Of a stretch of DNA of 64,000 nucleotides, positions 1-64,000 are shown piece by piece; the stretch's first letter is position 1, and the number at the start of each line of letters is the position of its first letter. The DNA comes from Alphaproteobacteria bacterium (GTDB lineage Bacteria; Pseudomonadota; Alphaproteobacteria; Caulobacterales; Hyphomonadaceae). The stretch spans positions 62,001 to 126,000 of the forward strand of contig JAGWYJ010000003.1 in the NCBI GenBank assembly GCA_018969425.1. The letters are read 5' to 3'. Position numbers and translations under genes: made by a program. The notes below the pieces were generated by a model. It was not told where the DNA came from. It made no database searches and saw nothing but the letters and a program-made list of their open reading frames with translations.

Positions 1-962
1 CATCTCAAGTGGAGACCTTCGCCGCAGACACGACTGCGCCGATTGACTGCTTTTATGTGTATCCAACGGTCTCTCTCGATGCGTCAGCCTACAGCGATCT
101 CAAACCGGGACCGGAAGAGCTGAACGTCGTAAAGGCGCAGCTTGCGCGCCTGGGCTCCGTATGCCGACTTTTTGCTCCCATGTACCGTCAAGTGTCCTTA
201 GGTGCATTACGAGCGCGAATGTCAGGGGGCCCGGCAGTGCCGGTTAATGGCACGCCCGCAGATCCCAATAACGATGTGGACGACGCATGGGCATGGTATC
301 TGGCTAATGAGAATAAGGGACGTGGCGTGGTCATACTTGGCCACTCTCAGGGCTCAGGCCAGATCACACGCCTCATCGCGTCCAAGATCGACAGCACGCC
401 GGTTCAGTCCCAACTCGTGTCAGCGGTTATCCTGGGTTCGACGGTCCAGAAACCGAAGACAGGCGATGTAGGAGGCACCTTTAAGTCTATTCCGACATGC
501 ACGCGCAATGATCAGTTCGGATGCGTGATCAGCTTCTCGACTTTCCGTGAGACCCTTCCGCCTTCACCAAACGCTCTGTTTGGTCGCAATGGCAAAGAGA
601 CCGAAGCCGTATGCGTAAATCCCGGATCGATTGAAACAGGCGAAACCGCAAATCCGAAAATCTATTTTTCCAACAATGGGAGAGAATGGGCGAAAGGTGT
701 CAAAGTTGAGACCCCGTTCGTCGCCTTGCCAGGTCTGGTGTCGACAGCGTGCGTTAAGTCACCCTCGCACACCTATCTGGAAATGAGGATTCGGCCGCTT
801 CCCAACGACCGTCGGTTGGCCGATCCAGGCACCGATGTGATGGCGGCTGGAAAGCCGGACCCGGCATGGGGCCTTCATCTGATCGACGCGAACATCGCGA
901 TCGGCGATCTGGTGGATGTCCTGAAACGACAGGGACAGAACTGGCGCCAGGGACGTCGCTGA
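1..962 (+). CDS. DUF3089 family alpha/beta hydrolase, 5'-truncated by window edge
   Basis: The reading frame is already open at base 3 and ends with TGA at 960-962, so the true start lies before the window; the GTG at 9 is only the first possible start inside it. The visible 318 residues carry FYVYPTVS near the N-terminus, a hallmark of DUF3089 proteins. The serine nucleophile elbow GHSQGS follows at about residue 112 of the visible part. DUF3089 members are secreted or periplasmic alpha/beta hydrolases of unknown substrate, and a signal peptide would be expected upstream but cannot be seen. The next gene, a GST, is convergent 35 bp away. Family assignment is good; substrate unknown. Confidence 0.8.
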   Translation, partial: SQVETFAADTTAPIDCFYVYPTVSLDASAYSDLKPGPEELNVVKAQLARLGSVCRLFAPMYRQVSLGALRARMSGGPAVPVNGTPADPNNDVDDAWAWYLANENKGRGVVILGHSQGSGQITRLIASKIDSTPVQSQLVSAVILGSTVQKPKTGDVGGTFKSIPTCTRNDQFGCVISFSTFRETLPPSPNALFGRNGKETEAVCVNPGSIETGETANPKIYFSNNGREWAKGVKVETPFVALPGLVSTACVKSPSHTYLEMRIRPLPNDRRLADPGTDVMAAGKPDPAWGLHLIDANIAIGDLVDVLKRQGQNWRQGRR

Positions 963-997
963 TGGTCGATGGGGGCCGACCGACACCAGTGGCAACC

Positions 998-1654
998 TCA
1001 GAACTCCATATCGAGCTCCTCAATCTCCTCAGGCTCATTCAAGGCGTCGGAAATCCATTCGCTCATCGGAGACCAGGACATGATAAGATCCGCGTAGCTT
1101 CGCGCCCAGGGCTCCAGCTCCACGCCATACGTACGGAAGCGAGTGCAAACCGGCGCATACATGGCGTCAGCGACTGTCGGTTGACGGCCGAACAGAAAGG
1201 GCCCGCCATAGAGGGACAGACATTCACGCCAGATAGTGAGCACGCGAACAATGTCTGAACGCGCTCCGGTAAAGATCCGGAAGCCGTGGTATCGCGCCCT
1301 CAAATTCATAGGGAGGGCCGAACGAAGATTGTAAAATCCCGAATGCATCTCAGCACTCACTGACCGACAATGCGCACGGGCAATGCGCTCGGTCGGCAGA
1401 AGCCCCGCATCGGGAGCGAGCTCTTCCAGATATTCAGCTATCGCCAGGGTATCCCATACGCTCGCCCCTTCGTGGTTAAGGCGCGGAACAAGGACGGTCG
1501 GGGATAACAGGAGCAGCTCAGCTCGGTTTGCGGGATCATCGACCGGCACGCTGACCACTTTTACATCCAGCCCGGCAAGCCGGCACAGAAGCCAGGCCCT
1601 GAGCGACCAGGAGGAATAGTTCCGGCTCGAAATGGTCAAAGTGGTCTCGCCCAT
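998..1654 (-). CDS. Glutathione S-transferase family protein
   Basis: 218 aa, the usual length for cytosolic GSTs. The N-terminal thioredoxin-like domain shows SSWSLRAWLL, the likely glutathione-activating Ser region, followed by the cis-proline segment (SPTVLVPRL) and the glutathione-contacting D-T-LAIAEYLEE element near residues 68-77. The rest is the helical GST_C domain. It probably conjugates or isomerises electrophilic substrates with glutathione, but the substrate cannot be read from sequence. ATG start at 1654. It stands alone on the minus strand, convergent with the DUF3089 hydrolase and divergent from phaZ. Confidence 0.85.
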   Translation of the reverse strand: MGETTLTISSRNYSSWSLRAWLLCRLAGLDVKVVSVPVDDPANRAELLLLSPTVLVPRLNHEGASVWDTLAIAEYLEELAPDAGLLPTERIARAHCRSVSAEMHSGFYNLRSALPMNLRARYHGFRIFTGARSDIVRVLTIWRECLSLYGGPFLFGRQPTVADAMYAPVCTRFRTYGVELEPWARSYADLIMSWSPMSEWISDALNEPEEIEELDMEF

Positions 1655-1782
1655 CCGTTACCCCTTTTCAGGACGTTAATTTTGGTGTGCTATCCTATGC
1701 TGCACCGCAACAAGGCGGAACGGATTTCCGGTTTTAAGAAGGCCGCATATCCCTCCCGCCTGGAAAATGAGCGCGCCAAGAC

Positions 1783-2988
1783 ATGTGGTATCACCTTTAT
1801 GAGGCGCAACTTCAGGCGTCAGCGCCATTCAGAGCCGCTGCGATGGGGATGAAGAACGTTCTTGCGCGATCGAATGGAACCACGCTGGAGCGCCAGATCA
1901 TGGCGACGCTCGAGATGGCTGGAAGGGCAAGACTGACACACAGAAGACCCCCGTTTGAGATCCGCTCGGTCGAAGTTGGCGACACGGTCGCAAATATAAC
2001 CGAAGAAGTAGCGCTGCATCTGCCCTTCGGGGATCTTCTGCATTTCAAAAAAGACATTGAAGCGGTGCAACCGCGGGTTCTCGTGGTGGCGCCCCTGTCG
2101 GGTCACTTCGCAACTCTTTTGAGAGGAACCGTACGAACCCTGCTTCAGGATCATGATGTCTACATTACCGACTGGCTCAACGCGCGCGACGTAGCGCTCC
2201 GGCACGGGCGCTTCGGCTTTGAAGACTACGTCGATTATCTCATACGTTTTCTAGAACATCTCGGCCCCGGCGCTCACCTGGTGGCAGTGTGTCAGCCCTG
2301 TGTCCAGGCCCTCGCCGCAACCGCGATAATGGCCGCCGACAATCATCCGTGCGAGCCCAAAAGCCTCACGCTGATGGCTGGCCCCATCGACTGCCGCATA
2401 AACCCAACGACAGTGAACGACCTCGCCACGAACAATCCGATCGATTGGTTCAAAACCAACCTAATCTCCACTGTTCCCTTCCCTCATCCTGGATGGGGTC
2501 GAAGAGTATATCCGGGGTTCATTCAGCTCACAGCCTTCATGTCAATGAACCCTCAACGTCACCTCGACCAGCATCAGAGCCTTTTCTCTCACCTGATGTC
2601 GGGGGCGTCGGAAGAGGCGGAGACAATCAAGACCTTTTATGACGAGTACTTCGCCGTCCTCGACCTCACCGAAGAATTCTACCTGGAAACCGTCGAATGG
2701 GTGTTCCAGGACATGCGACTTCCAACGGGTCAACTGCTCCATCGGGGCGACAGGGTTGATCCATCCGCCATTCGTCGGACCGCCATGCTGACGATTGAGG
2801 GTGAGAACGACGATATCTGCTCAGTGGGACAAACCTCAGCAGCGCACGAACTCGCATCTCGCCTGCCGCCTCACCTGCGCCATCATCATCTTCAGGCGGG
2901 AGTAGGACACTACGGCGTCTTCAATGGACGAAAGTGGGAAAGTCAGATTTATCCCAGGGTGAAAAGCGTGATCCTATCAATGGAATGA
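1783..2988 (+). CDS. phaZ: Intracellular polyhydroxyalkanoate depolymerase
   Basis: 401 aa, typical of the intracellular short-chain PHA depolymerase family (PhaZ1 type) that mobilises stored polyhydroxybutyrate granules in the cytoplasm. These enzymes use a cysteine instead of serine in the nucleophile elbow; here it is VCQPC around residue 170, with VVAPLSGHFATLLRGT upstream as the oxyanion-hole region. The C-terminal GVGHYGVFNGRKW supplies the catalytic His. No signal peptide, as expected. The ATG at 1783 begins MWYHLYE, the common start of this family. A hairpin overlaps its stop codon. It implies that the host stores PHB. Confidence 0.93.
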   Translation: MWYHLYEAQLQASAPFRAAAMGMKNVLARSNGTTLERQIMATLEMAGRARLTHRRPPFEIRSVEVGDTVANITEEVALHLPFGDLLHFKKDIEAVQPRVLVVAPLSGHFATLLRGTVRTLLQDHDVYITDWLNARDVALRHGRFGFEDYVDYLIRFLEHLGPGAHLVAVCQPCVQALAATAIMAADNHPCEPKSLTLMAGPIDCRINPTTVNDLATNNPIDWFKTNLISTVPFPHPGWGRRVYPGFIQLTAFMSMNPQRHLDQHQSLFSHLMSGASEEAETIKTFYDEYFAVLDLTEEFYLETVEWVFQDMRLPTGQLLHRGDRVDPSAIRRTAMLTIEGENDDICSVGQTSAAHELASRLPPHLRHHHLQAGVGHYGVFNGRKWESQIYPRVKSVILSME

Positions 2989-3008
2989 CCGGTAACGCCA
3001 ACCGGTCA
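2986..3008. terminator. Terminator-like hairpin overlapping the phaZ stop codon
   Basis: A perfect 8-bp inverted repeat, TGACCGGT (2986-2993) and ACCGGTCA (3001-3008), with a 7-nt loop. The left arm begins with the TGA stop of phaZ. It lies between phaZ and the convergent DUF3833 lipoprotein gene and could end transcription from both sides. There is no T-tract on either strand, so intrinsic termination is uncertain. Confidence 0.4.
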
Positions 3009-3036
3009 ACACTCAGGATCAACATGGCTCAGCGAC

Positions 3037-3567
3037 CTACGGCTTTCGAATCTGAAGCTCGACGCGAGCGATACGAACACCCCACTTCCCGACAGAAGCC
3101 CTGTTGAGCACGACACCGTCAGCCGTCTTGACCATCACATCCTGGAAGTGAACCTGCATGCCGGGCTCGCCCTTTTCGTTTGGCAACCGGACATCATAGG
3201 ACAGACGAAAGGCAGGCCCGTCCTGCCAGCCCTTCGCCTCACCGACGACATCTTCACGAACCCCCGAATAACGCCCATCTCCCTTTAGGGTAAGAACCCA
3301 GGTTTTCTGATCTTTCTCGCCGTCATCATACTCAAACCGCTCCTTGAGGGTGAAAGTGTCGCCGGCGAGCTCCCCGTCAAGATAGGCCGTGAAGCCCCTC
3401 TTCAGCCCGTTAATCGCCGAAAACTCACCTCGCGCAACTGTCGACCCCGCGAGGTCCCGTTCTATGACAAAGGCTGAGGGCCCGGTTTCCTGAGGCAAAG
3501 GGGGAGCGCCCGCGCATGCCGTCAGGAGGATGGGAACGGCGACCGCGAGCTTCATTCGAATAGACAT
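3037..3567 (-). CDS. DUF3833 domain lipoprotein
   Basis: 176 aa. A short signal peptide ends in a lipobox, ILLTAC, with Cys at residue 18, so the protein is probably lipid-anchored. The body matches the DUF3833 pattern: a G-x-F-x-x-I-x-G-L-x-R element, then DTFTLKERFEYDDGEKD and a tryptophan two residues on. The family is an all-beta domain often found in envelope stress or lipid-related loci; function unknown. ATG start at 3567. The TrhA-like gene lies upstream on the same strand about 80 bp away, so co-transcription is possible. Confidence 0.78.
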   Translation of the reverse strand: MSIRMKLAVAVPILLTACAGAPPLPQETGPSAFVIERDLAGSTVARGEFSAINGLKRGFTAYLDGELAGDTFTLKERFEYDDGEKDQKTWVLTLKGDGRYSGVREDVVGEAKGWQDGPAFRLSYDVRLPNEKGEPGMQVHFQDVMVKTADGVVLNRASVGKWGVRIARVELQIRKP

Positions 3568-3646
3568 TCAGGGCTCCCCGACAGGACGACCGATCTGTTA
3601 CGACTCATACCGGCATTTGGACCTCATCTCCCGACGGTCCGAGCTT

Positions 3647-4309
3647 TCAGGCTGAGACGACATCAATGAAGATCGCCGAAAAGTGGCAGGCGGAGCCAGC
3701 GACCACAAAACCGTGCCAAATCGCCGAGTTAAATGGCAAACGCTTAAAGACATGAAACGCCACCCCGACGGTGTACAGAACGCCGCCCGCCGCAAGGAAA
3801 AAGACCCCCTCCGGCGACATCTCCCTCACGAGCCGGTCGAGGACGACGACAACAGCCCATCCCAATAATAGATACAGCCCAATGTAGACCCTGGGCGCAT
3901 TCCATCTGGCGATCAGATTGAGCGCCACCCCAAGAAACGCTACAGCCCAGACAGCCGCAAGCACCACCCACGCAATAGGCTCATGAACGGAAGACAACAT
4001 GAACGGCGTATACGATCCCGCGATCATGACAAAGATCGCCGCCAGATCGAGGCGTTGAAAAAGATGGGCGATCGCCGGATTACGATTGGCGTTGTAAAGA
4101 GTTGAGCAGAAGAGCATCGACATAAGACCGACGGAATATATCGCAAGGCCGACAGCGATGCGGGGCGACTCGACCGATGACACATTGGCGAGCAGGAGGG
4201 CGCAACCAACCGCCCCGAGAACCAGTCCGATCCCGTGAACGATCAGGTCCGCCAGCCACTCCCTTCGATGAAGCTGAGGATACCATTCCCCTTTGCATGG
4301 CGCACTCAT
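3647..4309 (-). CDS. trhA: Hemolysin III / TrhA (PAQR-type) membrane protein
   Basis: 220 aa with seven hydrophobic segments. It carries the family signatures: HGIGLVLGAVG in TM1, LFQRLDLAAIFVMIAGSYTPF in the middle, and WHGFVVAGSACHFSAIF at the C-terminus. The His and Asp residues in these motifs form the putative zinc site of the PAQR superfamily. TrhA proteins of this family have been linked to membrane-energy or lipid homeostasis rather than haemolysis. The start at 4309 places the polar N-terminus immediately before TM1. Confidence 0.88.
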   Translation of the reverse strand: MSAPCKGEWYPQLHRREWLADLIVHGIGLVLGAVGCALLLANVSSVESPRIAVGLAIYSVGLMSMLFCSTLYNANRNPAIAHLFQRLDLAAIFVMIAGSYTPFMLSSVHEPIAWVVLAAVWAVAFLGVALNLIARWNAPRVYIGLYLLLGWAVVVVLDRLVREMSPEGVFFLAAGGVLYTVGVAFHVFKRLPFNSAIWHGFVVAGSACHFSAIFIDVVSA

Positions 4310-4631
4310 TCGTCCCGCTCCTATCCTGTCGTCACTGCGCCGCTTTTGGAGGATCGATCCGCATCAGACCCGCACCCTCATCGCCGACAGGCAAGGCGGA
4401 TGCATGGAAGCATTGCGACGAAACAAAGACCGGACCAAAGGCTCGACGCCCCCGAACGGAACTCAACAGCCCGACCCGACGTCTACACAGTAGACGCCTC
4501 ATACGCATTGAGCACGATCAGGCCGTCGCCTTGAACATAGCGACTTGATGCAGTCCGCACTCTGACGATATCCTCTTTTGCCTGCCGGGCGTATCGCCTC
4601 GGCTATTTGTCAGTCGGACCCCATCCATCCC
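4310..4631. other. Intergenic region between divergent trhA and leuD
   Basis: 322 bp without a convincing gene; the frames open here have no family signature. It must hold the promoters of both divergent genes. A short perfect palindrome, CGTCTAC-ACA-GTAGACG at 4480-4496, is the only clear symmetric element and could be an operator. I could not find a leucine-rich leader peptide or an attenuator hairpin with a T-tract, which would have suggested leu attenuation. Confidence 0.5.
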
Positions 4632-5246
4632 ATGAAGCCTTTCACTCGCCTGACAGGAACCGCCGCTCCTCTTCCGATCGCCAATGTCGACACGGACATG
4701 ATTATTCCCAAACAGTTCCTGAAAACCGTCTCGCGCGAGGGATTGGCCCGGGGTCTATTCTACGAACTCAAGACACGTCCCGATGGAACCGCCGACCCCG
4801 AATTCGTTCTAAACCGGCCCGCCTACAGCGCTGCATCAATACTTATCGCCAAAGAAAATTTCGGTTGCGGCTCCTCGCGTGAGCACGCGCCCTGGGCGCT
4901 TCTCGACCAGGGCCTTTCTTGCGTGATTGCTCCATCATTCGCCGACATATTCTACAACAACTGCTTCAAGAACGGGCTCCTGCCGATTGTCTTGCCCAGG
5001 GACATCGTCGACGATCTCCTTATGAAGGCTGGGGGGCCCAATCACGTCTTCACAATTGACCTGGACGCTCAGACCGTAACAGGACCCGACGGTGTCACCC
5101 ACAGCTTCGACATCGATCCGGGACGCAAGGCCGGGCTTCTGGCCGGACTTGACGACATCGGGGAAAGTCTAGCGCACACATCCAGCATTGAGGCGTTCGA
5201 ACGTCGCCGCATGATGGAAACCCCGTGGCTTCAATCATCCCAGTAA
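4632..5246 (+). CDS. leuD: 3-isopropylmalate dehydratase small subunit
   Basis: 204 aa from the ATG at 4632 (MKPFTRLTG), which gives normal family length; an upstream in-frame ATG at 4578 would add 18 unrelated residues. LeuD pairs with LeuC to isomerise 2-isopropylmalate to 3-isopropylmalate in leucine synthesis. Diagnostic motifs are [13 protein letters not shown] near residues 17-29 and [14 protein letters not shown] in the swivelling domain. The large subunit leuC is not adjacent and is not in the window. leuB follows after one intervening lipoprotein gene on the same strand. Confidence 0.95.
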
Positions 5247-5288
5247 ACCAGCAATCGCATCGCTTGAGCCTCTGGAGACCGAGACATC

Positions 5289-5966
5289 ATGGCGAACGGT
5301 ATAGGGACCGAGCCCGCAAGAGCCGACAGTACGCGAAGACTCTCAGGTTTTATCGGACTGTGTCTCCTGCTTCTTGCGTGCTCGCAACCGTCCGACCCGG
5401 TTAAAAACGTCATGACCGAAACTGACGAAGATCTGTCGCTGGCATCCGATGCTGGCGACGTTGACGCCAAGCTGGAACTCGAAAGAAGACGGCAGGCTCA
5501 CATCCTCGCGGAAACAGAGAAGCGCGCTGCAGAAAAAACCGCATTCCAGGCGGCTGTCGCTTCTGGGGACGATCGCCGGATCTATGATCTCGCAGACAGC
5601 GGAAATCCCTACGCTCTGTTTTTTCGTGCTGAAGAGCGCCTCGCCTCTGACGATCCATACCTACAGGAGGAGGGACGTCACGACGCGGAAGCGGCTGCAT
5701 CGGCGGGCAGCCCCGATGCTCAGCTCTGGGTGGGATATCGCATGTCGCAGGGGATTGAGGGGTATGCTTGGAAGCCGAATTCAGGATTGCGGATGGTGGA
5801 GAAGGCGGCAAACCAGGGACACCCTCAAGCGATGTACGTCCTGGGCCAGATCTACGAGCAAAGCGCCCCCATGCAGGACCTCGCGCTGGCCCGGGAATGG
5901 TATGCACGCGCCGCACAGGCTGGAGTAGCTGAGGCAAAAGAGGCACTTGCAGGAATGAACATGTGA
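5289..5966 (+). CDS. Sel1-repeat (TPR-like) lipoprotein between leuD and leuB
   Basis: 225 aa. The N-terminus has a hydrophobic stretch ending in LLLLACSQ, a lipobox with Cys at about residue 31. A charged helical segment rich in E, K and R follows. The C-terminal half contains Sel1-like repeats, for example SGLRMVEKAANQGHPQAMY and ALAREWYARAAQAG, which form short alpha-alpha hairpins used for protein binding. It has no evident role in leucine synthesis but lies in the leu gene order 42 bp after leuD. Likely an envelope-associated scaffold; function unknown. Confidence 0.72.
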   Translation: MANGIGTEPARADSTRRLSGFIGLCLLLLACSQPSDPVKNVMTETDEDLSLASDAGDVDAKLELERRRQAHILAETEKRAAEKTAFQAAVASGDDRRIYDLADSGNPYALFFRAEERLASDDPYLQEEGRHDAEAAASAGSPDAQLWVGYRMSQGIEGYAWKPNSGLRMVEKAANQGHPQAMYVLGQIYEQSAPMQDLALAREWYARAAQAGVAEAKEALAGMNM

Positions 5967-6051
5967 AGCCATCAGGGGGACCAACCCCATCCGACAGGAC
6001 TTCATCTCGTCAGGATGTTCAAGTCATTCAGTCCCCTGGAGTTCAAGGACC

Positions 6052-7140
6052 ATGCCGCGGCCCGATCATTCCCAGACCCTCCTTCTCCTGCCTGGTGACG
6101 GCATAGGCCCCGAAGTGATCGAGCAGGCCCGTCGGATCGCAGAAGCGGTCGCACCCGACCTGAGAATCGAAGAAGGATTGATTGGCGGGGTCAGCTTTGA
6201 TCATCACGGCGCCCCCCTGACAACAGAGACGCTGGAGCGCGCGAAAGGCGCCGACGCCATTCTCATGGGTGCGGTCGGGGGCCCTCAATGGGACAAGGCG
6301 CCAAGGGATAAGCGTCCGGAGGCGGGCCTACTCGCGCTTCGAAAGGGCCTCGACGTCTATGCCAATCTGAGGCCCGCCTTCTGTTTTCCCGCACTTGCCT
6401 CATCGTCGGCCCTCAAGACTGAGCTGGTCGAGGGACTTGATATCCTCATCGTACGGGAACTGACCTCGGGGGTGTATTTCGGCCAGCCGCGAGGCATCGA
6501 ACGCCTTCCGGACGGACAACGAAGAGGCTTCGACACCCAGAGCTACACCTCCGACGAAATTCGTCGGGTCGCGCGCGTGGCCTTCGAGCTGGCGCGGGGC
6601 CGAAAGGGTAAGGGCGCGAAGTTCGGAGGTGTCCTGTCATGCGAAAAAGCCAATGTCATGGAATCCGGAGTTCTCTGGCGAGAAGAGGTCACCAGCCTTC
6701 ACGGGGAAAGCTTTAGCGATGTGCCTCTGGCCCACATGTACGCTGACGCCTGCGCCATGCATCTTGTGAAAGCTCCCAAAGACATGAATGTCATCCTCGC
6801 GGACAACCTCTTCGGAGATATCCTCTCGGATGAAGCCTCGATGCTGACAGGATCTATCGGCATGCTGCCCTCGGCGGCACTGGGCGATCCAGGGGTTCCA
6901 GGGCTATATGAGCCGGTCCACGGATCGGCGCCTGACATCGCCGGCCAGGGAATCGCCAATCCCTGCGCAGCCATTCTATCGCTCGAAATGGCCATGCGCT
7001 GGAGCCTTGGACGCACAGATGCGGCCGACCGAATTTGGCGAGCGGTCGACCGGGCGCTCGAAGACGGATATCGAACGCGAGATCTCGGTGGCGTTCACTC
7101 GACCCATGAAATGGGCGCCGCTGTCCTTGATCGCCTTTAG
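6052..7140 (+). CDS. leuB: 3-isopropylmalate dehydrogenase
   Basis: 362 aa, full length. It oxidatively decarboxylates 3-isopropylmalate with NAD+ in the last dedicated step before transamination to leucine. Motifs in order: LLPGDGIGPEV at the N-terminus, AVGGPQWD, GLDVYANLRP, the arginine-containing VRELTSGVYFGQPRG, the catalytic lysine in CEKANVMESGVLWR, and the metal/NAD segment LADNLFGDILSDEASML followed by GSAPDIAGQGIANP. All expected catalytic residues are present. ATG at 6052. Followed 181 bp later by an aspartate-semialdehyde dehydrogenase homologue on the same strand. Confidence 0.96.
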   Translation: MPRPDHSQTLLLLPGDGIGPEVIEQARRIAEAVAPDLRIEEGLIGGVSFDHHGAPLTTETLERAKGADAILMGAVGGPQWDKAPRDKRPEAGLLALRKGLDVYANLRPAFCFPALASSSALKTELVEGLDILIVRELTSGVYFGQPRGIERLPDGQRRGFDTQSYTSDEIRRVARVAFELARGRKGKGAKFGGVLSCEKANVMESGVLWREEVTSLHGESFSDVPLAHMYADACAMHLVKAPKDMNVILADNLFGDILSDEASMLTGSIGMLPSAALGDPGVPGLYEPVHGSAPDIAGQGIANPCAAILSLEMAMRWSLGRTDAADRIWRAVDRALEDGYRTRDLGGVHSTHEMGAAVLDRL

Positions 7141-7321
7141 CCTGTCCAAAACAGTCCGCTATAAGTGCGAACGCTGATCAGACCTTCCAAATTGCGGCAG
7201 GTCAGAGAGAAGCGTATAGCCGTCAGCGTCTGTGGTCGCTCTCAGAGCGAAGAGACATGAAGTCCTCAGCCCCGGGGCGAGGATGAGAACGCGCCGGAGC
7301 GATGGCGAACAGGAGTCACGA

Positions 7322-8350
7322 ATGATTCGAATAGCTGTGCTGGGCGCCACAGGAACGATCGGACGCGAGATACTGACCGTTCTTGAAGAGCGGGATTTCC
7401 CCGCGAACGACGTCCTCGCAGTGGCGACACGACAGTCGATCGGCAAAGACGTCAGCTTTGGCGATCGAAATCTCAAGACCCGGGATGCGGACACTGTAAA
7501 CTGGTCGGAAGTCGATCTTTGCATCGTTGCTGCCGGATCAAAGGCCGCGCGCCAATGGGCGCCCCGCATAGCGGGTACGGGATGCGTTGTTATCGATACC
7601 TCGTCGGCCTTTCGAATGGAATCTGACATTCCGCTTGTCGTGCCGGAAGTGAACGCGGCGATGCTGAACGGATATGGACTTAGAAACATCATCTCCAGCC
7701 CCGGCGGAGCAACATCCCAGCTCGTCGTAGCGCTCAAGCCCCTGAATGAAGCCGTAGGTGTCAAACGCGCTGTGGTGGCGACATATCAGTCCACATCCGG
7801 CGCCGGACGCGAGGGGATGGATGAGCTTTGGACACAAACCAAGGGCGTCTATGTCAATCAGGGGGTTGAACCGCGCGTCTTCACCAAGCAGATCGCGTTC
7901 AACGTAATTCCTCATGTCGACGAGTTCATGGACGACGGGTCGACTCGCGAGGAGTGGAGGCTCCGCGTCGAAACCCAGAAGATACTCGGCTCTGCCGTGC
8001 AGGTCGCAGCGACTTGCGTCAGGGTTCCGGTATTCGTCGGACATTCTGAGGCCGTTCACCTTGAGCTTGGCCGGCCATTATCGGCCTCCGACGCACGCGC
8101 CCTCCTAAGGGAGGCTCCAGGCGTCATGGTTGTCGATAAGCGCGAAGACGAAGGTTATATGACCCCGGTCGAATGTGTCGGCGAATGGGCTGTATATGTT
8201 TCCAGAATTCGAAACGACCCATCAGTGGAGAACGGGCTGTCGCTCTGGATCGTCTCAGACAATCTCCGCAAAGGAGCTGCGCTGAACGCCGTACAGATCG
8301 CCGAAGGTCTCCTGAACCGAGGCGCCTTTAAAGGAAGGCGCCTGAAGTGA
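7322..8350 (+). CDS. Aspartate-semialdehyde dehydrogenase homologue lacking the catalytic cysteine
   Basis: 342 aa from ATG 7322, preceded by AGGAG; the frame is open 90 bp further up but that extension lacks family similarity. It has the full Asd signature: LGATGTIGREIL Rossmann motif, VVPEVN, YQSTSGAGREGMDEL, QIAFNVIPHVDEFM, CVRVPVFVGHSEAV (substrate Arg and His) and VSDNLRKGAALNAVQIAE. In canonical enzymes the motif NPNCST carries the nucleophilic Cys that forms the thioacyl intermediate. Here the aligned stretch is SPGGAT, residues 126-131, so that position is Gly129 (codon GGA, 7706-7708). The usual reaction should therefore be blocked. It may be a non-catalytic paralogue, comparable to E. 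coli USG-1. I withhold the symbol asd for that reason. Confidence 0.88.
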   Translation: MIRIAVLGATGTIGREILTVLEERDFPANDVLAVATRQSIGKDVSFGDRNLKTRDADTVNWSEVDLCIVAAGSKAARQWAPRIAGTGCVVIDTSSAFRMESDIPLVVPEVNAAMLNGYGLRNIISSPGGATSQLVVALKPLNEAVGVKRAVVATYQSTSGAGREGMDELWTQTKGVYVNQGVEPRVFTKQIAFNVIPHVDEFMDDGSTREEWRLRVETQKILGSAVQVAATCVRVPVFVGHSEAVHLELGRPLSASDARALLREAPGVMVVDKREDEGYMTPVECVGEWAVYVSRIRNDPSVENGLSLWIVSDNLRKGAALNAVQIAEGLLNRGAFKGRRLK

Positions 8351-8408
8351 GGCGGAAGCCTGAGCGAAGTCCCCGCCGGCAACTGCGGTTCATGGTGGAG
8401 AATGAGTC

Positions 8409-9311
8409 ATGCCCCCTAATCAGGTATCTCTTACAGGGCTTGCAGCGGCCGTGTCCGCCTACACTCTCTGGGGGTTCCTGCCTCTCTATTTTCACCTGCT
8501 CTCCAACCTCCCTCCATGGATCATCTTAGCGCATAGGATTCTCTGGTCGGCGCCGACCGCCCTGTTTCTGATACTGGCGTCGGGCAAACAGCAGGAAGCG
8601 TGGCAGGCCATTCGTCAGCCGGCGCTGTTAATAGCCCTGCTGGCGTCAGGGAGCGCCATCGCAGCAAACTGGGCGATCTATATCTGGGCCGTAACCCAGG
8701 GCCGGATTCTTGAGGGAAGTCTCGGTTACTTCATAAATCCGTTGATTACCTTCATCATCGCGTCAGTTCTATTTCGCGAGAGATTTAATCGTCTGCAGAT
8801 CGCCGCAATCATACTGGCCTCGCTCGGCGTCCTGAATCAGGCGATCACGGTTGGAGAGTTTCCGTGGGTGGCATTGTCCCTCGGCGCAAGCTTCGCTGTC
8901 TACGGGGCGATCAGAAAGTATGCGGCCGTCGACAGCCGCATTGGTTTTGCGATCGAGATCATGTGGCTGGCCCCTATGGCCGCCATCGGCGTGATGCTAT
9001 GGCCTGCAGCTAACGCAGAGATCTTCAAATCAGGTCAGATAAGCACAATTCTGTTGCTGGCCGCAGCCGGACCAATCACATCCATTCCTCTCATCCTGTT
9101 CGCTCAAGGCGCCAGACGACTTCGCCTGTCGACAACAGGAATGCTTCAGTACATTGCGCCCACTTTGCAGTTTATCATCGGTCTAGCTTTGGGAGAGCCG
9201 TTCACGCCCGCGCATGCCCTTACGTTTGGACTGACTTGGGCTGGCGTAGCGCTTTTCACCCTGTCGTCCCTGAGATTGGGTCAGGCGGCGCCGCCTAAGC
9301 CGCAGCCCTGA
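8409..9311 (+). CDS. rarD: EamA family permease, RarD type
   Basis: 300 aa with ten hydrophobic segments in two EamA repeats, the drug/metabolite transporter fold. The first repeat contains AYTLWGFLPLYFHLL and the RILWSAPTALF segment typical of RarD proteins, plus GSLGYFINPLITF at the end of repeat 1. RarD was named from chloramphenicol sensitivity but its substrate is not established. It starts at ATG 8409, 58 bp after the preceding gene and on the same strand, so it may be co-transcribed. It converges with the next gene with only 10 bp between stops. Confidence 0.88.
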   Translation: MPPNQVSLTGLAAAVSAYTLWGFLPLYFHLLSNLPPWIILAHRILWSAPTALFLILASGKQQEAWQAIRQPALLIALLASGSAIAANWAIYIWAVTQGRILEGSLGYFINPLITFIIASVLFRERFNRLQIAAIILASLGVLNQAITVGEFPWVALSLGASFAVYGAIRKYAAVDSRIGFAIEIMWLAPMAAIGVMLWPAANAEIFKSGQISTILLLAAAGPITSIPLILFAQGARRLRLSTTGMLQYIAPTLQFIIGLALGEPFTPAHALTFGLTWAGVALFTLSSLRLGQAAPPKPQP

Positions 9312-9321
9312 ACAGCTCAGG

Positions 9322-10440
9322 CTAAAGACAGTCGTAAAGCGCATCAATCAAGCGCCGTCTTCTCGGGTCCTCCAGAAGGTCTGCGCCCTGTCGGTTCATG
9401 ATATAAGCCGCCGAAAGACCTGTAACCGGATCCCCCAAGCCCCCCGACCCTCCCCACCCCGAATGACACAATGTCTCGCGGTTCGGACCATAAAGACCGG
9501 ATGTATTCCTCATTACCCCCGCGGCGAACGAAACCTGCCCAGGAAGGACCCGGTCCGGTCCGAAAACTCGTTCGCGAGTAAGCTCCGTCCAGACAGCTTC
9601 CGAGAACAGACGCACCGACCCGATCCGTCCGCGCTGAGCGAAAGCGGAATATAGCAGCGCGGTCGCCGCCGCGGTGCCGTGCCCGTTGGCCGATGGAATC
9701 TCAGCCTCTCGCCATTCGCTGGCACCCCGATTGGGAGCCGACCATGGCTGGAGAAAGGCCGCGCGAACCTCATCAGTAAGCGCGGCAAACTGCGCCGGCG
9801 CCTTAGGCTTCACCATTTCACAACAACGATGGTGCTCGGCTTCAGGAGTGCCGATCCAGAAATCGATACCCAACGGTCTACATATATCCTCCCGAAGAAC
9901 CCGCCCAAGAGTTCGGCCGTCAACGCGCCGAACCAGTTCGCCAGCCAGATATCCCCAGGTCAGCGGATGATAAGCCGAACCTCGGGCGCCCCCACCGAAC
10001 GGAGCAAGCGTCGCCAAACGCTCGGAAAGACTTATCGGATCGAGCCACAATGAAGGATCGATAGGTTCCCTGAATCCAGCCAGCCCACCCTGATGAGACA
10101 AGACATCGGCGACCGTCAGCAGCTCTTTTCCGGCGACGCCGAACTCCGGCCAGTACGCACACACAGGGAGATCGTAATCAAGAAGTCGACGCTCCACCAT
10201 AAGCGCAACGACCAGCGCAGAGATCGGCTTGGTGGTCGAATAGACCGGACACAAGATCGAGCCATCCCAGGGTCTGGTCTGCTGACGATCGGCCCAGCCC
10301 CCCTGAACATCGACCACAAGCTCGCCATTCAGCCATGCCGCAAACCCTGCGCCAAGTTCCAGACCGTCCTGGAAGTTCCGCTCAAAGGCGCGAACAACCG
10401 GCTCAAAACCCTCGACGACACGACTGACATTCATGTTCAT
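9322..10440 (-). CDS. Serine beta-lactamase-fold hydrolase (class C / esterase type)
   Basis: About 372 aa from ATG 10440 (MNMNV); the longer frame would need a TTG start at 10476. It carries the SxxK catalytic motif as STTK in CPVYSTTKPISALVV, a Tyr in the second motif (SAYHPLTWGYLAG), and a GWGGSGGLGDP loop in the third-motif position, as in EstB-type carboxylesterases. No signal peptide is evident, so a cytoplasmic esterase is more likely than a true beta-lactamase. Substrate unknown. It is divergent from the VOC protein gene 130 bp away. Confidence 0.85.
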   Translation of the reverse strand: MNMNVSRVVEGFEPVVRAFERNFQDGLELGAGFAAWLNGELVVDVQGGWADRQQTRPWDGSILCPVYSTTKPISALVVALMVERRLLDYDLPVCAYWPEFGVAGKELLTVADVLSHQGGLAGFREPIDPSLWLDPISLSERLATLAPFGGGARGSAYHPLTWGYLAGELVRRVDGRTLGRVLREDICRPLGIDFWIGTPEAEHHRCCEMVKPKAPAQFAALTDEVRAAFLQPWSAPNRGASEWREAEIPSANGHGTAAATALLYSAFAQRGRIGSVRLFSEAVWTELTRERVFGPDRVLPGQVSFAAGVMRNTSGLYGPNRETLCHSGWGGSGGLGDPVTGLSAAYIMNRQGADLLEDPRRRRLIDALYDCL

Positions 10441-10570
10441 GGACGGGAGATTCCGAAATCCGGGACCTGCGGTCAACCAGTCCTAACGCATCGCCTTGAC
10501 GATGCTCGTCAGACCGCGATCATGAAGACTGAATATCGCAGGCCGAGACAGCCTAGGAGCGACCCCCAAA

Positions 10571-11053
10571 ATGCAGATTAATGGTATCGCCCACATACAG
10601 ATCACTGCTGGGGAGTATCAGCGCGCGCGCCTTTTTTACCGACAGCTTCTGCCTTTCATGGGCCTCACTGAAGTCATGGATGACGTATCCGGTTACTACT
10701 GTGTCGGCGGTCGAACGGGTGTTCTGATCAGCCCCCCTGCTCCGGAACATGCCGGCGAGCGGTTTGTTCAGAGGCGAGTGGGCCTGCATCACGTCTGCTT
10801 CAGAGCTCGTTCCAGAGAAGACGTTCGCGAGGCCTACGACTTCATCAAAACCCTGGGGGTACCCATTATTCGAGCGCCCCAGGAAGACGGCTGGGCGCCG
10901 GGCTACTACTCGATTCTGTTCGAAGATCCAGACGGCGTCCGACTGGAGATCAACTATGTCCCGGGTCGGGGCGTTTTTGATACCGAGCACAAGAGAGTTC
11001 GGCTCGTAGAGCCCCGCAACCCGTCCGAGTCGACGTCAAATGACTTGGAGTGA
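10571..11053 (+). CDS. VOC (glyoxalase/bleomycin resistance) superfamily protein
   Basis: 160 aa, a single two-module VOC domain. The first module begins GIAHIQITAGEYQRARLFY and the second has VGLHHVCFRARSREDV and ends YYSILFEDPDGVRLEINYVPG. Metal ligands are probably the His residues at the start of each module and the Glu in LEINY. VOC proteins include glyoxalases, dioxygenases and epimerases, and the exact activity cannot be deduced. The CoA-ester lyase and MaoC genes follow 135 bp downstream on the same strand. A methylmalonyl-CoA-epimerase-like role is conceivable from this context, but the sequence does not specifically show it. Confidence 0.82.
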   Translation: MQINGIAHIQITAGEYQRARLFYRQLLPFMGLTEVMDDVSGYYCVGGRTGVLISPPAPEHAGERFVQRRVGLHHVCFRARSREDVREAYDFIKTLGVPIIRAPQEDGWAPGYYSILFEDPDGVRLEINYVPGRGVFDTEHKRVRLVEPRNPSESTSNDLE

Positions 11054-11188
11054 GAGCCCGGGACCGGGCCTCCAACAGGAGGCCGGGCAGGCGGCGCGCG
11101 CGAGACCACCTGGCGAGGCCGTTCGACTTGATATTCCCAGCCGCCTCCTCCATGTGTCTCCCAGTGCCGCCTTACAGGAATCTGCGAA

Positions 11189-12073
11189 ATGTCCGCCATT
11201 CGACCCCGTCGCTCTGTCCTTTACATGCCGGGTGCGAACGAGAGGGCGCTTGAAAAAGCCAAGTCTCTCCCGGCTGACGCGCTGATCCTGGATCTTGAAG
11301 ACGCCGTAGCCCCGGAAGCCAAGGTCGAGGCGCGGCGACGAGTATGCGAGACCGTGTCGAACGGCGGCTTCGGTCTCAGGGAACTGATCATCCGGATCAA
11401 TGGACTGGAGACTGAGTGGGGCCGCGACGATCTGTCAGCGGCAGTCAAGGCGAAGCCCGATGTGATCCTGGTTCCAAAAGTGACGAGCTCCAGAGATATT
11501 GCGGAAATCGATGGATGCATGAAAGCGGCCGGAGCTCCCGCCAACCTCAAGCTGTGGGTGATGATTGAAACGCCCCTGGCGATCCTGAACATTCAATCGA
11601 TCGCTGACCAGAAGCGAACCACTTCACTCGAGGGCTTCGTGATCGGAGCGAACGACCTGATCAAAGACATTAGAGGTGAGTATCTTCCGGACCGAAGCAA
11701 TATCTCGACCTCTCTTCAGCTGACGATCATTGCGGCGAGAGCCTACGATCTTCTCGTCTTTGACGGAGTCTTCAACGACATCTCTGATTCTAACGGCTTT
11801 GACGCCGAAGCGCGCCAGGCGAAGGCCTACGGATTTGACGGCAAGACATTGATCCATCCCAGCCAGATAGATCCATGCAACACGATCTTTGCGCCCGCAG
11901 CCAATGCTGTCGACCATGCTCGGGCAGTCATAGCGGCCTTTGACGACCCCCTGAATGCAGGCAAAGGGGTTCTTAAGGTGAACGGAAAGATGACAGAGCT
12001 TCTACATCTGGCTCAAGCGAAGCGAACAGTCGCCATCGCAGAAGCCATCGCGCAACGCGAGGCCGTTTCATGA
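11189..12073 (+). CDS. CoA-ester lyase, HpcH/HpaI-CitE family (malyl-CoA lyase or thioesterase-like)
   Basis: 294 aa TIM-barrel protein of the CitE/Mcl group. Signatures: RRSVLYMPGANERALEKA at the N-terminus (CoA-binding loop), DALILDLEDAVAP (metal ligand Glu/Asp), VILVPKV, WVMIETPLAILN, IGANDLIKD and GFDGKTLIHPSQI. Members cleave or hydrolyse beta-hydroxyacyl-CoAs such as malyl-, methylmalyl- or citramalyl-CoA with Mg2+. Its stop overlaps the start of the next gene by 4 bp (ATGA), so the two are translationally coupled. Pairing with a mesaconyl-CoA-hydratase-like partner points to C4/C5 dicarboxyl-CoA metabolism. Confidence 0.87.
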   Translation: MSAIRPRRSVLYMPGANERALEKAKSLPADALILDLEDAVAPEAKVEARRRVCETVSNGGFGLRELIIRINGLETEWGRDDLSAAVKAKPDVILVPKVTSSRDIAEIDGCMKAAGAPANLKLWVMIETPLAILNIQSIADQKRTTSLEGFVIGANDLIKDIRGEYLPDRSNISTSLQLTIIAARAYDLLVFDGVFNDISDSNGFDAEARQAKAYGFDGKTLIHPSQIDPCNTIFAPAANAVDHARAVIAAFDDPLNAGKGVLKVNGKMTELLHLAQAKRTVAIAEAIAQREAVS

Positions 12074-13119
12074 CCCTGAAATCCAATCCAGGCAATTTCT
12101 TCGAGGACTTCGCCCCGGGTGACGAACTTATACATCCGACGCCGCGAACCGTCACAGAGGCGGACGCGGCGCTTTACGTCGGGCTGACGGGATCTCGCTA
12201 CGCACTGTTTTCTTCGGACACATTTGCACAGGACTGCGGCCTCGAAAGCGCGCCGATCGATCCGTTGTTGGCGTTTCATATCGTATTCGGGAAAACGGTC
12301 CCAGACATCTCACTCAATGCCGTCGCCAATCTGGGATATGCGGAAGGACGTTTTCTGAGAACCGTCTATCCTGGCGACACGCTTCGCGCTGTCTCGGAAG
12401 TCATCGGCGTGAAGGAGAACTCAAACGGAAAGACGGGCGTCGTTTGGGTCCGCACCACAGGATATAATCAGGCTGACCAGGAAGTTCTGGATTATGTGCG
12501 CTGGGTGATGGTCAACAAGAGAGACCCCTCGAGCCCGGCCCCGAAGGCCGTCGTCCCGGATCTTGAATCAGCAGTCAAGCCGTCAGCCCTGCCACGCCCC
12601 GAATGCTCGGCCTCCGGGTTCGATTTCGTATTGTCGGGATCGCCATTTGGCTTTGAAGACTATGAAGTCGGAGAAAAAATCGACCACGTCGACGCCTTCA
12701 CCGTTGAGGAGGCGGAACATCAGATCGCCACCCGGCTCTATCAGAACACAGCGAAAGTGCATTTCAATCAACACGAGCAAGCTTCGAGCCGATTTGGCCG
12801 TCGGCTCATTTACGGGGGAGTTGCGATTTCTCTCGCCCGATCTCTGGCCTTTAACGGATTGGGGAACGCGGGCGAAATCATAGCGATCAATTCAGGACAA
12901 CACGTCAATCCGCTCTTCGCAGGCGACACCGTGTTCGCGTGGTCGGAAGTCCTCGATAAGGCGGAACTCGGAGACGGTCTTGGCGCGCTGCGACTGAGGT
13001 TGGTCGCCACGAAGAACCACCCCTGCGGAGATTTTCCGCGATTGGATTCTGAAGGGCGTCACCTCCCGTCAGTGATTCTGGATTTCGACTACTGGGCGGC
13101 CATTCCGCAACGGAGCTAA
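12070..13119 (+). CDS. MaoC-family double hotdog dehydratase, mesaconyl-CoA hydratase-like
   Basis: 349 aa, two tandem hotdog (MaoC) repeats. The N-terminal part starts GNFFEDFAPGDELIHPTPRTVTEAD, and the second repeat starts GFEDYEVGEKIDHVDAFTVEEAEH. Length and architecture fit mesaconyl-CoA (2-methylfumaryl-CoA) hydratase, which acts next to malyl/methylmalyl-CoA lyase in the ethylmalonyl-CoA and 3-hydroxypropionate pathways and in methylaspartate/citramalate routes. It starts inside the stop of the CoA lyase gene (ATGA), which supports a joint role. No ethylmalonyl-CoA mutase or crotonyl-CoA carboxylase gene is in the window, so the pathway is inferred. Confidence 0.82.
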   Translation: MTLKSNPGNFFEDFAPGDELIHPTPRTVTEADAALYVGLTGSRYALFSSDTFAQDCGLESAPIDPLLAFHIVFGKTVPDISLNAVANLGYAEGRFLRTVYPGDTLRAVSEVIGVKENSNGKTGVVWVRTTGYNQADQEVLDYVRWVMVNKRDPSSPAPKAVVPDLESAVKPSALPRPECSASGFDFVLSGSPFGFEDYEVGEKIDHVDAFTVEEAEHQIATRLYQNTAKVHFNQHEQASSRFGRRLIYGGVAISLARSLAFNGLGNAGEIIAINSGQHVNPLFAGDTVFAWSEVLDKAELGDGLGALRLRLVATKNHPCGDFPRLDSEGRHLPSVILDFDYWAAIPQRS

Positions 13120-13124
13120 CCCGC

Positions 13125-13550
13125 ATGTTCCCAGGCATCGCCCAGGCGGCGGGCGCTATAGCCATTTTGTTATCGGTAATTGTTCGCAGCATTAGATCCG
13201 GCGCATCTTGGCAGGCTGTGGACGAAGGAGAGGCCACGGCAGAGCATCTTCGAGACCTGACAGGCATTCTGGATCTCCAACGTCTCAGAGAAGTGTTCGG
13301 TCCGCCGAGACTGCAGGACGGGGTGTTCCCAGTTTCCAGGCAGGATGTTATGAGAAATCGCTCGGGGCTGGGCTATCTTCTGGGCGATCGATGGCTCGAC
13401 GGGGCCTCGGCTCTCATTGCGATCCTGGCTCTATTTCCTTTGTGGCCCCTTTGGGGAACACGGGCGTGGCTGGACACGCTTCTGCTTCTGGCCGGCGCAT
13501 ATCAGGTTGGTGGCTGGGTCGCCTCCATGCGCTTCATACGGACGTCATGA
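13125..13550 (+). CDS. Small membrane protein of unknown function
   Basis: 141 aa, starting 5 bp after the MaoC gene. It has an N-terminal hydrophobic segment (about residues 5-20), a soluble middle of about 65 residues, then two close hydrophobic segments (ALIAILALFPLWPLW and LLLLAGAYQVGGWV). I do not recognise a family. Tight spacing suggests co-transcription with the CoA lyase and MaoC genes, but the next gene on the other strand overlaps its last 17 bp, so the 3' end is compact. It is probably an inner-membrane protein. Confidence 0.6.
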   Translation: MFPGIAQAAGAIAILLSVIVRSIRSGASWQAVDEGEATAEHLRDLTGILDLQRLREVFGPPRLQDGVFPVSRQDVMRNRSGLGYLLGDRWLDGASALIAILALFPLWPLWGTRAWLDTLLLLAGAYQVGGWVASMRFIRTS

Positions 13551-14004
13551 CCGGTTCGACGCGAGCCGGCTGAGGCTGAATAGCGCCGGACGCGAACGTC
13601 TCCCTCAGATAACCAGCGATCTGCCGCCTTAGCCGGGCGGTGGTGATCCGGGAGTACAGCATGACGCTCCAGTAAAGAGGGAAGCCAACCAGGACAAAGC
13701 ACAAGGGCAGTGAGATAAGCAGAATCAGGGCGGCCACACCCTCAACCCTGTCGCCGATTACCGACTGACGTCCCGTAGCGAGGTTCAGGTCGCAGATATA
13801 ATTGCCCCCCTTGAAAATGACCGCGGTTCTCTCCCCAGCCGAGTAAGTCTCGGATAAGTCTGGAAAAGACGTCTCGCCGTTGTCATCCCAACTCACCCTG
13901 CAACGACTGAAACGCTTTGTTCGTCCCGCGGAGTTGGTGCGCTCGCTGATTGAAGCCACCTCCAGAACCACCCCAAGCCTGTGATAGAGCGCTTCAGTTG
14001 TCAT
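13534..14004 (-). CDS. DUF3592-like membrane protein
   Basis: 156 aa. An N-terminal soluble beta-rich portion contains RCRVSWDDNGE and a YSAGERTAVIFKGG segment reminiscent of DUF3592 (the Y-x-x-G-x-x-V-V-x-x-x-x-P/G pattern), followed by two adjacent transmembrane segments (ALILLISLPLCFVLVGF and LYWSVMLYS). Function unknown. Its 3' end overlaps the convergent membrane protein gene by 17 bp. Family match is tentative. Confidence 0.55.
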   Translation of the reverse strand: MTTEALYHRLGVVLEVASISERTNSAGRTKRFSRCRVSWDDNGETSFPDLSETYSAGERTAVIFKGGNYICDLNLATGRQSVIGDRVEGVAALILLISLPLCFVLVGFPLYWSVMLYSRITTARLRRQIAGYLRETFASGAIQPQPARVEPVMTSV

Positions 14005-14112
14005 GCGCCTCTCCCGAATGCCGCCGCAGGAGAGGCAGGCCGCCTAATGAAAACAGAGGCGCCCCAAACCGCAATCCGGCTCCCTTCAAAAGCGCCTTGA
14101 ACATCCGGCGGG

Positions 14113-14832
14113 TCAACGACGCGCCATTGACAGGAAACGGGCCATCCACCGCGCCACCAGCGCGTGATCGCCCTGTATGGCTGAAAGAGAATGGATCGCA
14201 TGATCGGCTGCGACCTCCGGATACGCGATACCCCTGCGCACAGAATAGAGGGACGAGGCGAATGCGTCGCTAAACTCAGGGTGTCCCTGAACGCTCATAA
14301 ACGGCGCATCCTCATAGACCAGCATGGCGTGATCCGTATGAGCCGATCGAGCGAGCGTTACTGAGCGCTTGGGAGCAGAGATCACCTGATCCTGATGACT
14401 TGCAACGAGAGAAAACGTCTCCCTAGCGTCGACCATCCAATCGCGAGTCTCAACCACCTCATAAGTGTGCCTTCCCACCCCCCAACCCTTCGGAGATTTC
14501 CGAACATCGCCCCCTAGAGCATCTGCGAGGATCTGATGACCGAAACAGACGCCGACTATAGGAAGCCGCGCAGAATGGGCGGACCTCACGAAGGCCTTGA
14601 GAGGGCCGATCCACGGCTGGTCATCATAAACCCCCGAAGGCGACCCCGTGATAACAGCGCCCTCGAGAAGAGCCGGATCCGGAAGCGCCCCCCCGTCGAG
14701 AAGCCGGATCGGCGCAAACTCGAAATCTCCCAGCCCCGCGCCTAGAAGCTCTGCGAACATCCCCGGATAATCGGGAAACGCTTCCGCAAGAGCGGCAGGC
14801 GGGCGACCGGTTTCAATGACTGAAATCTTCAT
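14113..14832 (-). CDS. Class I glutamine amidotransferase (GMP synthase-like)
   Basis: 239 aa, a stand-alone GATase1 domain. Motifs: AVITGSPSGVYDD (oxyanion region), GVCFGHQILADALGG with the nucleophilic Cys near residue 97, and VQGHPEFSDAF with the catalytic His-x-Glu pair. Such stand-alone proteins resemble the glutaminase half of GMP synthetase or gamma-glutamyl hydrolases of polyamine breakdown. No synthetase partner is adjacent, so the acceptor is unknown. ATG at 14832; it is divergent from sdhC with the sdh promoter region between them. Confidence 0.87.
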   Translation of the reverse strand: MKISVIETGRPPAALAEAFPDYPGMFAELLGAGLGDFEFAPIRLLDGGALPDPALLEGAVITGSPSGVYDDQPWIGPLKAFVRSAHSARLPIVGVCFGHQILADALGGDVRKSPKGWGVGRHTYEVVETRDWMVDARETFSLVASHQDQVISAPKRSVTLARSAHTDHAMLVYEDAPFMSVQGHPEFSDAFASSLYSVRRGIAYPEVAADHAIHSLSAIQGDHALVARWMARFLSMARR

Positions 14833-14887
14833 AAGCTATAAATGAAGCGGTTTTGAACGGACGCCAAGAGGCCGCGCCCCTGACGCG

Positions 14888-14915
14888 TTGACACTTGTGA
14901 GGGCCGGTCTAGAAC
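14888..14915 (+). promoter_or_regulatory. Candidate promoter of the sdh operon
   Basis: TTGACA at 14888-14893, a 16-bp spacer and TAGAAC at 14910-14915 resemble a sigma-70 promoter 56 bp upstream of the sdhC start. The -35 box is a full match and the -10 is partial. No other good candidate is seen between the divergent amidotransferase and sdhC. It is a sequence match only; no transcription start has been shown. Confidence 0.45.
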
Positions 14916-14970
14916 CAAATTTCGGAATAAGTGTCGAAACCTGATCGGGAGCCTTCGGGGAAGAAACGGA

Positions 14971-15393
14971 ATGGCGCAATCGGGATGGACTGACAAGCGA
15001 CCCATGTCGCCGCATGTGCAAGTCTGGCGTTGGCATACGACCATGCTGGGCTCGATCCTTCATCGAGCAACCGGGGTCGCCAACTATCTGGGACTGATGC
15101 TTCTGGTGGCCTGGCTGTTCGCGGCAGCCTCGGGCCCCGAAGCCTACGGCGCTTTTGAGCGGGTCGCCTCCTCGATACCGGGCACAGTCGTACTGTTCGG
15201 CTTCACGGCAAGCATTCTTTACCATGCGATGAGCGGGGCGCGACATCTGGTCTGGGATGCGGGCCATGGCTTCAATCCGAAACTCGCCAGCCTGCTGGGC
15301 GGCCTCATTATCGTGCTGGCCCTGGGCGGCGCTGCGGCGATCTGGATCGTGGCGGGGCTCGCTCCGATATCGCTTCCGGAATTGGGGGGCTGA
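14971..15393 (+). CDS. sdhC: Succinate dehydrogenase cytochrome b556 subunit
   Basis: 140 aa with three transmembrane helices. The N-terminal MSPHVQVWRWHTTMLGSI and SILHRATG are classic SdhC features (the quinone-site Ser/Arg and haem-side His), and YHAMSGARHLVWDAG precedes TM3. It anchors SdhAB to the inner membrane and helps bind ubiquinone and haem b in complex II. ATG 14971; an internal ATG at 15004 is less likely because family members usually have about a dozen residues before SPH. sdhD starts 1 bp after its stop. Confidence 0.94.
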   Translation: MAQSGWTDKRPMSPHVQVWRWHTTMLGSILHRATGVANYLGLMLLVAWLFAAASGPEAYGAFERVASSIPGTVVLFGFTASILYHAMSGARHLVWDAGHGFNPKLASLLGGLIIVLALGGAAAIWIVAGLAPISLPELGG

Positions 15394-15394
15394 T

Positions 15395-15778
15395 ATGAGT
15401 GATTCGATTAGAACGCCGCTTGGCAAGGTCCGCGGCCTCGGCTCTGCAAAAAAAGGGGTCGAACATTTCATCGCCCAACGAGCATCCGCCATAGCGCTGT
15501 TGTGTCTCACGCCCTGGATCCTGATCTCTCTGATTGGGGCGATCAAAGGCGGCTATGAAGGGGCGGTTGCTTGGATCGGGGCGCCCATCAATGCTGGTCT
15601 TATCCTGGTGACGATCGGCGCGGGCGTCCACCATATGCGCATAGGTCTTCAAGTCGTGATTGAGGATTACATCGCCAAGACGGGGTCGAAGCTCTCCCTG
15701 TTGATCCTCAACACCTTCATCTCCGTATTGGTCTTTGTCGCCGCCGCGGTTGCGGTTCTGAAGCTTGCCATCGCATAG
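15395..15778 (+). CDS. sdhD: Succinate dehydrogenase membrane anchor subunit
   Basis: 127 aa from ATG 15395, right after the sdhC stop. MSDSIRTPLGKVRGLGSAKKG is followed by three membrane helices. The HFIAQRASAIALL segment and HHMRIGLQVVIEDYI give the conserved Arg, haem-ligand His and Asp/Tyr of alphaproteobacterial SdhD. It completes the quinone- and haem-binding anchor of complex II. A longer reading frame exists upstream but would overlap sdhC by more than 130 bp and is not credible. Confidence 0.92.
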   Translation: MSDSIRTPLGKVRGLGSAKKGVEHFIAQRASAIALLCLTPWILISLIGAIKGGYEGAVAWIGAPINAGLILVTIGAGVHHMRIGLQVVIEDYIAKTGSKLSLLILNTFISVLVFVAAAVAVLKLAIA

Positions 15779-15841
15779 GCGCATGACGGTCCGGATAGGC
15801 CGGAAGCTCGATATCGTACTTTGTCCTGAGGATCTTCGCCG

Positions 15842-17629
15842 ATGACTGCCTACTCTTGGAACGATCACACCTACGATGTCGTGGTGGTCGGCGCGGGCGG
15901 ATCCGGCCTTCGCGCCGCATTGGGGTGCGCGCAGGCAGGACTCAAAACAGCCTGTATTACAAAGGTATTCCCGACACGCTCTCACACAGTGGCGGCTCAG
16001 GGTGGAATCTCGGCGTCCCTTGGCAATATGGGCCAGGACGACTGGCGCTGGCACATGTACGACACGGTGAAAGGCGCCGACTGGCTGGGTGATCAGGACG
16101 CGATCGAGTATCTCGTCCGACATGCGCCGGACGCCGTTTACGAACTGGAGCACTGGGGAGTTCCGTTCTCTCGAACGGAAGACGGTAAAATTTACCAGCG
16201 CGCCTTTGGCGGAATGACAAGAAACTTTGGTGAGGCGCCGATCCAGAGAACCTGTGCGGCTGCAGACCGAACAGGCCACGCGATTCTCCATACTCTCTAT
16301 GGGCAGTCGCTGAAGTACGACGTTGACTTCTTCATCGAACACTTCGCCCTTGACCTGATTATGGATGCCGACGGCGCTTGCCGCGGTGTGACTTCATGGC
16401 AGCTGGATAATGGGGCGTTGCACCGTTTCAGGGCTCGGCGCGTCATCCTCGCGACGGGCGGATACGGACGGGCGTATTTTTCGGCAACATCCGCACATAC
16501 ATGCACTGGAGACGGGAACGCGATGGTTCTTCGCGCCGGCCTTCCGCTGCAGGACATGGAGTTTGTCCAGTTTCACCCGACGGGAATTTACGGAGCGGGC
16601 TGCCTGATCACGGAAGGAGCGCGCGGTGAAGGCGGCTACCTGACCAACTCTAAAGGTGAACGTTTCATGGAGCGATACGCTCCTTCGGCAAAAGACCTGG
16701 CGTCACGAGACGTCGTCTCGCGATCTATGACGATCGAGATCCGGGAAGGACGCGGCGTAGGAAAAAATGGCGATCACATTCATCTCCATCTCGACCATCT
16801 TGATCCAAAGGTTCTCCATGCCCGGCTGCCCGGGATTTCCGAGAGCGCCAAGATCTTCGCCGGCGTCGATGTGACGCGCGAGCCGATACCTGTGCTGCCG
16901 ACGGTGCATTACAACATGGGAGGAATTCCCACCAACTATCACGGAGAAGTTCTGACCAAGGCAGGAGGCGACCCTGACACGATCGTCCCTGGATTGATGG
17001 CGGTGGGTGAGGCGGCGTGCGTGTCAGTTCATGGAGCCAATCGTCTTGGGTCGAACTCGTTGATCGACCTTGTCGTATTTGGACGGGCGGCCGGTCTTCG
17101 CTGCGCCGAAGTCCTCGACCGACAGTCCTCGCAGGTCGATCTGCCAAGAGGTGCTGGCGAAGCGCATCTGGCGCGTCTTGATCGCTTCAGAAATGCGAGC
17201 GGTTCAACGCCAACTTCCCGCCTGAGGCTCTCAATGCAGAAGGCGATGCAGGAAAATTGTGCGGTCTTCAGGACCGGTGAAGTGCTCGATGAGGGGGTCC
17301 GCCGCATCGCCGAGGTTCATGCAGGAACAGCGGATATCTCCGTATCTGACCGTGGGATGATCTGGAACACGGATCTTCTCGAAACTCTGGAATATGACAA
17401 CCTCATCGTACAGGCCGCCGCCACGGTGAACTCTGCCGCGAACCGCAAGGAAAGCAGGGGCGCCCATGCGCGGGAAGACTATCCTGATCGCAATGACGGC
17501 GAGTGGATGAAGCACACATTGGCCTGGGTTGGCGAGACCGGCGCAGTCTCGATCGACTACCGTCCCGTTCATGCTTACACGATGTCGAACGATATTGAGT
17601 ACATCGCACCCAAGGCCAGAGTGTATTGA
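15842..17629 (+). CDS. sdhA: Succinate dehydrogenase flavoprotein subunit
   Basis: 595 aa, standard length. [17 protein letters not shown] at the N-terminus is the FAD dinucleotide-binding motif, SHTVAAQGG contains the His that covalently binds FAD, and [19 protein letters not shown] near residue 400 is the active-site/FAD-adenine signature. [10 protein letters not shown] and [11 protein letters not shown] are also present. It oxidises succinate to fumarate on the cytoplasmic side of the inner membrane. It begins 63 bp after sdhD. The operon is then interrupted by a DUF885 gene before sdhB. Confidence 0.97.
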
Positions 17630-17674
17630 CGGCCGGACAATTCGGGTCGAAGTGGCCCGCGAGAGACAACTACG

Positions 17675-19471
17675 ATGTCGCGAGGCCCGTCGAGACGTGA
17701 AGCCGTTCTTCTGAGTGCCGCCGCAGGACTTTCGGCGCTCACGAGTTGCAGCCGTCAGACCTCATCCGCTGCTGCGGCCTCAGATGAGGACTTCGGCGCT
17801 CTGTCGTCTGACTGGCTGCGAAGCTACACGCGTCAACGGCCCTCCGCGGCGACAGCCCTTGGCGAACACGCCTTCGACTCGGATCTGGAGGATGTAAGCG
17901 AGGCGGGTCGACAGGCTGCATCGACCGAAATCAGAGCGCTACGTGAGCGCCTTTCGATGATCGATCGCAGCACCCTTTCGCGCGACAATCAGGTCGACGC
18001 CGTTATGCTGTCGGAACATCTAGAAGGACAATTGTTCGCCTATGACGACCTTCAGGACTGGCTATGGGATCCGCTTCGCTACAGCGAGGCGGCAGGCAAC
18101 GCCCTCTACGGCCTGATGGCGCGCGATTTCGGCCCCCTTCCTGAGCGATTACTTTCAGCAGCGAGTCGAATGGAAAAGCTGCCTCTGTTCATGCAACAGG
18201 CTCAGAAGTCGCTGACCCCCGAAAGAACCCCAAGAATTCATGCCGAAACTTATCTGGCGCAAATGGCGGGCGTCGTTTCGATCATCGACAGTCTCATAAA
18301 GCCCCAGTCTTCGGTCTTAGGGCCGAGCGACAGGAGCCGACTGGAGTCTGCAGCTGCGACTGCGAAAACAGCTGTCGAGGCCCACAGCTCATGGGTCCGA
18401 TCCACGCTCATTCCTGCGTCATCTGGAGACTTTCGGATCGGATCCGGGTTGTTCGAGACAAAACTGCGGCTGGCGCTCAGCGCCACGATATCGGGAGCTG
18501 ATCTGCGCCAGCAGGCGATCAAGGACATCGATGAAGTTCGGAGCGAGATGTTCGATGTTGCTCAAACCGCATTAGCGGCGAATAATTCGAATGAGAGGTT
18601 GGGGCCGGCCCCGTCAGCGGACCGGAAAGATGCGGCCATACGAGCGGCGCTGAAGCTGGCCTATGCAGACCGCCCCGCACGCGAAGACCTGTTTTCCAAA
18701 GCTGCCGAAACCCTGGAAACGACAACCCGGTTTGTGCGGGAAAGAGATCTCATCACCCTGCCGGACGCCCCGGTTCGCGTTATCGAGATGCCGGAATTCC
18801 AGCAAGGCGTGGCGGTAGCCTACTGCGACTCTCCGGGACCGCTGGACCGGCATCTGGAGACTTTTTACGCAGTCTCCCCTATTCCGGCGTCATGGTCGGA
18901 TGATCGGACGCAGTCGTTTCTTCGCGAGTATAACTCGCGCTCGATAGATGAACTGACCATTCACGAAGCCATGCCGGGTCATTTCGTGCAGCTGTGGCAT
19001 GCCAACCGCCATCCAAGCACGCTGAGGGCGGTTCTTGGTTCCGGAACCTTTATTGAGGGCTGGGCCTGCTATGCGGAAGATATGATGTCGGAAGTGAGGG
19101 ATGCTCCTGGCGACCCTCTTCGCAGGTTGATCACCCTTAAGTGGCGACTGAGATCTATTGCAAACGCCGCTCTTGATCATGGCATTCATGTGGACAACTG
19201 GTCCGAGGCGGACGCTATGTCGTTCATGACAGGTGCGGCCTTGCAGGAAGAAAGTGAAGCGAGGGGGAAATGGACGCGCGCGCGTGTCAGCTCGACTCAA
19301 CTTTCAACCTACTATGTCGGTTGGAGAGAACACCACGCCCTTAGAGACGAAGCCAAACGTCGTTGGCAGAGTGAGTTCACCCTTAAAAACTATCACGACA
19401 CAGTTCTCTCGCATGGCTCCCCCCCATCGCGTCTCGTAAGAGCTTTGATGTTTGACGAGATGATCGCATGA
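17675..19471 (+). CDS. DUF885 lipoprotein (putative zinc peptidase) inside the sdh operon
   Basis: 598 aa. The N-terminus reads SRREAVLLSAAAGLSALTSC: twin arginines, a hydrophobic core and a Cys at residue 25, so export (possibly Tat) and lipidation are likely. The rest is the DUF885 fold, alpha-helical and related to carboxypeptidase-like metallohydrolases. The family motif HEAMPGHF near residue 430 is the probable zinc site, with a distal WACYAEDMM helix. Substrate unknown. It lies 45 bp after sdhA and 113 bp before sdhB, so the sdh transcript probably reads through it. Confidence 0.85.
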   Translation: MSRGPSRREAVLLSAAAGLSALTSCSRQTSSAAAASDEDFGALSSDWLRSYTRQRPSAATALGEHAFDSDLEDVSEAGRQAASTEIRALRERLSMIDRSTLSRDNQVDAVMLSEHLEGQLFAYDDLQDWLWDPLRYSEAAGNALYGLMARDFGPLPERLLSAASRMEKLPLFMQQAQKSLTPERTPRIHAETYLAQMAGVVSIIDSLIKPQSSVLGPSDRSRLESAAATAKTAVEAHSSWVRSTLIPASSGDFRIGSGLFETKLRLALSATISGADLRQQAIKDIDEVRSEMFDVAQTALAANNSNERLGPAPSADRKDAAIRAALKLAYADRPAREDLFSKAAETLETTTRFVRERDLITLPDAPVRVIEMPEFQQGVAVAYCDSPGPLDRHLETFYAVSPIPASWSDDRTQSFLREYNSRSIDELTIHEAMPGHFVQLWHANRHPSTLRAVLGSGTFIEGWACYAEDMMSEVRDAPGDPLRRLITLKWRLRSIANAALDHGIHVDNWSEADAMSFMTGAALQEESEARGKWTRARVSSTQLSTYYVGWREHHALRDEAKRRWQSEFTLKNYHDTVLSHGSPPSRLVRALMFDEMIA

Positions 19472-19584
19472 CCTTCATACGCGCCTTTGCGAAGCGCATC
19501 GGATACGCCGCGACGCTGAGACGCTTTCATTTTGGCGGATCGCCGCTAAGGTGATCTTCGATCCTACCGGAGACGGATTTTCCA

Positions 19585-20364
19585 ATGGTTGAGCTGACGC
19601 TTCCGCGTAATTCCGAAATCAAGAAGGGCAAGATCTGGCCCAAACCCGTCGGTGCGAAAAAATTCAAGGTCTTCAAGATTTACCGGTTTGATCCGGAGAG
19701 CGGACGAAACCCAACCTGGGACACCTACACAATCGACACCACCCAGTGCGGCCCAATGGTTTTGGACGCCCTAATCTACATCAAGAATGAGATTGATCCG
19801 ACGCTTTCCTTCAGACGATCGTGCAGGGAAGGCGTTTGCGGATCCTGTTCGATGAATATCGGCGGAAGAAACACGATTGCGTGCACAAAAGGGCACGACG
19901 AGTTTCAGGGGGCGATAACGATCTCACCTCTGCCGCACATGCCTGTCGTCAAGGATCTGGTGGCGGATCTAACCAATTTTTACGCCCAGCACCGCTATGT
20001 TCAGCCCTATCTCAAGACCACCACTCCCGAACCTCAGAAGGAATGGAAACAGTCCGAAGGAGATCGAAAGAAACTCGACGGCCTCTACGAATGCATCATG
20101 TGCGCATCCTGCTCGACAGCATGCCCAAGCTATTGGTGGAATGGCGACAAGTTTCTTGGCCCCGCAGCGCTGCTTCAAGCCTATCGCTGGATTATCGACA
20201 GCAGGGATGAAGCGACCGGAGAACGGCTTGACGACCTGGAAGACCCGTTCAAGCTTTACCGGTGCCATACGATTATGAACTGCGCTCAGGTTTGCCCCAA
20301 GGGTCTGAACCCGGCCAAGGCGATCGCAGAGATTAAGAAGCTGATGGTTGAGCGGGTCACCTGA
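19585..20364 (+). CDS. sdhB: Succinate dehydrogenase iron-sulfur subunit
   Basis: 259 aa. The N-terminal ferredoxin domain has [21 protein letters not shown] for the 2Fe-2S cluster. The C-terminal domain has [17 protein letters not shown] and [17 protein letters not shown] for the 4Fe-4S and 3Fe-4S clusters. It moves electrons from SdhA flavin to ubiquinone. All cluster ligands are intact. ATG 19585; it is separated from sdhA by the DUF885 lipoprotein gene. It converges on rplS. Confidence 0.97.
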
Positions 20365-20487
20365 GGCTGACCGTCAGATCGGCGAAAAATCCGGACGAGC
20401 TTGTGAGCAAACGGTTAAACGTACAGAACGTCTGCGCGCGAGGCCGGTTGACTGTCTGACCCGTTGCTGGGAACCACCCTCGGCCTC

Positions 20488-20511
20488 CCAGAACAAACAG
20501 AATTGTTCTGG
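20488..20511. terminator. Perfect hairpin between convergent sdhB and rplS
   Basis: CCAGAACAA (20488-20496) and TTGTTCTGG (20503-20511) pair perfectly over 9 bp with a 6-nt loop. A second smaller repeat, CGTGA/TCACG, follows within 16 bp. The position between two converging operons suggests a bidirectional transcription end or RNA-stabilising structure. Neither side has a long T-tract, so it may act with Rho or as a processing barrier. Confidence 0.4.
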
Positions 20512-20572
20512 CGTGAATATTCTCACGCGCCCGACAACATTCAAAGTTTCGGAGATATCAGGCTGAGAACTG

Positions 20573-20965
20573 TTACTCAGCCGAATCGTCGTCGCGCCGA
20601 CCCGTAGTCCGCTCAGCAATACGAGCCCTCTTACCCGTCAGACCGCGCAGATAGTAGAGCTTCGCCCGACGAACCTTGCCTTTTCTCTTAACCTCGATCG
20701 AGTCAAGCATCGGGGAGTTCAGCGGGAACACGCGCTCCACGCCCTCTCCGAAGGAAAGCTTCCGAACCGTGAAGCTCTCGTTCAGGCCGCCTCCCGACCG
20801 GGCGATGCAGACGCCTTCAAAGGCCTGAATTCGTTCACGATCCCCCTCGGAGATCTTAACGTTCACTCGGAGAGTATCCCCCGCGGCGAACGCAGGAATG
20901 GACTTTCCCGCCATTACGCGAGCGATTTCCTCACGGTCCAAAGTTTCGATGATATTAGCGGCCAT
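20573..20965 (-). CDS. rplS: 50S ribosomal protein L19
   Basis: 130 aa. The core [40 protein letters not shown] and [18 protein letters not shown] are L19 signatures. L19 sits at the 30S-50S interface. It follows trmD by 3 bp on the minus strand, the common trmD-rplS pairing. The C-terminus carries a short acidic tail (DDDSAE). ATG at 20965. Confidence 0.96.
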
Positions 20966-20968
20966 CGG

Positions 20969-21700
20969 TTACATCTTTCCGTCGCGCGAACGACCTTGCG
21001 CACCTGTCGGGCTTGAAACCCGGGAAGCGGCGTATAAATCCGGTCTTCTGGCTTTCGTCAACTGCTCAGCCTGATTTCGACGCCACTCATCGATCTTTTT
21101 ATGGTCCCCAGACACCAGAACGGCTGGGATTTCCCGTCCCTCCCAGACCTGGGGACGCGTATAGTGAGGGTGCTCTAGAAGACCCGTTTCAAAACTTTCT
21201 GCGACCAGAGACTCGGAGTTTCCCGCCACTCCCGGCAATAGGCGAACGCAGGCCTCGACGAGGGCAAGAGCGGCGACCTCCCCTCCGGCGAGAACGAAAT
21301 CTCCGATGGACACCTCCTCAAGCCCGCGGGCTTCAATCACGCGCTCGTCCAGACCCTCGAACCGACCGCAAAGAAGAATCGCGCCAGGTCCGGCGGCCAA
21401 CTGACGAACCCGCACCTGAGTGAGGGGCGCCCCCCGGGGAGAAAGATAAATGACAGGCCTCCCCTCGCGAGAAACGCTGTCGATCGCGGCGGCGGCCACA
21501 TCGGCCCGCATCACCATGCCAGCGCCGCCCCCAGATGGGGTGTCATCCACTGTTAGTCGCCGCCCCACCCCGAAGGAACGAATATCGACTGTCTCAAGGG
21601 CGAAGGCGCCCCTCTCAAGCGCCGACCCGACAATAGATAATCCGAGGGTTCCCGGAAACGCCTCAGGGAACAGCGTGAGACACGTCACTCGAAAGGTCAT
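20969..21700 (-). CDS. trmD: tRNA (guanine-N1-)-methyltransferase
   Basis: 243 aa, normal length. TrmD methylates G37 next to the anticodon of tRNAs reading CNN and some other codons, using SAM in a deep trefoil knot. Evidence: TLFPEAFPG near the start, [27 protein letters not shown] and the knot region [15 protein letters not shown], then [14 protein letters not shown]. All are typical. ATG 21700 has GGAG just upstream. The usual upstream partners rpsP and rimM are absent here; a small secreted-protein gene lies divergently instead. Confidence 0.96.
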
Positions 21701-21858
21701 GCCCCTTCTCCCCGGTTTCCGGCGGCGCCAGTCATCGGCTCGCGTCTGACCGTCTGTTCAGACAGCCCCCAACCCAGCCACAGGAAGAGAGCCCGCAAAC
21801 CCTGTAACTTACTTGATCAAAATGCTAAGAATGGAAACCCACTGACAAAGAGGATCAC

Positions 21859-22203
21859 ATGAAAACGTTCATCCTGCCCATTCTGATGCTTTCGCTGGCG
21901 TCTCCCGTCATCGCTCAGGAGGCGGCTCCTGCCTCGTCGACCATCCAGGAAGTGACATCCAAGGGCATCACGATGGAGGTCCAGGGCCAGTCCTTCAACA
22001 TAGATTATACGCCAGACGGCAAATTCACCGGCGGAGACGGCATGTTCAGCGGCACTTGGAAAGCCGATGGAGACAAGCTCTGCCTGTCGCTTCCGGACAT
22101 GGGCGTCGAAAATCAGTGCACCGTCTACCCGGAGGGCAAAAAATCCGGAGACAGCTTCGAAATATCGGGTGAGATGGGTTCGATGACCGTTCGCATTCGG
22201 TAA
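21859..22203 (+). CDS. Small secreted protein of unknown function
   Basis: 114 aa with a clear Sec signal peptide (MKTFILPILMLSLASPVIAQ, cleavage likely after AQ). The mature part of about 94 aa looks like a small beta-barrel: alternating hydrophobic strands with FSGTWKADGDKLCLSLP, and two cysteines that could form a disulfide. AAAGAGG-like SD before the ATG at 21859. I do not recognise the family. Two strong hairpins follow within 90 bp of its stop. Confidence 0.65.
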   Translation: MKTFILPILMLSLASPVIAQEAAPASSTIQEVTSKGITMEVQGQSFNIDYTPDGKFTGGDGMFSGTWKADGDKLCLSLPDMGVENQCTVYPEGKKSGDSFEISGEMGSMTVRIR

Positions 22204-22228
22204 GTACGGTTCTGGAAGGCGTCCAGGT

Positions 22229-22293
22229 CGGGGTCCCTTTGGACCCCGCTCGGCGAGCCTCCCAACCGGCCTGAACATCGGACCGGTTGGGAG
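22229..22293 (+). terminator. Two tandem strong hairpins after the small secreted protein gene
   Basis: First hairpin: CGGGGTCC (22229-22236), loop CTTT, GGACCCCG (22241-22248). Second: CTCCCAACCGG (22259-22269), 13-nt loop, CCGGTTGGGAG (22283-22293). Both stems are perfect. There is no following T-tract, so they may be a Rho-assisted end, an mRNA stabiliser for the upstream gene, or part of the leader of the next gene, whose SD starts about 50 bp later. Confidence 0.45.
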
Positions 22294-22358
22294 AGAGCCG
22301 AGGCCCAACTCCAGACTTAAAGAAAACTGAGCGGCAGCCCTGTTGGAGAGAGCCTCCC

Positions 22359-23393
22359 GTGAACGTGCGCCTCCGGGCGATCGCCCTGGCCCTTTTAGCA
22401 GCCTTGCCAGGCGGATGTGCGAGCCTGGCGCCGGAAGATCGCTTCAGGGCTTATCCGGCCCAAGGGGAGATGGTCGAAATCGAGAATGGACGAAGGCTCC
22501 AGCTGGACTGCCGAGGCGCCGGAACCCCCGTGATCATCCTTCAGGCAGGCGGAGACGTCACAGGGTCGCTGGCCTGGGCTCCGGTCCACGATCAGCTGGC
22601 CGCAATGACGCGGACGTGCGCCTACAGCCGCGCAGGGATCCTCTGGAGTGATCCGAGGACGGACCCGTTCCATCCGAAGGAGGTCGCAACAGACCTGCAC
22701 GCAGCGCTGACACGAACGGGAGTGCAAGGCCCTTACATCCTCGTCGGCCACTCCCGAGGAGGGCTTTACTCACTTATCTTCGCGGGGCTTTTTCCAGACG
22801 ACGTTGCAGGACTTGTCCTGGCCGACTCCTCCCATCCGGACCAGGACAGGGAACTCCGAAGCGCCGGAGTTGCACGTAAACCCCCTGTGATCGCCAATCC
22901 CTTTTTGACCCAGCTCCTTCGCTGGAGCGGCCTCCTGCAACTGTCACCTGCACAGGCTGACCCCGCCATCCTCGGACCGGTGCAGGCCTTTTACGCCAAA
23001 TCCGCTGTAGCAAATGCCAGGGAGGCGGCGGGGCGAGCGCAAACTCTCGCTTTGGCGGGAGAGTATCGCGATCTCAGGAACTGGCCGCTGATTGTGCTGG
23101 CGAGAGAGCCGCCTGAACAAACGCTGGCGAGAACGACGCTTGACGCCCGAAACGCGTATCTGCTCTCAGAAGACGGCCCCAGCCCGGAGGGAGATTCGCT
23201 CTCGGCGGAAGAAACAGTCTGGCGACGGCTTCAGAGCGATCTGGCGACCTGGTCAAGCAAAGGTCGTCTGGAGGTCGTCCCAAACTCGACCCACGCTTTC
23301 TTCTTCCTGAAGCCCCAGATCGTCGTGAAAGCCGTCAGTGAGATTCTGGCCGCAGCGCGAGTGATGCGCGCCCCCGCGCCCGATATTGACTAA
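22359..23393 (+). CDS. Alpha/beta hydrolase lipoprotein
   Basis: 344 aa from GTG 22359, chosen because GGAGAG lies about 10 bp upstream and the product then starts with a signal peptide ending in the lipobox ALPGGC (Cys near 20). Upstream in-frame codons encode no hydrophobic start. The fold is shown by VIILQAGGDV (oxyanion strand), the nucleophile elbow VGHSRGGLYS with Ser, LVLADSSHPDQ, and the catalytic His in NSTHAFFF near the C-terminus. Substrate unknown; the location is envelope, outer surface of the inner membrane or outer membrane. Confidence 0.8.
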   Translation: MNVRLRAIALALLAALPGGCASLAPEDRFRAYPAQGEMVEIENGRRLQLDCRGAGTPVIILQAGGDVTGSLAWAPVHDQLAAMTRTCAYSRAGILWSDPRTDPFHPKEVATDLHAALTRTGVQGPYILVGHSRGGLYSLIFAGLFPDDVAGLVLADSSHPDQDRELRSAGVARKPPVIANPFLTQLLRWSGLLQLSPAQADPAILGPVQAFYAKSAVANAREAAGRAQTLALAGEYRDLRNWPLIVLAREPPEQTLARTTLDARNAYLLSEDGPSPEGDSLSAEETVWRRLQSDLATWSSKGRLEVVPNSTHAFFFLKPQIVVKAVSEILAAARVMRAPAPDID

Positions 23394-23409
23394 GCGCCGC
23401 ACGACCAGA

Positions 23410-24669
23410 TCACGCCGGAGGCGGAACAGAGGATTGTTGAGCTCTCTTATCGACGATCGCCGCTGCAGCCATATCTCCGGTAACATTGCCGACAGTACGA
23501 AAGATATCGGGGATCACCTCAACGGCGAGCAGAATCCCCAAAAGCTCAAGCGGAACCCCCATTGCGATAGAAATCGGTGCAACGCTGGCGATGAAGGATA
23601 TCTGTCCGGGAAGCCCGACAGAACCCACGCTCACAGCTACAGCGACAAGTGAGCCTGCAAAGACCTGCTGGGGGGTGAACTCGAGTCCGAAAACTGCCGC
23701 CATGAAGTAGACGACAACCAGGTTGGTGACCGGGCTCGTCATCCGGAACACCGCGACCGCCAGCGGGAGCGTCAGGTTCACGACGCGCGGGGACAATCCC
23801 ATGGCGTCTCTCGATCGAGCCACCATCAGCGGCAACGAGGCAAGAGAGGACTGGGTTGAAAAAGCCACCGCAAGAACCGGGGCAGCCCCGCTCAGGAAGG
23901 TTTTTACTGATATTCGTCCCCAAACAATGGCGAAGACACAGGCAAGGACCGCCACGCCGGCCGTCACGAGACAGGCGATGGCCAGATACTGCACAAGCAA
24001 CCCTGCAGCCTCCAGCCCCGAGCGCAGGCCCACCCCAAGGGATAATGCGAAAACCCCAACAGGGGCCGCTATCAAGACCCATTGGACAATCACTATCATG
24101 GTGTCCGAAAGGGCGCGAAAGAAGGCTACCATCGGATCTCGCTGCAGCGCCGGAAGTCGAGTGGCGGCGAAACCGAAGAAGATGGCGAACACAACAAGAG
24201 GCAAAATCGCTCCCTCTGCGGCAGCCGCAACAGGATTGGAGGGCGCGAGCCCGGCGATCCACTCGCCCAGATGCGGCGGCTCGGCAGCCTCTACGGCGCG
24301 GCCCCCTGCGCCCGAGATAAACACCTTTGCTGCATCGGGATCGACAGGCCAGAGCGAAAACACTGCCGGAAGCACACTGATGGCGTAGACCGTTGCCGAA
24401 ATTAGCAAAACAGAAAAAACGAGGAGCGACCGAACCGCCAGTCGACCTGTGGACGCCGCATCGGCGACGGAGGCGATACCCGTGACCAGAAGCGAAAAAA
24501 CGAGCGGGATGACTGTCATCCGCAACGCATTCAACCAGAGAGTTCCCACCGATTCGAGAGACGCGAAGATTTCGCTATAAGCACCTCGCGCCCATGGCGC
24601 TGCAAGCGCCCCGAAAACAAGGCCCGCGACAAGTGCGAGGATGACCCAGAAGCTCAGGGACTTGAACAT
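23410..24669 (-). CDS. Dicarboxylate/amino acid:cation symporter (DAACS family)
   Basis: 419 aa with eight or more membrane segments and two re-entrant loops. Family motifs: LWLNALRMTVIPLVFSLL, a serine-rich AFSTQSSLASLPLMV (hairpin loop 1), the transport-site segment RMTSPVTNLVVVYFMA (in place of the usual NMDG motif), and VGLPGQISFIASVAPI (hairpin 2). It resembles GltP/DctA-type transporters that import glutamate, aspartate or C4-dicarboxylates with H+ or Na+. The NMDGT core of classic members is changed to TSPVTN here, so specificity is uncertain. It converges with the lipoprotein hydrolase gene. Confidence 0.85.
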   Translation of the reverse strand: MFKSLSFWVILALVAGLVFGALAAPWARGAYSEIFASLESVGTLWLNALRMTVIPLVFSLLVTGIASVADAASTGRLAVRSLLVFSVLLISATVYAISVLPAVFSLWPVDPDAAKVFISGAGGRAVEAAEPPHLGEWIAGLAPSNPVAAAAEGAILPLVVFAIFFGFAATRLPALQRDPMVAFFRALSDTMIVIVQWVLIAAPVGVFALSLGVGLRSGLEAAGLLVQYLAIACLVTAGVAVLACVFAIVWGRISVKTFLSGAAPVLAVAFSTQSSLASLPLMVARSRDAMGLSPRVVNLTLPLAVAVFRMTSPVTNLVVVYFMAAVFGLEFTPQQVFAGSLVAVAVSVGSVGLPGQISFIASVAPISIAMGVPLELLGILLAVEVIPDIFRTVGNVTGDMAAAAIVDKRAQQSSVPPPA

Positions 24670-24719
24670 AAGGCATCTCTCTTCAGGCGCGATCGCTGAA
24701 CTAAACGGATCAACATAGG

Positions 24720-26630
24720 TTACGGAATGACAGGTAGGGAAATATAGGACGCACGTCCGCGGGAATGGTGAACGGAGTTAGTCGCAATCAGTCCTTCAGC
24801 CTCGAACTCATTTCGTCCGCCTGTGTTGAGATTACGAGCGAACTTCGGAAAATTCGATGAAGAGATCTCAACCCGAATTCGATGTCCGGCCTCAAAGACA
24901 TTGGCGGTGGTCATCGGCGAAAACTGAAGCTTGTAGCTTTCGCCCGGTTTCATGAAAACCTCTCGATCGAGACCCTCCCGGAAGCGGGCGCGCAGAATTG
25001 TATCGTCAAGAATGACCGCCTCTCCGTCAGGTCCCACATCAACCAGTTTGACCGTGAAATCAGTATCCCTGACGCTTGAGGACACATGGAGCACGGCGTC
25101 GACGAAGCCAGCGATCGTAATCGGCTCTTCGAGCGGATCGGAGGTATAGACGAGTACATCGTTCCTCGCCTCAACAGCCCGCTGATCGAATGCGCCTGCC
25201 GACACGAGCCCCCCATTGCAACAATCTCCGCCCCCAACAGTAGGAACAGGGTTCATCGGATCATAAACAAACTGGTCAGAGGCCTGGCCCCCGCTTGGCG
25301 GATCAAAGGTCAAACGTCCGTCTCCAAAAAGAGAATTGGCCGCTCCCCGCGAGCTGAGATAAAGCCGCCGCTCCTTTACGCCGCGAGGAGGCCACTGATC
25401 GGAGCTTTTCCAGAGGTTGTCGCCCATGGAAAAATAACGAACCGGCGAGGTCTCGGCCGGAAACGCCTCGCTTTGTCCTTTCAGGAAACGATCGAAGAAC
25501 GACCATATCTGGCCCGTAGTGTCGAAACTCGCGTCTCCCAGTGATCGATCCCCTGATTGGAAATCGGGCCCGAGATTGAAAAACTGGCAATGATTGTTCG
25601 GGCCGATGACGGCGTACTGGTTGGCACGGACCTCGGCATCCACGCCCGACGCCCGGGCATGATTGAACAGGGCCATATTGGGACCGATGGATACGTCATA
25701 CCAAGAGTTGAACCAGAGAGCGGGAACGCCCCACCCTTCGCTGTCATGATAAAGGCCGCCCTCGAACCAGGCCGGATCATTGGGGAGACGGGCGATCAGC
25801 GTCTCATTGACGCCAGACGGTTCACCGAGCGACGTCAAAAGGTCTGCGTATGGCAAGTGCCTGACCTGCTTCGGCCAGGACACATCGGGCTTACGGGCGT
25901 TGAGGTCGTTATAGGTCGAAAGGCGCTGACGGGTTTCCGGATCAAGATCGCGGGGAATCTCCGCTCGCAGCGGGTTGTCGACGCCGTAAAGCCAGATGCT
26001 GAACAGAACTCGCGGAACGCCGCCTCGATACCAGTTTCCCTGTTCCTGAAAGGGCCCGACGCGACCTATGCCGGCGCCTGACGCCATCGGAACCATCGCA
26101 GCGTGAGCCGGATGGTTGGCGGCGGCAAGCTGAAGCTGCCATTCGGCCGTAGAGGAGCACCCAAGCGTTCCGACCTTGCCGTTTGACCAGGACTGAGACG
26201 CAATCCAGGTCAGAGCGTCATAGCCGTCCGTTCGTGGGCGTCCCAGGATTTCAAATTCGCCCTCGGAAAAGTATCGGCCGCGCTCGTTTTGCAGGACGAC
26301 GGCGTAACCGCGCTCTACCCCTTCCAGCACCTGCCTCAGGGAGGACCCTGTGAGCGTGTTCATGTTATACGGCGTTCGTATGAAGACCGTGGGGGCCGGA
26401 TCAGTCGACAGTTTTGGCCGGTAGATGTCGGTCGAAAGACCGACACCATCACGCATCTTCACTAGGACCTTGGTTTCAAACGTGGCGAGTCTCTTTAGCT
26501 CGCCTTCCATCGCAGCTGAGCTGTACTTCGAGTAATCCGTCTGAGCTTGCGCCGGCGGCAGGGACGCTCCAAGCGATAATGCCAGGAATCCTCCAAGGAC
26601 AAACCTGAACAGACCTGCAGAACAAATCAT
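24720..26630 (-). CDS. CocE/NonD family hydrolase (X-Pro dipeptidyl-peptidase S15 type), exported
   Basis: 636 aa from ATG 26630, which has GGAG upstream and gives a clean signal peptide ending APPAQA-like before QTDYSKYSS. The catalytic domain contains VKMRDGVGLSTDIYRP, VFIRTPYN and the nucleophile elbow GTLGCSSTAEWQLQLAA. The C-terminal jelly-roll domain (X-Pro dipeptidyl-peptidase C-terminal) has HVSSSVRDTDFTVKLVDV and HRIRVEISSSNFPKFARNLNTG. Members hydrolyse esters or glutaryl-acylases and aminoacyl bonds. The substrate here is not known. It lies upstream of the symporter gene on the same strand. Confidence 0.87.
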   Translation of the reverse strand: MICSAGLFRFVLGGFLALSLGASLPPAQAQTDYSKYSSAAMEGELKRLATFETKVLVKMRDGVGLSTDIYRPKLSTDPAPTVFIRTPYNMNTLTGSSLRQVLEGVERGYAVVLQNERGRYFSEGEFEILGRPRTDGYDALTWIASQSWSNGKVGTLGCSSTAEWQLQLAAANHPAHAAMVPMASGAGIGRVGPFQEQGNWYRGGVPRVLFSIWLYGVDNPLRAEIPRDLDPETRQRLSTYNDLNARKPDVSWPKQVRHLPYADLLTSLGEPSGVNETLIARLPNDPAWFEGGLYHDSEGWGVPALWFNSWYDVSIGPNMALFNHARASGVDAEVRANQYAVIGPNNHCQFFNLGPDFQSGDRSLGDASFDTTGQIWSFFDRFLKGQSEAFPAETSPVRYFSMGDNLWKSSDQWPPRGVKERRLYLSSRGAANSLFGDGRLTFDPPSGGQASDQFVYDPMNPVPTVGGGDCCNGGLVSAGAFDQRAVEARNDVLVYTSDPLEEPITIAGFVDAVLHVSSSVRDTDFTVKLVDVGPDGEAVILDDTILRARFREGLDREVFMKPGESYKLQFSPMTTANVFEAGHRIRVEISSSNFPKFARNLNTGGRNEFEAEGLIATNSVHHSRGRASYISLPVIP

Positions 26631-26718
26631 AGGATGGCTCCCATCTGAACTTCGTTCGGACTGTCCCAGAAACACGCCGATTCATCGGAAAGGCGACAGT
26701 CGTGACGGCCTGCGTGTG

Positions 26719-26991
26719 TCATAGGCGACCGCTGCGCCTGCCCTCGACATAAGCTCGCAACACAGCATTGAGGCCCGAGTGAGGATCGTCGCGTCCGCTC
26801 CCGAACCAATCGACGACCTCAGGATCCAGTCTCACCCTCACTAACCTCCGGGCGCGGGAGGGATAAACGGCCCGAGCCGCCCGCCAAAAGACGGCGCCAA
26901 GGCTCTGACGTCGCGGCGCGTCCGGTTGCGTAAGGTCCTCCATACGCTCGAGTCGCCGCCGGGACGGCTGCACGATAATGCTCTTCGTCAT
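26719..26991 (-). CDS. brnA: BrnA-family antitoxin
   Basis: 90 aa. ATG 26991 has GGAGGG and then 9 nt, a good SD. The C-terminal half, VRVRLDPEVVDWFGSG followed by GLNAVLRAYVEG, is the ribbon-helix-helix DNA-binding signature of BrnA, which neutralises BrnT and represses its own operon. The N-terminal 40 residues are basic and less conserved. The order brnT-brnA is normal, but the brnT frame runs 173 bp into this gene in another frame, far more than the usual few bases. Confidence 0.75.
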   Translation of the reverse strand: MTKSIIVQPSRRRLERMEDLTQPDAPRRQSLGAVFWRAARAVYPSRARRLVRVRLDPEVVDWFGSGRDDPHSGLNAVLRAYVEGRRSGRL

Positions 26992-27226
26992 CTCTATCCG
27001 CCCTCCAGGCGGCCAAAAGCCGCCGACGAACTCCCCGTGGCGCCCAGACAGCTACCAGATACATTCCATCGGCAAATCCTATTGCGATGTATCGTTTCTC
27101 GCCGTGAAACTGCCGATCATCCTCTCGTTCGAGGACAGGATTGTCGAACATTCTCGCAACCCGAACGAAGTCGACCCCCTGAGTCGAAAGATTGGCAGCC
27201 CGCCGAGCCTCCTCCCATTCAAACAT
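26819..27226 (-). CDS. brnT: BrnT-family toxin with out-of-frame C-terminal extension into brnA
   Basis: 135 aa from ATG 27226 (TTG at 27229 is the other option; GGAGAG precedes). MFEWEEARRAANL, GVDFVRVARMFDNPV, GEKRYIAIG and a basic RRRLLAAWRADRDDEEHY helix match BrnT (DUF497), a ribonuclease toxin of type II TA modules. Family members are about 90 aa and have N-L-x-K-H-G-V-D-F; here the stretch is NLSTQGVDF, so the conserved Lys-His pair is Thr-Gln. The frame then stays open for about 46 more residues that are antisense-free but coincide with brnA. The missing stop and substituted residues suggest decay or an altered toxin. Confidence 0.7.
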   Translation of the reverse strand: MFEWEEARRAANLSTQGVDFVRVARMFDNPVLEREDDRQFHGEKRYIAIGFADGMYLVAVWAPRGVRRRLLAAWRADRDDEEHYRAAVPAATRAYGGPYATGRAATSEPWRRLLAGGSGRLSLPRPEVSEGETGS

Positions 27227-27398
27227 CAACTCTCCCCGGCGCCGATCGCCGCGGGACTATGCACGATAGGACGACGGTTTGGCGAGAGTAGGCCTCGCGC
27301 GGATCACGGATTGGCCTTGAGGCCGCCCGATCGAAGCATTCCCGAAGCCATGGCGAGCTTGACCGGAGCCCCCGGCCACACTAACCCGCCCCCTCTTG

Positions 27399-27412
27399 CG
27401 CTCCGCGGAGCG
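27399..27412. repeat. Perfect 14-bp palindrome upstream of truB
   Basis: CGCTCCGCGGAGCG is a perfect palindrome lying 10 bp before the large truB leader hairpin. It may be a protein-binding operator or part of the same leader RNA fold. No known operator consensus is recognised. Confidence 0.4.
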
Positions 27413-27421
27413 AAACCGGCG

Positions 27422-27460
27422 GCCTCCTCTGGGGGCCGCACCTCTGCGGCCCGAGGAGGC
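27422..27460 (+). promoter_or_regulatory. Nested hairpin that sequesters the truB Shine-Dalgarno sequence
   Basis: Outer stem GCCTCCTC (27422-27429) pairs with GAGGAGGC (27453-27460). After a 3-nt bulge (TGG), the inner stem GGGCCGCA (27433-27440) pairs with TGCGGCCC (27445-27452) around loop CCTC. All 16 pairs are perfect. The SD of truB, GAGGAGG, is the 3' arm of the outer stem and sits 6 nt before the TTG start. Unfolding would be needed for initiation, so this looks like a translational control element. A terminator is unlikely because no T-tract follows. Confidence 0.65.
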
Positions 27461-27465
27461 GAAGT

Positions 27466-28431
27466 TTGTCCAGACAGAGAAAAAAACGCGGAGAGGCCGT
27501 CACCGGATGGTTGATCCTCGATAAGCCCGAAGGCGTAACCTCGACGCAGGCCGTAGCTATATGTCGTCGACTTTTCAACGCTCAGAAGGCCGGACATGGC
27601 GGAACTCTGGATCCCCTTGCGTCAGGCATCCTGCCAATAGCGTTCGGAGAGGCGACCAAGACAGTGGGCTATGTCATGGAAGCCGACAAGGATTACGTTT
27701 TCACCGTTCGTTGGGGGATTTCCACCGCAACCCAGGACAGAGAGGGAGAGGTGGTCGGAACCTCCGACATTCGCCCCTCCCCTTCGGCCATTGAAGACGC
27801 CTTGCGGAGCTTTGTCGGGGAAATCCAGCAGATCCCGCCTCAGTTTTCCGCGATTAAGGTAAACGGAGAGAGGGCCTATGACTTGGCCCGCGAAGGTGAG
27901 ACCGTCGATCTTCAGCCCCGAACTGTGCAGGTTCACGAAGCGCGGGTCCTTGAAACGCCTTCCAGCGATCTTGCCGTGATCTTTGTCCGGTCAGGAAAAG
28001 GTTTCTACATCCGGGCGCTCGTTCGGGATTTAGCGGCCGCGCTGGGGGCGGAGGGCCATGTGGCGGCTCTTCGCAGGATCAGGGTGGGCGCGTTTGACGA
28101 AAGTCGGTCTTCACCACTGGCCAAGCTGCAGGAAATGAGCGATAAGGCCGCGCTGGAAGCGAGCCTAGTTCCCCTTGAGACCGCGCTGGACGACATCCCG
28201 GCGCTGGCCGTCGGAGGAGATCACGCTTCCAGACTCAGGCAGGGTCGCGAGATCGTTCTTCTGCCCCATCAAGTCGAGGCGTTTCGGGAGATGCGCCGTC
28301 CCCGCACGGTGAACGGGGAGGACGCCTCCCGCATTTGTCTGGCTCTTGACGGAGGGAAGGCGGCCGCGCTCGGCGAAGTTCGCGCGGGCAGGTTCATTCC
28401 TGTCCGGGTTTTCAATCAGGAAACGGAGTAA
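27466..28431 (+). CDS. truB: tRNA pseudouridine(55) synthase
   Basis: 321 aa. It forms pseudouridine 55 in the T-loop of tRNAs. [17 protein letters not shown] at the N-terminus, the catalytic Asp in [14 protein letters not shown] near residue 50, and [19 protein letters not shown] are diagnostic. The start is the TTG at 27466, fixed by GAGGAGG 6 nt upstream and by the close match of the N-terminus. The gene is usually next to rbfA in this operon, but rbfA is 24 kb away. rpsO follows after 4 bp, so truB and rpsO are co-transcribed. Confidence 0.94.
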
Positions 28432-28435
28432 ACCG

Positions 28436-28705
28436 ATGTCGATCACAGCTGAAGAAAAAGCGCAGTTGATCAAGAAATTCGCCCGCACCGAAGGTGACAC
28501 GGGCTCGCCGGAAGTTCAGGTCGCCATCCTCACTCACAGGATCAACTACCTGACAGGCCACTTCAAGGAACATAAGAAAGACAATCATTCCCGTCGCGGA
28601 CTTCTGAAGATGGTGTCCCAGAGACGGAGATTGCTGGATTACGTTAAATCCAGAGATGTGGGGCGATACAACGCCCTCATTACAGAGCTGGGTCTGCGCC
28701 GATAA
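28436..28705 (+). CDS. rpsO: 30S ribosomal protein S15
   Basis: 89 aa, exact family length, from ATG 28436 ([12 protein letters not shown]). [19 protein letters not shown] and [19 protein letters not shown] are the S15 signature, binding 16S rRNA helix 22. It starts 4 bp after the truB stop and is followed by a Rho-independent terminator before pnp. In other bacteria S15 represses its own mRNA. Confidence 0.97.
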
Positions 28706-28721
28706 GGCGGACCCTTCCCCA

Positions 28722-28752
28722 CCCGCCGGCCCACCGGGGTCCGGCGGGTTTT
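28722..28752 (+). terminator. Rho-independent terminator between rpsO and pnp
   Basis: CCCGCCGG (28722-28729) pairs with CCGGCGGG (28741-28748) around an 11-nt loop and is followed by TTTTC. Both the stem and the T-run fit an intrinsic terminator after truB-rpsO. It is 26 bp before the pnp start, so pnp expression must come from read-through or a promoter close to its start; RNase III processing in this gap is known in other rpsO-pnp operons. Confidence 0.82.
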
Positions 28753-28778
28753 CGTATGCATGAAAGAGACAAAACGAA

Positions 28779-30920
28779 ATGTTCGATATCAAGAAGGTCA
28801 CTATTGACTGGGCGGGCAGACCGCTGACGCTGGAAACCGGTCGAATGGCCCGTCAGGCGGATGGGGCCGTTCTCGCGACCTACGGCGACACGACGGTTCT
28901 GGCGACAGTGGTGTTCGCCAAGAAGGCTAAGGACGGGGTCGACTTTTTCCCCCTCACTGTGAATTATCAGGAAAAATACTACGCTGCCGGCCGCATTCCG
29001 GGCGGCTACTTCAAGCGGGAAGGTCGTCCGACAGACAAGGAAACCTTGACCTCGCGTCTTATCGACAGGCCGATCCGTCCTCTTTTTGCGGATGGTTTTA
29101 AGAACGAGACCCAGGTGGTGGCGACCGTTCTGTCATACGACCAGGAAAATGATCCCGACATCGTCGCAATGGTTGCCGCTTCAGCGGCGCTGACCCTTTC
29201 CGGCGTGCCCTTCGAAGGCCCGATTGGCGGAGCGCGGGTCGGCTACCGGAACGGCCAGTATGTGATCAATCCGACCCTGGCAGACATGGAAGACACAGAA
29301 CTCGATCTGGTTATCGCCGGTACAAGCGACGCGGTGATGATGGTCGAATCGGAAGCCAAAGAACTGTCCGAGGACGTCATGCTCGGCGCTGTGATGGCCG
29401 GGCATGAGGCCTTTCAGAAGGTCATCGACGCCATCCTGACCCTCGCCGAACAGGCCGCGAAGGATCCCTGGCCCTTTGAACCGGTTGACCAATCGGCGGA
29501 ACTGACAGCGATTGAAAAGCTGGTCGGCAAGGATCTGTCCAAAGCCTACAAGATCAAAGACAAAGGCGACCGTCACGAAGCGGTCGGCGCGGCGCGCGAA
29601 AAGGCGGCTGCAGCCCTCGTTCAGTCTGAAGCGAACCCTTCAGGCATCGCGCCTCTGGCGTTCAAGGAGCTGTTCAAGGAAGCCGAAGCGCGCGTTGTGC
29701 GGGGCGACATCATCCGCACGGGCGTGCGCATCGATGGCCGAAAGCTGGACCAGGTTCGTCAGATCGTAGCCGAGGTCTCGGTTCTTCCAAGAACCCATGG
29801 ATCGGCCCTGTTCACCCGAGGCGAGACGCAGGCTCTGTGTGTGGCGACGCTCGGCACGGCTGAGGACGAGCAGTATATCGACGGGCTGGAAGGCACCAAC
29901 AAGGCGAAATTTCTCCTGCACTATAACTTCCCTCCCTTCTCTGTCGGAGAGACGGGGAGAATGGGAAGTCCGGGTCGCCGCGAAGTGGGGCACGGGAAGT
30001 TGGCCTGGAGAGCCCTTAAGGCGGTTCTCCCAGACGCGTCCACGTTCCCCTACACATTGAGGCTCGTATCGGAGATCTTTGAATCGAACGGGTCCTCCTC
30101 GATGGCGACGGTATGCGGATCGTCGCTGGCGATGATGGACGCTGGCGTGCCGATCACTCGGCCTGTGTCGGGTATCGCGATGGGTCTGATAAAGGATCCC
30201 GAAGGTGTCGCGGTATTGTCGGATATTCTTGGGGACGAAGATCATCTCGGAGACATGGACTTCAAGGTGGCGGGAACGGAAATCGGCGTCACCTCGCTTC
30301 AGATGGACATCAAGATTGCGGGCATCACGCGCGACATCATGGAAACGGCCCTGAATCAGGCTAAGTCCGGACGTCTCCATATCCTGGGGGAAATGGCTAA
30401 AGCCCTGACAGGAGCGCGTGAAGAAGTATCCGGAAACGCTCCGAGAATGATCACGATGCAGATTCCGACCGACAAGATCCGCGATGTGATCGGCACAGGC
30501 GGAAAAGTTATTCGTGAAATCGTCGAAAAGACGGGAGCGAAGGTCAACATCGAAGATGACGGCACGGTGAAGATAGCGGCCGTTGAAAAGGAAAGTCTTG
30601 AAGCGGCGAGGAAGTGGATTCATGGCCTGACGGCAGAGCCGGAAATCGGTGCGATTTACGAGGGCCGGGTGGTGAAGGTCATGGAGTTTGGAGCCTTTGT
30701 GAACTTCTTCGGGGCGAAAGACGGCCTCGTACACGTGTCTCAGCTCGCTGCGGAACGCGTGAAGAGCCCGTCCGACGTCGTCAAAGAAGGCGATATGGTG
30801 AAGGTCAAACTTCTTGGATTTGACGACCGCGGGAAAGTTCGTCTCTCCATGAAAGCCGTTAATCAGGAGACGGGCGAAGAAATCGTTTCCGCCAAGAAGG
30901 ACAAGGAAGACACCGAGTAG
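28779..30920 (+). CDS. pnp: Polyribonucleotide nucleotidyltransferase (PNPase)
   Basis: 713 aa. Two RNase PH domains, an intervening helical domain, then KH ([20 protein letters not shown]) and S1 ([25 protein letters not shown]). The second PH core has [20 protein letters not shown] and the metal Asp segment [14 protein letters not shown]. It degrades mRNA 3' to 5' by phosphorolysis. ATG 28779. The gene ends just before a strong terminator. All expected residues are present. Confidence 0.97.
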
Positions 30921-30947
30921 CCTCTTCCTTAGTCTGATCCCGACAAC

Positions 30948-30980
30948 AGAGCCGCGTCGAGAGACGCGGCTCTTTTATTT
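30948..30980 (+). terminator. Rho-independent terminator after pnp
   Basis: AGAGCCGCGTC (30948-30958), loop GAGA, GACGCGGCTCT (30963-30973): an 11-bp perfect stem with a GNRA tetraloop, followed by TTTATTT. A textbook terminator 28 bp after the pnp stop codon, ending the truB-rpsO-pnp unit. Confidence 0.92.
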
Positions 30981-31029
30981 AAGAGGAGACGGGACAACGG
31001 TGCGGTCCCACAAGAGGCCGGCGACACAT

Positions 31030-32103
31030 CTAGTCGCTGAGCGCAGGCATCGAGGCGATCCACTCTCGGACCAGTCGCACCCCCGTCTCATCGACCACGG
31101 AACGACCCAGCTCGGGCATCAGAACCCCAGGCTCGGTACTCTCCATTCGATACAGGAGAATGGATTCGTCCGGTCGACCTGGCTCGATGACAAACCGACT
31201 TTGGCCCGCGCCACGCCCGGCGGCGGTCGGGTGCTTACGAACGCCCCAGCCGACCGGATCCACCTCCGTCCAGCGAAGAAACAATCCGGAGTTGGAAGCC
31301 CCACCGTCAGCTTTGTGACAATGAGAGCAGTTGATATCGAGGTAAGCTCTGGCGCGCTCCTCAACTGAGCGGGTTGTATCAGCTGCATCGGCCGCAGCAG
31401 GGACGGCCTCCGCAGCAGGGGCGCCCGCCAGCACCCCTCGCGTTGTCCAGTCAACGATCTGATTGATCCCGCTCGGGCCGTCATGGTTGAGGTTACGCGC
31501 TGTGGGACCAATGGGAGAGAGCGCTTGTCCGGCCTGATGGCATGTCTTGCACTGATTCTGGTTCGGGACTGCGTACTGCAATTCAACAGCGTCACCTGAA
31601 GGGATCACCGTCTTAATCGACGTGCGCATCCCCACGGGCGCATAAAAAGCCTCTGACTGATCGGCGTTCCAAACATAGGGATAAGCCTTCCAGCCCTCCT
31701 TCGTCCGGATGAGCAGACGGGTCTCGACCAAACGCTCTCCGACCTCAGGGGCGCGCATATCAGGTGCGAATGCAAACGTCTTGATCAAAACGGATCCTAC
31801 GGGAAAGTCGAGCACCTCATCAGGACGATAGGTTGCGGCCTGCCCGGCAGGAATGAACACATATCGATGCTTGGACGCATAATCGCTGAAGAGAGGATTG
31901 ATCAGATCATAGGCGAGAACGCCGTCCACAGGTTCTCGCCCGGCCTCATCGGAGAAAAATCCGTAATCAGACAACCTCTCTGCAGGGCTCTCCGCAAGTA
32001 TCGTCTCGAGACGCGGACCATCGCGGTGCGCAGGCGCGCACCCTGAGATCCACACCAGGACAAAAGACGCTAAGAGGCGGCGCACGAGACTGTCAGCCAG
32101 CAT
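31030..32103 (-). CDS. SO2930-family diheme c-type cytochrome lipoprotein
   Basis: 357 aa. Lipobox WISGC (Cys 22) predicts a lipid-anchored envelope protein. Two haem c-binding motifs are present, CKTCH at residues 185-189 and CSHCH at 259-263, so it should carry two covalent haems. The N-terminal half (RLSDYGFF, INPLFSDYASKHRYVFIP) matches the SO2930 family. Its 5' end overlaps by 11 bp the 3' end of the beta-helix gene upstream, so the pair is coupled. It may take part in periplasmic electron transfer together with that partner. Confidence 0.87.
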   Translation of the reverse strand: MLADSLVRRLLASFVLVWISGCAPAHRDGPRLETILAESPAERLSDYGFFSDEAGREPVDGVLAYDLINPLFSDYASKHRYVFIPAGQAATYRPDEVLDFPVGSVLIKTFAFAPDMRAPEVGERLVETRLLIRTKEGWKAYPYVWNADQSEAFYAPVGMRTSIKTVIPSGDAVELQYAVPNQNQCKTCHQAGQALSPIGPTARNLNHDGPSGINQIVDWTTRGVLAGAPAAEAVPAAADAADTTRSVEERARAYLDINCSHCHKADGGASNSGLFLRWTEVDPVGWGVRKHPTAAGRGAGQSRFVIEPGRPDESILLYRMESTEPGVLMPELGRSVVDETGVRLVREWIASMPALSD

Positions 32104-33313
32104 CGCCAGGCAGCGCTACCGGTGCAGGCTCATCGATGACAAGGTCTTTCGGACGGTCCTTAGAGGGCTTTGGGTTGGTGAGATCGGGCGGGGTCACGCC
32201 AAGTCCAAGGTTGATGAAGGAAACATCATCCGGCTCGCGTATGACGATACGAACCTCCTCGGATTTATCCTTGTAGGATGTAACGCCATCCCAGACGATA
32301 TCCGGCAGGGATCCTCCAAGTGCCGGACCAAGCTCCTTGAACCGACCCTGCGGGTCGCCTCCCCCTTCTCCATAGGAATTATCCCGGATGACGAAGTCGC
32401 GGGGCAGAGGATTATAGTTCGGATCCTCGAACGGATACGAATAGGAGATCACCAGAACATGGGCGGTCTGGTTCTTATCAAAGGTGTTTTCGAAGACGTG
32501 AACGTTCCGGTTCGCCATCAGCATGAGGCCTGCGCCGGTGGGCACATTGGCGACGATATTGCCCGGCGGCGCGAAATTCGGAGTATCGTTAGCGACAATG
32601 CGATTGCGGAAAACGCGGGTCGAATGCCCCCCCATCACCGGCAGGTTGGGCAGATCGAACACCAGAATGCCGCCGGCGTTGTGGGTGGCGAGATTGTCGT
32701 AGACATCCGCTCGCGATGAGTTCTCGATTTCTATGCCGGCGACGTTGTACTCGGCGACGCTGTTTCTCACGATTATATTGTCAGACTGACCAACATAGAT
32801 GCCTGCGTCTGAAGCCCCCCTGACTGTGACGCCGTCGATGAGGACATTCTTCGACTCGACCGGGTAAACGCCGTAAGCGCCGTTTTCAGGATGCGGCCCC
32901 CTCGTCCACTCGACTGTCAGATTACGAAAGGTGATGCCGTCTGATCCCTTGGACTTGATTCCGTCCCCCTTGGAATCCTGCATCGTGAAATCAGACAACG
33001 TCACGCCGTCCGAAGTCACCAGAAGTCCCTCGCCAGACCCAGCCTGACCTGCAAAGGAAAGGATGGTCTGTCCCTGGCCGGCGCCTTTGATGGTCACTCC
33101 GTCGACATCAAGAGAAAGACCGTCCGTGAACTCGAACGTTCCGGCGCCGATATCTATGACCTCTCCCGGCTTGGCCTGGATCAGTCGGGCCTGAAGAAGC
33201 TGGTAGGCCTCAGGACCTGGCTGTATCTGGGTGGCCGCATCATCGGGAGCATTTGAGGGAGAGCATCCCCAGGCGAACGCCGTCAACAAAGCCAAGCCTA
33301 ATGAACGTCTCAT
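32093..33313 (-). CDS. Right-handed parallel beta-helix lipoprotein, partner of the diheme cytochrome
   Basis: 406 aa from ATG 33313; the lipobox FAWGC follows. The frame opens upstream at 33376 but there is no signal sequence there. It contains about ten PbH1-type repeats built from V-x-I-x-x-x-T-I-x-x-G (for example GVTIKGAGQGQTILSFAG, SDNIIVRNSVAEYNVAGIEI, NAGGILVFDLPNLP). This is a carbohydrate-binding/lyase-like beta-helix of the NosD type. Gene pairs with SO2930-family cytochromes recur in bacteria. The function is unknown. No catalytic residue can be assigned. Confidence 0.82.
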   Translation of the reverse strand: MRRSLGLALLTAFAWGCSPSNAPDDAATQIQPGPEAYQLLQARLIQAKPGEVIDIGAGTFEFTDGLSLDVDGVTIKGAGQGQTILSFAGQAGSGEGLLVTSDGVTLSDFTMQDSKGDGIKSKGSDGITFRNLTVEWTRGPHPENGAYGVYPVESKNVLIDGVTVRGASDAGIYVGQSDNIIVRNSVAEYNVAGIEIENSSRADVYDNLATHNAGGILVFDLPNLPVMGGHSTRVFRNRIVANDTPNFAPPGNIVANVPTGAGLMLMANRNVHVFENTFDKNQTAHVLVISYSYPFEDPNYNPLPRDFVIRDNSYGEGGGDPQGRFKELGPALGGSLPDIVWDGVTSYKDKSEEVRIVIREPDDVSFINLGLGVTPPDLTNPKPSKDRPKDLVIDEPAPVALPGDAG

Positions 33314-33471
33314 GCTGATCACCTCCGCCCCGTCATATCTTTGGACGAAGTGTCGGGTGCGCCCCGATATTGTCAAGACGATCCCAGGGACGCGTCAAAA
33401 GCGAAAACGAACGGACCGTCAGGGAGCCGCACGGGCGTGGCCTGCTTGACAGCGAGCACGCCCGCCGGTGG

Positions 33472-33945
33472 TCAGTTTGTGAGGGCCCAGACCACAAGAC
33501 CAGTCGCCGCCGCTATGAGAAGCAGATCTCCGGCCTCAGTCTCCGCATAGTAATGGCCCCGACGAGGAGGGGTCAGATGATAGTGGTCATAATCCCGAAC
33601 AACCACAAACCGAGTTTGGGTATCGAACCGATCTCCAGCTCTCCAATGTCTGGAAAAACGTTCATCCCTGCGACCGTCACGATACGCATAGCGCTCGTCA
33701 CGATCATAGGAGAAATCGGGACCAAATCGGTAATCCCGCGATCGGTCGTCACGATAGCCGCGACGCTCGTTTCGATCATATCGATAATCTGAGCCATACC
33801 GATAATCACCCGACGCATGCCGATCGCCCCTGTGATGGCGCTCCGCCCCCCCGGAGAAATAGTAGCGTGCAGGATCGGCAAACGCGGGAACCGCCAGCGC
33901 CGCGGACAGCATGCCTGCAATAATCGTTCGTGAGATGGAACCCAT
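33472..33945 (-). CDS. RcnB-like periplasmic protein
   Basis: 157 aa from ATG 33945 with AAGGAG upstream. A signal peptide (MGSISRTIIAGMLSAALAVPAFA) is followed by a low-complexity stretch rich in R, D, Y and H (repeated RDDR, YRYGSDYRYDRN). The C-terminal RcnB motif reads RFVVVRDYDHYHLTPPRRG then GDLLLIAAATG. RcnB of E. coli modulates nickel and cobalt efflux in the periplasm; homologues are widespread and their roles vary. The His/Asp-rich middle could bind metals. Alone on the minus strand. Confidence 0.78.
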   Translation of the reverse strand: MGSISRTIIAGMLSAALAVPAFADPARYYFSGGAERHHRGDRHASGDYRYGSDYRYDRNERRGYRDDRSRDYRFGPDFSYDRDERYAYRDGRRDERFSRHWRAGDRFDTQTRFVVVRDYDHYHLTPPRRGHYYAETEAGDLLLIAAATGLVVWALTN

Positions 33946-34256
33946 GGACAGACTCCTTTTCTGTTCGTGAGGCCATTTCACGCCAATGAGCCTGAACAGC
34001 TTGGGAATCGCACGTTCATATTCGTTCAGCTCAGCCAGCTCATTGAATGGGCGGCCCTTTAGGGAGCGCCGATCAAGATCATCGGATGGCGAGCAAAAAA
34101 AAGCGCTGGTCCCGGGGGACCAGCGCTAGGTGTGCGTCAGATGCGAAAAGGGGAGGAGAGACTTCGCACCGCGCGGATGCCGCGAAAAACCGGCACCAAA
34201 GGGAATATTCAAAGTTGAAATCGGCGGACCCCGCGGCCCGACATGATCTCAAAAAG
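33946..34256. other. Non-coding stretch with the small-ORF terminator
   Basis: 311 bp between the RcnB-like gene and the 44-aa gene on the minus strand. It contains the strong terminator at 34095-34127. The remainder (33946-34094) must carry the RcnB promoter on the minus strand; nothing there clearly matches a consensus. The part 34128-34256 after the small gene has no clear ORF and could be a 3' UTR. Confidence 0.5.
34095..34127 (-). terminator. Very strong Rho-independent terminator
   Basis: On the minus strand a 12-bp perfect stem, AGCGCTGGTCCC with GGGACCAGCGCT (34102-34127), is followed by an 8-base T-tract (34095-34102 as A on plus). It is 130 bp beyond the stop of the 44-aa gene at 34257 and would end a transcript from that gene or from the upstream tetR. 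It also insulates the RcnB gene downstream. Confidence 0.9.
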
Positions 34257-34391
34257 TCATGCCGGGAGGGGACCTCCGGCAAGTTCGTAAAGGAAAAGAA
34301 GAGCGCCGGTACCCGCGACCGAAAGCGGAATGGCGATGAAGAGGTTCAGCAGCTCCTGGCGATAAAGCGCCAGCTTGGGGAGGAAAGGCAT
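34257..34391 (-). CDS. 44-aa membrane protein of unknown function
   Basis: Too small for usual gene calls. ATG at 34391, GGAG 7 nt upstream, TGA at 34257-34259. The product begins MPFLPKLALYRQEL, then a single hydrophobic helix (LLNLFIAIPLSVAGTGALLFLY) and the short tail ELAGGPLPA. The high-quality SD, single TM design and dedicated terminator downstream support a real gene. Codon positions show GC-rich third bases like neighbours. Not recognised as any family. It follows tetR by 127 bp on the same strand. Confidence 0.6.
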   Translation of the reverse strand: MPFLPKLALYRQELLNLFIAIPLSVAGTGALLFLYELAGGPLPA

Positions 34392-34499
34392 CTTTTAGCT
34401 CCGATTTATGAACTGAGGTCTCTGACGGCCTCACTGGGAGAACGGACCAATTTTTGGTTTCCGTCCTTCCTACGTAGATCTTTGCTGACTGGATTTCAA

Positions 34500-34521
34500 T
34501 GAACAAAATGAAAAATGTTCA
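34500..34521. promoter_or_regulatory. Inverted repeat at the tetR 3' end, possible operator
   Basis: TGAACA (34500-34505) and TGTTCA (34516-34521), separated by an AT-rich 10 bp, form a two-fold symmetric site overlapping the tetR stop. On the minus strand a TTGAAA hexamer (34494-34499) follows immediately, as a possible -35 box for the 44-aa gene. The symmetric layout would suit a dimeric regulator. This is sequence pattern only. Confidence 0.3.
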
Positions 34522-35154
34522 GTATTTTTGACGCAGGGCGGCAAATTGAGGCAGCGACGGCTGTTCGCGCACCTTCAGCCCCGTGAACAACAGGTCCAGC
34601 ACCCTCTCGAGCTCAATCTCCAGCGCGTCTAACAGCTCTGTCGTCCATAAATGAGGAAACCGGAACTTCAGCGTGGCGCACTGCACAAGATCTGCAGCAA
34701 TCGAAAGCGGATGAGCGAGGGCGAAGTCACCTCGCCTCACGCCTTCAGAGAGAATTGCCTCAATGAACAACCGCTCCTGGCCCCGTTCCTCGGCAAGCGT
34801 GTCCGGCTTCTCGCGGGTGATGAAATCCGCCAGCTCCATGAGCTTCGGATGTCGTTCGAACAGACGAAAGGTTCTCTCCAGCCTGAAGCGAAAAAAATCT
34901 TTAAGTTTCTGGTCAGGAGAGCGGGTTTGGTCGCTAACAATGGCGGCGTAGGTCTGATGGGTCTCCGCGCTGAAGGCGCGGACCATCGCTTCAGCGATAT
35001 GGATCTTGGAGGGAAAAAAGCGGTAGATGTTACCCGCAGACATCGAACAGTCCGAGGCGATCTCGTTCATCGTGGTCTTGTTATATCCATAGTGTAGAAT
35101 GCGCTGGGTCGCGGCCTGCAGGATACTTTCACGGGGTTCAGTCCTGTCGGTCAT
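34519..35154 (-). CDS. TetR/AcrR family transcriptional regulator
   Basis: 211 aa from ATG 35154 (MTDRTEPRESIL); the longer frame to 35196 would overlap gpsA and is unlikely. The N-terminal helix-turn-helix is ILQAATQRILHYGYNKTTMNEIA followed by MSAGNIYRFFPSKI, a strong TetR_N match. The ligand-binding C-terminal domain is all helical and unassigned. It is divergent from gpsA with 29 bp between the starts, so it may regulate gpsA and itself; an effector is not known. Confidence 0.85.
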   Translation of the reverse strand: MTDRTEPRESILQAATQRILHYGYNKTTMNEIASDCSMSAGNIYRFFPSKIHIAEAMVRAFSAETHQTYAAIVSDQTRSPDQKLKDFFRFRLERTFRLFERHPKLMELADFITREKPDTLAEERGQERLFIEAILSEGVRRGDFALAHPLSIAADLVQCATLKFRFPHLWTTELLDALEIELERVLDLLFTGLKVREQPSLPQFAALRQKY

Positions 35155-35183
35155 ATCGCTCGCTTCAAAACGCTGAACGGTCA

Positions 35184-36209
35184 ATGCAATCTTCAAAGCT
35201 TATAAACCCTTCCGCGCCGGTAAGCCAGCGGGTCGGAGTCGCAGGAGGCGGCGCATGGGGGGTTGCGCTGGCTTATTGCGCTTTATCCGCAGGCCGCAAT
35301 GTGTCGATCTGGGCCAGAGAAAGAGACGTGGCGGATAATCTGTCCGCGGGACGGGGAAATCCGACCTTTCTACCGAATGTCACCCTCCCCCCTCTCCGGG
35401 CGTCCACGGAAATGGCGGCTCTTGCGGAATGTGACGCCGTCTTGGCCGCACCGCCGGCACAGCATATGCGAACAACGCTTCGCGCTCTTGCGCCCCTTAT
35501 TCGCCCCGGAACCCCTGTAGCGCTCTGTTCCAAAGGAATAGAAATCGACAGCCTGAAACTCATGACGCAGGTGCTTTCCGAGGAGATTCCCCACGCATCT
35601 CCCGCGGTTCTGTCCGGGCCCTCCTTCGCAAGAGACGTTGCAAGCGGCCAGCCGACGGCAGTGACGCTGGCATGCCCTAGTCGATCAACGGGCGACATGT
35701 GGATGCGCTCAATAGGCCGCCCGAACTTTCGAATGTACTGGAGCGACGATCTCGTGGGCGCAGAAGCGGGCGGGGCGGTGAAAAACGTTCTCGCGATCGC
35801 TTGCGGGGTCTGCGAAGGCCTTAGCCTCGGGCGATCCGCCCACGCCGCACTGATTGCTCGCGGCTTCGCAGAAATGACGCGGTTCGGGGTCGCCCTGGGT
35901 GGGCGAAGCGAGACCTTGGCTGGACTGTGCGGTCTTGGGGATCTCGTTCTGACGTGCTCGTCTTCGACCTCAAGGAACATGAGCTTCGGAATGCTGCTTG
36001 GCCAGGGTCGATCATGCGCCTCCATTCTGGAAGAACGGATCAGCGTGACGGAAGGCGTCCACACGGCGCCAGCAGTCATGCGCCTGGCGAGATCGCTCGG
36101 CGTTGAGATGCCTATCTGCGACACGGTCGACCTGCTTATTCGGGGAGACCTGAACGTTGAGCAGGCGATGGATCGCCTGCTCAACAGACCCTTCAGGGAG
36201 GAAAACTGA
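35184..36209 (+). CDS. gpsA: Glycerol-3-phosphate dehydrogenase [NAD(P)+]
   Basis: 341 aa. It reduces dihydroxyacetone phosphate to glycerol 3-phosphate for phospholipids. GVAGGGAWGVALA is the Rossmann motif, SKGIE and LSGPSFARDVASGQPTAV are family signatures, AEAGGAVKNVLAIACGVCEG holds the catalytic Lys, and GLGDLVLTCSSSTSRN is the substrate-binding loop. All residues are present. The start at ATG 35184 is preceded by only a weak SD. It overlaps the next gene by 1 bp. The divergent TetR gene lies just upstream. Confidence 0.93.
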   Translation: MQSSKLINPSAPVSQRVGVAGGGAWGVALAYCALSAGRNVSIWARERDVADNLSAGRGNPTFLPNVTLPPLRASTEMAALAECDAVLAAPPAQHMRTTLRALAPLIRPGTPVALCSKGIEIDSLKLMTQVLSEEIPHASPAVLSGPSFARDVASGQPTAVTLACPSRSTGDMWMRSIGRPNFRMYWSDDLVGAEAGGAVKNVLAIACGVCEGLSLGRSAHAALIARGFAEMTRFGVALGGRSETLAGLCGLGDLVLTCSSSTSRNMSFGMLLGQGRSCASILEERISVTEGVHTAPAVMRLARSLGVEMPICDTVDLLIRGDLNVEQAMDRLLNRPFREEN

Positions 36210-36496
36210 TGCCGCTTTTCGTCATGTACGGCCTTGATGGACCGGAGGGGCCGGAGGTGCGGCGCACAACCCGACCCGCTCACCTCAACTGGATCAATGA
36301 AAATGCGACAAAGGTGCGGGCAGCGGGGCCTATGATGTCTGAGGATGGATCGCGCCCGGTCGGATCCCTTCTCATCATAGAAGCTGACGACCTCCTGAGC
36401 GCGCAGGCTTTTCTGAGGGAGGATCCGTACACAGTCGCGGGCCTTTGGGCTCGAACAGACATTCGGCCCTTCAACTGGATCGCCGGCACAAGATGA
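36209..36496 (+). CDS. YciI family protein
   Basis: 95 aa, usual length for YciI. The start codon overlaps the gpsA stop by 1 bp. The N-terminal MPLFVMYGLDGPEG and central GSLLIIEADDLLSAQAFLREDPYTVAGL are typical of the YciI dimeric alpha-beta barrel, which has a His-Asp pair in characterised members. Its exact role in gpsA operons is unknown. Translationally coupled on both sides. Confidence 0.88.
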   Translation: MPLFVMYGLDGPEGPEVRRTTRPAHLNWINENATKVRAAGPMMSEDGSRPVGSLLIIEADDLLSAQAFLREDPYTVAGLWARTDIRPFNWIAGTR

Positions 36497-37263
36497 CCCG
36501 ACACCAGATCGTATCCGCAACCATCCTGTTGTTCGTGGGGATCTTTCCCGCATGGGCTCAGAACCTCGGAAATACCCCGCCCGCCGATGTGAGAGCTGCT
36601 CTGGACGCGCCGGATAGGGATGCCGTCGCCAGAATGAGAGATCAGGACCGGGAAACCCTTGCAGTCCTCGCGTTGGCGCGCATCGCGCCTGGTGCGACCG
36701 TGCTCGATGTCGGATCAGGCAGCGGATACATGGCGATGATCCTGTCCTCCCTTGCAGGCCCCAGTGGACGAGTGGACATGCACAACTCGCCGAACTGGAT
36801 CGACCAGCTTCCAGGACTTGATCCTGAAAACCTCAAACGGCGGATCCGTCGCCCCAACATACGGTTCATCACAACTGAGTTTGATGCGATCGACAGCGCC
36901 GACGCAGAATATGACGTGATCGTTATGGCGCAGGTCTATCACGATACGCCCATCGGCTACATCAACCGACGCAAAATGAACGAGAACTTGTTCCGAATGC
37001 TGAAACCGGGAGGCCGCCTGGTGATCTCCGACCACCACGCCCTCAAGGGTCGCGGCATATCAGACTGTGTAAAATTCCACCGTATCGAGCGCTCCACGGT
37101 TGTAGAAGAAGTCCTGCAGGCAGGTTTTCTTCTGGAAGGCTCGGAAGACATAGAGATGGCGGACAAGCGTAATGTCAGCGTCTTCAACCCGGCCGTCCGC
37201 GGAAAGACAGACCGGTTCATACTTATGTTCACTAAATCGAAGATTCCAACCCAAGGCGGTTAG
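36493..37263 (+). CDS. Exported class I SAM-dependent methyltransferase-like protein
   Basis: 256 aa from ATG 36493, which overlaps the YciI stop (ATGA). A signal peptide (ATILLFVGIFPAWAQ) implies export, unusual for a methyltransferase because SAM is cytoplasmic. The Rossmann motif I is VLDVGSGSGYMAMILSS, followed by DVIVMAQVYHD and LKPGGRLVISDHHALKG. COG4798-type proteins have this layout. The substrate is unknown; a moonlighting or non-catalytic role is possible. Third gene of gpsA-yciI. Confidence 0.82.
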   Translation: MTRHQIVSATILLFVGIFPAWAQNLGNTPPADVRAALDAPDRDAVARMRDQDRETLAVLALARIAPGATVLDVGSGSGYMAMILSSLAGPSGRVDMHNSPNWIDQLPGLDPENLKRRIRRPNIRFITTEFDAIDSADAEYDVIVMAQVYHDTPIGYINRRKMNENLFRMLKPGGRLVISDHHALKGRGISDCVKFHRIERSTVVEEVLQAGFLLEGSEDIEMADKRNVSVFNPAVRGKTDRFILMFTKSKIPTQGG

Positions 37264-37281
37264 GCTGGCCGTTCCTAATGT

Positions 37282-37806
37282 TTATTCAGCCGGACGAACG
37301 ACGCGGCTGGTGAGGTTGGAAAGAACATCCCGGGCATCGAATGCATTGATATCCTCACCCTTTGGGCCTTTCGACATTACAATTTCGGCTGTGGCTTCAA
37401 AACGCGTCACCTGATCTATCTGGGCCGAACTCCAGAAAGGATCGTGAGCCGCGACCCAGCCGAAACGAGGGTGAAAGTAGACATAGCTGAAGCGTCCATC
37501 AAAGCCGGTCGAGATAGATGCCAATCGGGTTTGACGATCCGTTTCACGCTCGACGATTGAAAACGTATCGAAACCGTTCTCAACAGTCAGTTCGGCGGCG
37601 CGGACCAGCAAATAGAGCTCCACTGTCTCTCGATCCGTCAGCGAATTACCCCGAAAGGAAACACGGAACCGATTAGCTTCAAGACGAACATCCGAATAAC
37701 CCTGGCGCTCGCCGGGTTGATAAGGCGTAGGACCGTAAGCGCACCCCGAGATCAAAAAAGAGGCGAGCGAAAGAACAACAGCAAGGGATGTGCGCAATTT
37801 GACCAT
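37282..37806 (-). CDS. CC0125/CC1285 family lipoprotein
   Basis: 174 aa from ATG 37806 with AAGGAGG upstream. Signal peptide with lipobox FLISGC. The mature part has the family features YGPTPYQPGERQGYSDVRLEANRF-like opening (seen here at residues 25-48), FRVSFRGNSLTDRETVELYLLVRAAELTVENGFD-type core, and RETDRQTRLAS. Homologues were named from Caulobacter loci, which supports the Caulobacterales placement. Function unknown. Convergent with the methyltransferase gene. Confidence 0.85.
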   Translation of the reverse strand: MVKLRTSLAVVLSLASFLISGCAYGPTPYQPGERQGYSDVRLEANRFRVSFRGNSLTDRETVELYLLVRAAELTVENGFDTFSIVERETDRQTRLASISTGFDGRFSYVYFHPRFGWVAAHDPFWSSAQIDQVTRFEATAEIVMSKGPKGEDINAFDARDVLSNLTSRVVRPAE

Positions 37807-37899
37807 TGCTGACCTCCTTAGTCGCCAAACGGCGCGCAACCTGCGCGGTCAGCGGCCGGATGAGGCGATATAGCCTCATCCGGCCGCACCCGTGACGTT

Positions 37900-39327
37900 T
37901 CAAGCGTACCCAAAGACCGCCTTGGTCTCAAGGAACTCATGGAGACCCTCTACGCCCCACTCTCGTCCATTGCCGGACTGCTTGTATCCGCCGAATGGAG
38001 CGTTGATATCTGAACCCGCCCCGTTCAAGTGAACCATACCTGTCCGAAGTTGCCTGGCGACAGCCTGAGCATGCTCCAGAGAGGCGGATTGGACGTACCC
38101 TGAAAGCCCATAGAGCGTGTCATTCGCCATCTCCACCGCCTGGGCCTCGGTGTCGTAGGGAAGGATACAAAGAACAGGGCCAAAGATTTCCTCCACCGCG
38201 ATCGTCATATCGTTCCTGACATCAGCGAAAATCGTCGGACGGACATAGTATCCTCGATTAAGGCCGTCCGGACGACCGGGACCGCCCGCGACCAAAGTCG
38301 CACCCTCCTCGATGCCTTTCTGGATCAGACCCTGGATCTTGTTGAACTGAACCTCTGAGGAAACCGGACCGATCGCGCCCTTTTCTGCTGTCCGGGGATC
38401 CTGAACCTTGACCCCTTCGGCTGTTTCCTTGGCGACGGCCTTGGCCTCGTCCTGCCGGGCCCGAGGAACGAACATTCGGGACGGCGCATTACAGCTCTGA
38501 CCGGAGTTTCCCATCATCTGGAGAACGCCCGTCCTGACCGATTTGGCCAAATCAGCATCCTCAAGAATAATGTTTGGTGACTTTCCGCCCAGCTCCTGGG
38601 CGACACGCTTGACCGTCGGCGCAGCAGCCTGCGCGACAAGGACGCCGGCGCGGGTGGATCCGGTGAATGAGACCATGTCAACACCGGGATGAGCCGACAG
38701 AGCCGCCCCAACCCCGGGGCCATCGCCATTCACAAGATTAAACACACCCGGAGGAACGCCGGCCTCGTGAAGGATTTCAGCTATGATCAATGCATCGACA
38801 GGCGCGATCTCGGACGGCTTCAGCACCATAGTGCAGCCCGCAGCGAGAGCCGGAGCGACCTTGCAGGCGATCTGGTTGGCCGGCCAATTCCACGGAGTGA
38901 TGAAACCGCACACCCCAATCGGCTCTTTCCGGATCAGTGTCTTGCCGCGAAGCTCCTCAAATTCAAACGTCCGAAGATAGGCGGCGGCTGTCGCAAAATG
39001 ACCGAGCGCCGATCCCGCGTGGGCGGTATTCGCAAGCCACAGCGGGGCCCCCATCTCCTCGGATATGGCGGCGCCGATATCTCCCATTCGAGCCTTGATC
39101 CCAGCAACGATACGGTCAAGCAGCTCGACGCGATACTCCCTTGACGTCTGAGAGAAGGTGACAAACGCCGCCTTCGCCGCTTCCACAGCCCGGTCGACGT
39201 CCGCTTTCGACCCGATCGAGATCCGGGCGTAAGCTTCCTCGGTGGCCGGATTGATGACCTCGAGAGTTCGAGGCGTAACAGGATCGACCCACTCGCCGTT
39301 GATATAGAATTTCAGGTAGTCTCGCAT
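37900..39327 (-). CDS. Aldehyde dehydrogenase family protein
   Basis: 475 aa NAD(P)+-dependent aldehyde dehydrogenase. The catalytic Cys is in GNSGQSCNAPSRMF near residue 285, the general-base Glu in AQELGGKSPNIIL, the oxyanion Asn in TPWNWPANQ, and the cofactor Lys in LKPSEIAPVDA. The C-terminus carries FGGYKQSGNGREWG. Substrate range cannot be determined. ATG 39327 preceded by AGGAG. It stands alone on the minus strand. Confidence 0.93.
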   Translation of the reverse strand: MRDYLKFYINGEWVDPVTPRTLEVINPATEEAYARISIGSKADVDRAVEAAKAAFVTFSQTSREYRVELLDRIVAGIKARMGDIGAAISEEMGAPLWLANTAHAGSALGHFATAAAYLRTFEFEELRGKTLIRKEPIGVCGFITPWNWPANQIACKVAPALAAGCTMVLKPSEIAPVDALIIAEILHEAGVPPGVFNLVNGDGPGVGAALSAHPGVDMVSFTGSTRAGVLVAQAAAPTVKRVAQELGGKSPNIILEDADLAKSVRTGVLQMMGNSGQSCNAPSRMFVPRARQDEAKAVAKETAEGVKVQDPRTAEKGAIGPVSSEVQFNKIQGLIQKGIEEGATLVAGGPGRPDGLNRGYYVRPTIFADVRNDMTIAVEEIFGPVLCILPYDTEAQAVEMANDTLYGLSGYVQSASLEHAQAVARQLRTGMVHLNGAGSDINAPFGGYKQSGNGREWGVEGLHEFLETKAVFGYA

Positions 39328-39555
39328 ACGTCGGTCTCCTCACAGCGACTGGCAGATTAGCAACGAACCGGCCGTCCGAAAACGATAGTCGCGCCCTTGG
39401 GCCTCGATAAGCCTGTGCACGACGCAGAACCGCCAACATCTTGGCTCTCACCAAATGGGCGAACGTTCAACTGGGTTTTCTCTCACCTGCCCCACAGATT
39501 CAATCGTGCGGCGAATGACGGAATTTGACGCACTCAACGCCGTGTCCCTCGGATG

Positions 39556-40077
39556 TCACACATAAGAACTGTCGCGGGTCAGGCGGCGAAAGAGCGTCTG
39601 CCCGATTTCGGACATCATTGTATCTGAATCGAGAAACCATCTGACCGACGATGACATCGGGACCCCAAACTCATCGGTGAGAAAAAGACGAAACTGACGC
39701 TTGTCGATAGGTTCGACACGAAATCGACCCACCTGCGTGACGGGAGCCCCAGCCTTGCCCCGCACGTCCAGACGGGTACGAAGCAAAAAATCGCCGCCGG
39801 AATTGAAGGTGACCTCGATCAGGTTGGACGCAGAACCGCTGACGGCTGTCGCTCGCCACAAACCCACGAGACGCCTGGTCAGGTCAGCGCTTGTAATTGG
39901 CTTTGCGAAAAGCACGTCCTGTCTCCGCCCGAGCAGGGAAGAGGCGAGCACAATCTGACAGAGGCGCCAACGGGACAAAACCTGACAGGCGAAAACCGAC
40001 GCCGGTGTCACTGCGCTCTCGCGCCGAGCGGGAATGTTAACCCAATGCTTCGGAATTAAGGAAGTTCTCGGCGTCAC
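39556..40077 (-). CDS. Conserved-looking protein of unknown function
   Basis: Up to 173 aa. The start is uncertain: ATG 40077 gives a basic N-terminus, while a TTG at residue 34 would give a shorter exported-looking form beginning near RWRLCQIVLASSLL. The C-terminal 110 residues form an ordered beta-rich pattern: VGLWRATAVSG, VTFNSGGDFLLRTRLDVRG, VGRFRVEPIDKRQFRLFL. This is the outline of a small lipocalin-like or DUF-type beta-barrel, but I do not recognise a family. Divergent from coaBC by 65 bp. Confidence 0.5.
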   Translation of the reverse strand: MTPRTSLIPKHWVNIPARRESAVTPASVFACQVLSRWRLCQIVLASSLLGRRQDVLFAKPITSADLTRRLVGLWRATAVSGSASNLIEVTFNSGGDFLLRTRLDVRGKAGAPVTQVGRFRVEPIDKRQFRLFLTDEFGVPMSSSVRWFLDSDTMMSEIGQTLFRRLTRDSSYV

Positions 40078-40142
40078 AGTCCGTGTAATATTGACGGGAT
40101 CCGGCTATTCAATCTCAAGAGGGTTTTCGGAGCGTCCAGGCC

Positions 40143-41396
40143 GTGGACAAGCGCGTTCTTTTGATCATCGGGGGCGGTATCGCCGCCTACAAGTCGCTGG
40201 ACCTCATCAGACTCCTCCTGGCGAGAGGAGTGAAAACGCGCGCAATCCTGACCCGAGCCGGCGCTGAGTTCGTCACGCCTCTTTCAGTCAGTGCGCTATC
40301 CGGACAAACGGTCCACCAGGACCTGTTCGCCCTCAATGAAGACGGCGACATGGGTCACATCGAATTATCGCGCGCTGCAGATCTTGTGGTGGTCTGTCCC
40401 GCAACCGCTGATCTTATGGCGAAGGCCGCGGGGGGTCACGCCAATGATCTGGCCTCGACGGCTCTGCTGGCGACCGACAAGCCCGTCCTCATGGCGCCGG
40501 CCATGAACGTCCGAATGTGGCTCCATCCGGCAACCCAGAGAAACGTCGCACGACTCAGAGAGGATGGCGTGACGATATTGGAGCCGGATGTAGGGGCTAT
40601 GGCGTGTGGGGAGTTCGGGCCAGGGCGCCTTCCACACCCCGAACACATTGTCGACGCCATCCTCGGTCAGCTGGGATCCAATCGACCCGAGCAGACCCTG
40701 AAGGGCCTGCGGGCGATTGTCACCGCAGGACCCACCCGGGAGCCGCTCGACGCGGTCAGGTTCCTGTCCAACCACTCGTCGGGGAAGCAAGGGTATGCGA
40801 TCGCGACCGCACTGGCGGAACGCGGGGCCCAGGTGTCCCTCATCTCCGGGCCGACATCGCTCTCCGCTCCGCCGTCCATGACGGTTGTTCAGGTGGAGAC
40901 GGCGAATGAAATGCTCGATGCCGTCCTGAAGAGATTGCCGGCTGACATCTTCGTATCTGTCGCTGCAGTCGCGGACTGGAGGCCCGTGACAAGAGCCAGC
41001 GGGAAGCTCAAGCTCAAGAATCCGGACCGAACAGGCTTGACGCTCAAATTGACGGAAAACCCGGACATCCTCCGCCATATCTCAAACCTCGGCGAAGACC
41101 GGCCGCGCCTTGTCATCGGCTTTGCAGCCGAGACTCAGAATGTCGAGGCGTACGCCGCCGCCAAACTAGCCCGAAAGGGTTGCGACTGGATCGTTGCCAA
41201 CGATGTCAGCGGGGACGTCATGGGAGGTGCGGAGAACGAGATTACTCTTCTTCAGACCGGCGCCGTCGAACGCTGGCGGCGGATGACAAAGGAAGAGGTC
41301 GCACAGAAACTCGCCGATCGGATTGGTAACGCAATGGCTCAGTCCGGCGGAAAGGTGTCGTCCCGTCGATCCAGGACGAAAACAAAGAAATCTTGA
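40143..41396 (+). CDS. coaBC: Bifunctional phosphopantothenoylcysteine decarboxylase / phosphopantothenate-cysteine ligase
   Basis: 417 aa with both halves. CoaC (residues 1-185): GGGIAAYKSLDLIR, His72 in GHIELSRAADL, Asn122 in MAPAMNVRMW and Cys155 in GAMACGEFGPGRLP. CoaB: ITAGPTREPLDAVRFLSNHSSGKQGYAIA and KLKLKNPDRTGLTLKL. It makes 4'-phosphopantetheine from phosphopantothenate, cysteine and CTP in CoA synthesis. The start is GTG 40143. The C-terminus has a short basic tail (SRRSRTKTKKS). Confidence 0.94.
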   Translation: MDKRVLLIIGGGIAAYKSLDLIRLLLARGVKTRAILTRAGAEFVTPLSVSALSGQTVHQDLFALNEDGDMGHIELSRAADLVVVCPATADLMAKAAGGHANDLASTALLATDKPVLMAPAMNVRMWLHPATQRNVARLREDGVTILEPDVGAMACGEFGPGRLPHPEHIVDAILGQLGSNRPEQTLKGLRAIVTAGPTREPLDAVRFLSNHSSGKQGYAIATALAERGAQVSLISGPTSLSAPPSMTVVQVETANEMLDAVLKRLPADIFVSVAAVADWRPVTRASGKLKLKNPDRTGLTLKLTENPDILRHISNLGEDRPRLVIGFAAETQNVEAYAAAKLARKGCDWIVANDVSGDVMGGAENEITLLQTGAVERWRRMTKEEVAQKLADRIGNAMAQSGGKVSSRRSRTKTKKS

Positions 41397-41506
41397 CGCT
41401 GAAGAGGCGGCGGCGGCCCGGCGCGGACGTGCGCTTCCAGGCCGCGGTTGACGAAGGTGAACCGGTATAGGAGGAAACCTCCGCATCGTCCCCCAGGTGA
41501 GCCTAG

Positions 41507-41797
41507 ATGATCCGTCACATCGTGTTTTTCACAGTCCGAGATCCGTCTCAGAAGAAAGACGTGATGACGAAACTGACCAGTCTTGGATCCATTCCGGGAC
41601 CGACGTTTTTCGAAGTTCGCGAAAACGAGAAGATGGATCAAATCGCCAACGATATCGACATTGTGGTCTATGGGGAGTTTCCCGATGCAAGTGCGCTGAG
41701 CGCCTACAAAAACCACCCCATCTATGAAGCGACGACGAAGGCGGTTCGTCCGCTCCGTGATTTGAGGTTTGCAGCCGATTTCACAACCAGAGGCTGA
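41507..41797 (+). CDS. Dabb (stress-responsive alpha/beta barrel) protein
   Basis: 96 aa. MIRHIVFFTVRDPSQKKDV at the N-terminus and DIVVYGEFPDASALSAYKNHPIYEA fit the Dabb domain, a homodimeric beta-barrel with unknown or stress-related functions. It lies between coaBC and dut with gaps of 110 and 74 bp on the same strand, so it may belong to one transcript. Substrate not identified. Confidence 0.85.
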   Translation: MIRHIVFFTVRDPSQKKDVMTKLTSLGSIPGPTFFEVRENEKMDQIANDIDIVVYGEFPDASALSAYKNHPIYEATTKAVRPLRDLRFAADFTTRG

Positions 41798-41871
41798 GGA
41801 TTAAGCTGGATGAAGGCCTTGGACGGGTCGCACCCGGCGGATACTAATCCCAGTCAGAGGAGACATGTTCA

Positions 41872-42330
41872 ATGGTTAGACAGACTGTCGTGAGGGTCAT
41901 GACCCTTCCCCATTTCGAAGGCCTGTCGTTACCTGAATATGAGACCCCGGGATCCGCAGGCCTCGATCTTCGTGCAGCCATTCCACAGGATGCCCCGATA
42001 ACCCTTCGTCCGGGGACGCGAACACTCGTGGAAACAGGTCTGGCGATAGCGCTGGATGACGGATACGAGGCCCAGATCCGCTCAAGATCCGGGTTGGCCA
42101 TTCGATACGGAATTGCGTGCCTCAACGCGCCTGGGACGATCGACTCTGATTACCGGGGGGAGATCAAGGTCATCCTCGTCAATCACGGCGAGGACGAATT
42201 CGTCATTTCACGCGGAGATCGGATCGCGCAAATGGTTGTCGCCGCTGTATCGCAAGCGACCTTGACCGTCTGCCAAAACCTTGATGACACCGCGCGGGGA
42301 TCCGGCGGCTTCGGTTCAACTGGCAGGTGA
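41872..42330 (+). CDS. dut: Deoxyuridine 5'-triphosphate nucleotidohydrolase (dUTPase)
   Basis: 152 aa trimeric dUTPase. Motif 1 AGLDLRAAI, motif 2 [13 protein letters not shown], motif 3 [15 protein letters not shown] (catalytic Asp), motif 4 [10 protein letters not shown] and the C-terminal motif 5 [10 protein letters not shown] are all present. It converts dUTP to dUMP and keeps uracil out of DNA. coaBC-dut adjacency is common in alphaproteobacteria. Its last 15 bp overlap the convergent lipoprotein gene. Confidence 0.96.
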
Positions 42331-42648
42331 CGGGGTCGATTCCGACTGCAGCTCGCACTCAGGAAAATCGACCCGCTTATCAGCGTTACACAAGAACCGT
42401 CCCTGGGGAGCCGTCGCCGTCCACTCGACTATAAGCGACTTGCCGCGATCCGACTTACGCAGATGAATATCCGAGACAGACACCAGAGACGTCGATTCCG
42501 GTGAAAGAAGCTCAGCCGTTTTCATCTGAATGCGCTCCGGCGATCTCAACGCCTGCTGCTGGGCGGAGATATCCGGACCCTCGCCACACCCTGTAGCGAT
42601 CATGCCGCCGACGGCGCAAACAATGATCACAAAGTCGAAGCGATTCAT
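42316..42648 (-). CDS. Small lipoprotein of unknown function
   Basis: 110 aa from ATG 42648; a GTG at 42657 is possible but its spacing from GAGGGG is too short. The signal peptide ends in the lipobox MIATGC (Cys about 21). The mature part has a beta-type core, [21 protein letters not shown], and two cysteines ([14 protein letters not shown]) that may form a disulfide. Not recognised as a family. The last 15 bp overlap the dut gene tail to tail. Confidence 0.68.
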
Positions 42649-42788
42649 TCTTCTCACCCCTCAATTCGCCCCACTCCGCCCGCGATATCGTGCACCAGAA
42701 ACCCGCGCAGCAGATTGCAGTCTTTCCACCATAGGAAAAATTCCGCCGTGTTCAACACCAGGATAGATGTCGCTCTGCGTCCCGACTT

Positions 42789-44111
42789 TTATCCCTTCAG
42801 CGAAAGATCCGGCGGCTTGAGATCTGCCAGGAGATAATCATCCCCATCCTGAAGCGTTTCGAATGCGCCGAGACCAAATGCGGAGCGGTCAATGATGATG
42901 TCCCTTGGAACAAGGGGCCTCGATAATTCCAGTCCCTCAAGAGTGCGGCATCGGGAAAACGCAACGTACGCCTGACCATGAGCGAACATGCCAGAGTCAA
43001 AATCGACGTGAACACGGTCTAGGGTCATTCCCTGAGATTTGTGAATCGTCACAGCGTAGGCGAGGCGCAAGGGTAGCTGTTTGAACGACCCGACCACTGT
43101 TCGTGTGACGGATTGCTTGGCGGCGTCAAAATCGTAACGAAACTTCTCCCATGCTAGAGGCCCGACACGGTGGGTCTCACCTGACAGGGTGACAAACACA
43201 TCGCTCTCGCCAAGGGCGGCCACTGTCCCAATAGATCCATTGACCCAGCGACCGGAAGGATCATTCCGAATCATCATAACGCGAGCCCCGGGCTTCAGCT
43301 CAAGAAGATCCTCCGTCGGAAACGCCTTCTCCTCAAACTGGCCGTCCAGAGTCGCCGTATAGCCCCGGGAAGGCCCGGGCAATTCCGCAAGTCGAATCTG
43401 ATTTATCCGAAAAGCAGACGCGTTGTTAGGCGTCAGCACGACATGCGTAACCGAAGCCTCAGCAGGAGTCCTGGACGACACACGGGATTTGAGCACGGCC
43501 TCGTCCGAGACGCTGAGACGACCATTTCTTAATCCGTTGAGAATGCGGATGAACCCCTCATCCTCCTGCCGAAAGACACGCTTGAGAGCTGCGATTTGAA
43601 AGCTGGCGGCGGAAAAGGCTGGAGACTTGAAGAACCAGGCGCCGCCGTAACTTGAAGTCAGGATCGGCTCCACATCCGCTCCAACGACCGGCGGCAACTG
43701 ATGAAGATCTCCAGAAAGGATCATACGAACGCCGCCGAACGGCGTCCTGTCTCCCCGATTTAGCCTTAGCGCAGCGTCAATCGCCTGAAGCAGATCAGCA
43801 CGCACCATCGAGATCTCGTCGATCACAAGGGTCTTGATGGAGCGGACAACACGTTGATTCCGGAGCTTCTTGGCGTCGGAGGCGTCGAGTAGTCGAGGGG
43901 GGAAATTGAAAAAGGAGTGAATGGTCTGCCCGCCTACATTCACAGCCGCCAGACCGGTCGGAGCCAATACAACTGCGCGATCCCGTTCCAACTGAATGAG
44001 CTGCCTGAGCAAAGTGGTTTTGCCCGTGCCAGCCCGACCGGTGAGGAAGATATTCCTCCGTCCGCTCAGAATATGATGAATGAGGCTGTCATAAGCGTTG
44101 GAGTGAACCAT
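42789..44111 (-). CDS. Pif1/RecD-like superfamily 1B DNA helicase
   Basis: 440 aa. Walker A GRAGTGKTTLL (25-35), motif Ia LAPTGLAAVNVGGQTIHSFF, Walker B LVIDEISMV, motif III SGDLHQLPPV, and C-terminal VTIHKSQGMTLDRV and YVAFSRCRTLEGL correspond to the 5' to 3' SF1B helicases Pif1/RecD2. Such small stand-alone bacterial Pif1 proteins act on forks and G-quadruplexes, but this is inferred from the family. ATG 44111, divergent from the E1-like gene. Confidence 0.9.
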   Translation of the reverse strand: MVHSNAYDSLIHHILSGRRNIFLTGRAGTGKTTLLRQLIQLERDRAVVLAPTGLAAVNVGGQTIHSFFNFPPRLLDASDAKKLRNQRVVRSIKTLVIDEISMVRADLLQAIDAALRLNRGDRTPFGGVRMILSGDLHQLPPVVGADVEPILTSSYGGAWFFKSPAFSAASFQIAALKRVFRQEDEGFIRILNGLRNGRLSVSDEAVLKSRVSSRTPAEASVTHVVLTPNNASAFRINQIRLAELPGPSRGYTATLDGQFEEKAFPTEDLLELKPGARVMMIRNDPSGRWVNGSIGTVAALGESDVFVTLSGETHRVGPLAWEKFRYDFDAAKQSVTRTVVGSFKQLPLRLAYAVTIHKSQGMTLDRVHVDFDSGMFAHGQAYVAFSRCRTLEGLELSRPLVPRDIIIDRSAFGLGAFETLQDGDDYLLADLKPPDLSLKG

Positions 44112-44217
44112 ATCGACCTTCCCTCCTCAAAGGCCGGTTGAACATTGAATACAGAGGGTTAGACGGGGTCTGTGATGAGAGAGTGATTACGGGCCCGTTT
44201 CCAGCGAAAGGTCGCAC

Positions 44218-44985
44218 ATGTCATTATCCGCCGACCAGATCGAGCGCTACGCTCGACATCTCATGCTGAAGGAAATCGGAGGCGTTGGCCAGAACAGGCT
44301 GCTAAACTCGCATATCGCATTGATTGGCCTCGGCGCCCTTGGGGGCCCTATCTCTCTGTACCTGGCCGCTGCGGGAATTGGTCAGCTGACCTTGATAGAC
44401 GACGACACGGTCTCTCGCTCGAACCTGCAGCGACAAATCCTGTTCCAAACCAACGACATCGGAGCGTCGAAAGTCAGTGTCGCCAAGGAGCGGCTTCTAG
44501 CGTTGAACCCGGACTGTCGGATTAATGAGATCGCCGAGCGCCTCACCTCAGACAATGCACGACGCCTGCTGTCGAACGCCGATATCGTCATCGACGGATC
44601 AGACAGCTTCGAGACGCGATTTTGCAGCAATGAGACATGCCTCGGTCTGGAACGAACGCTCATAACGGGCGCGGTAGGACGGTGGACAGGACAAATGTCG
44701 ACCTTCAAGGCGGGCTTGACCAAGCGCCTTCCGTTTCCAAGCCGGCTTCCCTGCTACCGATGTTTCGTTAGCGAGATCCCCGAAACGGTGGAGACTTGCT
44801 CCATGGTCGGAGTCATCGGCCCGCTGGCGGGAGTGATCGCTTCAAGAATGGCCTTGGAGACCATCAAAGAACTTACAGATGCCGGCGACAGCATGGCGGG
44901 ACGACTGTGGATAGTGGAGGCCCTGAGCGGAGAGGCCAGAACCTTAGGTCTCAGAGCTGACCCGAACTGCCCGGCGTGCGGTTGA
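44218..44985 (+). CDS. MoeB/ThiF-type ubiquitin-activating (E1-like) enzyme
   Basis: 255 aa. RYARHLMLKEIGGVGQNRLL and the ATP-binding loop IGLGALGGPIS (about 37-47) with SNLQRQILF are diagnostic. The zinc motifs are CYRC and CPAC at the end. A Cys in ETCSMVGVIGPLAG sits where MoeB has a reactive cysteine. It would adenylate a small sulfur-carrier protein such as MoaD or ThiS. The partner is not in the window, so MoeB versus ThiF cannot be settled. Confidence 0.88.
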   Translation: MSLSADQIERYARHLMLKEIGGVGQNRLLNSHIALIGLGALGGPISLYLAAAGIGQLTLIDDDTVSRSNLQRQILFQTNDIGASKVSVAKERLLALNPDCRINEIAERLTSDNARRLLSNADIVIDGSDSFETRFCSNETCLGLERTLITGAVGRWTGQMSTFKAGLTKRLPFPSRLPCYRCFVSEIPETVETCSMVGVIGPLAGVIASRMALETIKELTDAGDSMAGRLWIVEALSGEARTLGLRADPNCPACG

Positions 44986-45008
44986 TTGCGATAAAAGCCG
45001 TTCAGCTA

Positions 45009-45995
45009 TCAAAGCATCGCGGGGATCACGCGATCGGGCGGCTTGTGCCCGTCTATAAAGGTCTTGATGTTGATAATGACCTTCTCGCCCATATCAATCC
45101 GACCCTCAAGCGTCGCCGAACTCATATGGGGGAGCAGCACGACGTTGGAGAGGGCCCTGAGCCTTGGATTTACAGCAGGCTCGTTCTCGAACACATCAAG
45201 CGCTGCGCCTCCGAGCTCACCTGCCTCCAGCGCGCGGACCATGGCGGCTTCGTCAATGACCTCGCCCCGGGCCGTGTTCACGATGTAGGCGTCACGCTTC
45301 ATCAGCTTCAGACGGCGCGAATTGAGAAGATGATAAGTGGCAGGGGTATGAGGGCAATGGACCGACACGATGTCCATCCGTGAAAGCATCTGATCGAGAC
45401 TGTCCCAGTAGGTCGCCTCAAGAGCTTCGGCCGTTTGAGAACGGACCGGCTTCCGGTTGTGATAGTGAATCTGAAGACCGAACGCTTTGGCCCGTCGCGC
45501 GACCGCCTGGCCAATGCGACCCATCCCGATGATGCCGAGGCGTTTGCCATAAATTCTTCGGCCGAGCATCCATGTAGGCGTCCAGCCGGTAAACGCGCCG
45601 GCCTGCATCGTCTGCACCCCGTCCACGATACGTCTGGGCACGGCCAGAATAAGGGCCATGGCCATGTCGGCTGTATCCTCAGTCAGAACCCCGGGCGTGT
45701 TGGTGACAGTAATGCCCCTGGACACGGCTGACTGAACATCAATGTTGTCGACGCCTGCGCCGAACTGGGCGATCAATCTCAGACGGTCTCCGGCTCTCGC
45801 AAGAACGCGACCGTCGATCTTATCCGTCACCGTCGGCACGAGCACGTCGCACCGCCCGGCAGCCTCAGCGAGCTGGTCAGAGGACATAGGCGCATCTGAA
45901 CTGTTCAACTCGACATCGAACAATTCGCTCATCCGGGTCTCCACAGGCTCTGGAAGACGACGCGTGACGATAACCTTCACCTTGGTTCGGGGCAT
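45009..45995 (-). CDS. D-2-hydroxyacid dehydrogenase (glyoxylate/hydroxypyruvate reductase type)
   Basis: 328 aa. NAD-binding LGIIGMGRIGQAVARRAKAFG, catalytic Arg in VNTARGEVIDE, Glu in FENEPAVN and His in LLPHMSSAT are all intact. It resembles the D-glycerate dehydrogenase/glyoxylate reductase (GyaR) group of the D-2-hydroxyacid dehydrogenases. The substrate is inferred from family only. ATG at 45995. Its upstream region carries two palindromic elements. Confidence 0.92.
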   Translation of the reverse strand: MPRTKVKVIVTRRLPEPVETRMSELFDVELNSSDAPMSSDQLAEAAGRCDVLVPTVTDKIDGRVLARAGDRLRLIAQFGAGVDNIDVQSAVSRGITVTNTPGVLTEDTADMAMALILAVPRRIVDGVQTMQAGAFTGWTPTWMLGRRIYGKRLGIIGMGRIGQAVARRAKAFGLQIHYHNRKPVRSQTAEALEATYWDSLDQMLSRMDIVSVHCPHTPATYHLLNSRRLKLMKRDAYIVNTARGEVIDEAAMVRALEAGELGGAALDVFENEPAVNPRLRALSNVVLLPHMSSATLEGRIDMGEKVIINIKTFIDGHKPPDRVIPAML

Positions 45996-46329
45996 AACAG
46001 CTCCTAGTGGAAAGGCGTGGGGATTTGCTCCCAGGACCCTTGATCAGGGCCAGGCCCTGAAACCGATTTTTCTTATCGGCGACAATCGAATTCCAATCCC
46101 TTAATCGGAACGACGAGAGGTAACCGACCGCTGTGTTCCTGTAGCAAACAGCATGGTCTTGGCCAACCGACGGAAACGCCGCACAACCCTAGCTGACGGC
46201 ATAATCGTAGGCCCCATCTGTGAGAAAACCCCGATTTATCCCCGGTTTGAACGACGGTTTAAGCGTCCTTTCACAGAGAGGCGCCTTTAATCGACAGCCG
46301 CATCCCGGAAAGGGGTTCAAAGGACGGAA
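45996..46329. other. Long intergenic region with two inverted repeats
   Basis: 334 bp between the divergent D-2-hydroxyacid dehydrogenase and the SH3 protein. It contains the palindrome TCAGGGCCAGGCCCTGA at 46044-46060 and, right after it, CCGAT-N7-ATCGG at 46063-46079. These lie 49-84 bp from the dehydrogenase start and may be operator sites. No convincing gene, tRNA or terminator was found; the rest probably includes both promoters. Confidence 0.5.
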
Positions 46330-46332
46330 GTG

Positions 46333-46905
46333 ATGAAAAATTCGGCACTTGCGGGATTTGTCGTCTGGACACTGTTGCTTTTGAGTGTCGAGGTTCGCGC
46401 CGTTGCCCAAACGCCCCGGGAACTCGGACCCACAGATTTCAAGGCCTACGCCCCTCAGAGATCGTCGGCTCGGATCAGCGAGTTCTCTGGCCTTCCCGTT
46501 CCGCGATACTCAAGCCTTCGCTACGACAAGGTCAACGGTCGGTCAGGGCCCAGTCTCGATTACCCGGTGTCCTGGACATATGAGCGCTTGGGCCTTCCCG
46601 TGGTGATCGTCCGGGAAAGCCAGGAGTGGCGAAAAATCAGGGACCCTCAGGGTGATGAAGTCTGGGTGCATCGTCGAATGCTTGCCGGAGAGCGAACCGC
46701 CATCACGACAACTCGAGGCGCTATGTATCGGGACCCCGACATTCATGCCGGCGCTCTCGCCACCTACCAGGCGGGCGCCGTAGTGACCCTAGGCGAGTGC
46801 GGAGACGACTGGTGCCGCGTCGAGGCGGAAGGCCGGAAGGGGTGGGCGCCTAAACAGCAACTATGGGGCGCCGAGGATCTTCAGATCGCCCCGCCTGCCG
46901 GCTAA
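46333..46905 (+). CDS. SH3-domain protein, secreted
   Basis: 190 aa from ATG 46333; a GTG at 46330 is a less likely start. The signal peptide is NSALAGFVVWTLLLLSVEVRAVAQ. Two bacterial SH3 (SH3_4) modules follow: VNGRSGPSLDYPVSWTY-RLGLPV, with SQEWRKIRDPQGDEVWVH, and then VVTLGECGDDWCRVEAEGRKGWAP. These bind peptidoglycan or proteins in the cell wall. Partner unknown. AAGGA precedes. The fabA gene follows after 262 bp. Confidence 0.85.
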   Translation: MKNSALAGFVVWTLLLLSVEVRAVAQTPRELGPTDFKAYAPQRSSARISEFSGLPVPRYSSLRYDKVNGRSGPSLDYPVSWTYERLGLPVVIVRESQEWRKIRDPQGDEVWVHRRMLAGERTAITTTRGAMYRDPDIHAGALATYQAGAVVTLGECGDDWCRVEAEGRKGWAPKQQLWGAEDLQIAPPAG

Positions 46906-47167
46906 CCCCCGTTAAAACCTCCCAGACGGACGACGTCAGGCTCGGTCAGCTCAAGGAACGACGAGCCAGAAGCCTCGGGCCAAGAGGCCCCTCAAAACAG
47001 CCTGAGCCTTCAGCTGTCGGGCGACTATCCGACAGACACGACGGGGGAGCGGGCGATTAACCCTTCAGTTAAAAGGGTTGCAACCCGCCGATCACTTGAG
47101 CCTTGAGGGCGTGACGTGCTAACGCCGTCGAACAGCGCATTGTCCCGCGCACCGAGGCGAGCCCGAC

Positions 47168-47683
47168 ATGACGCACCAGCCGCAATCCTCCTATGATTAT
47201 GACGACTTGCTCCGAAGCGGACGGGGCGAGCTTTTCGGGCCTGGCAACGCGCAGTTGCCCGCCCCGCCTATGCTGATGCTGGACCGGATCACGCACATCG
47301 ATATGGATGGAGGCCTTCACAAGCGCGGCCACATTTCAGCGGAACTCGATGTCCGGCCGGATTTGTGGTTTTTTGAATGTCATTTCCCGGGTGATCCGGT
47401 GATGCCGGGATGTCTTGGTCTTGACGCGATGTGGCAGTTAATCGGTTTTTGGCTGGGATGGACGGGATCGCCGGGTCGGGGAAGAGCGTTAGGCGTCGGA
47501 GAGGTGAAGTTCACCGGCCAGGTGACCCCAAAGGCTCGCCTCGTGAGGTATGAGATCGATATTCGCCGGGCCATCCGCGCTAGCCTTGTCATGGGCATTG
47601 CCGATGGGGTTGTCCTCCTTGACGGCGAAAAGATCTATGAAGCCAAAGACCTGAAAGTGGGCCTTTTCAAACCCGCCTCATAA
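47168..47683 (+). CDS. fabA: 3-hydroxydecanoyl-[acyl-carrier-protein] dehydratase/isomerase
   Basis: 171 aa hotdog enzyme. [21 protein letters not shown] contains the catalytic His72 and Asp86, both intact. It dehydrates 3-hydroxyacyl-ACP and isomerises trans-2- to cis-3-decenoyl-ACP, the branch point for anaerobic unsaturated fatty acids. fabB follows 50 bp downstream. The regulatory gene irr often found upstream in related bacteria is not present. Confidence 0.97.
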
Positions 47684-47733
47684 TACAAGCTTGGGATCAA
47701 CAGCGCATCGGGCGCGCGAGGGAGTGGCGGACC

Positions 47734-48981
47734 ATGCCGATAAGCCAAGTCAGAGGGGCGGACCTCAGACGTGTGGTCGTGACTGGAATGGGAATTGTCT
47801 CATCGATCGGCGATTCGATCAAAGATGTGACTGAAAGTCTGAAAGCCGGACGATCGGGCATCAGCTTCGCACCCACCTATGCGGACATGGGCTTCAAGTC
47901 TCAGGTTTATGGGAAACCCAAGTCGGACCCCGCGGACCATGTCGAGAAGCGGGCCATGCGGTTTATGGGAGATGGCGCAGGCTTTTGTCATATGGCGATG
48001 TCGCAGGCGATCGTCGACGCCGGCCTTCAGGACGAAATCATTTCAAACCCGCGAACAGGCCTGATCGTCGGAACGGGCGGCCCGTCCACCAGAGCCATTG
48101 TCGCCGCAGCAGATGCAGCGCGAGAAAAAGGGCCTCGGAGGATAGGGCCCTTCGCCGTTCCGAAGGCCATGTCCTCTACAGCCTCCGCGACCCTCTCGAC
48201 GTTATTCAGAATTCTAGGCGTTAATTACTCCATTTCGTCGGCCTGCACCACATCGCTGCATTGCATGGGCGCGGCTGCAGAACAGATCCAGTGGGGAAAA
48301 CAGGACGTCATGTTCGCGGGCGGAGGCGAAGAGCTGGACTGGACACTCTCAGCTCTCTTCGATGGAATGGGGGCGATGTCGTCTCGCTACAACTCCGAAC
48401 CCCAGAGGGCGTCTCGCGCCTACGACGCTGATCGTGACGGTTTCGTGATCGCAGGCGGAGCCGGAATCGTCGTTCTGGAAGAGTTTGAACATGCAAGACG
48501 GCGCGGCGCTCCCATCTACGGAGAGATCGTCGGATACGGGGCGACTTCCGACGGGTTCGACATGGTGGCGCCGTCCGGAGAGGGAGCCGCCCGGGCGATG
48601 AAACTCGCCCTTGAGACGGCCGGACGAGCGCCGGACTACCTCAATCCGCACGCGACATCGACACCCGCCGGAGACATGAAAGAACTTGAAGCGGTGCGGG
48701 AAGTCTTTGGGCAGGAAGCCTCTGAGCAACCCTTCATTTCCGCCACCAAGTCCATGACAGGTCACTGTCTGGGCGGCGCTGGCGTTCAGGAAGTGATCTA
48801 TTCTCTTTTGATGATGAAAAACAACTTCGTGGCGCCATCGATCAACATCGAGACGCTCGACCCGTTAGCTTACGGAGTGAACATCATCCGCGAAGCGCGT
48901 GATGCGGTGATTGATCTCGTGATGTCCAACTCGTTTGGCTTCGGCGGGACCAATGGTTCCATAGCTCTCGCCAGAGTGTAA
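47734..48981 (+). CDS. fabB: 3-oxoacyl-[acyl-carrier-protein] synthase I
   Basis: 415 aa condensing enzyme. The active-site Cys171 is in [14 protein letters not shown]; the His pair is in [11 protein letters not shown] and TGHCLGGAG. FabB elongates the cis-unsaturated intermediate made by FabA. The N-terminus from ATG 47734 is slightly longer than usual (10 residues before RRVVVTGMG), but the SD GGAG is well placed. Middle gene of fabA-fabB-fabI. Confidence 0.96.
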
Positions 48982-49058
48982 GACGCCGTCAGAAACCCCA
49001 ACCTGATCTTCCAGTACCCACTCTGAAGTCAGAGCGGTTTGCAGCAAGGATTGAAGCC

Positions 49059-49877
49059 ATGTCGGAATGGACCTTCCCGAAGGGCGATCTGATGAAAGGC
49101 AAGAAAGGCCTTGTGATGGGGGTCGCAAATGACCGATCCATCGCATGGGGCATCGCCCAGCAACTGGCGGCGCAGGGTGCGGAGATCGCCTTCACCTACC
49201 AGGGTGAGGCGCTGGAGCGGCGCGTCCGGCCCCTCATCGAATCAATCGGGATGTCAAAGATGATACCCGCCGACGTGTCGAGCGACGCCGACATGGACCG
49301 CGCGTTCGAGCGTCTGGAATCTGAATTCGGATCGATCGATTTCCTTGTTCACGCCATCGCTTTTGCGGGCAAGGACGAGCTTCAGGGCTCCTTCATCGGG
49401 AATACAACCCGGGAAGGCTTCCGACGGGCTATGGACATTTCGGTATTCTCGTTTGTTGACGCGGCGCGCCGGGCATCCTCCCTGATGACTGACGGGGGGG
49501 CGATGGTGACGCTAACCTACCTTGGAGCAGAGCGCGTAGTTCCGTCCTACAACGTCATGGGCGTTGCAAAGGCCGGCCTCGAAGCGGCAACACGCTATGC
49601 GGCGAGAGATCTGGGTCCGAGAGGGATAAGAGTGAATGCAATATCCGCCGGCCCAATGCGGACACTTGCAATGGCGGGCATACGAGGCGGCAAGCAATTG
49701 ATGAGCACGGGGCGGGATTGGTCGCTGCTCAAGGAGGATACGTCCATGGAGGGCGTGGCCGGCTGCGCTCTGTACCTTCTCTCCCCTCTGGGGCGGTCGA
49801 TCACAGGGGAGGTGGTCCATGTGGACGCGGGCTTCCACATCGTCGGGGTGCCCGACATCCAGGAGCCGCAGGCTTAA
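49059..49877 (+). CDS. fabI: Enoyl-[acyl-carrier-protein] reductase (NADH)
   Basis: 272 aa SDR enzyme. The FabI-type cofactor segment is VMGVANDRSIAWGIAQQL; the catalytic Tyr164 and Lys171 lie in YNVMGVAK. It reduces enoyl-ACP in the last step of each elongation cycle and is the triclosan/isoniazid-type target. ATG 49059; a second ATG ten residues on (MKGKKG) would also fit. It overlaps the convergent small gene by 4 bp. Confidence 0.95.
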   Translation: MSEWTFPKGDLMKGKKGLVMGVANDRSIAWGIAQQLAAQGAEIAFTYQGEALERRVRPLIESIGMSKMIPADVSSDADMDRAFERLESEFGSIDFLVHAIAFAGKDELQGSFIGNTTREGFRRAMDISVFSFVDAARRASSLMTDGGAMVTLTYLGAERVVPSYNVMGVAKAGLEAATRYAARDLGPRGIRVNAISAGPMRTLAMAGIRGGKQLMSTGRDWSLLKEDTSMEGVAGCALYLLSPLGRSITGEVVHVDAGFHIVGVPDIQEPQA

Positions 49878-50119
49878 TTAATCGCCGCAAAACTCAGGGT
49901 TGAATCAAGAAGGTCGCGCTGCATATCGTCAGCGGCGACGGACGCCCCTGCAAGCCATTCGGTTGCTGCTTCATATGTTGAAAGCCCGACAAACGTAACA
50001 AACGCGACAGTGAGCGCCATCCGGACAATCGCCATAACCCCCTTCCAGGACGATGCGTTCGTCACACTGGCGTCGGAAGGTCTCGCAGACAGTCTGGCTG
50101 TCGCCTTGCTCTCAACCAT
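49874..50119 (-). CDS. Small single-pass membrane protein of unknown function
   Basis: 81 aa from ATG 50119, preceded by GGGAGG; the frame extends upstream to 50167 without an SD. One hydrophobic helix (IVRMALTVAFVTFVGLSTYEAA) follows a basic N-terminal region and precedes a short acidic tail. Not recognised. It is convergent with fabI and lies after udk, on the same strand. Confidence 0.55.
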   Translation of the reverse strand: MVESKATARLSARPSDASVTNASSWKGVMAIVRMALTVAFVTFVGLSTYEAATEWLAGASVAADDMQRDLLDSTLSFAAIN

Positions 50120-50323
50120 CGAAACCTCCCTAAACGACCTCGTCCGAACAAACTCGGAGCGACTCACCCGTCTCTGAGGGCGTCACATTGGGAGGAAACC
50201 GGCCCCTTTCGGATCACTCCGAGGAACTCTTATCGGACATTTCTAACAGAGATTTCATACTCGGTCCACCCATCCTCCTGACCCGTTGGACGGACAGCCA
50301 GGACGAAAAGGACGGAACCGGGC

Positions 50324-51025
50324 TCAGAGACGATCAGAGCCTACGACTCCCATGGAGACAAGCCGCGACCAGACCGGCGCGACAAGCCTGTCCACGGCGA
50401 CAAGGTCAGGAGCCTCATTCGCAAACGCAGGTCCCCCTTCGTCGGCGATGACAAGGTCACAGATATACTTCGCGGGCTGCGTAAAACGCTGATGCGCGGC
50501 GCGAACAAACCTCAAATACTGTTGGATCACTCCCTCAGAAGCGCGCCCGCGTTCTGCGCGATCACGACGGATCCGCCGAATGAGGCGAAGGTCGTCACTT
50601 GTATCGACGAATACCGTGAGATCGAAAAATTTCGCGTAGCCCGGGTCGGAAAGTACATGAAGCCCTTCGACAATCACGACCGCTCGCGGATCTATTCGGT
50701 GAACAGCATCCGCCACGCGGTCGTGAATGGCAAAATCATAAACGGGCTGAAGGACCGGCTTACCCTCACGCAGATCTTGCAGATGCGAACGAAAAAGCTC
50801 CATATCCTTCGAGACCGGATCATCGAAATTGATCGTTCGCTCAATCTGCTCATTGGACCAGCCGACAACAGGGGGACTGTGGGCAGCTCTCGGCCGATAA
50901 TAGTTATCCTCGGTCACAAGAGAGCTCGCGCCCTCTCCAAGGCGATGGTGCAGGGCCCGTGAAAGAGTCGTTTTGCCCGAACCCGATCCCCCGGTCACAG
51001 CAATCATGAACGTCCGAGCGACCAT
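50324..51025 (-). CDS. udk: Uridine kinase
   Basis: 233 aa from ATG 51025, which has GGGGAGG upstream and begins with the P-loop FMIAVTGGSGSGKTTLSRAL. The frame extends 150 bp further up but overlaps rbfA and has no family similarity. EDNYYRP and PVYDFAIHDRV (uracil site), and VIVEGLHVL match uridine-cytidine kinases. It phosphorylates uridine to UMP in pyrimidine salvage. It starts 10 bp after the rbfA stop. Confidence 0.87.
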   Translation of the reverse strand: MVARTFMIAVTGGSGSGKTTLSRALHHRLGEGASSLVTEDNYYRPRAAHSPPVVGWSNEQIERTINFDDPVSKDMELFRSHLQDLREGKPVLQPVYDFAIHDRVADAVHRIDPRAVVIVEGLHVLSDPGYAKFFDLTVFVDTSDDLRLIRRIRRDRAERGRASEGVIQQYLRFVRAAHQRFTQPAKYICDLVIADEGGPAFANEAPDLVAVDRLVAPVWSRLVSMGVVGSDRL

Positions 51026-51035
51026 CTCGCCTCCC

Positions 51036-51431
51036 CTAGTCATCTCCATCATCCCTGGATCTCGTCGCGAGGTCGCGACGGACCCGCGGAGAGGCCAGGA
51101 GCTCATCAATCCGCCTCGCCTCATCATAGCTGTCGTCAGCAACAAACCTGAGTATCGTGGCGAAACGAAGATCAACTTCCTGAGAGAGCCGGCCGCGCAA
51201 AAACCCGGCAGCTCGATTCAGAGCCGTAGCTGTAGTGGCCATGTCTCCCCCCCCAAGCGGCGCGCAAAAGACAGTGGCGTGCTTCAGATCCGGAGAGACC
51301 CGGACTTCCGAGACAGTGATCGACTTCCCCGCCAGATCAGGATCTGAAAACTCCTCACGAGCCAAAATATCGGTTAGGGCATGACGTATAAGTTCGCCCG
51401 CTCGCAATTGTCTCTGAGAAGGTGGTTTCAT
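51036..51431 (-). CDS. rbfA: 30S ribosome-binding factor A
   Basis: 131 aa. RQLRAGELIRHALTDILAREEF and TVSEVRVSPDLKHATVFCAPLGG are signature elements, and ELDLRFATILRFVADDSYDEA-like residues complete the KH-like fold. It aids late maturation of the 16S 5' end. The gene is part of the nusA-infB operon in most bacteria; here infB is separated from it by the DUF6351 gene, and truB is far away. Confidence 0.93.
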   Translation of the reverse strand: MKPPSQRQLRAGELIRHALTDILAREEFSDPDLAGKSITVSEVRVSPDLKHATVFCAPLGGGDMATTATALNRAAGFLRGRLSQEVDLRFATILRFVADDSYDEARRIDELLASPRVRRDLATRSRDDGDD

Positions 51432-51607
51432 AAGAAAGCCTACAACTGAAGATCATACCGGAGAAGGCCGGCAAACTGGGATCGTACCTAATGGCGCCGA
51501 CCCCGCCATAGGTCGCCCAGTCGAATATCCGGACAAAAACTAACTAGGGTTGGATCTGTTGGTCCCGAGCCTCACTGAGGAACCAAAGGCGCCAGACAAC
51601 AACAACC

Positions 51608-53749
51608 TCAGTATTTCATATAGACGCCGGCAATCGGGCCATAGCCTACGCTGGGCTTCGAGTAGTCGCAGACCCCGTCAGGGAAAATCCTGTTCATTCG
51701 CTGCTTTTGCTCAGCGGTGAATTCAACCCCATAATCGCCGAAGGCGACGGCCCTCAGCTGGCACTTCATCACATCATTGGTCAGGGGCGCCCCGGCCTCC
51801 AGCCTGGGCTCTGAGTGCAGCGGATAGGCGGCGTTATAACCCGACGGGACATCCCACTCAGCTATTTGATCAATCTTGACGCCATCCTCGGTCCAGTAAG
51901 CGTCGACCGCCGCCGCAGGTTTATTGCGGACAACCTTCTCCGTGGAGAGAGGAGACGGGTCTGAAACAATTCGGTCTAACCACTCGGTCATCACGTCGAG
52001 TGAAATAGCTGCCAGGTCGACGCCGCGTCCTGCAGCGCGTGCCGAGGGACCAGCGGTCCAGATGATCTGGTGGTCGGAGCGCCCCAAAGCCTTTTCTATC
52101 CGAGCGCGAATAGTGAGATCGCGATGACGATCATGAATGTCGCCGATCAGGTCGGTGTAGGGCCTGGAATGAATGATTGGCACATTCGCGATTCCGCCTC
52201 CGAACGTATTGAGAAGACCCGAGGCGTACACAGCGCGAAGAGCGGTAAGATCTCCGACAGATCTCTGAGGGATGAAATTTCCGTCGATGTCATTTCCACC
52301 TATGAACTCATTCAGGTCCAGGAACTCCTCAACGGTCAAAACACCTCTCTGCAGCCCCTTGAGGCCGTACTGAATTCCGACATTGTCCTGAGGTTTGCGT
52401 GCGAAGCCATTGGCCGGATCACGCCCGTAGATGTTCGCCCTCATATCCGAAATGGTGCACCGCGCTCCCTTCGGATTGCGGACCGGATCATAAAGAAGGC
52501 TGGCGTCTTTAAGGGCGCACCCCGCTGCGTTGGTCGCCTTCATAACCGGAACAAAGGACCGTTCCCAGGCGGCGCATGTGCCCGGCGTGTACCCCTCAAC
52601 CGCGGTCCGCTTCTCCTGGGACCACTTCGAGCCGACCGACGACCTCCAGAAATTTTGAAGAAGGCCGCAATCTGCGGTGTTCATCGTGGAATCGGGAAAC
52701 GACAGAGAGGGCTGAAGGCCATCGAGGAGGCCGGGATAGATCTGCGTTATGACGAGCTGCTGGATGGCGCCCCCAGATCCGCCGGTTCCCACAGTCCACT
52801 TCGGAACGCCATAGGTCTCAACGAAATGCTCCTTCAGCATCATCAGGGCCTCACCCTGAAGCACCGCATTTCCATGCTGCTGATTGACCAATTCGGTCGA
52901 GTTCAGGAATGCAAAACCGCGGGATAGATAGAGGTCCGACAGAATGGAAGTGACCTGATTTGCGCCCTGATTGTACTGAGTTCCAGCACCGCCCCCGAAT
53001 GTGACCGCCAGACGGCCGTTCCACCCTTCAGACGCCGAAAACCCCTGTGTTCTTGGATCGTCCAGAACAGCCAGTCGATAGATTGCGCGATTGATCACGC
53101 CGCTCTCAACTCGGACGATGTAGGGCGTCTTTCGCCCTTCAATCGTCTGGACCATCGCCACATCCGCCGGGATATCGCTCCGGTCATCCAGAGGCTTGAA
53201 CATTTGCGGTGAGACAGGCTTGGAGCGATCAACCGATGCCGGCAGGTAGAAATAATCGAACCGCACCGGAGCCGAACAGTCCTTGTCCGTCGCGGGCCCA
53301 AGACCCGATTCTTCTGTGCGGCATTCATACGGAGACAAGTGGGGTCCCGAAAGAATCGGCCCGGTGATCGGATGATTGATCAGAGTCGCCTCAGCAGTCC
53401 GGCCGTCTCGGGTAATCGCCTTGAGCACGTTGGGACCTAGCCGAAGTCCTGACACGATGCCTCGCAACGCACGGCCCTCGCCAGTTGGCGCAAGAGCCGT
53501 GGCGAGTTTTTCTCCGTTAAGAAGAACTCGCACGTCAGCGGAAGAGCCGCCATTGACCTGGACTTCAACCAGCGCGTCACCGCCTGATATGTGCTCAGGC
53601 CGCGATGAGAGAATAGAAATCACAGGGGGCCCAGAGGGCGGCAAGGCAGCGGACGCACCACCGCCCCCTGTGCCGACGCACCCCCCAAGACAGGCGACCG
53701 CGAGGGCCGCCAGACCCGACCATGTCGATCTGAAACGAACAGCCCTCAT
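51608..53749 (-). CDS. DUF6351 family lipoprotein (alpha/beta hydrolase-like)
   Basis: 713 aa from ATG 53749 with AGGGAC upstream; the longer frame adds no signal. The signal peptide ends in a lipobox LGGCVG. A central GGSGGAIQQLVITQIYPGLL is a serine-hydrolase nucleophile elbow, preceded by RLAVTFGGGAGTQY and GRSDHQIIWTAG near the C-terminus may provide the His. DUF6351 members resemble tannase/feruloyl esterases. It lies between infB and rbfA, so it may be transcribed with the translation genes. Confidence 0.82.
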   Translation of the reverse strand: MRAVRFRSTWSGLAALAVACLGGCVGTGGGGASAALPPSGPPVISILSSRPEHISGGDALVEVQVNGGSSADVRVLLNGEKLATALAPTGEGRALRGIVSGLRLGPNVLKAITRDGRTAEATLINHPITGPILSGPHLSPYECRTEESGLGPATDKDCSAPVRFDYFYLPASVDRSKPVSPQMFKPLDDRSDIPADVAMVQTIEGRKTPYIVRVESGVINRAIYRLAVLDDPRTQGFSASEGWNGRLAVTFGGGAGTQYNQGANQVTSILSDLYLSRGFAFLNSTELVNQQHGNAVLQGEALMMLKEHFVETYGVPKWTVGTGGSGGAIQQLVITQIYPGLLDGLQPSLSFPDSTMNTADCGLLQNFWRSSVGSKWSQEKRTAVEGYTPGTCAAWERSFVPVMKATNAAGCALKDASLLYDPVRNPKGARCTISDMRANIYGRDPANGFARKPQDNVGIQYGLKGLQRGVLTVEEFLDLNEFIGGNDIDGNFIPQRSVGDLTALRAVYASGLLNTFGGGIANVPIIHSRPYTDLIGDIHDRHRDLTIRARIEKALGRSDHQIIWTAGPSARAAGRGVDLAAISLDVMTEWLDRIVSDPSPLSTEKVVRNKPAAAVDAYWTEDGVKIDQIAEWDVPSGYNAAYPLHSEPRLEAGAPLTNDVMKCQLRAVAFGDYGVEFTAEQKQRMNRIFPDGVCDYSKPSVGYGPIAGVYMKY

Positions 53750-53852
53750 CGTCCCTGCCCCCTCGCCTTTGAGCCGCCCAACCCCAACGGCGAATGTCAA
53801 TCCTACTTCCCGTGTCCGACCCTAATCGACATCGTCGACAGGCGGGAAAGAG

Positions 53853-56552
53853 CTACGCCAAGCGACGCTCGATAAGCTCGACCTGGAAACACTCTATCTG
53901 ATCGCCTTCACGAATATCCTGATAGTTCTGGAAGGCCATACCGCACTCCGTGCCCTGCTTCACCTCAGGAACCTCATCCTTGAAGCGCTTTAGGGTCGAC
54001 AAAGTGCCCTCGTGAATAACGACGTTGTCGCGCAGCAATCGCACGCCGGCTCCCCGACGGACGACTCCCTCAGTCACCCGACAACCCGCCACTTTCCCGA
54101 CCTTCGAAATCGAGAACACCTGAAGTATCGTCGCATATCCGAGGAAGGTCTCTCTGCGCTCGGGCGCAAGCATTCCGGACAGGGTGTCCTTCACATCGTT
54201 GATGAGGTCATAAATAACCGAATAGTATCGAATCTCGACGCCTTCGCGTTCAGCCATGTCGCGAGCCTGCTTCGTGGCCCGGACGTTAAACGCGATGATG
54301 GGAGAAGCGCTGGCCACCGCTAACTGAACATCGCTTTCAGAGATCCCCCCGGCGTTACCGAGAATGACCCGCGCCCTGACCTCTTCAGTCGACAGTTTCT
54401 CCAGAGACTGAGTGATGGCCTCAACCGAGCCCTGAACATCTCCCTTGATGATGAAAGAAGCCTCCTTCACCACCGCTCCTCCACCGCCCTCCTTAAGACG
54501 AGAGAGCATCTGCTCCAGAGACGCCCGGGCGACAGGAGCCGCCTTGTTCTTCTTTCGAGTGCGGCTTCGATACTCAGTAATCTCGCGGGCGCGGCTTTCG
54601 CTATCAACCACGACGAACTGATCGCCAGGATCAGCCGGCCCGTCAAATCCGAGAATCTCGACTGGTGTGGCCGGAGGGGCCTTGTCGAGCATCTGCCCCC
54701 GCTCATTGGTCAGCGCCTTGACCCGACCCCACTGCGCGCCGGCGACGACGATATCGCCCCGCTTAAGCGTCCCGCGCTGAACAAGGACCGTTGCGACCGG
54801 TCCACGCCCTCTGTCCAGCTTGGCCTCAATAACGACACCATCAGCGTCTCTGTCCGGATTGGCCTTGAGCTCAAGGACCTCAGCAAGCACGGAAATGGCG
54901 CTGGTAAGGTCATCCAGTCCGATCTTCTTAAGAGCCGAAACCTCAACCGCCTGCACCTCACCGCCCATGGCTTCAACCTGGACGTCATACTGCAGGAGCT
55001 GTGTCAGCACCCTATTGGGGTCGGCCTCATGCTTGTCGATCTTATTGACGGCAACAATGATTGGGGCGCCCGCGGCCTTGGCATGCTGAATGGCCTCGGC
55101 CGTCTGTGGCATGACGCCATCATCGGCGGCCACCACCAGGACCACGATATCAGTGACATTCGCCCCGCGGGCTCGCATCGATGAGAATGCAGCATGCCCG
55201 GGCGTGTCGAGGAACGTGATTTTCTCCCCGGTCTTAAGCGTAACCTGATAGGCGCCGATATGCTGAGTTATGCCGCCAGCCTCGCCGGAAACGACATCCG
55301 TCTGTCGCAGCGCATCGAGAAGGGAGGTTTTTCCATGATCGACGTGACCCATAATCGTGACCACAGGCGGCCTCGACCTGAGAGCTGCGTCGTCGTCGAC
55401 GTCCCCCTGAAGACCAATCTCGACATCCGATTCCGCTACACGCTTCACCGTATGGCCGAATTCCTCGACGATCAGCTGAGCAGTGTCCGCATCAAGCATG
55501 TCCGTGCCGCGAACTAGTTCCCCCTGCTGCATGAGAAACTTCACGACATCAGCCACACGCTCGCTCATACGATTGGCGAGATCGGCGACGGAAATAGTCT
55601 CGGGCAGAACGACCTCTCGCGTAATCTTCTCAGCCTGACCGCCAGCCATTCTCAAACGACGATCACGCTCGCGGTCGCGCGCTCGTTTGACAGCCGCGTA
55701 GGAGCGCTGCCTTTCCTCGTCATCGCCCAGAGCGGCGGAAATCGTGAGGCGACCCTGACGTCGTTTGGGCTCAGCCTTCGGCTTGTGGGCCGGCCTCGCC
55801 TCTCCCGTAGGCTCGTCTGTCGCAGTTTTCACTCGCTTGACCCGACCGCCCAGGTCGGCAAGGGGCGACAATTCCTCGGGGTCCAGCGGCGCGAGAGGAC
55901 GAGGCCGGGCGATCCCCCCGCCAAAACCGGGAGCGGGCCTCGGCCCCCGGTCGCCTGCGGGCGCTCCGGGGCGCCCCCCCCTTTCACCTTCGCTGCGGGC
56001 GCGCGGTGGAGCTCCGTCGGCCCTGGGACGACCCGCCCCTCCTTCTGGACGACGCATCACCCCTGGTCGTGAGGCCTCCCGACGATACGACGAAGCCCCC
56101 CCCGTCGCCTCGTCATCGCCTCCGTCCACGTCTCCGACGGCTCGTGTCTCAGCGCGGCGGCGCTCTTCCTCGGCAAGCCGACGGGCTTCCTCCTGCCGAC
56201 GCCGATTGGCCTCCTCAATGGCTTCCTGCTCAGCCCGACGCCGTTCCTCCTCATTGCGCCTCTGCGTCAATGCGGCCTGTCGCGCCTTCAGCTCGGCTTC
56301 CGAAAGCCCCGACTTACGCGCCGCCTCCTCTGCAATCGTCAAAGGCGTCGGCGCGACAGCCTTCTCAGGCTCGGGACGGACAACCTTAGGAGCGGGGCCA
56401 GGCGTGACAACTACCCGCTTCTTTTTCGTCTCGACCACGACCTGCTTAGACCGGCCATGAGAAAAACTCTGTTTCACGGTGCCCGCATCCGCCTTTCGGG
56501 TCAGCGAAAGAGGACGGCGGCCTGGGGTGTCGGAATCTTTAGTATCGGTCAT
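53853..56552 (-). CDS. infB: Translation initiation factor IF-2
   Basis: 899 aa. The N-terminal third is a long, charged, low-complexity region (many Arg/Glu, [19 protein letters not shown]) then a Pro/Gly/Arg-rich linker. The GTPase domain has [14 protein letters not shown] near residue 400, [15 protein letters not shown] and NKID. The C2 domain binds fMet-tRNA. ATG 56552. It brings initiator tRNA to the 30S subunit. The gene is flanked by ylxR upstream and a DUF6351 gene downstream. Confidence 0.97.
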
Positions 56553-56621
56553 TCACACTGTGCTTCGGTTACGGACGACGTCCTCGGGTCGATACCCCTC
56601 AGACAACCGGCCTGGATCTCA

Positions 56622-57389
56622 TCAACTTGCAGTCCCGTCCTCAGTCTCCGGACGATGGTCGTCACTCGAATGACCAGCGCGGAGCCAGTCAACAGGCCAG
56701 AGAGGCCGAAACCCAGCGACCCGCCCCAGCTCCCTCATCCAGACGCGGGAAAGACGACCTTCCCTCAGACAAGCATGTATCACACGCTCGCGCCCCAAGG
56801 CCATGCCCAATTCAGCCCCGGAGAAACATCCGACAAGTTCAGGCAGACGCCGTACGGAGTCGTCCCGGTCGCCGCCGTGAACCGCCCTCAGCAACGCCAG
56901 CAGCTTGCCTCGGCCGTCGGCAGATCCGTCAGAAGCCTCAATCAGACAAGCAGGCCGCTCTGATCGGATCGCCTCACGGACCTGCTCGAAGCCTATCACA
57001 AGCTCCCCTGCCTTTTTAGACATCCCAAGAAAATCCAACGCCCGTTTCGACAACAGCTCGCCGACCGTCGCTGAGAGGCCGGGAGGCGTTCGAACGGTCT
57101 GCCGAAAAGCCCTTGAGAAAATTCCCTTGGACTGCGCAAGATCGACCGCTGACGAACTCGCACAGACCCAGGCGCCTCGTCCCGGAAGTCGGCAAGCGAC
57201 GTCGGGCGTGACCTCCCCTTCTGGCGACAAAACGAAACGAATCATCTCGTCCCGCGGGAACCGATCCTGCCGGACTATACACCGCCTCTCGACACCCTCG
57301 CCCGCACGAGGCGGCCCGACATCAGTCTCGAGATCAGCTGACGCTTCGCTCAATGCGGCCCCTTCACGATCCAGAGTTGCCTGCGTCAT
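56622..57389 (-). CDS. ylxR: YlxR (DUF448)-L7Ae-like RNA-binding protein
   Basis: 255 aa. The N-terminal YlxR half reads RRCIVRQDRFPRDEMIRFVLSPEG and GRGAWVCASSSAVDLA. The C-terminal half is an L7Ae-type domain with RALDFLGMSKKAGELVIGFEQVREAI. This two-domain form is common in alphaproteobacteria. It overlaps nusA by 26 bp and precedes infB, a conserved position; its role is thought to be in transcription or translation coupling. Confidence 0.9.
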   Translation of the reverse strand: MTQATLDREGAALSEASADLETDVGPPRAGEGVERRCIVRQDRFPRDEMIRFVLSPEGEVTPDVACRLPGRGAWVCASSSAVDLAQSKGIFSRAFRQTVRTPPGLSATVGELLSKRALDFLGMSKKAGELVIGFEQVREAIRSERPACLIEASDGSADGRGKLLALLRAVHGGDRDDSVRRLPELVGCFSGAELGMALGRERVIHACLREGRLSRVWMRELGRVAGFRPLWPVDWLRAGHSSDDHRPETEDGTAS

Positions 57390-59076
57390 CCGGGCCCCTC
57401 AGATTGAACAGCCCTTCTCCACGCGCCCTGACGTCCTCGGCCTGACCGCTGGCGTTCAACTCCGCCTCCTCGGCATCCAGCGCCGCCGCCCGAGCCGCCA
57501 GAGCATCCTCGAGCGCCTTAGGCTCGACCCAGCCTGCAATCACTCGAGCCTTAAGGATGAACAACTCGGCATCCTCTCTGGTCATCTCGCCTTTTGCGAG
57601 TAATCCAGGCTGAAACTTAGGCTTTCCATCCGGTCCAGGCTCTTTCCAGCCGACGAGATCATCGGGCACAAGCCCCGCCAGATCATCAATCGTCTTGACG
57701 CCGTTCTCTCCAAACTTGACGGCCATCGCCGAGGTGACGCCATCCATGAACGCCACTTCATCTGTAACTCCAAGCTCCCGTCGACGGGCGTCTTGCTCCG
57801 CCGCGAGCCTTTCGAGGTACTCGCGCGCTCGTTCCTGAAGCTCGGAGGCGACCTCCTCGTCAAAGCCTTCGATCACCGAGAGACTGTCAATCTCGACATA
57901 AGCGATCTCTTCAACGGTTTCGAAGCCCTCAGAGGCAAGCAACTGAGCAAGGGTCTCATCCGCATCAAGAGCGCGGACAAACAGGTCGGTGCGTTCACGA
58001 AACTCTCTCTGGCGGCGCTCGCTGTCAGCCGCCTCTGTTGTCAGGTCAATCTGCCAGCCGGTGAGCTGGGACGCCAGACGAACATTCTGCCCTCGACGCC
58101 CGATGGCCAGGGGAAACTGACTCTCCTCAACTACGACCTCAACCCGCCCCTCATCCTCATCGATAACGACCTTAGAGACCTCAGCAGGCTGAAGCGCGTT
58201 GACGATGAATGTGGCGTCGTCCGGCGACCAAGGAATAATATCAATCTTCTCCCCACCCAGCTCGCTGACAACGGCCTGAACGCGAGCGCCCCGCATACCC
58301 ACGCACGCGCCGACCGGATCTATGGAGCTGTCGTGACTGTAGACGCCTATTTTCGCACGCGAACCAGGATCGCGGGCACAGGCCTTTATCTCAATGACCC
58401 CTTCATAGACTTCAGGGACTTCCTGAGCGAACAAAGCGATCATGAACGAAGGATGGGCGCGAGAAAGAAAGATCTGCGGCCCTTTCGTTTCACGAACAAC
58501 CTTATAGAGATAGGCTCGCACTCGATCGCCCGTATTGAACGCCTCACGCGGCATACCGTCATTCCGACGAATGACGCCCTCTGAACGACCGAGATCGACA
58601 ATCACATGGCCGTACTCGACACGCTTGACCACGCCCGAGACGATCTCCCCCACTCGATCCTTAAAGTCCGCGTATTGGCGCTCGCGCTCAGCGTCTCGAA
58701 CTTTCTGAGTGATAACCTGCTTGGCGGTCTGCGCAGCCACCCGACCGAATTCAAAGGGCGGAAGTTCATCCCGCAGCTCATTACCGATTTCAGCGTCAGC
58801 CGCTATGGCCTTCGCATCTTCTAGGCTGAGCTGCGTGACCGGATTATCAACCGTCTCAACAACGGTCTGCACACGCCAAAGGCGCGTTTCCCCTGTATCC
58901 GGATTGATTTCCGCCCGAATATCGTGCTCAAGACCGTAGCGCGAACGGGCGGCCTTCTGAATGGCCTCCTCCATCGCATCGAGCACTATGCGCTTATCGA
59001 TCGACTTCTCCTGCGCGACCGCATTCGCGATCTGAAGAATCTCAAGCCGGTTCGCTGAAACGCCGACGGCGGCCAT
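57364..59076 (-). CDS. nusA: Transcription termination/antitermination protein NusA
   Basis: 570 aa from ATG 59076 (MAAVGVSANRLEIL). The frame opens upstream but there it overlaps rimP. Domains: N-terminal RNA-polymerase binding, S1 (EIVSGVVKRVEYGHVIVDLGR), KH1-KH2 (GACVGMRGARVQAVVSELGGEKIDI, IGRRGQNVRLASQLTGWQID) and two C-terminal acidic repeats. It regulates pausing, termination and rRNA antitermination. Starts 4 bp after rimP. Confidence 0.96.
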   Translation of the reverse strand: MAAVGVSANRLEILQIANAVAQEKSIDKRIVLDAMEEAIQKAARSRYGLEHDIRAEINPDTGETRLWRVQTVVETVDNPVTQLSLEDAKAIAADAEIGNELRDELPPFEFGRVAAQTAKQVITQKVRDAERERQYADFKDRVGEIVSGVVKRVEYGHVIVDLGRSEGVIRRNDGMPREAFNTGDRVRAYLYKVVRETKGPQIFLSRAHPSFMIALFAQEVPEVYEGVIEIKACARDPGSRAKIGVYSHDSSIDPVGACVGMRGARVQAVVSELGGEKIDIIPWSPDDATFIVNALQPAEVSKVVIDEDEGRVEVVVEESQFPLAIGRRGQNVRLASQLTGWQIDLTTEAADSERRQREFRERTDLFVRALDADETLAQLLASEGFETVEEIAYVEIDSLSVIEGFDEEVASELQERAREYLERLAAEQDARRRELGVTDEVAFMDGVTSAMAVKFGENGVKTIDDLAGLVPDDLVGWKEPGPDGKPKFQPGLLAKGEMTREDAELFILKARVIAGWVEPKALEDALAARAAALDAEEAELNASGQAEDVRARGEGLFNLRGPDDAGNSGS

Positions 59077-59080
59077 GGTG

Positions 59081-59692
59081 TCACTCCTTGTCATCCGGCC
59101 GGAACGAGGATTCATCGTCCAGACCATCTTCATCCTCGACCTCGACATCGTCGAAGTCGCCCTCAAAATCATCATCTGCGGCATCCGCAGGGATCAGCCC
59201 CTCGGAGCGAACAGCATCGATCAGCCTGTCGGTCAGGACCAGATGCGCCTTGGTCAAGTCCGAGAAAGGCAGCTGGGCTCGTGATCCGTCCTTGAGGTCC
59301 AGATCAACCAGGCCGCCATCTTCACCCACTATGAACCCATGAAATCTCCGGCGACCATCGACAGGAACCGCGATCTCTACACGCACCTCATGGCCGACCC
59401 AGCGGGCAAAATCCCCAGTCCGGGTAAGAGGGCGGTCGATACCAGGCGAGGACACCTCGAGGGTGTATTCTCCAGGCATAGGATCGTGAGCCTCCAACAA
59501 CGGGGAGATCCGACGAGAAAGTCGCGCGCAGTCCTCAACGCTGACGGCGCCTCCGGGCCGCTCGGTCATGATCTGAAGAACTGGAGTGCGAGCCCCAGAG
59601 ACGCGAACTCGAATGATATCGAGACCAAGCCCGGAAGCGACCGGCTCGATCATCTCCAGCACCCGTCTCTCAATTTCGCTTTGCGCACGCAC
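59081..59692 (-). CDS. rimP: Ribosome maturation factor RimP
   Basis: 203 aa. EIERRVLEMIEPVASGLGLDIIRVRVSG, SVEDCARLSRRISPLLEAHDP and YTLEVSSPGIDRPLTRTGDFARWVG are all RimP hallmarks. A C-terminal acidic tail (DFDDVEVEDEDGLDDESS) is common in alphaproteobacteria. It assists 30S maturation. First gene of the rimP-nusA-ylxR-infB operon. The upstream 196 bp (59693-59888) contain a GC-rich hairpin AGCGGCGGC/GCCGCCGCT. Confidence 0.95.
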   Translation of the reverse strand: MRAQSEIERRVLEMIEPVASGLGLDIIRVRVSGARTPVLQIMTERPGGAVSVEDCARLSRRISPLLEAHDPMPGEYTLEVSSPGIDRPLTRTGDFARWVGHEVRVEIAVPVDGRRRFHGFIVGEDGGLVDLDLKDGSRAQLPFSDLTKAHLVLTDRLIDAVRSEGLIPADAADDDFEGDFDDVEVEDEDGLDDESSFRPDDKE

Positions 59693-59888
59693 GCGAAAAT
59701 CGGCTCCCGTCCGCTTCCGACCAGAAATGCGCCCCGGAATGAGAAGCGGCGGCCCGGTTTCCCGAGCCGCCGCTGCAAACGCATTCAGCTAGGCGAGGGG
59801 ATAGACTATTTTCCTTGAGCTGTCGAGGGGAACGGCGCAGTCCCTTTTCGCCAGCAAATGATCCCGGAAGGAATCGGTCCTGCCTTTT

Positions 59889-60521
59889 TCAGGTCGGGGC
59901 CAACGCGCGCAGAACGCTTTCCACAAGCCGACGAGAATAGCTTTCAGGAACGGGTCCGCGCATCGCGATCAGACGATGCCATATCGGACCAAACAAAAGC
60001 TCCGTGGCCAGATCAATATCCCAATCCCGCCTCACCGCACCCTTTAGAGCCTGCTCTGCGAGGATGTGCCTGAGGGGGATCTTGACCGATTCTGAGAACC
60101 AGGACCTGAAAATTTCCCCGGCATCCTGATCATCAGCGGCCGCTAAAACCGCCCCCCTCCACGCATGGGCGCCATCACCCGTTCGAACAGATAAAAGGAG
60201 CGGTTCAATCAGGGCGGCTATGCGATCTTTCACATCTGCTGAAGAAGCGATCTTGGCGTCCGGCAACCGGCCGAGCGTGCAGTCAACCGCAAGACACGCC
60301 GCCGACTTCCACCACCTGTAAATTGTCTGCTTCGAAGCGCGCGCGTTCCGAGCGACCCGGTCGACGGAAAAGCCCCTCCAACCATACTCGCTCAGCTCTA
60401 CGAACGCTGCGTCAAGCACAGCCGCCGTCGAAGCCTCACTTCGCTTCGGGCCCACGCGGCGCTTGTCAACATCCTGACCGACGACCGGGTCCAGCTCGAT
60501 TTCAGGTTCAGAATTAACCAT
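59889..60521 (-). CDS. TetR/AcrR family transcriptional regulator
   Basis: 210 aa from ATG 60521, with GGAGG 6 nt upstream. The N-terminal helix-turn-helix is VLDAAFVELSEYGWRGFSVDRVA then ASKQTIYRWWKSAACL. The ligand-binding domain resembles the TetR C-terminal type seen in AcrR-like regulators (TetR_C_11-like). Effector unknown. It is divergent from the carbonic anhydrase gene by 215 bp, so this could be its target. Confidence 0.85.
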   Translation of the reverse strand: MVNSEPEIELDPVVGQDVDKRRVGPKRSEASTAAVLDAAFVELSEYGWRGFSVDRVARNARASKQTIYRWWKSAACLAVDCTLGRLPDAKIASSADVKDRIAALIEPLLLSVRTGDGAHAWRGAVLAAADDQDAGEIFRSWFSESVKIPLRHILAEQALKGAVRRDWDIDLATELLFGPIWHRLIAMRGPVPESYSRRLVESVLRALAPT

Positions 60522-60736
60522 AAGGGCCTCCGAACGCATAACCGGACGACACGAAGAGACAGTGCGTTCCTTGTCCGGCAACTCAACTCACAGGTCAATA
60601 TTCCCTAGGGGAAGACAAATTCGGAAAGCGCCGTCGGCGGACAACAATACCCCGCAGACGAAGTGGGTTCAGGGTTCCTTTTGTCCGGAACGTGCTCTAG
60701 GGGGAACTCTCCCATCAAGCCTGAACCCGGTAACCC

Positions 60737-61381
60737 ATGACCTGTTTCGCGGACAACGCTCAGGACCTCATCGCAGGATATCGTCGGTTCCGACAGGGGC
60801 GATACCTTGAAGCCGCCAGTCTGTTCAGAACGCTCAAGGATAATCAGACCCCCGCCACGATGATCATATCCTGCGCCGACAGCAGGGCCGACCCATCCAT
60901 GATCTTCGACGCCGCGCCCGGGGAACTTTTCGTCGTGCGCAATGTGGGAGCTCTGGTCCCTCCTTTCGACGAAACGCCGGGACTGCATGGCGTATCAGCC
61001 GCGCTTGAGTTCGCGGTGACTTCACTGAAGGTCAGACAAATTCTCGTCATGGGCCACGGGGGGTGCGGGGGCATGGCGGCATGTCTGGCCGCCGCGACGC
61101 ACCAGCCCGTCGGACACTTTATCGCCCCCTGGGTCGAAATCGCTTCTTCGGTAAGAAAAACCGTCATTGAAGACGCAAGCATACCCGAGAAAGAGCGCCT
61201 CGAGGCGATCGAACATGGCGCAGTTGGACTGTCTCTGGAGAACCTGATGACATTCCCGTTCGTCCGGGAAGCGGTCGCGAACGGAACACTGAACCTCGAC
61301 GGCGCCTGGTTTTCGATTGGTCGGGGCGAACTTCACTGGAGAAATAGGACGACTGCACGATTTGAAACGGTGATGACCTAA
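60737..61381 (+). CDS. Beta-class carbonic anhydrase
   Basis: 214 aa. The zinc site is Cys46 and Asp48-Arg50 in SCADSRADP, with His107 and Cys110 in MGHGGCGG. It interconverts CO2 and bicarbonate in the cytoplasm. The N-terminus (LIAGYRRFRQGRYLEAASLFRTL) is standard for this clade. ATG 60737. The gene is followed by a strong hairpin at 61387. Divergent TetR upstream. Confidence 0.94.
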   Translation: MTCFADNAQDLIAGYRRFRQGRYLEAASLFRTLKDNQTPATMIISCADSRADPSMIFDAAPGELFVVRNVGALVPPFDETPGLHGVSAALEFAVTSLKVRQILVMGHGGCGGMAACLAAATHQPVGHFIAPWVEIASSVRKTVIEDASIPEKERLEAIEHGAVGLSLENLMTFPFVREAVANGTLNLDGAWFSIGRGELHWRNRTTARFETVMT

Positions 61382-61386
61382 ATCCG

Positions 61387-61419
61387 CCCAGTTCGCGGAA
61401 GAGCGCGCGAACTGGGTTT
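61387..61419 (+). terminator. Terminator-like hairpin after the carbonic anhydrase gene
   Basis: CCCAGTTCGCG (61387-61397) and CGCGAACTGGG (61406-61416) form a perfect 11-bp stem with an 8-nt loop, followed by TTT. It is 6 bp after the carbonic anhydrase stop and between converging genes. The short T-run makes it a moderate intrinsic terminator. Confidence 0.6.
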
Positions 61420-61507
61420 GGACAGGAACGCACCCTGCCCAAACGCCAGCCCGAGGATTTTTAAGTCGACCAACTGAGCGCGCCCTCCGTCCTCACAGCG
61501 GCGACAA

Positions 61508-64000
61508 TCAGAACCGCCAGCTCAGACTTCCAGTGAGCGACCCACCCGTGACCAGGCCATCATCTCCGGCATGATAGGCCAGCCCAAGATCGAGATCCTT
61601 CGTCTCATAGCTCAGCCCGGCCGAGTAGTTGACTGAACTCTCCTCACGACGCGGTCCTTCAAACAGCATTGCCGCCGTCGGAAAAAGACCGAATGACGAT
61701 CGCATAACGCTCGAGCCGCCGCTCTCCCCGTTCCAGGTCATAGCCACCGTTGCGGACGGCTTAAGGACACCCTCTCCAACTTTGAACGAAGCGGAATACG
61801 TGGCGCCGACACTGAGATCCATTCGCTCCAGCACTCGCTCACCTACAGTCTGGGCGGCGCTGCCGCCCTGCTCTGTATAGCGATCGATCTCGAGCCTTGC
61901 AGCATCGAGCCCCAGATAAGGAGTGATCGTGGCTCGCCCTCCGGCAAACACGTCAAAGCCGATGCGGCCTCCCGCAGTCTGCAGATCTCCTTCGACTTCG
62001 CCAGCGAGAGATTGCACCCCGTTCGCGAGACCGACACGACGAAGCGTATCAAAGCTGAGCGCACCGAGACCTGCGTAGGCTTCGACGAACGCCTGACCGA
62101 AGCGCTGGCCAGCATAACCGGAGATCTGCAATCCCCCTCCATCGGCTGTTTGTGTGGGCGCAGGTGTTCCGGCATCTCCATTTGAATAGGTCAGCGCCCC
62201 TCCGATGAACCCCCCATTACTGAAAGTTCGATCAAGACCGGCGGTGAACACCACGCCGTCGAGATCAGCGCGTGTTCCGGAGGCGGTCACAATCGCGTCG
62301 GTGTCAACGAGGCTGCGAACGTCGACAAACATCGAATACCCCGGCTTTAACTCCAGACCTTCAAGCGCCGAGGCCGCGCGATCGGCAGCCGCCAAGGCGG
62401 AAACGCCAGCCATGAACGCCTGATTAGGATCGGCTGAAGCCAGTTGCACGCCTATGGCTTGAGCGCCTGACACCGATACGCCGCCACCCCGGGAGTTTCG
62501 TAATTCTCCCATTCGTGCGGAAAGCTGCTGAGAAGCAATGGCTCCGTTCATATGCATTCCCAGAGCAGAAACCTGCGACTGAGCCGGAACAGAGCTCAGC
62601 GCCGACATAACGGTCGGAAGATTGGCGACAGCGATCGGATCAAGACCATCGAACACACCCGAGAGGGCGGTATACCCTCCTGTAGCCGAACGAATCGTAT
62701 CCAGCGTCCGGGCTATCGTTCGCTGATCCGCGTCCCCGTAACCTGCCACGCTGGCGAACGGCAGAGCGATCATTTCAATCTGAAGATCATTGCCGGATAA
62801 GACCGCCTTGGGCCTCAGAACGCCCTGCAGGTTCGTAGCGAGGGTCGAGAACGATCCGGCCACGCCGCCGGATGCCGACGCCACAGTCCATTTGGAACCG
62901 AAAGTGGGAATATAACTGCCAAGAAAGTTCGCCGCGAGGCCGCCGCCAAGCTGCATCTGACCCGTGACGTTTAAGCGATCCGCGGCGCTTAGAGAGGAGA
63001 TATCGATCCCCAGCACACCCGCCAGAGTGAAGGCTGTGTTCCCAGTCACAGAGAGCGTTCCAACCGCTCCCGGACCATCTCCCGGAGAGAGCACGCCACC
63101 ATTGACAAGGAGGCCAGCCCCGCTCGTGGCTGTAGTCAGGATCGACCCTGTTCCCGTCAGCGATCCGCCAGCGACGGTGAGTCGAAGGGGCGAAAACACC
63201 CCATTGACCCTGAGCGCCCCCGCATCAAGGAAAGAAGAGATGGTCGTATTAAGACGCGCCCCAGATCGTATCGTCAGCCCTGAAGATGCGCCTCGAACGG
63301 ACAGCCGATCGATGGTCACGGTGGAGTTGGTGAGAAAGGTGGTGCCGGCGCTTCGGAGATTGACCTCGAACCAGCGCGTCGAATTCTGAACGCCGGGGGT
63401 GCCCAGCGTATTGTTCGGTACGAAATTCGTAGTGCCCGGTCCGGTTAGAGAACCTGAATTCACCTGGAGCAATGTTCCGGAAGACCACAAGGCCGTGGAC
63501 ATCGCTTCAGCAGAAACGCCGGGAAGCGCCTCACCGGAAACGGATCCCGTCGACGCCCCACCAACAGAAAATGCCGAACTCCCAAAATCGCCGAAATCCA
63601 GACCCAGGGCAGACCCAGGAGCCGACCCAATCGCCGTCGGCCGTTGATCGCTCAGATCAATTCGACCCGCGCTATCCGCATCGACAAGAGACGGTGAGCC
63701 GAGACTGCGAGGGGGAGAAGCGGCATCCGCCTCCTGGCCCGTACCCCCGGTCGGTGGGCACGTTCCTGTGAAAGCGCATGTTGCGGCGGGCGAAGGATTT
63801 GGAGTAATCGCGCCGACATTCGGCGCTCCGCCCGACACCCCAAGAGCGGCTGTCGTCGGGAGAGCGTTCACCAGAGACGATCCGGACAACGTATAGTATA
63901 GAGGGTCGACTTCCTGAACCCATCGGGTCGGATCAGTCCACTCCCCGTCCCCGGCGGTTGTCGTCACATACTTGTAGGGATTATTGACAACGATCTGGTC
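61508..64000 (-). CDS. Autotransporter outer-membrane beta-barrel protein, 5'-truncated by window edge
   Basis: The frame is open to the window end, so the start lies outside. The visible 831 residues comprise a passenger of glycine/serine/threonine-rich beta-helix repeats (VAGGSLTGTGSILTTAT, GGVLSPGDGPGAVGTLSV, NTAFTLAGVLGIDI) and a C-terminal autotransporter barrel of about 270 residues (YAGQRFGQAFVEAYAGLGAL, RIGFDVFAGGRATITPYLGL) ending SLSWRF, with the aromatic C-terminal residue used for outer-membrane insertion. Such proteins are type Va-secreted adhesins, enzymes or surface layers. Function unknown. Convergent with the carbonic anhydrase gene. Confidence 0.88.
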   Translation of the reverse strand, partial: DQIVVNNPYKYVTTTAGDGEWTDPTRWVQEVDPLYYTLSGSSLVNALPTTAALGVSGGAPNVGAITPNPSPAATCAFTGTCPPTGGTGQEADAASPPRSLGSPSLVDADSAGRIDLSDQRPTAIGSAPGSALGLDFGDFGSSAFSVGGASTGSVSGEALPGVSAEAMSTALWSSGTLLQVNSGSLTGPGTTNFVPNNTLGTPGVQNSTRWFEVNLRSAGTTFLTNSTVTIDRLSVRGASSGLTIRSGARLNTTISSFLDAGALRVNGVFSPLRLTVAGGSLTGTGSILTTATSGAGLLVNGGVLSPGDGPGAVGTLSVTGNTAFTLAGVLGIDISSLSAADRLNVTGQMQLGGGLAANFLGSYIPTFGSKWTVASASGGVAGSFSTLATNLQGVLRPKAVLSGNDLQIEMIALPFASVAGYGDADQRTIARTLDTIRSATGGYTALSGVFDGLDPIAVANLPTVMSALSSVPAQSQVSALGMHMNGAIASQQLSARMGELRNSRGGGVSVSGAQAIGVQLASADPNQAFMAGVSALAAADRAASALEGLELKPGYSMFVDVRSLVDTDAIVTASGTRADLDGVVFTAGLDRTFSNGGFIGGALTYSNGDAGTPAPTQTADGGGLQISGYAGQRFGQAFVEAYAGLGALSFDTLRRVGLANGVQSLAGEVEGDLQTAGGRIGFDVFAGGRATITPYLGLDAARLEIDRYTEQGGSAAQTVGERVLERMDLSVGATYSASFKVGEGVLKPSATVAMTWNGESGGSSVMRSSFGLFPTAAMLFEGPRREESSVNYSAGLSYETKDLDLGLAYHAGDDGLVTGGSLTGSLSWRF

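Follow-up and report, generated by a model that had tools for sequence, protein, structure and literature searches.

The window analysed here, a 64,000-nucleotide stretch of alphaproteobacterial DNA, encodes a homologue of aspartate-semialdehyde dehydrogenase (Asd) that has no catalytic Cys and that we call AsdX. The gene order at the locus is leuD, a Sel1-repeat ORF, leuB, asdX and a rarD-like gene, with the following features:

4578..5246, + strand: leuD (3-isopropylmalate dehydratase small subunit)
6052..7140, + strand: leuB, upstream neighbour of asdX (LeuB, 427 bits vs TIGR00169)
7322..8350, + strand: AsdX (Cys-less Asd homologue), 342 aa (TIGR01296, 394 bits; cut-off 324.2)
7598..7600, + strand: Thr93 of AsdX (Asn in 36/36 canonical Asd compared)
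7697..7714, + strand: SPGGAT, degenerated active-site motif (canonical Asd, NPNCST)
7958..7960, + strand: Arg213 of AsdX (Lys in 36/36 canonical Asd)
8409..9311, + strand: rarD-like EamA transporter gene, downstream neighbour of asdX

The ATG of asdX at 7322 is directly preceded by an AGGAG-like ribosome-binding site, and the translation contains RNIISSPGGATSQLVV. A promoter scan found none, and the matches from a plasmid search are all below 60% identity. The position of the gene beside leuB, part of the original prediction, is borne out by the LeuB match listed above. Of 23 asd loci examined, 15 have LeuB on the same stretch, between 34 bases and about 3 kb away, and a rarD-like gene is present on 17 of those 23 stretches. 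Within the genus, 11 of the 14 AsdX-type copies have LeuB on the same stretch. Strict leuB linkage is not general: LeuB is unseen on the stretches of G005, G011 and G014 (contig end), and likewise in the five Cys-bearing genera that were tested (G038, G047, G093, G094 and G102).

The active-site motif and fold of AsdX

AsdX contains both Pfam semialdehyde-dehydrogenase domains and scores 442.6 bits against NF011456 (cut-off 223). Translation of 7322–8350 confirms the predicted replacement of NPNCST by SPGGAT, with Gly129 for the Cys and Ser126 for the first Asn. The six codons are Ser126 (AGC, 7697–7699), Pro127 (7700–7702), Gly128 (GGC, 7703–7705), Gly129 (GGA, 7706–7708), Ala130 (GCA, 7709–7711) and Thr131 (7712–7714). 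Residues N126, N128, C129 and S130 are each conserved at 90% or above in an alignment of AsdX with 50 of the best 80 named alphaproteobacterial loci, and the Cys is kept in all 80 of these best loci (79 NPNC, 1 SPNC). The accompanying claim that nearly all Asd signatures are kept holds for the substrate residue Arg234 and the acid-base residue His241, but it overlooks the changes Asn128 to Gly and Ser130 to Ala in the motif and, at two active-site positions far from it, Asn93 to Thr and Lys213 to Arg.

A read error at the motif had been proposed as an artefact that could explain the missing Cys. The same PGG is found in the independent genome of a sister species (G010, 91% identical), and several substitutions are required to produce the motif, so it reflects neither chance nor a sequencing error. 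A conserved Cys elsewhere in the active site had also been considered; the four cysteines of AsdX are found at the same places in canonical Asd (13, 16, 34 and 28 of 36). Compensation by another Cys is rejected because no cysteine is peculiar to the Cys-less proteins.

The AlphaFold2 model of AsdX (pLDDT 87.3, pTM 0.86), computed from the alignment of AsdX with 50 named loci, aligns with Vibrio cholerae Asd II (PDB 2qz9) at TM 0.93 and 44% identity, and with the Pseudomonas aeruginosa USG-1 homologue 2hjs at TM 0.90. With pLDDT 87 and TM 0.93 to V. cholerae Asd II, the Asd fold is predicted to be kept in AsdX. Residue 129 marks the start of a helix in the model.

Distribution of Cys-less copies

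Fifteen genomes of the genus were searched, including the one described here (G000). An AsdX-type copy is present in 14 of them and is Cys-less in 13 of these 14; in G007 (540 contigs) no AsdX-type copy was found. G000 and G010 read SPGGAT, and 11 other copies of the genus, which form clade B, read PDG[AVQ]T. The sole AsdX-type copy of the genus with a Cys is that of G003 (ANPNCST). Within the family, 101 of 105 genomes give a match at E 1e-80, and the AsdX-type copies of G092 (VPGGSS) and G101 (IPGPVA), single genomes of two neighbouring genera, are Cys-less.

Across the order, the pattern NPNC[ST]T with a following Gln matches 335 of 398 genomes, and the backward-pattern control columns are 0. 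The 63 misses comprise 12 genomes of the genus, G092 and G101, and 49 others that were searched again, 39 of them with a match. All 30 full-length copies read among these 39 show NPNC. The remainder includes G360, with unreadable letters at the motif, G284, with only an NPNC copy of another branch, and six fragments that do not show the motif. G304, from another family, has a gene reading CPGPAA that follows leuB by 34 bases, and its second Asd carries NPNC. This case is drawn from one genome (87% complete), as no close relative is found among 60 genomes of its family. In all, 16 genomes are Cys-less: 13 of the genus, G092, G101 and G304. The motif is common to the species within each Cys-less clade, and no stop occurs inside any Cys-less copy. 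The first Asd copies read in G050, G094 and G256 keep the Cys.

A second, canonical Asd

The original prediction called for a genome-wide search for a second asd with an intact motif, and such a gene is present. A search of the genome (3.25 Mb, 91 contigs, 99.98% complete) at E 0.01 yields AsdX and one further Asd, hereafter the companion (L002 type). It lies on another contig, is 40% identical to AsdX and carries NPNC in the motif ANPNCVAA. The companion is canonical at the 12 positions of our key-residue table other than 130 (93, 98, 126, 128, 129, 155, 156, 210, 211, 213, 234 and 241). The ORF next to its gene is one that we take to encode a class II DAHP synthase.

Companions are found in 13 of the 15 genomes of the genus, all with NPNC; the two without are G009 (73% complete) and G012 (77% complete). 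A Cys-bearing second Asd is thus present in 14 of the 16 Cys-less genomes, and the other two are these incomplete ones. The companions of G092 and G101 are 75% and 62% identical to the query. Across the order, a companion is detected at E 1e-110 in 25 of 398 genomes. Its presence is not sufficient for Cys loss, because the Cys is kept in the first copy of G003 and of 10/10 genomes of three other genera, g21, g23 and g25. The companions of these ten genomes, all outside the family, show 58–62% identity, and their first copies read NPNC. Other combinations also occur. G004 has three Asd genes, namely a Cys-less AsdX type, a companion and a third (L167, L028) that groups with a companion of family f2, and some genomes of other genera contain a further Asd of another branch (NPNCTTM; L172, L174, L277 and L278).

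Number of Cys losses

RpoB was sought by tblastn in 30 genomes and found in 28 (not in G006 and G014). The RpoB tree has 27 rows; the G011 row was dropped because its fragment falls outside the family, and small second fragments of G003 and G015 were left out. The G011 fragment (L239) is 71% identical to the reference and possibly represents contamination of that assembly. In the RpoB tree, the genus is joined by G092 and G101 in one clade (100/99) with G047 and G049 as its sister; the genus of the latter two has one Asd match per genome. A single loss, which would group all Cys-less genomes together without G003, is rejected on RpoB (p-AU 0.0019) and on LeuB (p-AU 0.0001; 15 rows, including three from outside the group). 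Grouping G092 with G101 is rejected as well (p-AU 0.018).

The Asd gene tree was computed with the motif columns removed and contains 12 of the 14 genus copies and 13 of the best 80 named loci, omitting G005 (near-identical to G011) and G009 (partial). The G003 copy lies in the same clade (SH-aLRT 99) on a short branch and therefore looks vertically inherited. Its placement varies with the marker. Asd positions it with G000/G010 (93/92) and rejects G003 with clade B (0.019), RpoB gives the same position weakly (77/22), and LeuB positions it with clade B and rejects G003 with G000 and G010 (0.0005). A loss common to G000/G010 and clade B is likewise rejected by LeuB (0.003) and by neither RpoB (p-AU 0.42) nor the Asd gene (0.17). 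Later regain of the Cys in G003 is unlikely, as its copy keeps 116 of 119 invariant positions. If there was no regain, the Cys was lost at least three times in this clade, and four losses are probable. G304 adds one loss elsewhere, and the Escherichia coli Usg lineage another.

Residues lost and kept

To describe the erosion of the active site we used 74 positions at which all of 35 canonical Asd and at least 13 of 14 companions share one residue; the companions have 0/74 changed by construction, which is therefore no evidence. By majority of rows, 8 positions are changed in G000/G010, 13 in clade B (9 of its 11 rows), 23 in G092, 18 in G101, 25 in G304, 29 in Usg and 1 in G003. All six Cys-less lineages depart from the canonical residue at positions 93, 126, 128, 129 and 213; the random mean is 0.011, and five such positions occur in 0 of 100,000 draws. 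Only 93 and 213 are independent of how the lineages were chosen, because 129 served to select them and 126 and 128 adjoin it, and changes shared among related Cys-less lineages may be ancestral. Lys213 is replaced by Arg in four of the six.

Other residues differ from lineage to lineage. Gln replaces Arg234 in G092, G101 and Usg, and clade B and G304 no longer have His241. The AsdX lineage retains Tyr155 and Gln156, both of which are missing from G092 and Usg. AsdX keeps Arg98, Gln156, Glu210, Arg234 and His241, so that the pocket, and perhaps some chemistry, may remain. Changes at what is presumably the NADP site, in the Rossmann motif, are T10G, G11S and S39D in G101 and G11N, G14A, S36A and S39M in G304. 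These changes suggest that the function common to the group probably does not depend on catalysis or on NADP.

Arg213 appears to correspond to the phosphate-site Lys246 of Haemophilus influenzae Asd, as judged by motif matching, by which the residue correspondence between the two proteins was made throughout. In PMC3276109, the H. influenzae mutants C136S and K246R are given as having <0.01% and 3.3% activity. Taken with the residues replaced in AsdX, these values make it a well supported prediction that the protein is without Asd activity. They also argue against a novel mechanism for the Asd reaction, one of two options raised in the original prediction, which gains no positive support.

Relation to Asd II and USG-1

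AsdX shares its fold, Rossmann motif, Arg98, Gln156, Arg234 and His241 with Asd of the asd_B type (TIGR01296), of which V. cholerae Asd II (2qz9) is an example. It differs from these enzymes in the replacement of Cys129, Asn128, Asn126, Asn93 and Lys213, and in that its genome contains a second Asd with NPNC. V. cholerae likewise has two Asd in one genome, and its second isoform is reportedly named an enzyme in the title of a paper; Asd II reads NPNCST, unlike AsdX.

A closer parallel is USG-1 (E. coli K-12 usg, NF005957), which is also an Asd homologue without the catalytic Cys. E. coli Usg has the motif VPDSLT and is changed at the same five positions as AsdX, with Lys213 to Arg common to both. 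The gene neighbourhoods are different, pdxB-usg-truA in E. coli versus leuD-leuB-asdX-rarD here. The scores are also reversed: NF005957 scores Usg at 683 bits and AsdX at 266.8 (below the cut-off of 273), whereas asd_B scores them at 251 and 394. The NF005957 cut-off by itself is weak, since the Cys-bearing G003 copy scores 278.9, and it is the gene tree that carries the argument. The tree groups AsdX with the G003 copy (99), which points to separate origins of AsdX and Usg. The Usg branch in this tree is long and consists of one Usg row whose own place is unsure. Alignment with both families, as the original prediction had advised, therefore shows the same kind of loss as in USG-1 but places AsdX within alphaproteobacterial Asd. 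Its suggestion of a paralogue with another role, comparable to USG-1, agrees with the second NPNC Asd in the genome and with the strong purifying selection on a Cys-less protein; membership of the USG-1 family is not upheld.

Several observations concern USG-1 itself. Among solved structures, E. coli Usg (L290) has its best match in V. cholerae Asd II, a protein with the Cys (324 bits, NPNC), from which we infer that Usg may be a decayed Asd II copy with the same history in Gammaproteobacteria. By alignment, 2hjs reads SSPCAVAAEL, with Ala at the catalytic position and a Cys immediately before it. In Salmonella, PMC6358828 reports that deletion of usg and truA slowed growth under oxidative conditions and that a usg mutant was restored by plasmid truA, which makes polarity possible in that mutant. 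Titles and abstract openings of the open-licence literature among the matches listed include none on Cys-less alphaproteobacterial Asd or USG-1 chemistry.

Selection

AsdX is under strong purifying selection. Values of dN/dS were obtained by the Nei-Gojobori method with our own script; some of the underlying dS values are close to 1 and only approximate. For G000/G010, dN/dS is 0.056 for AsdX, 0.045 for LeuB, 0.074 for the companion and 0.110 for RarD. Six clade B pairs give 0.021, 0.062, 0.049, 0.094, 0.134 and 0.148 for AsdX, and LeuB gives 0.048, 0.068, 0.093 and 0.142 in four of them. The Cys-less proteins thus range from 0.02 to 0.15 over seven pairs and resemble LeuB in the five comparable ones. 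Protein change is faster after the loss, with stems of 0.48 (clade B) and 0.38 (G000/G010) versus 0.12 for the Cys-bearing G003.

Interpretation

The best reading is that AsdX is a selected pseudoenzyme, similar to USG-1 in kind but of separate origin. We consider it likely that AsdX is an ancestral Asd whose catalysis was taken over by the companion and which is kept for another role, presumably in binding or as a scaffold. AsdX would be the ancestral alphaproteobacterial Asd, and its catalytic residues would have been lost once a second, catalytically complete Asd (L002 type) was able to perform the essential reaction; the takeover would thus have preceded the Cys loss. The old copy would then have been kept for another job of the folded protein, one for which the Cys is dispensable and, in the most derived relatives, so is an intact NADP site. 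A second, non-catalytic job is probable because the Cys was lost more than once among the relatives and yet the gene is still protected. Our most likely guess for this job is a non-catalytic one in which the Asd dimer would serve in binding or as a scaffold.

A partnership with the companion is an unlikely but not far-fetched variant, with AsdX as a regulatory or stabilising subunit in mixed dimers or tetramers formed through the conserved Asd dimer interface. According to PMC3276109, the subunits of the canonical Asd dimer are proposed to communicate through a network of residues, one of them a Tyr. The AsdX lineage keeps Tyr155, matched to that residue by motif, as well as Gln156. The companion is only 40% identical and belongs to another Asd branch, however, and the loss of Tyr155 and Gln156 in G092 and Usg also speaks against such oligomers. 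Slightly less probable again is that AsdX catalyses a new reaction on a related substrate, for instance using Cys232, another group or no covalent intermediate. The AsdX lineage does keep Arg98, Glu210, Arg234 and His241, and 14 of 15 Cys-less proteins contain Cys232; this Cys is equally common in canonical Asd (34/36), though, and is Val in E. coli Usg. Nor does any shared chemistry emerge across the lineages: clade B and G304 have lost His241, G092 and G101 Arg234, and G101 and G304 residues of the Rossmann motif.

Gene decay and gene transfer fit the data poorly. That AsdX is a recent pseudogene in the course of being lost is very improbable: the companion could make it dispensable for catalysis and its protein change accelerated after the loss, but dN/dS of 0.02–0.15, reading frames free of internal stops and clade-wide motifs contradict decay. 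Least credible of all is a true USG-1 family member gained by transfer. The losses are of the same kind (VPDSLT in Usg) and the NF005957 score falls just under the cut-off, but the asd_B score is higher and the tree positions AsdX with the G003 copy inside alphaproteobacterial Asd (SH-aLRT 99).

The lineages constitute a repeated natural experiment in which the catalytic site of an essential enzyme was lost several times and the protein stayed under selection. The function of USG-1-type proteins thereby becomes testable, by comparing the G003 protein, which has the Cys, with its sisters that lack it. More tentatively, and with the odds in our view somewhat against it, the second non-catalytic function of the asd_B-type Asd of Proteobacteria could be older than the Cys losses. 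Once another Asd takes over the chemistry, the active site could then erode in parallel, at the same positions and often with the same replacements, as in USG-1, and the protein would be kept for its older function, AsdX and Usg being independent exposures of a single hidden moonlighting role.

One consequence concerns annotation. The curated NCBIfam equivalog models TIGR01296 and NF011456 name Cys-less proteins Asd with scores above cut-off, even the clade B protein tested, L008, which is also without the catalytic His. Metabolic reconstructions and essential-gene predictions could therefore pick the wrong gene.
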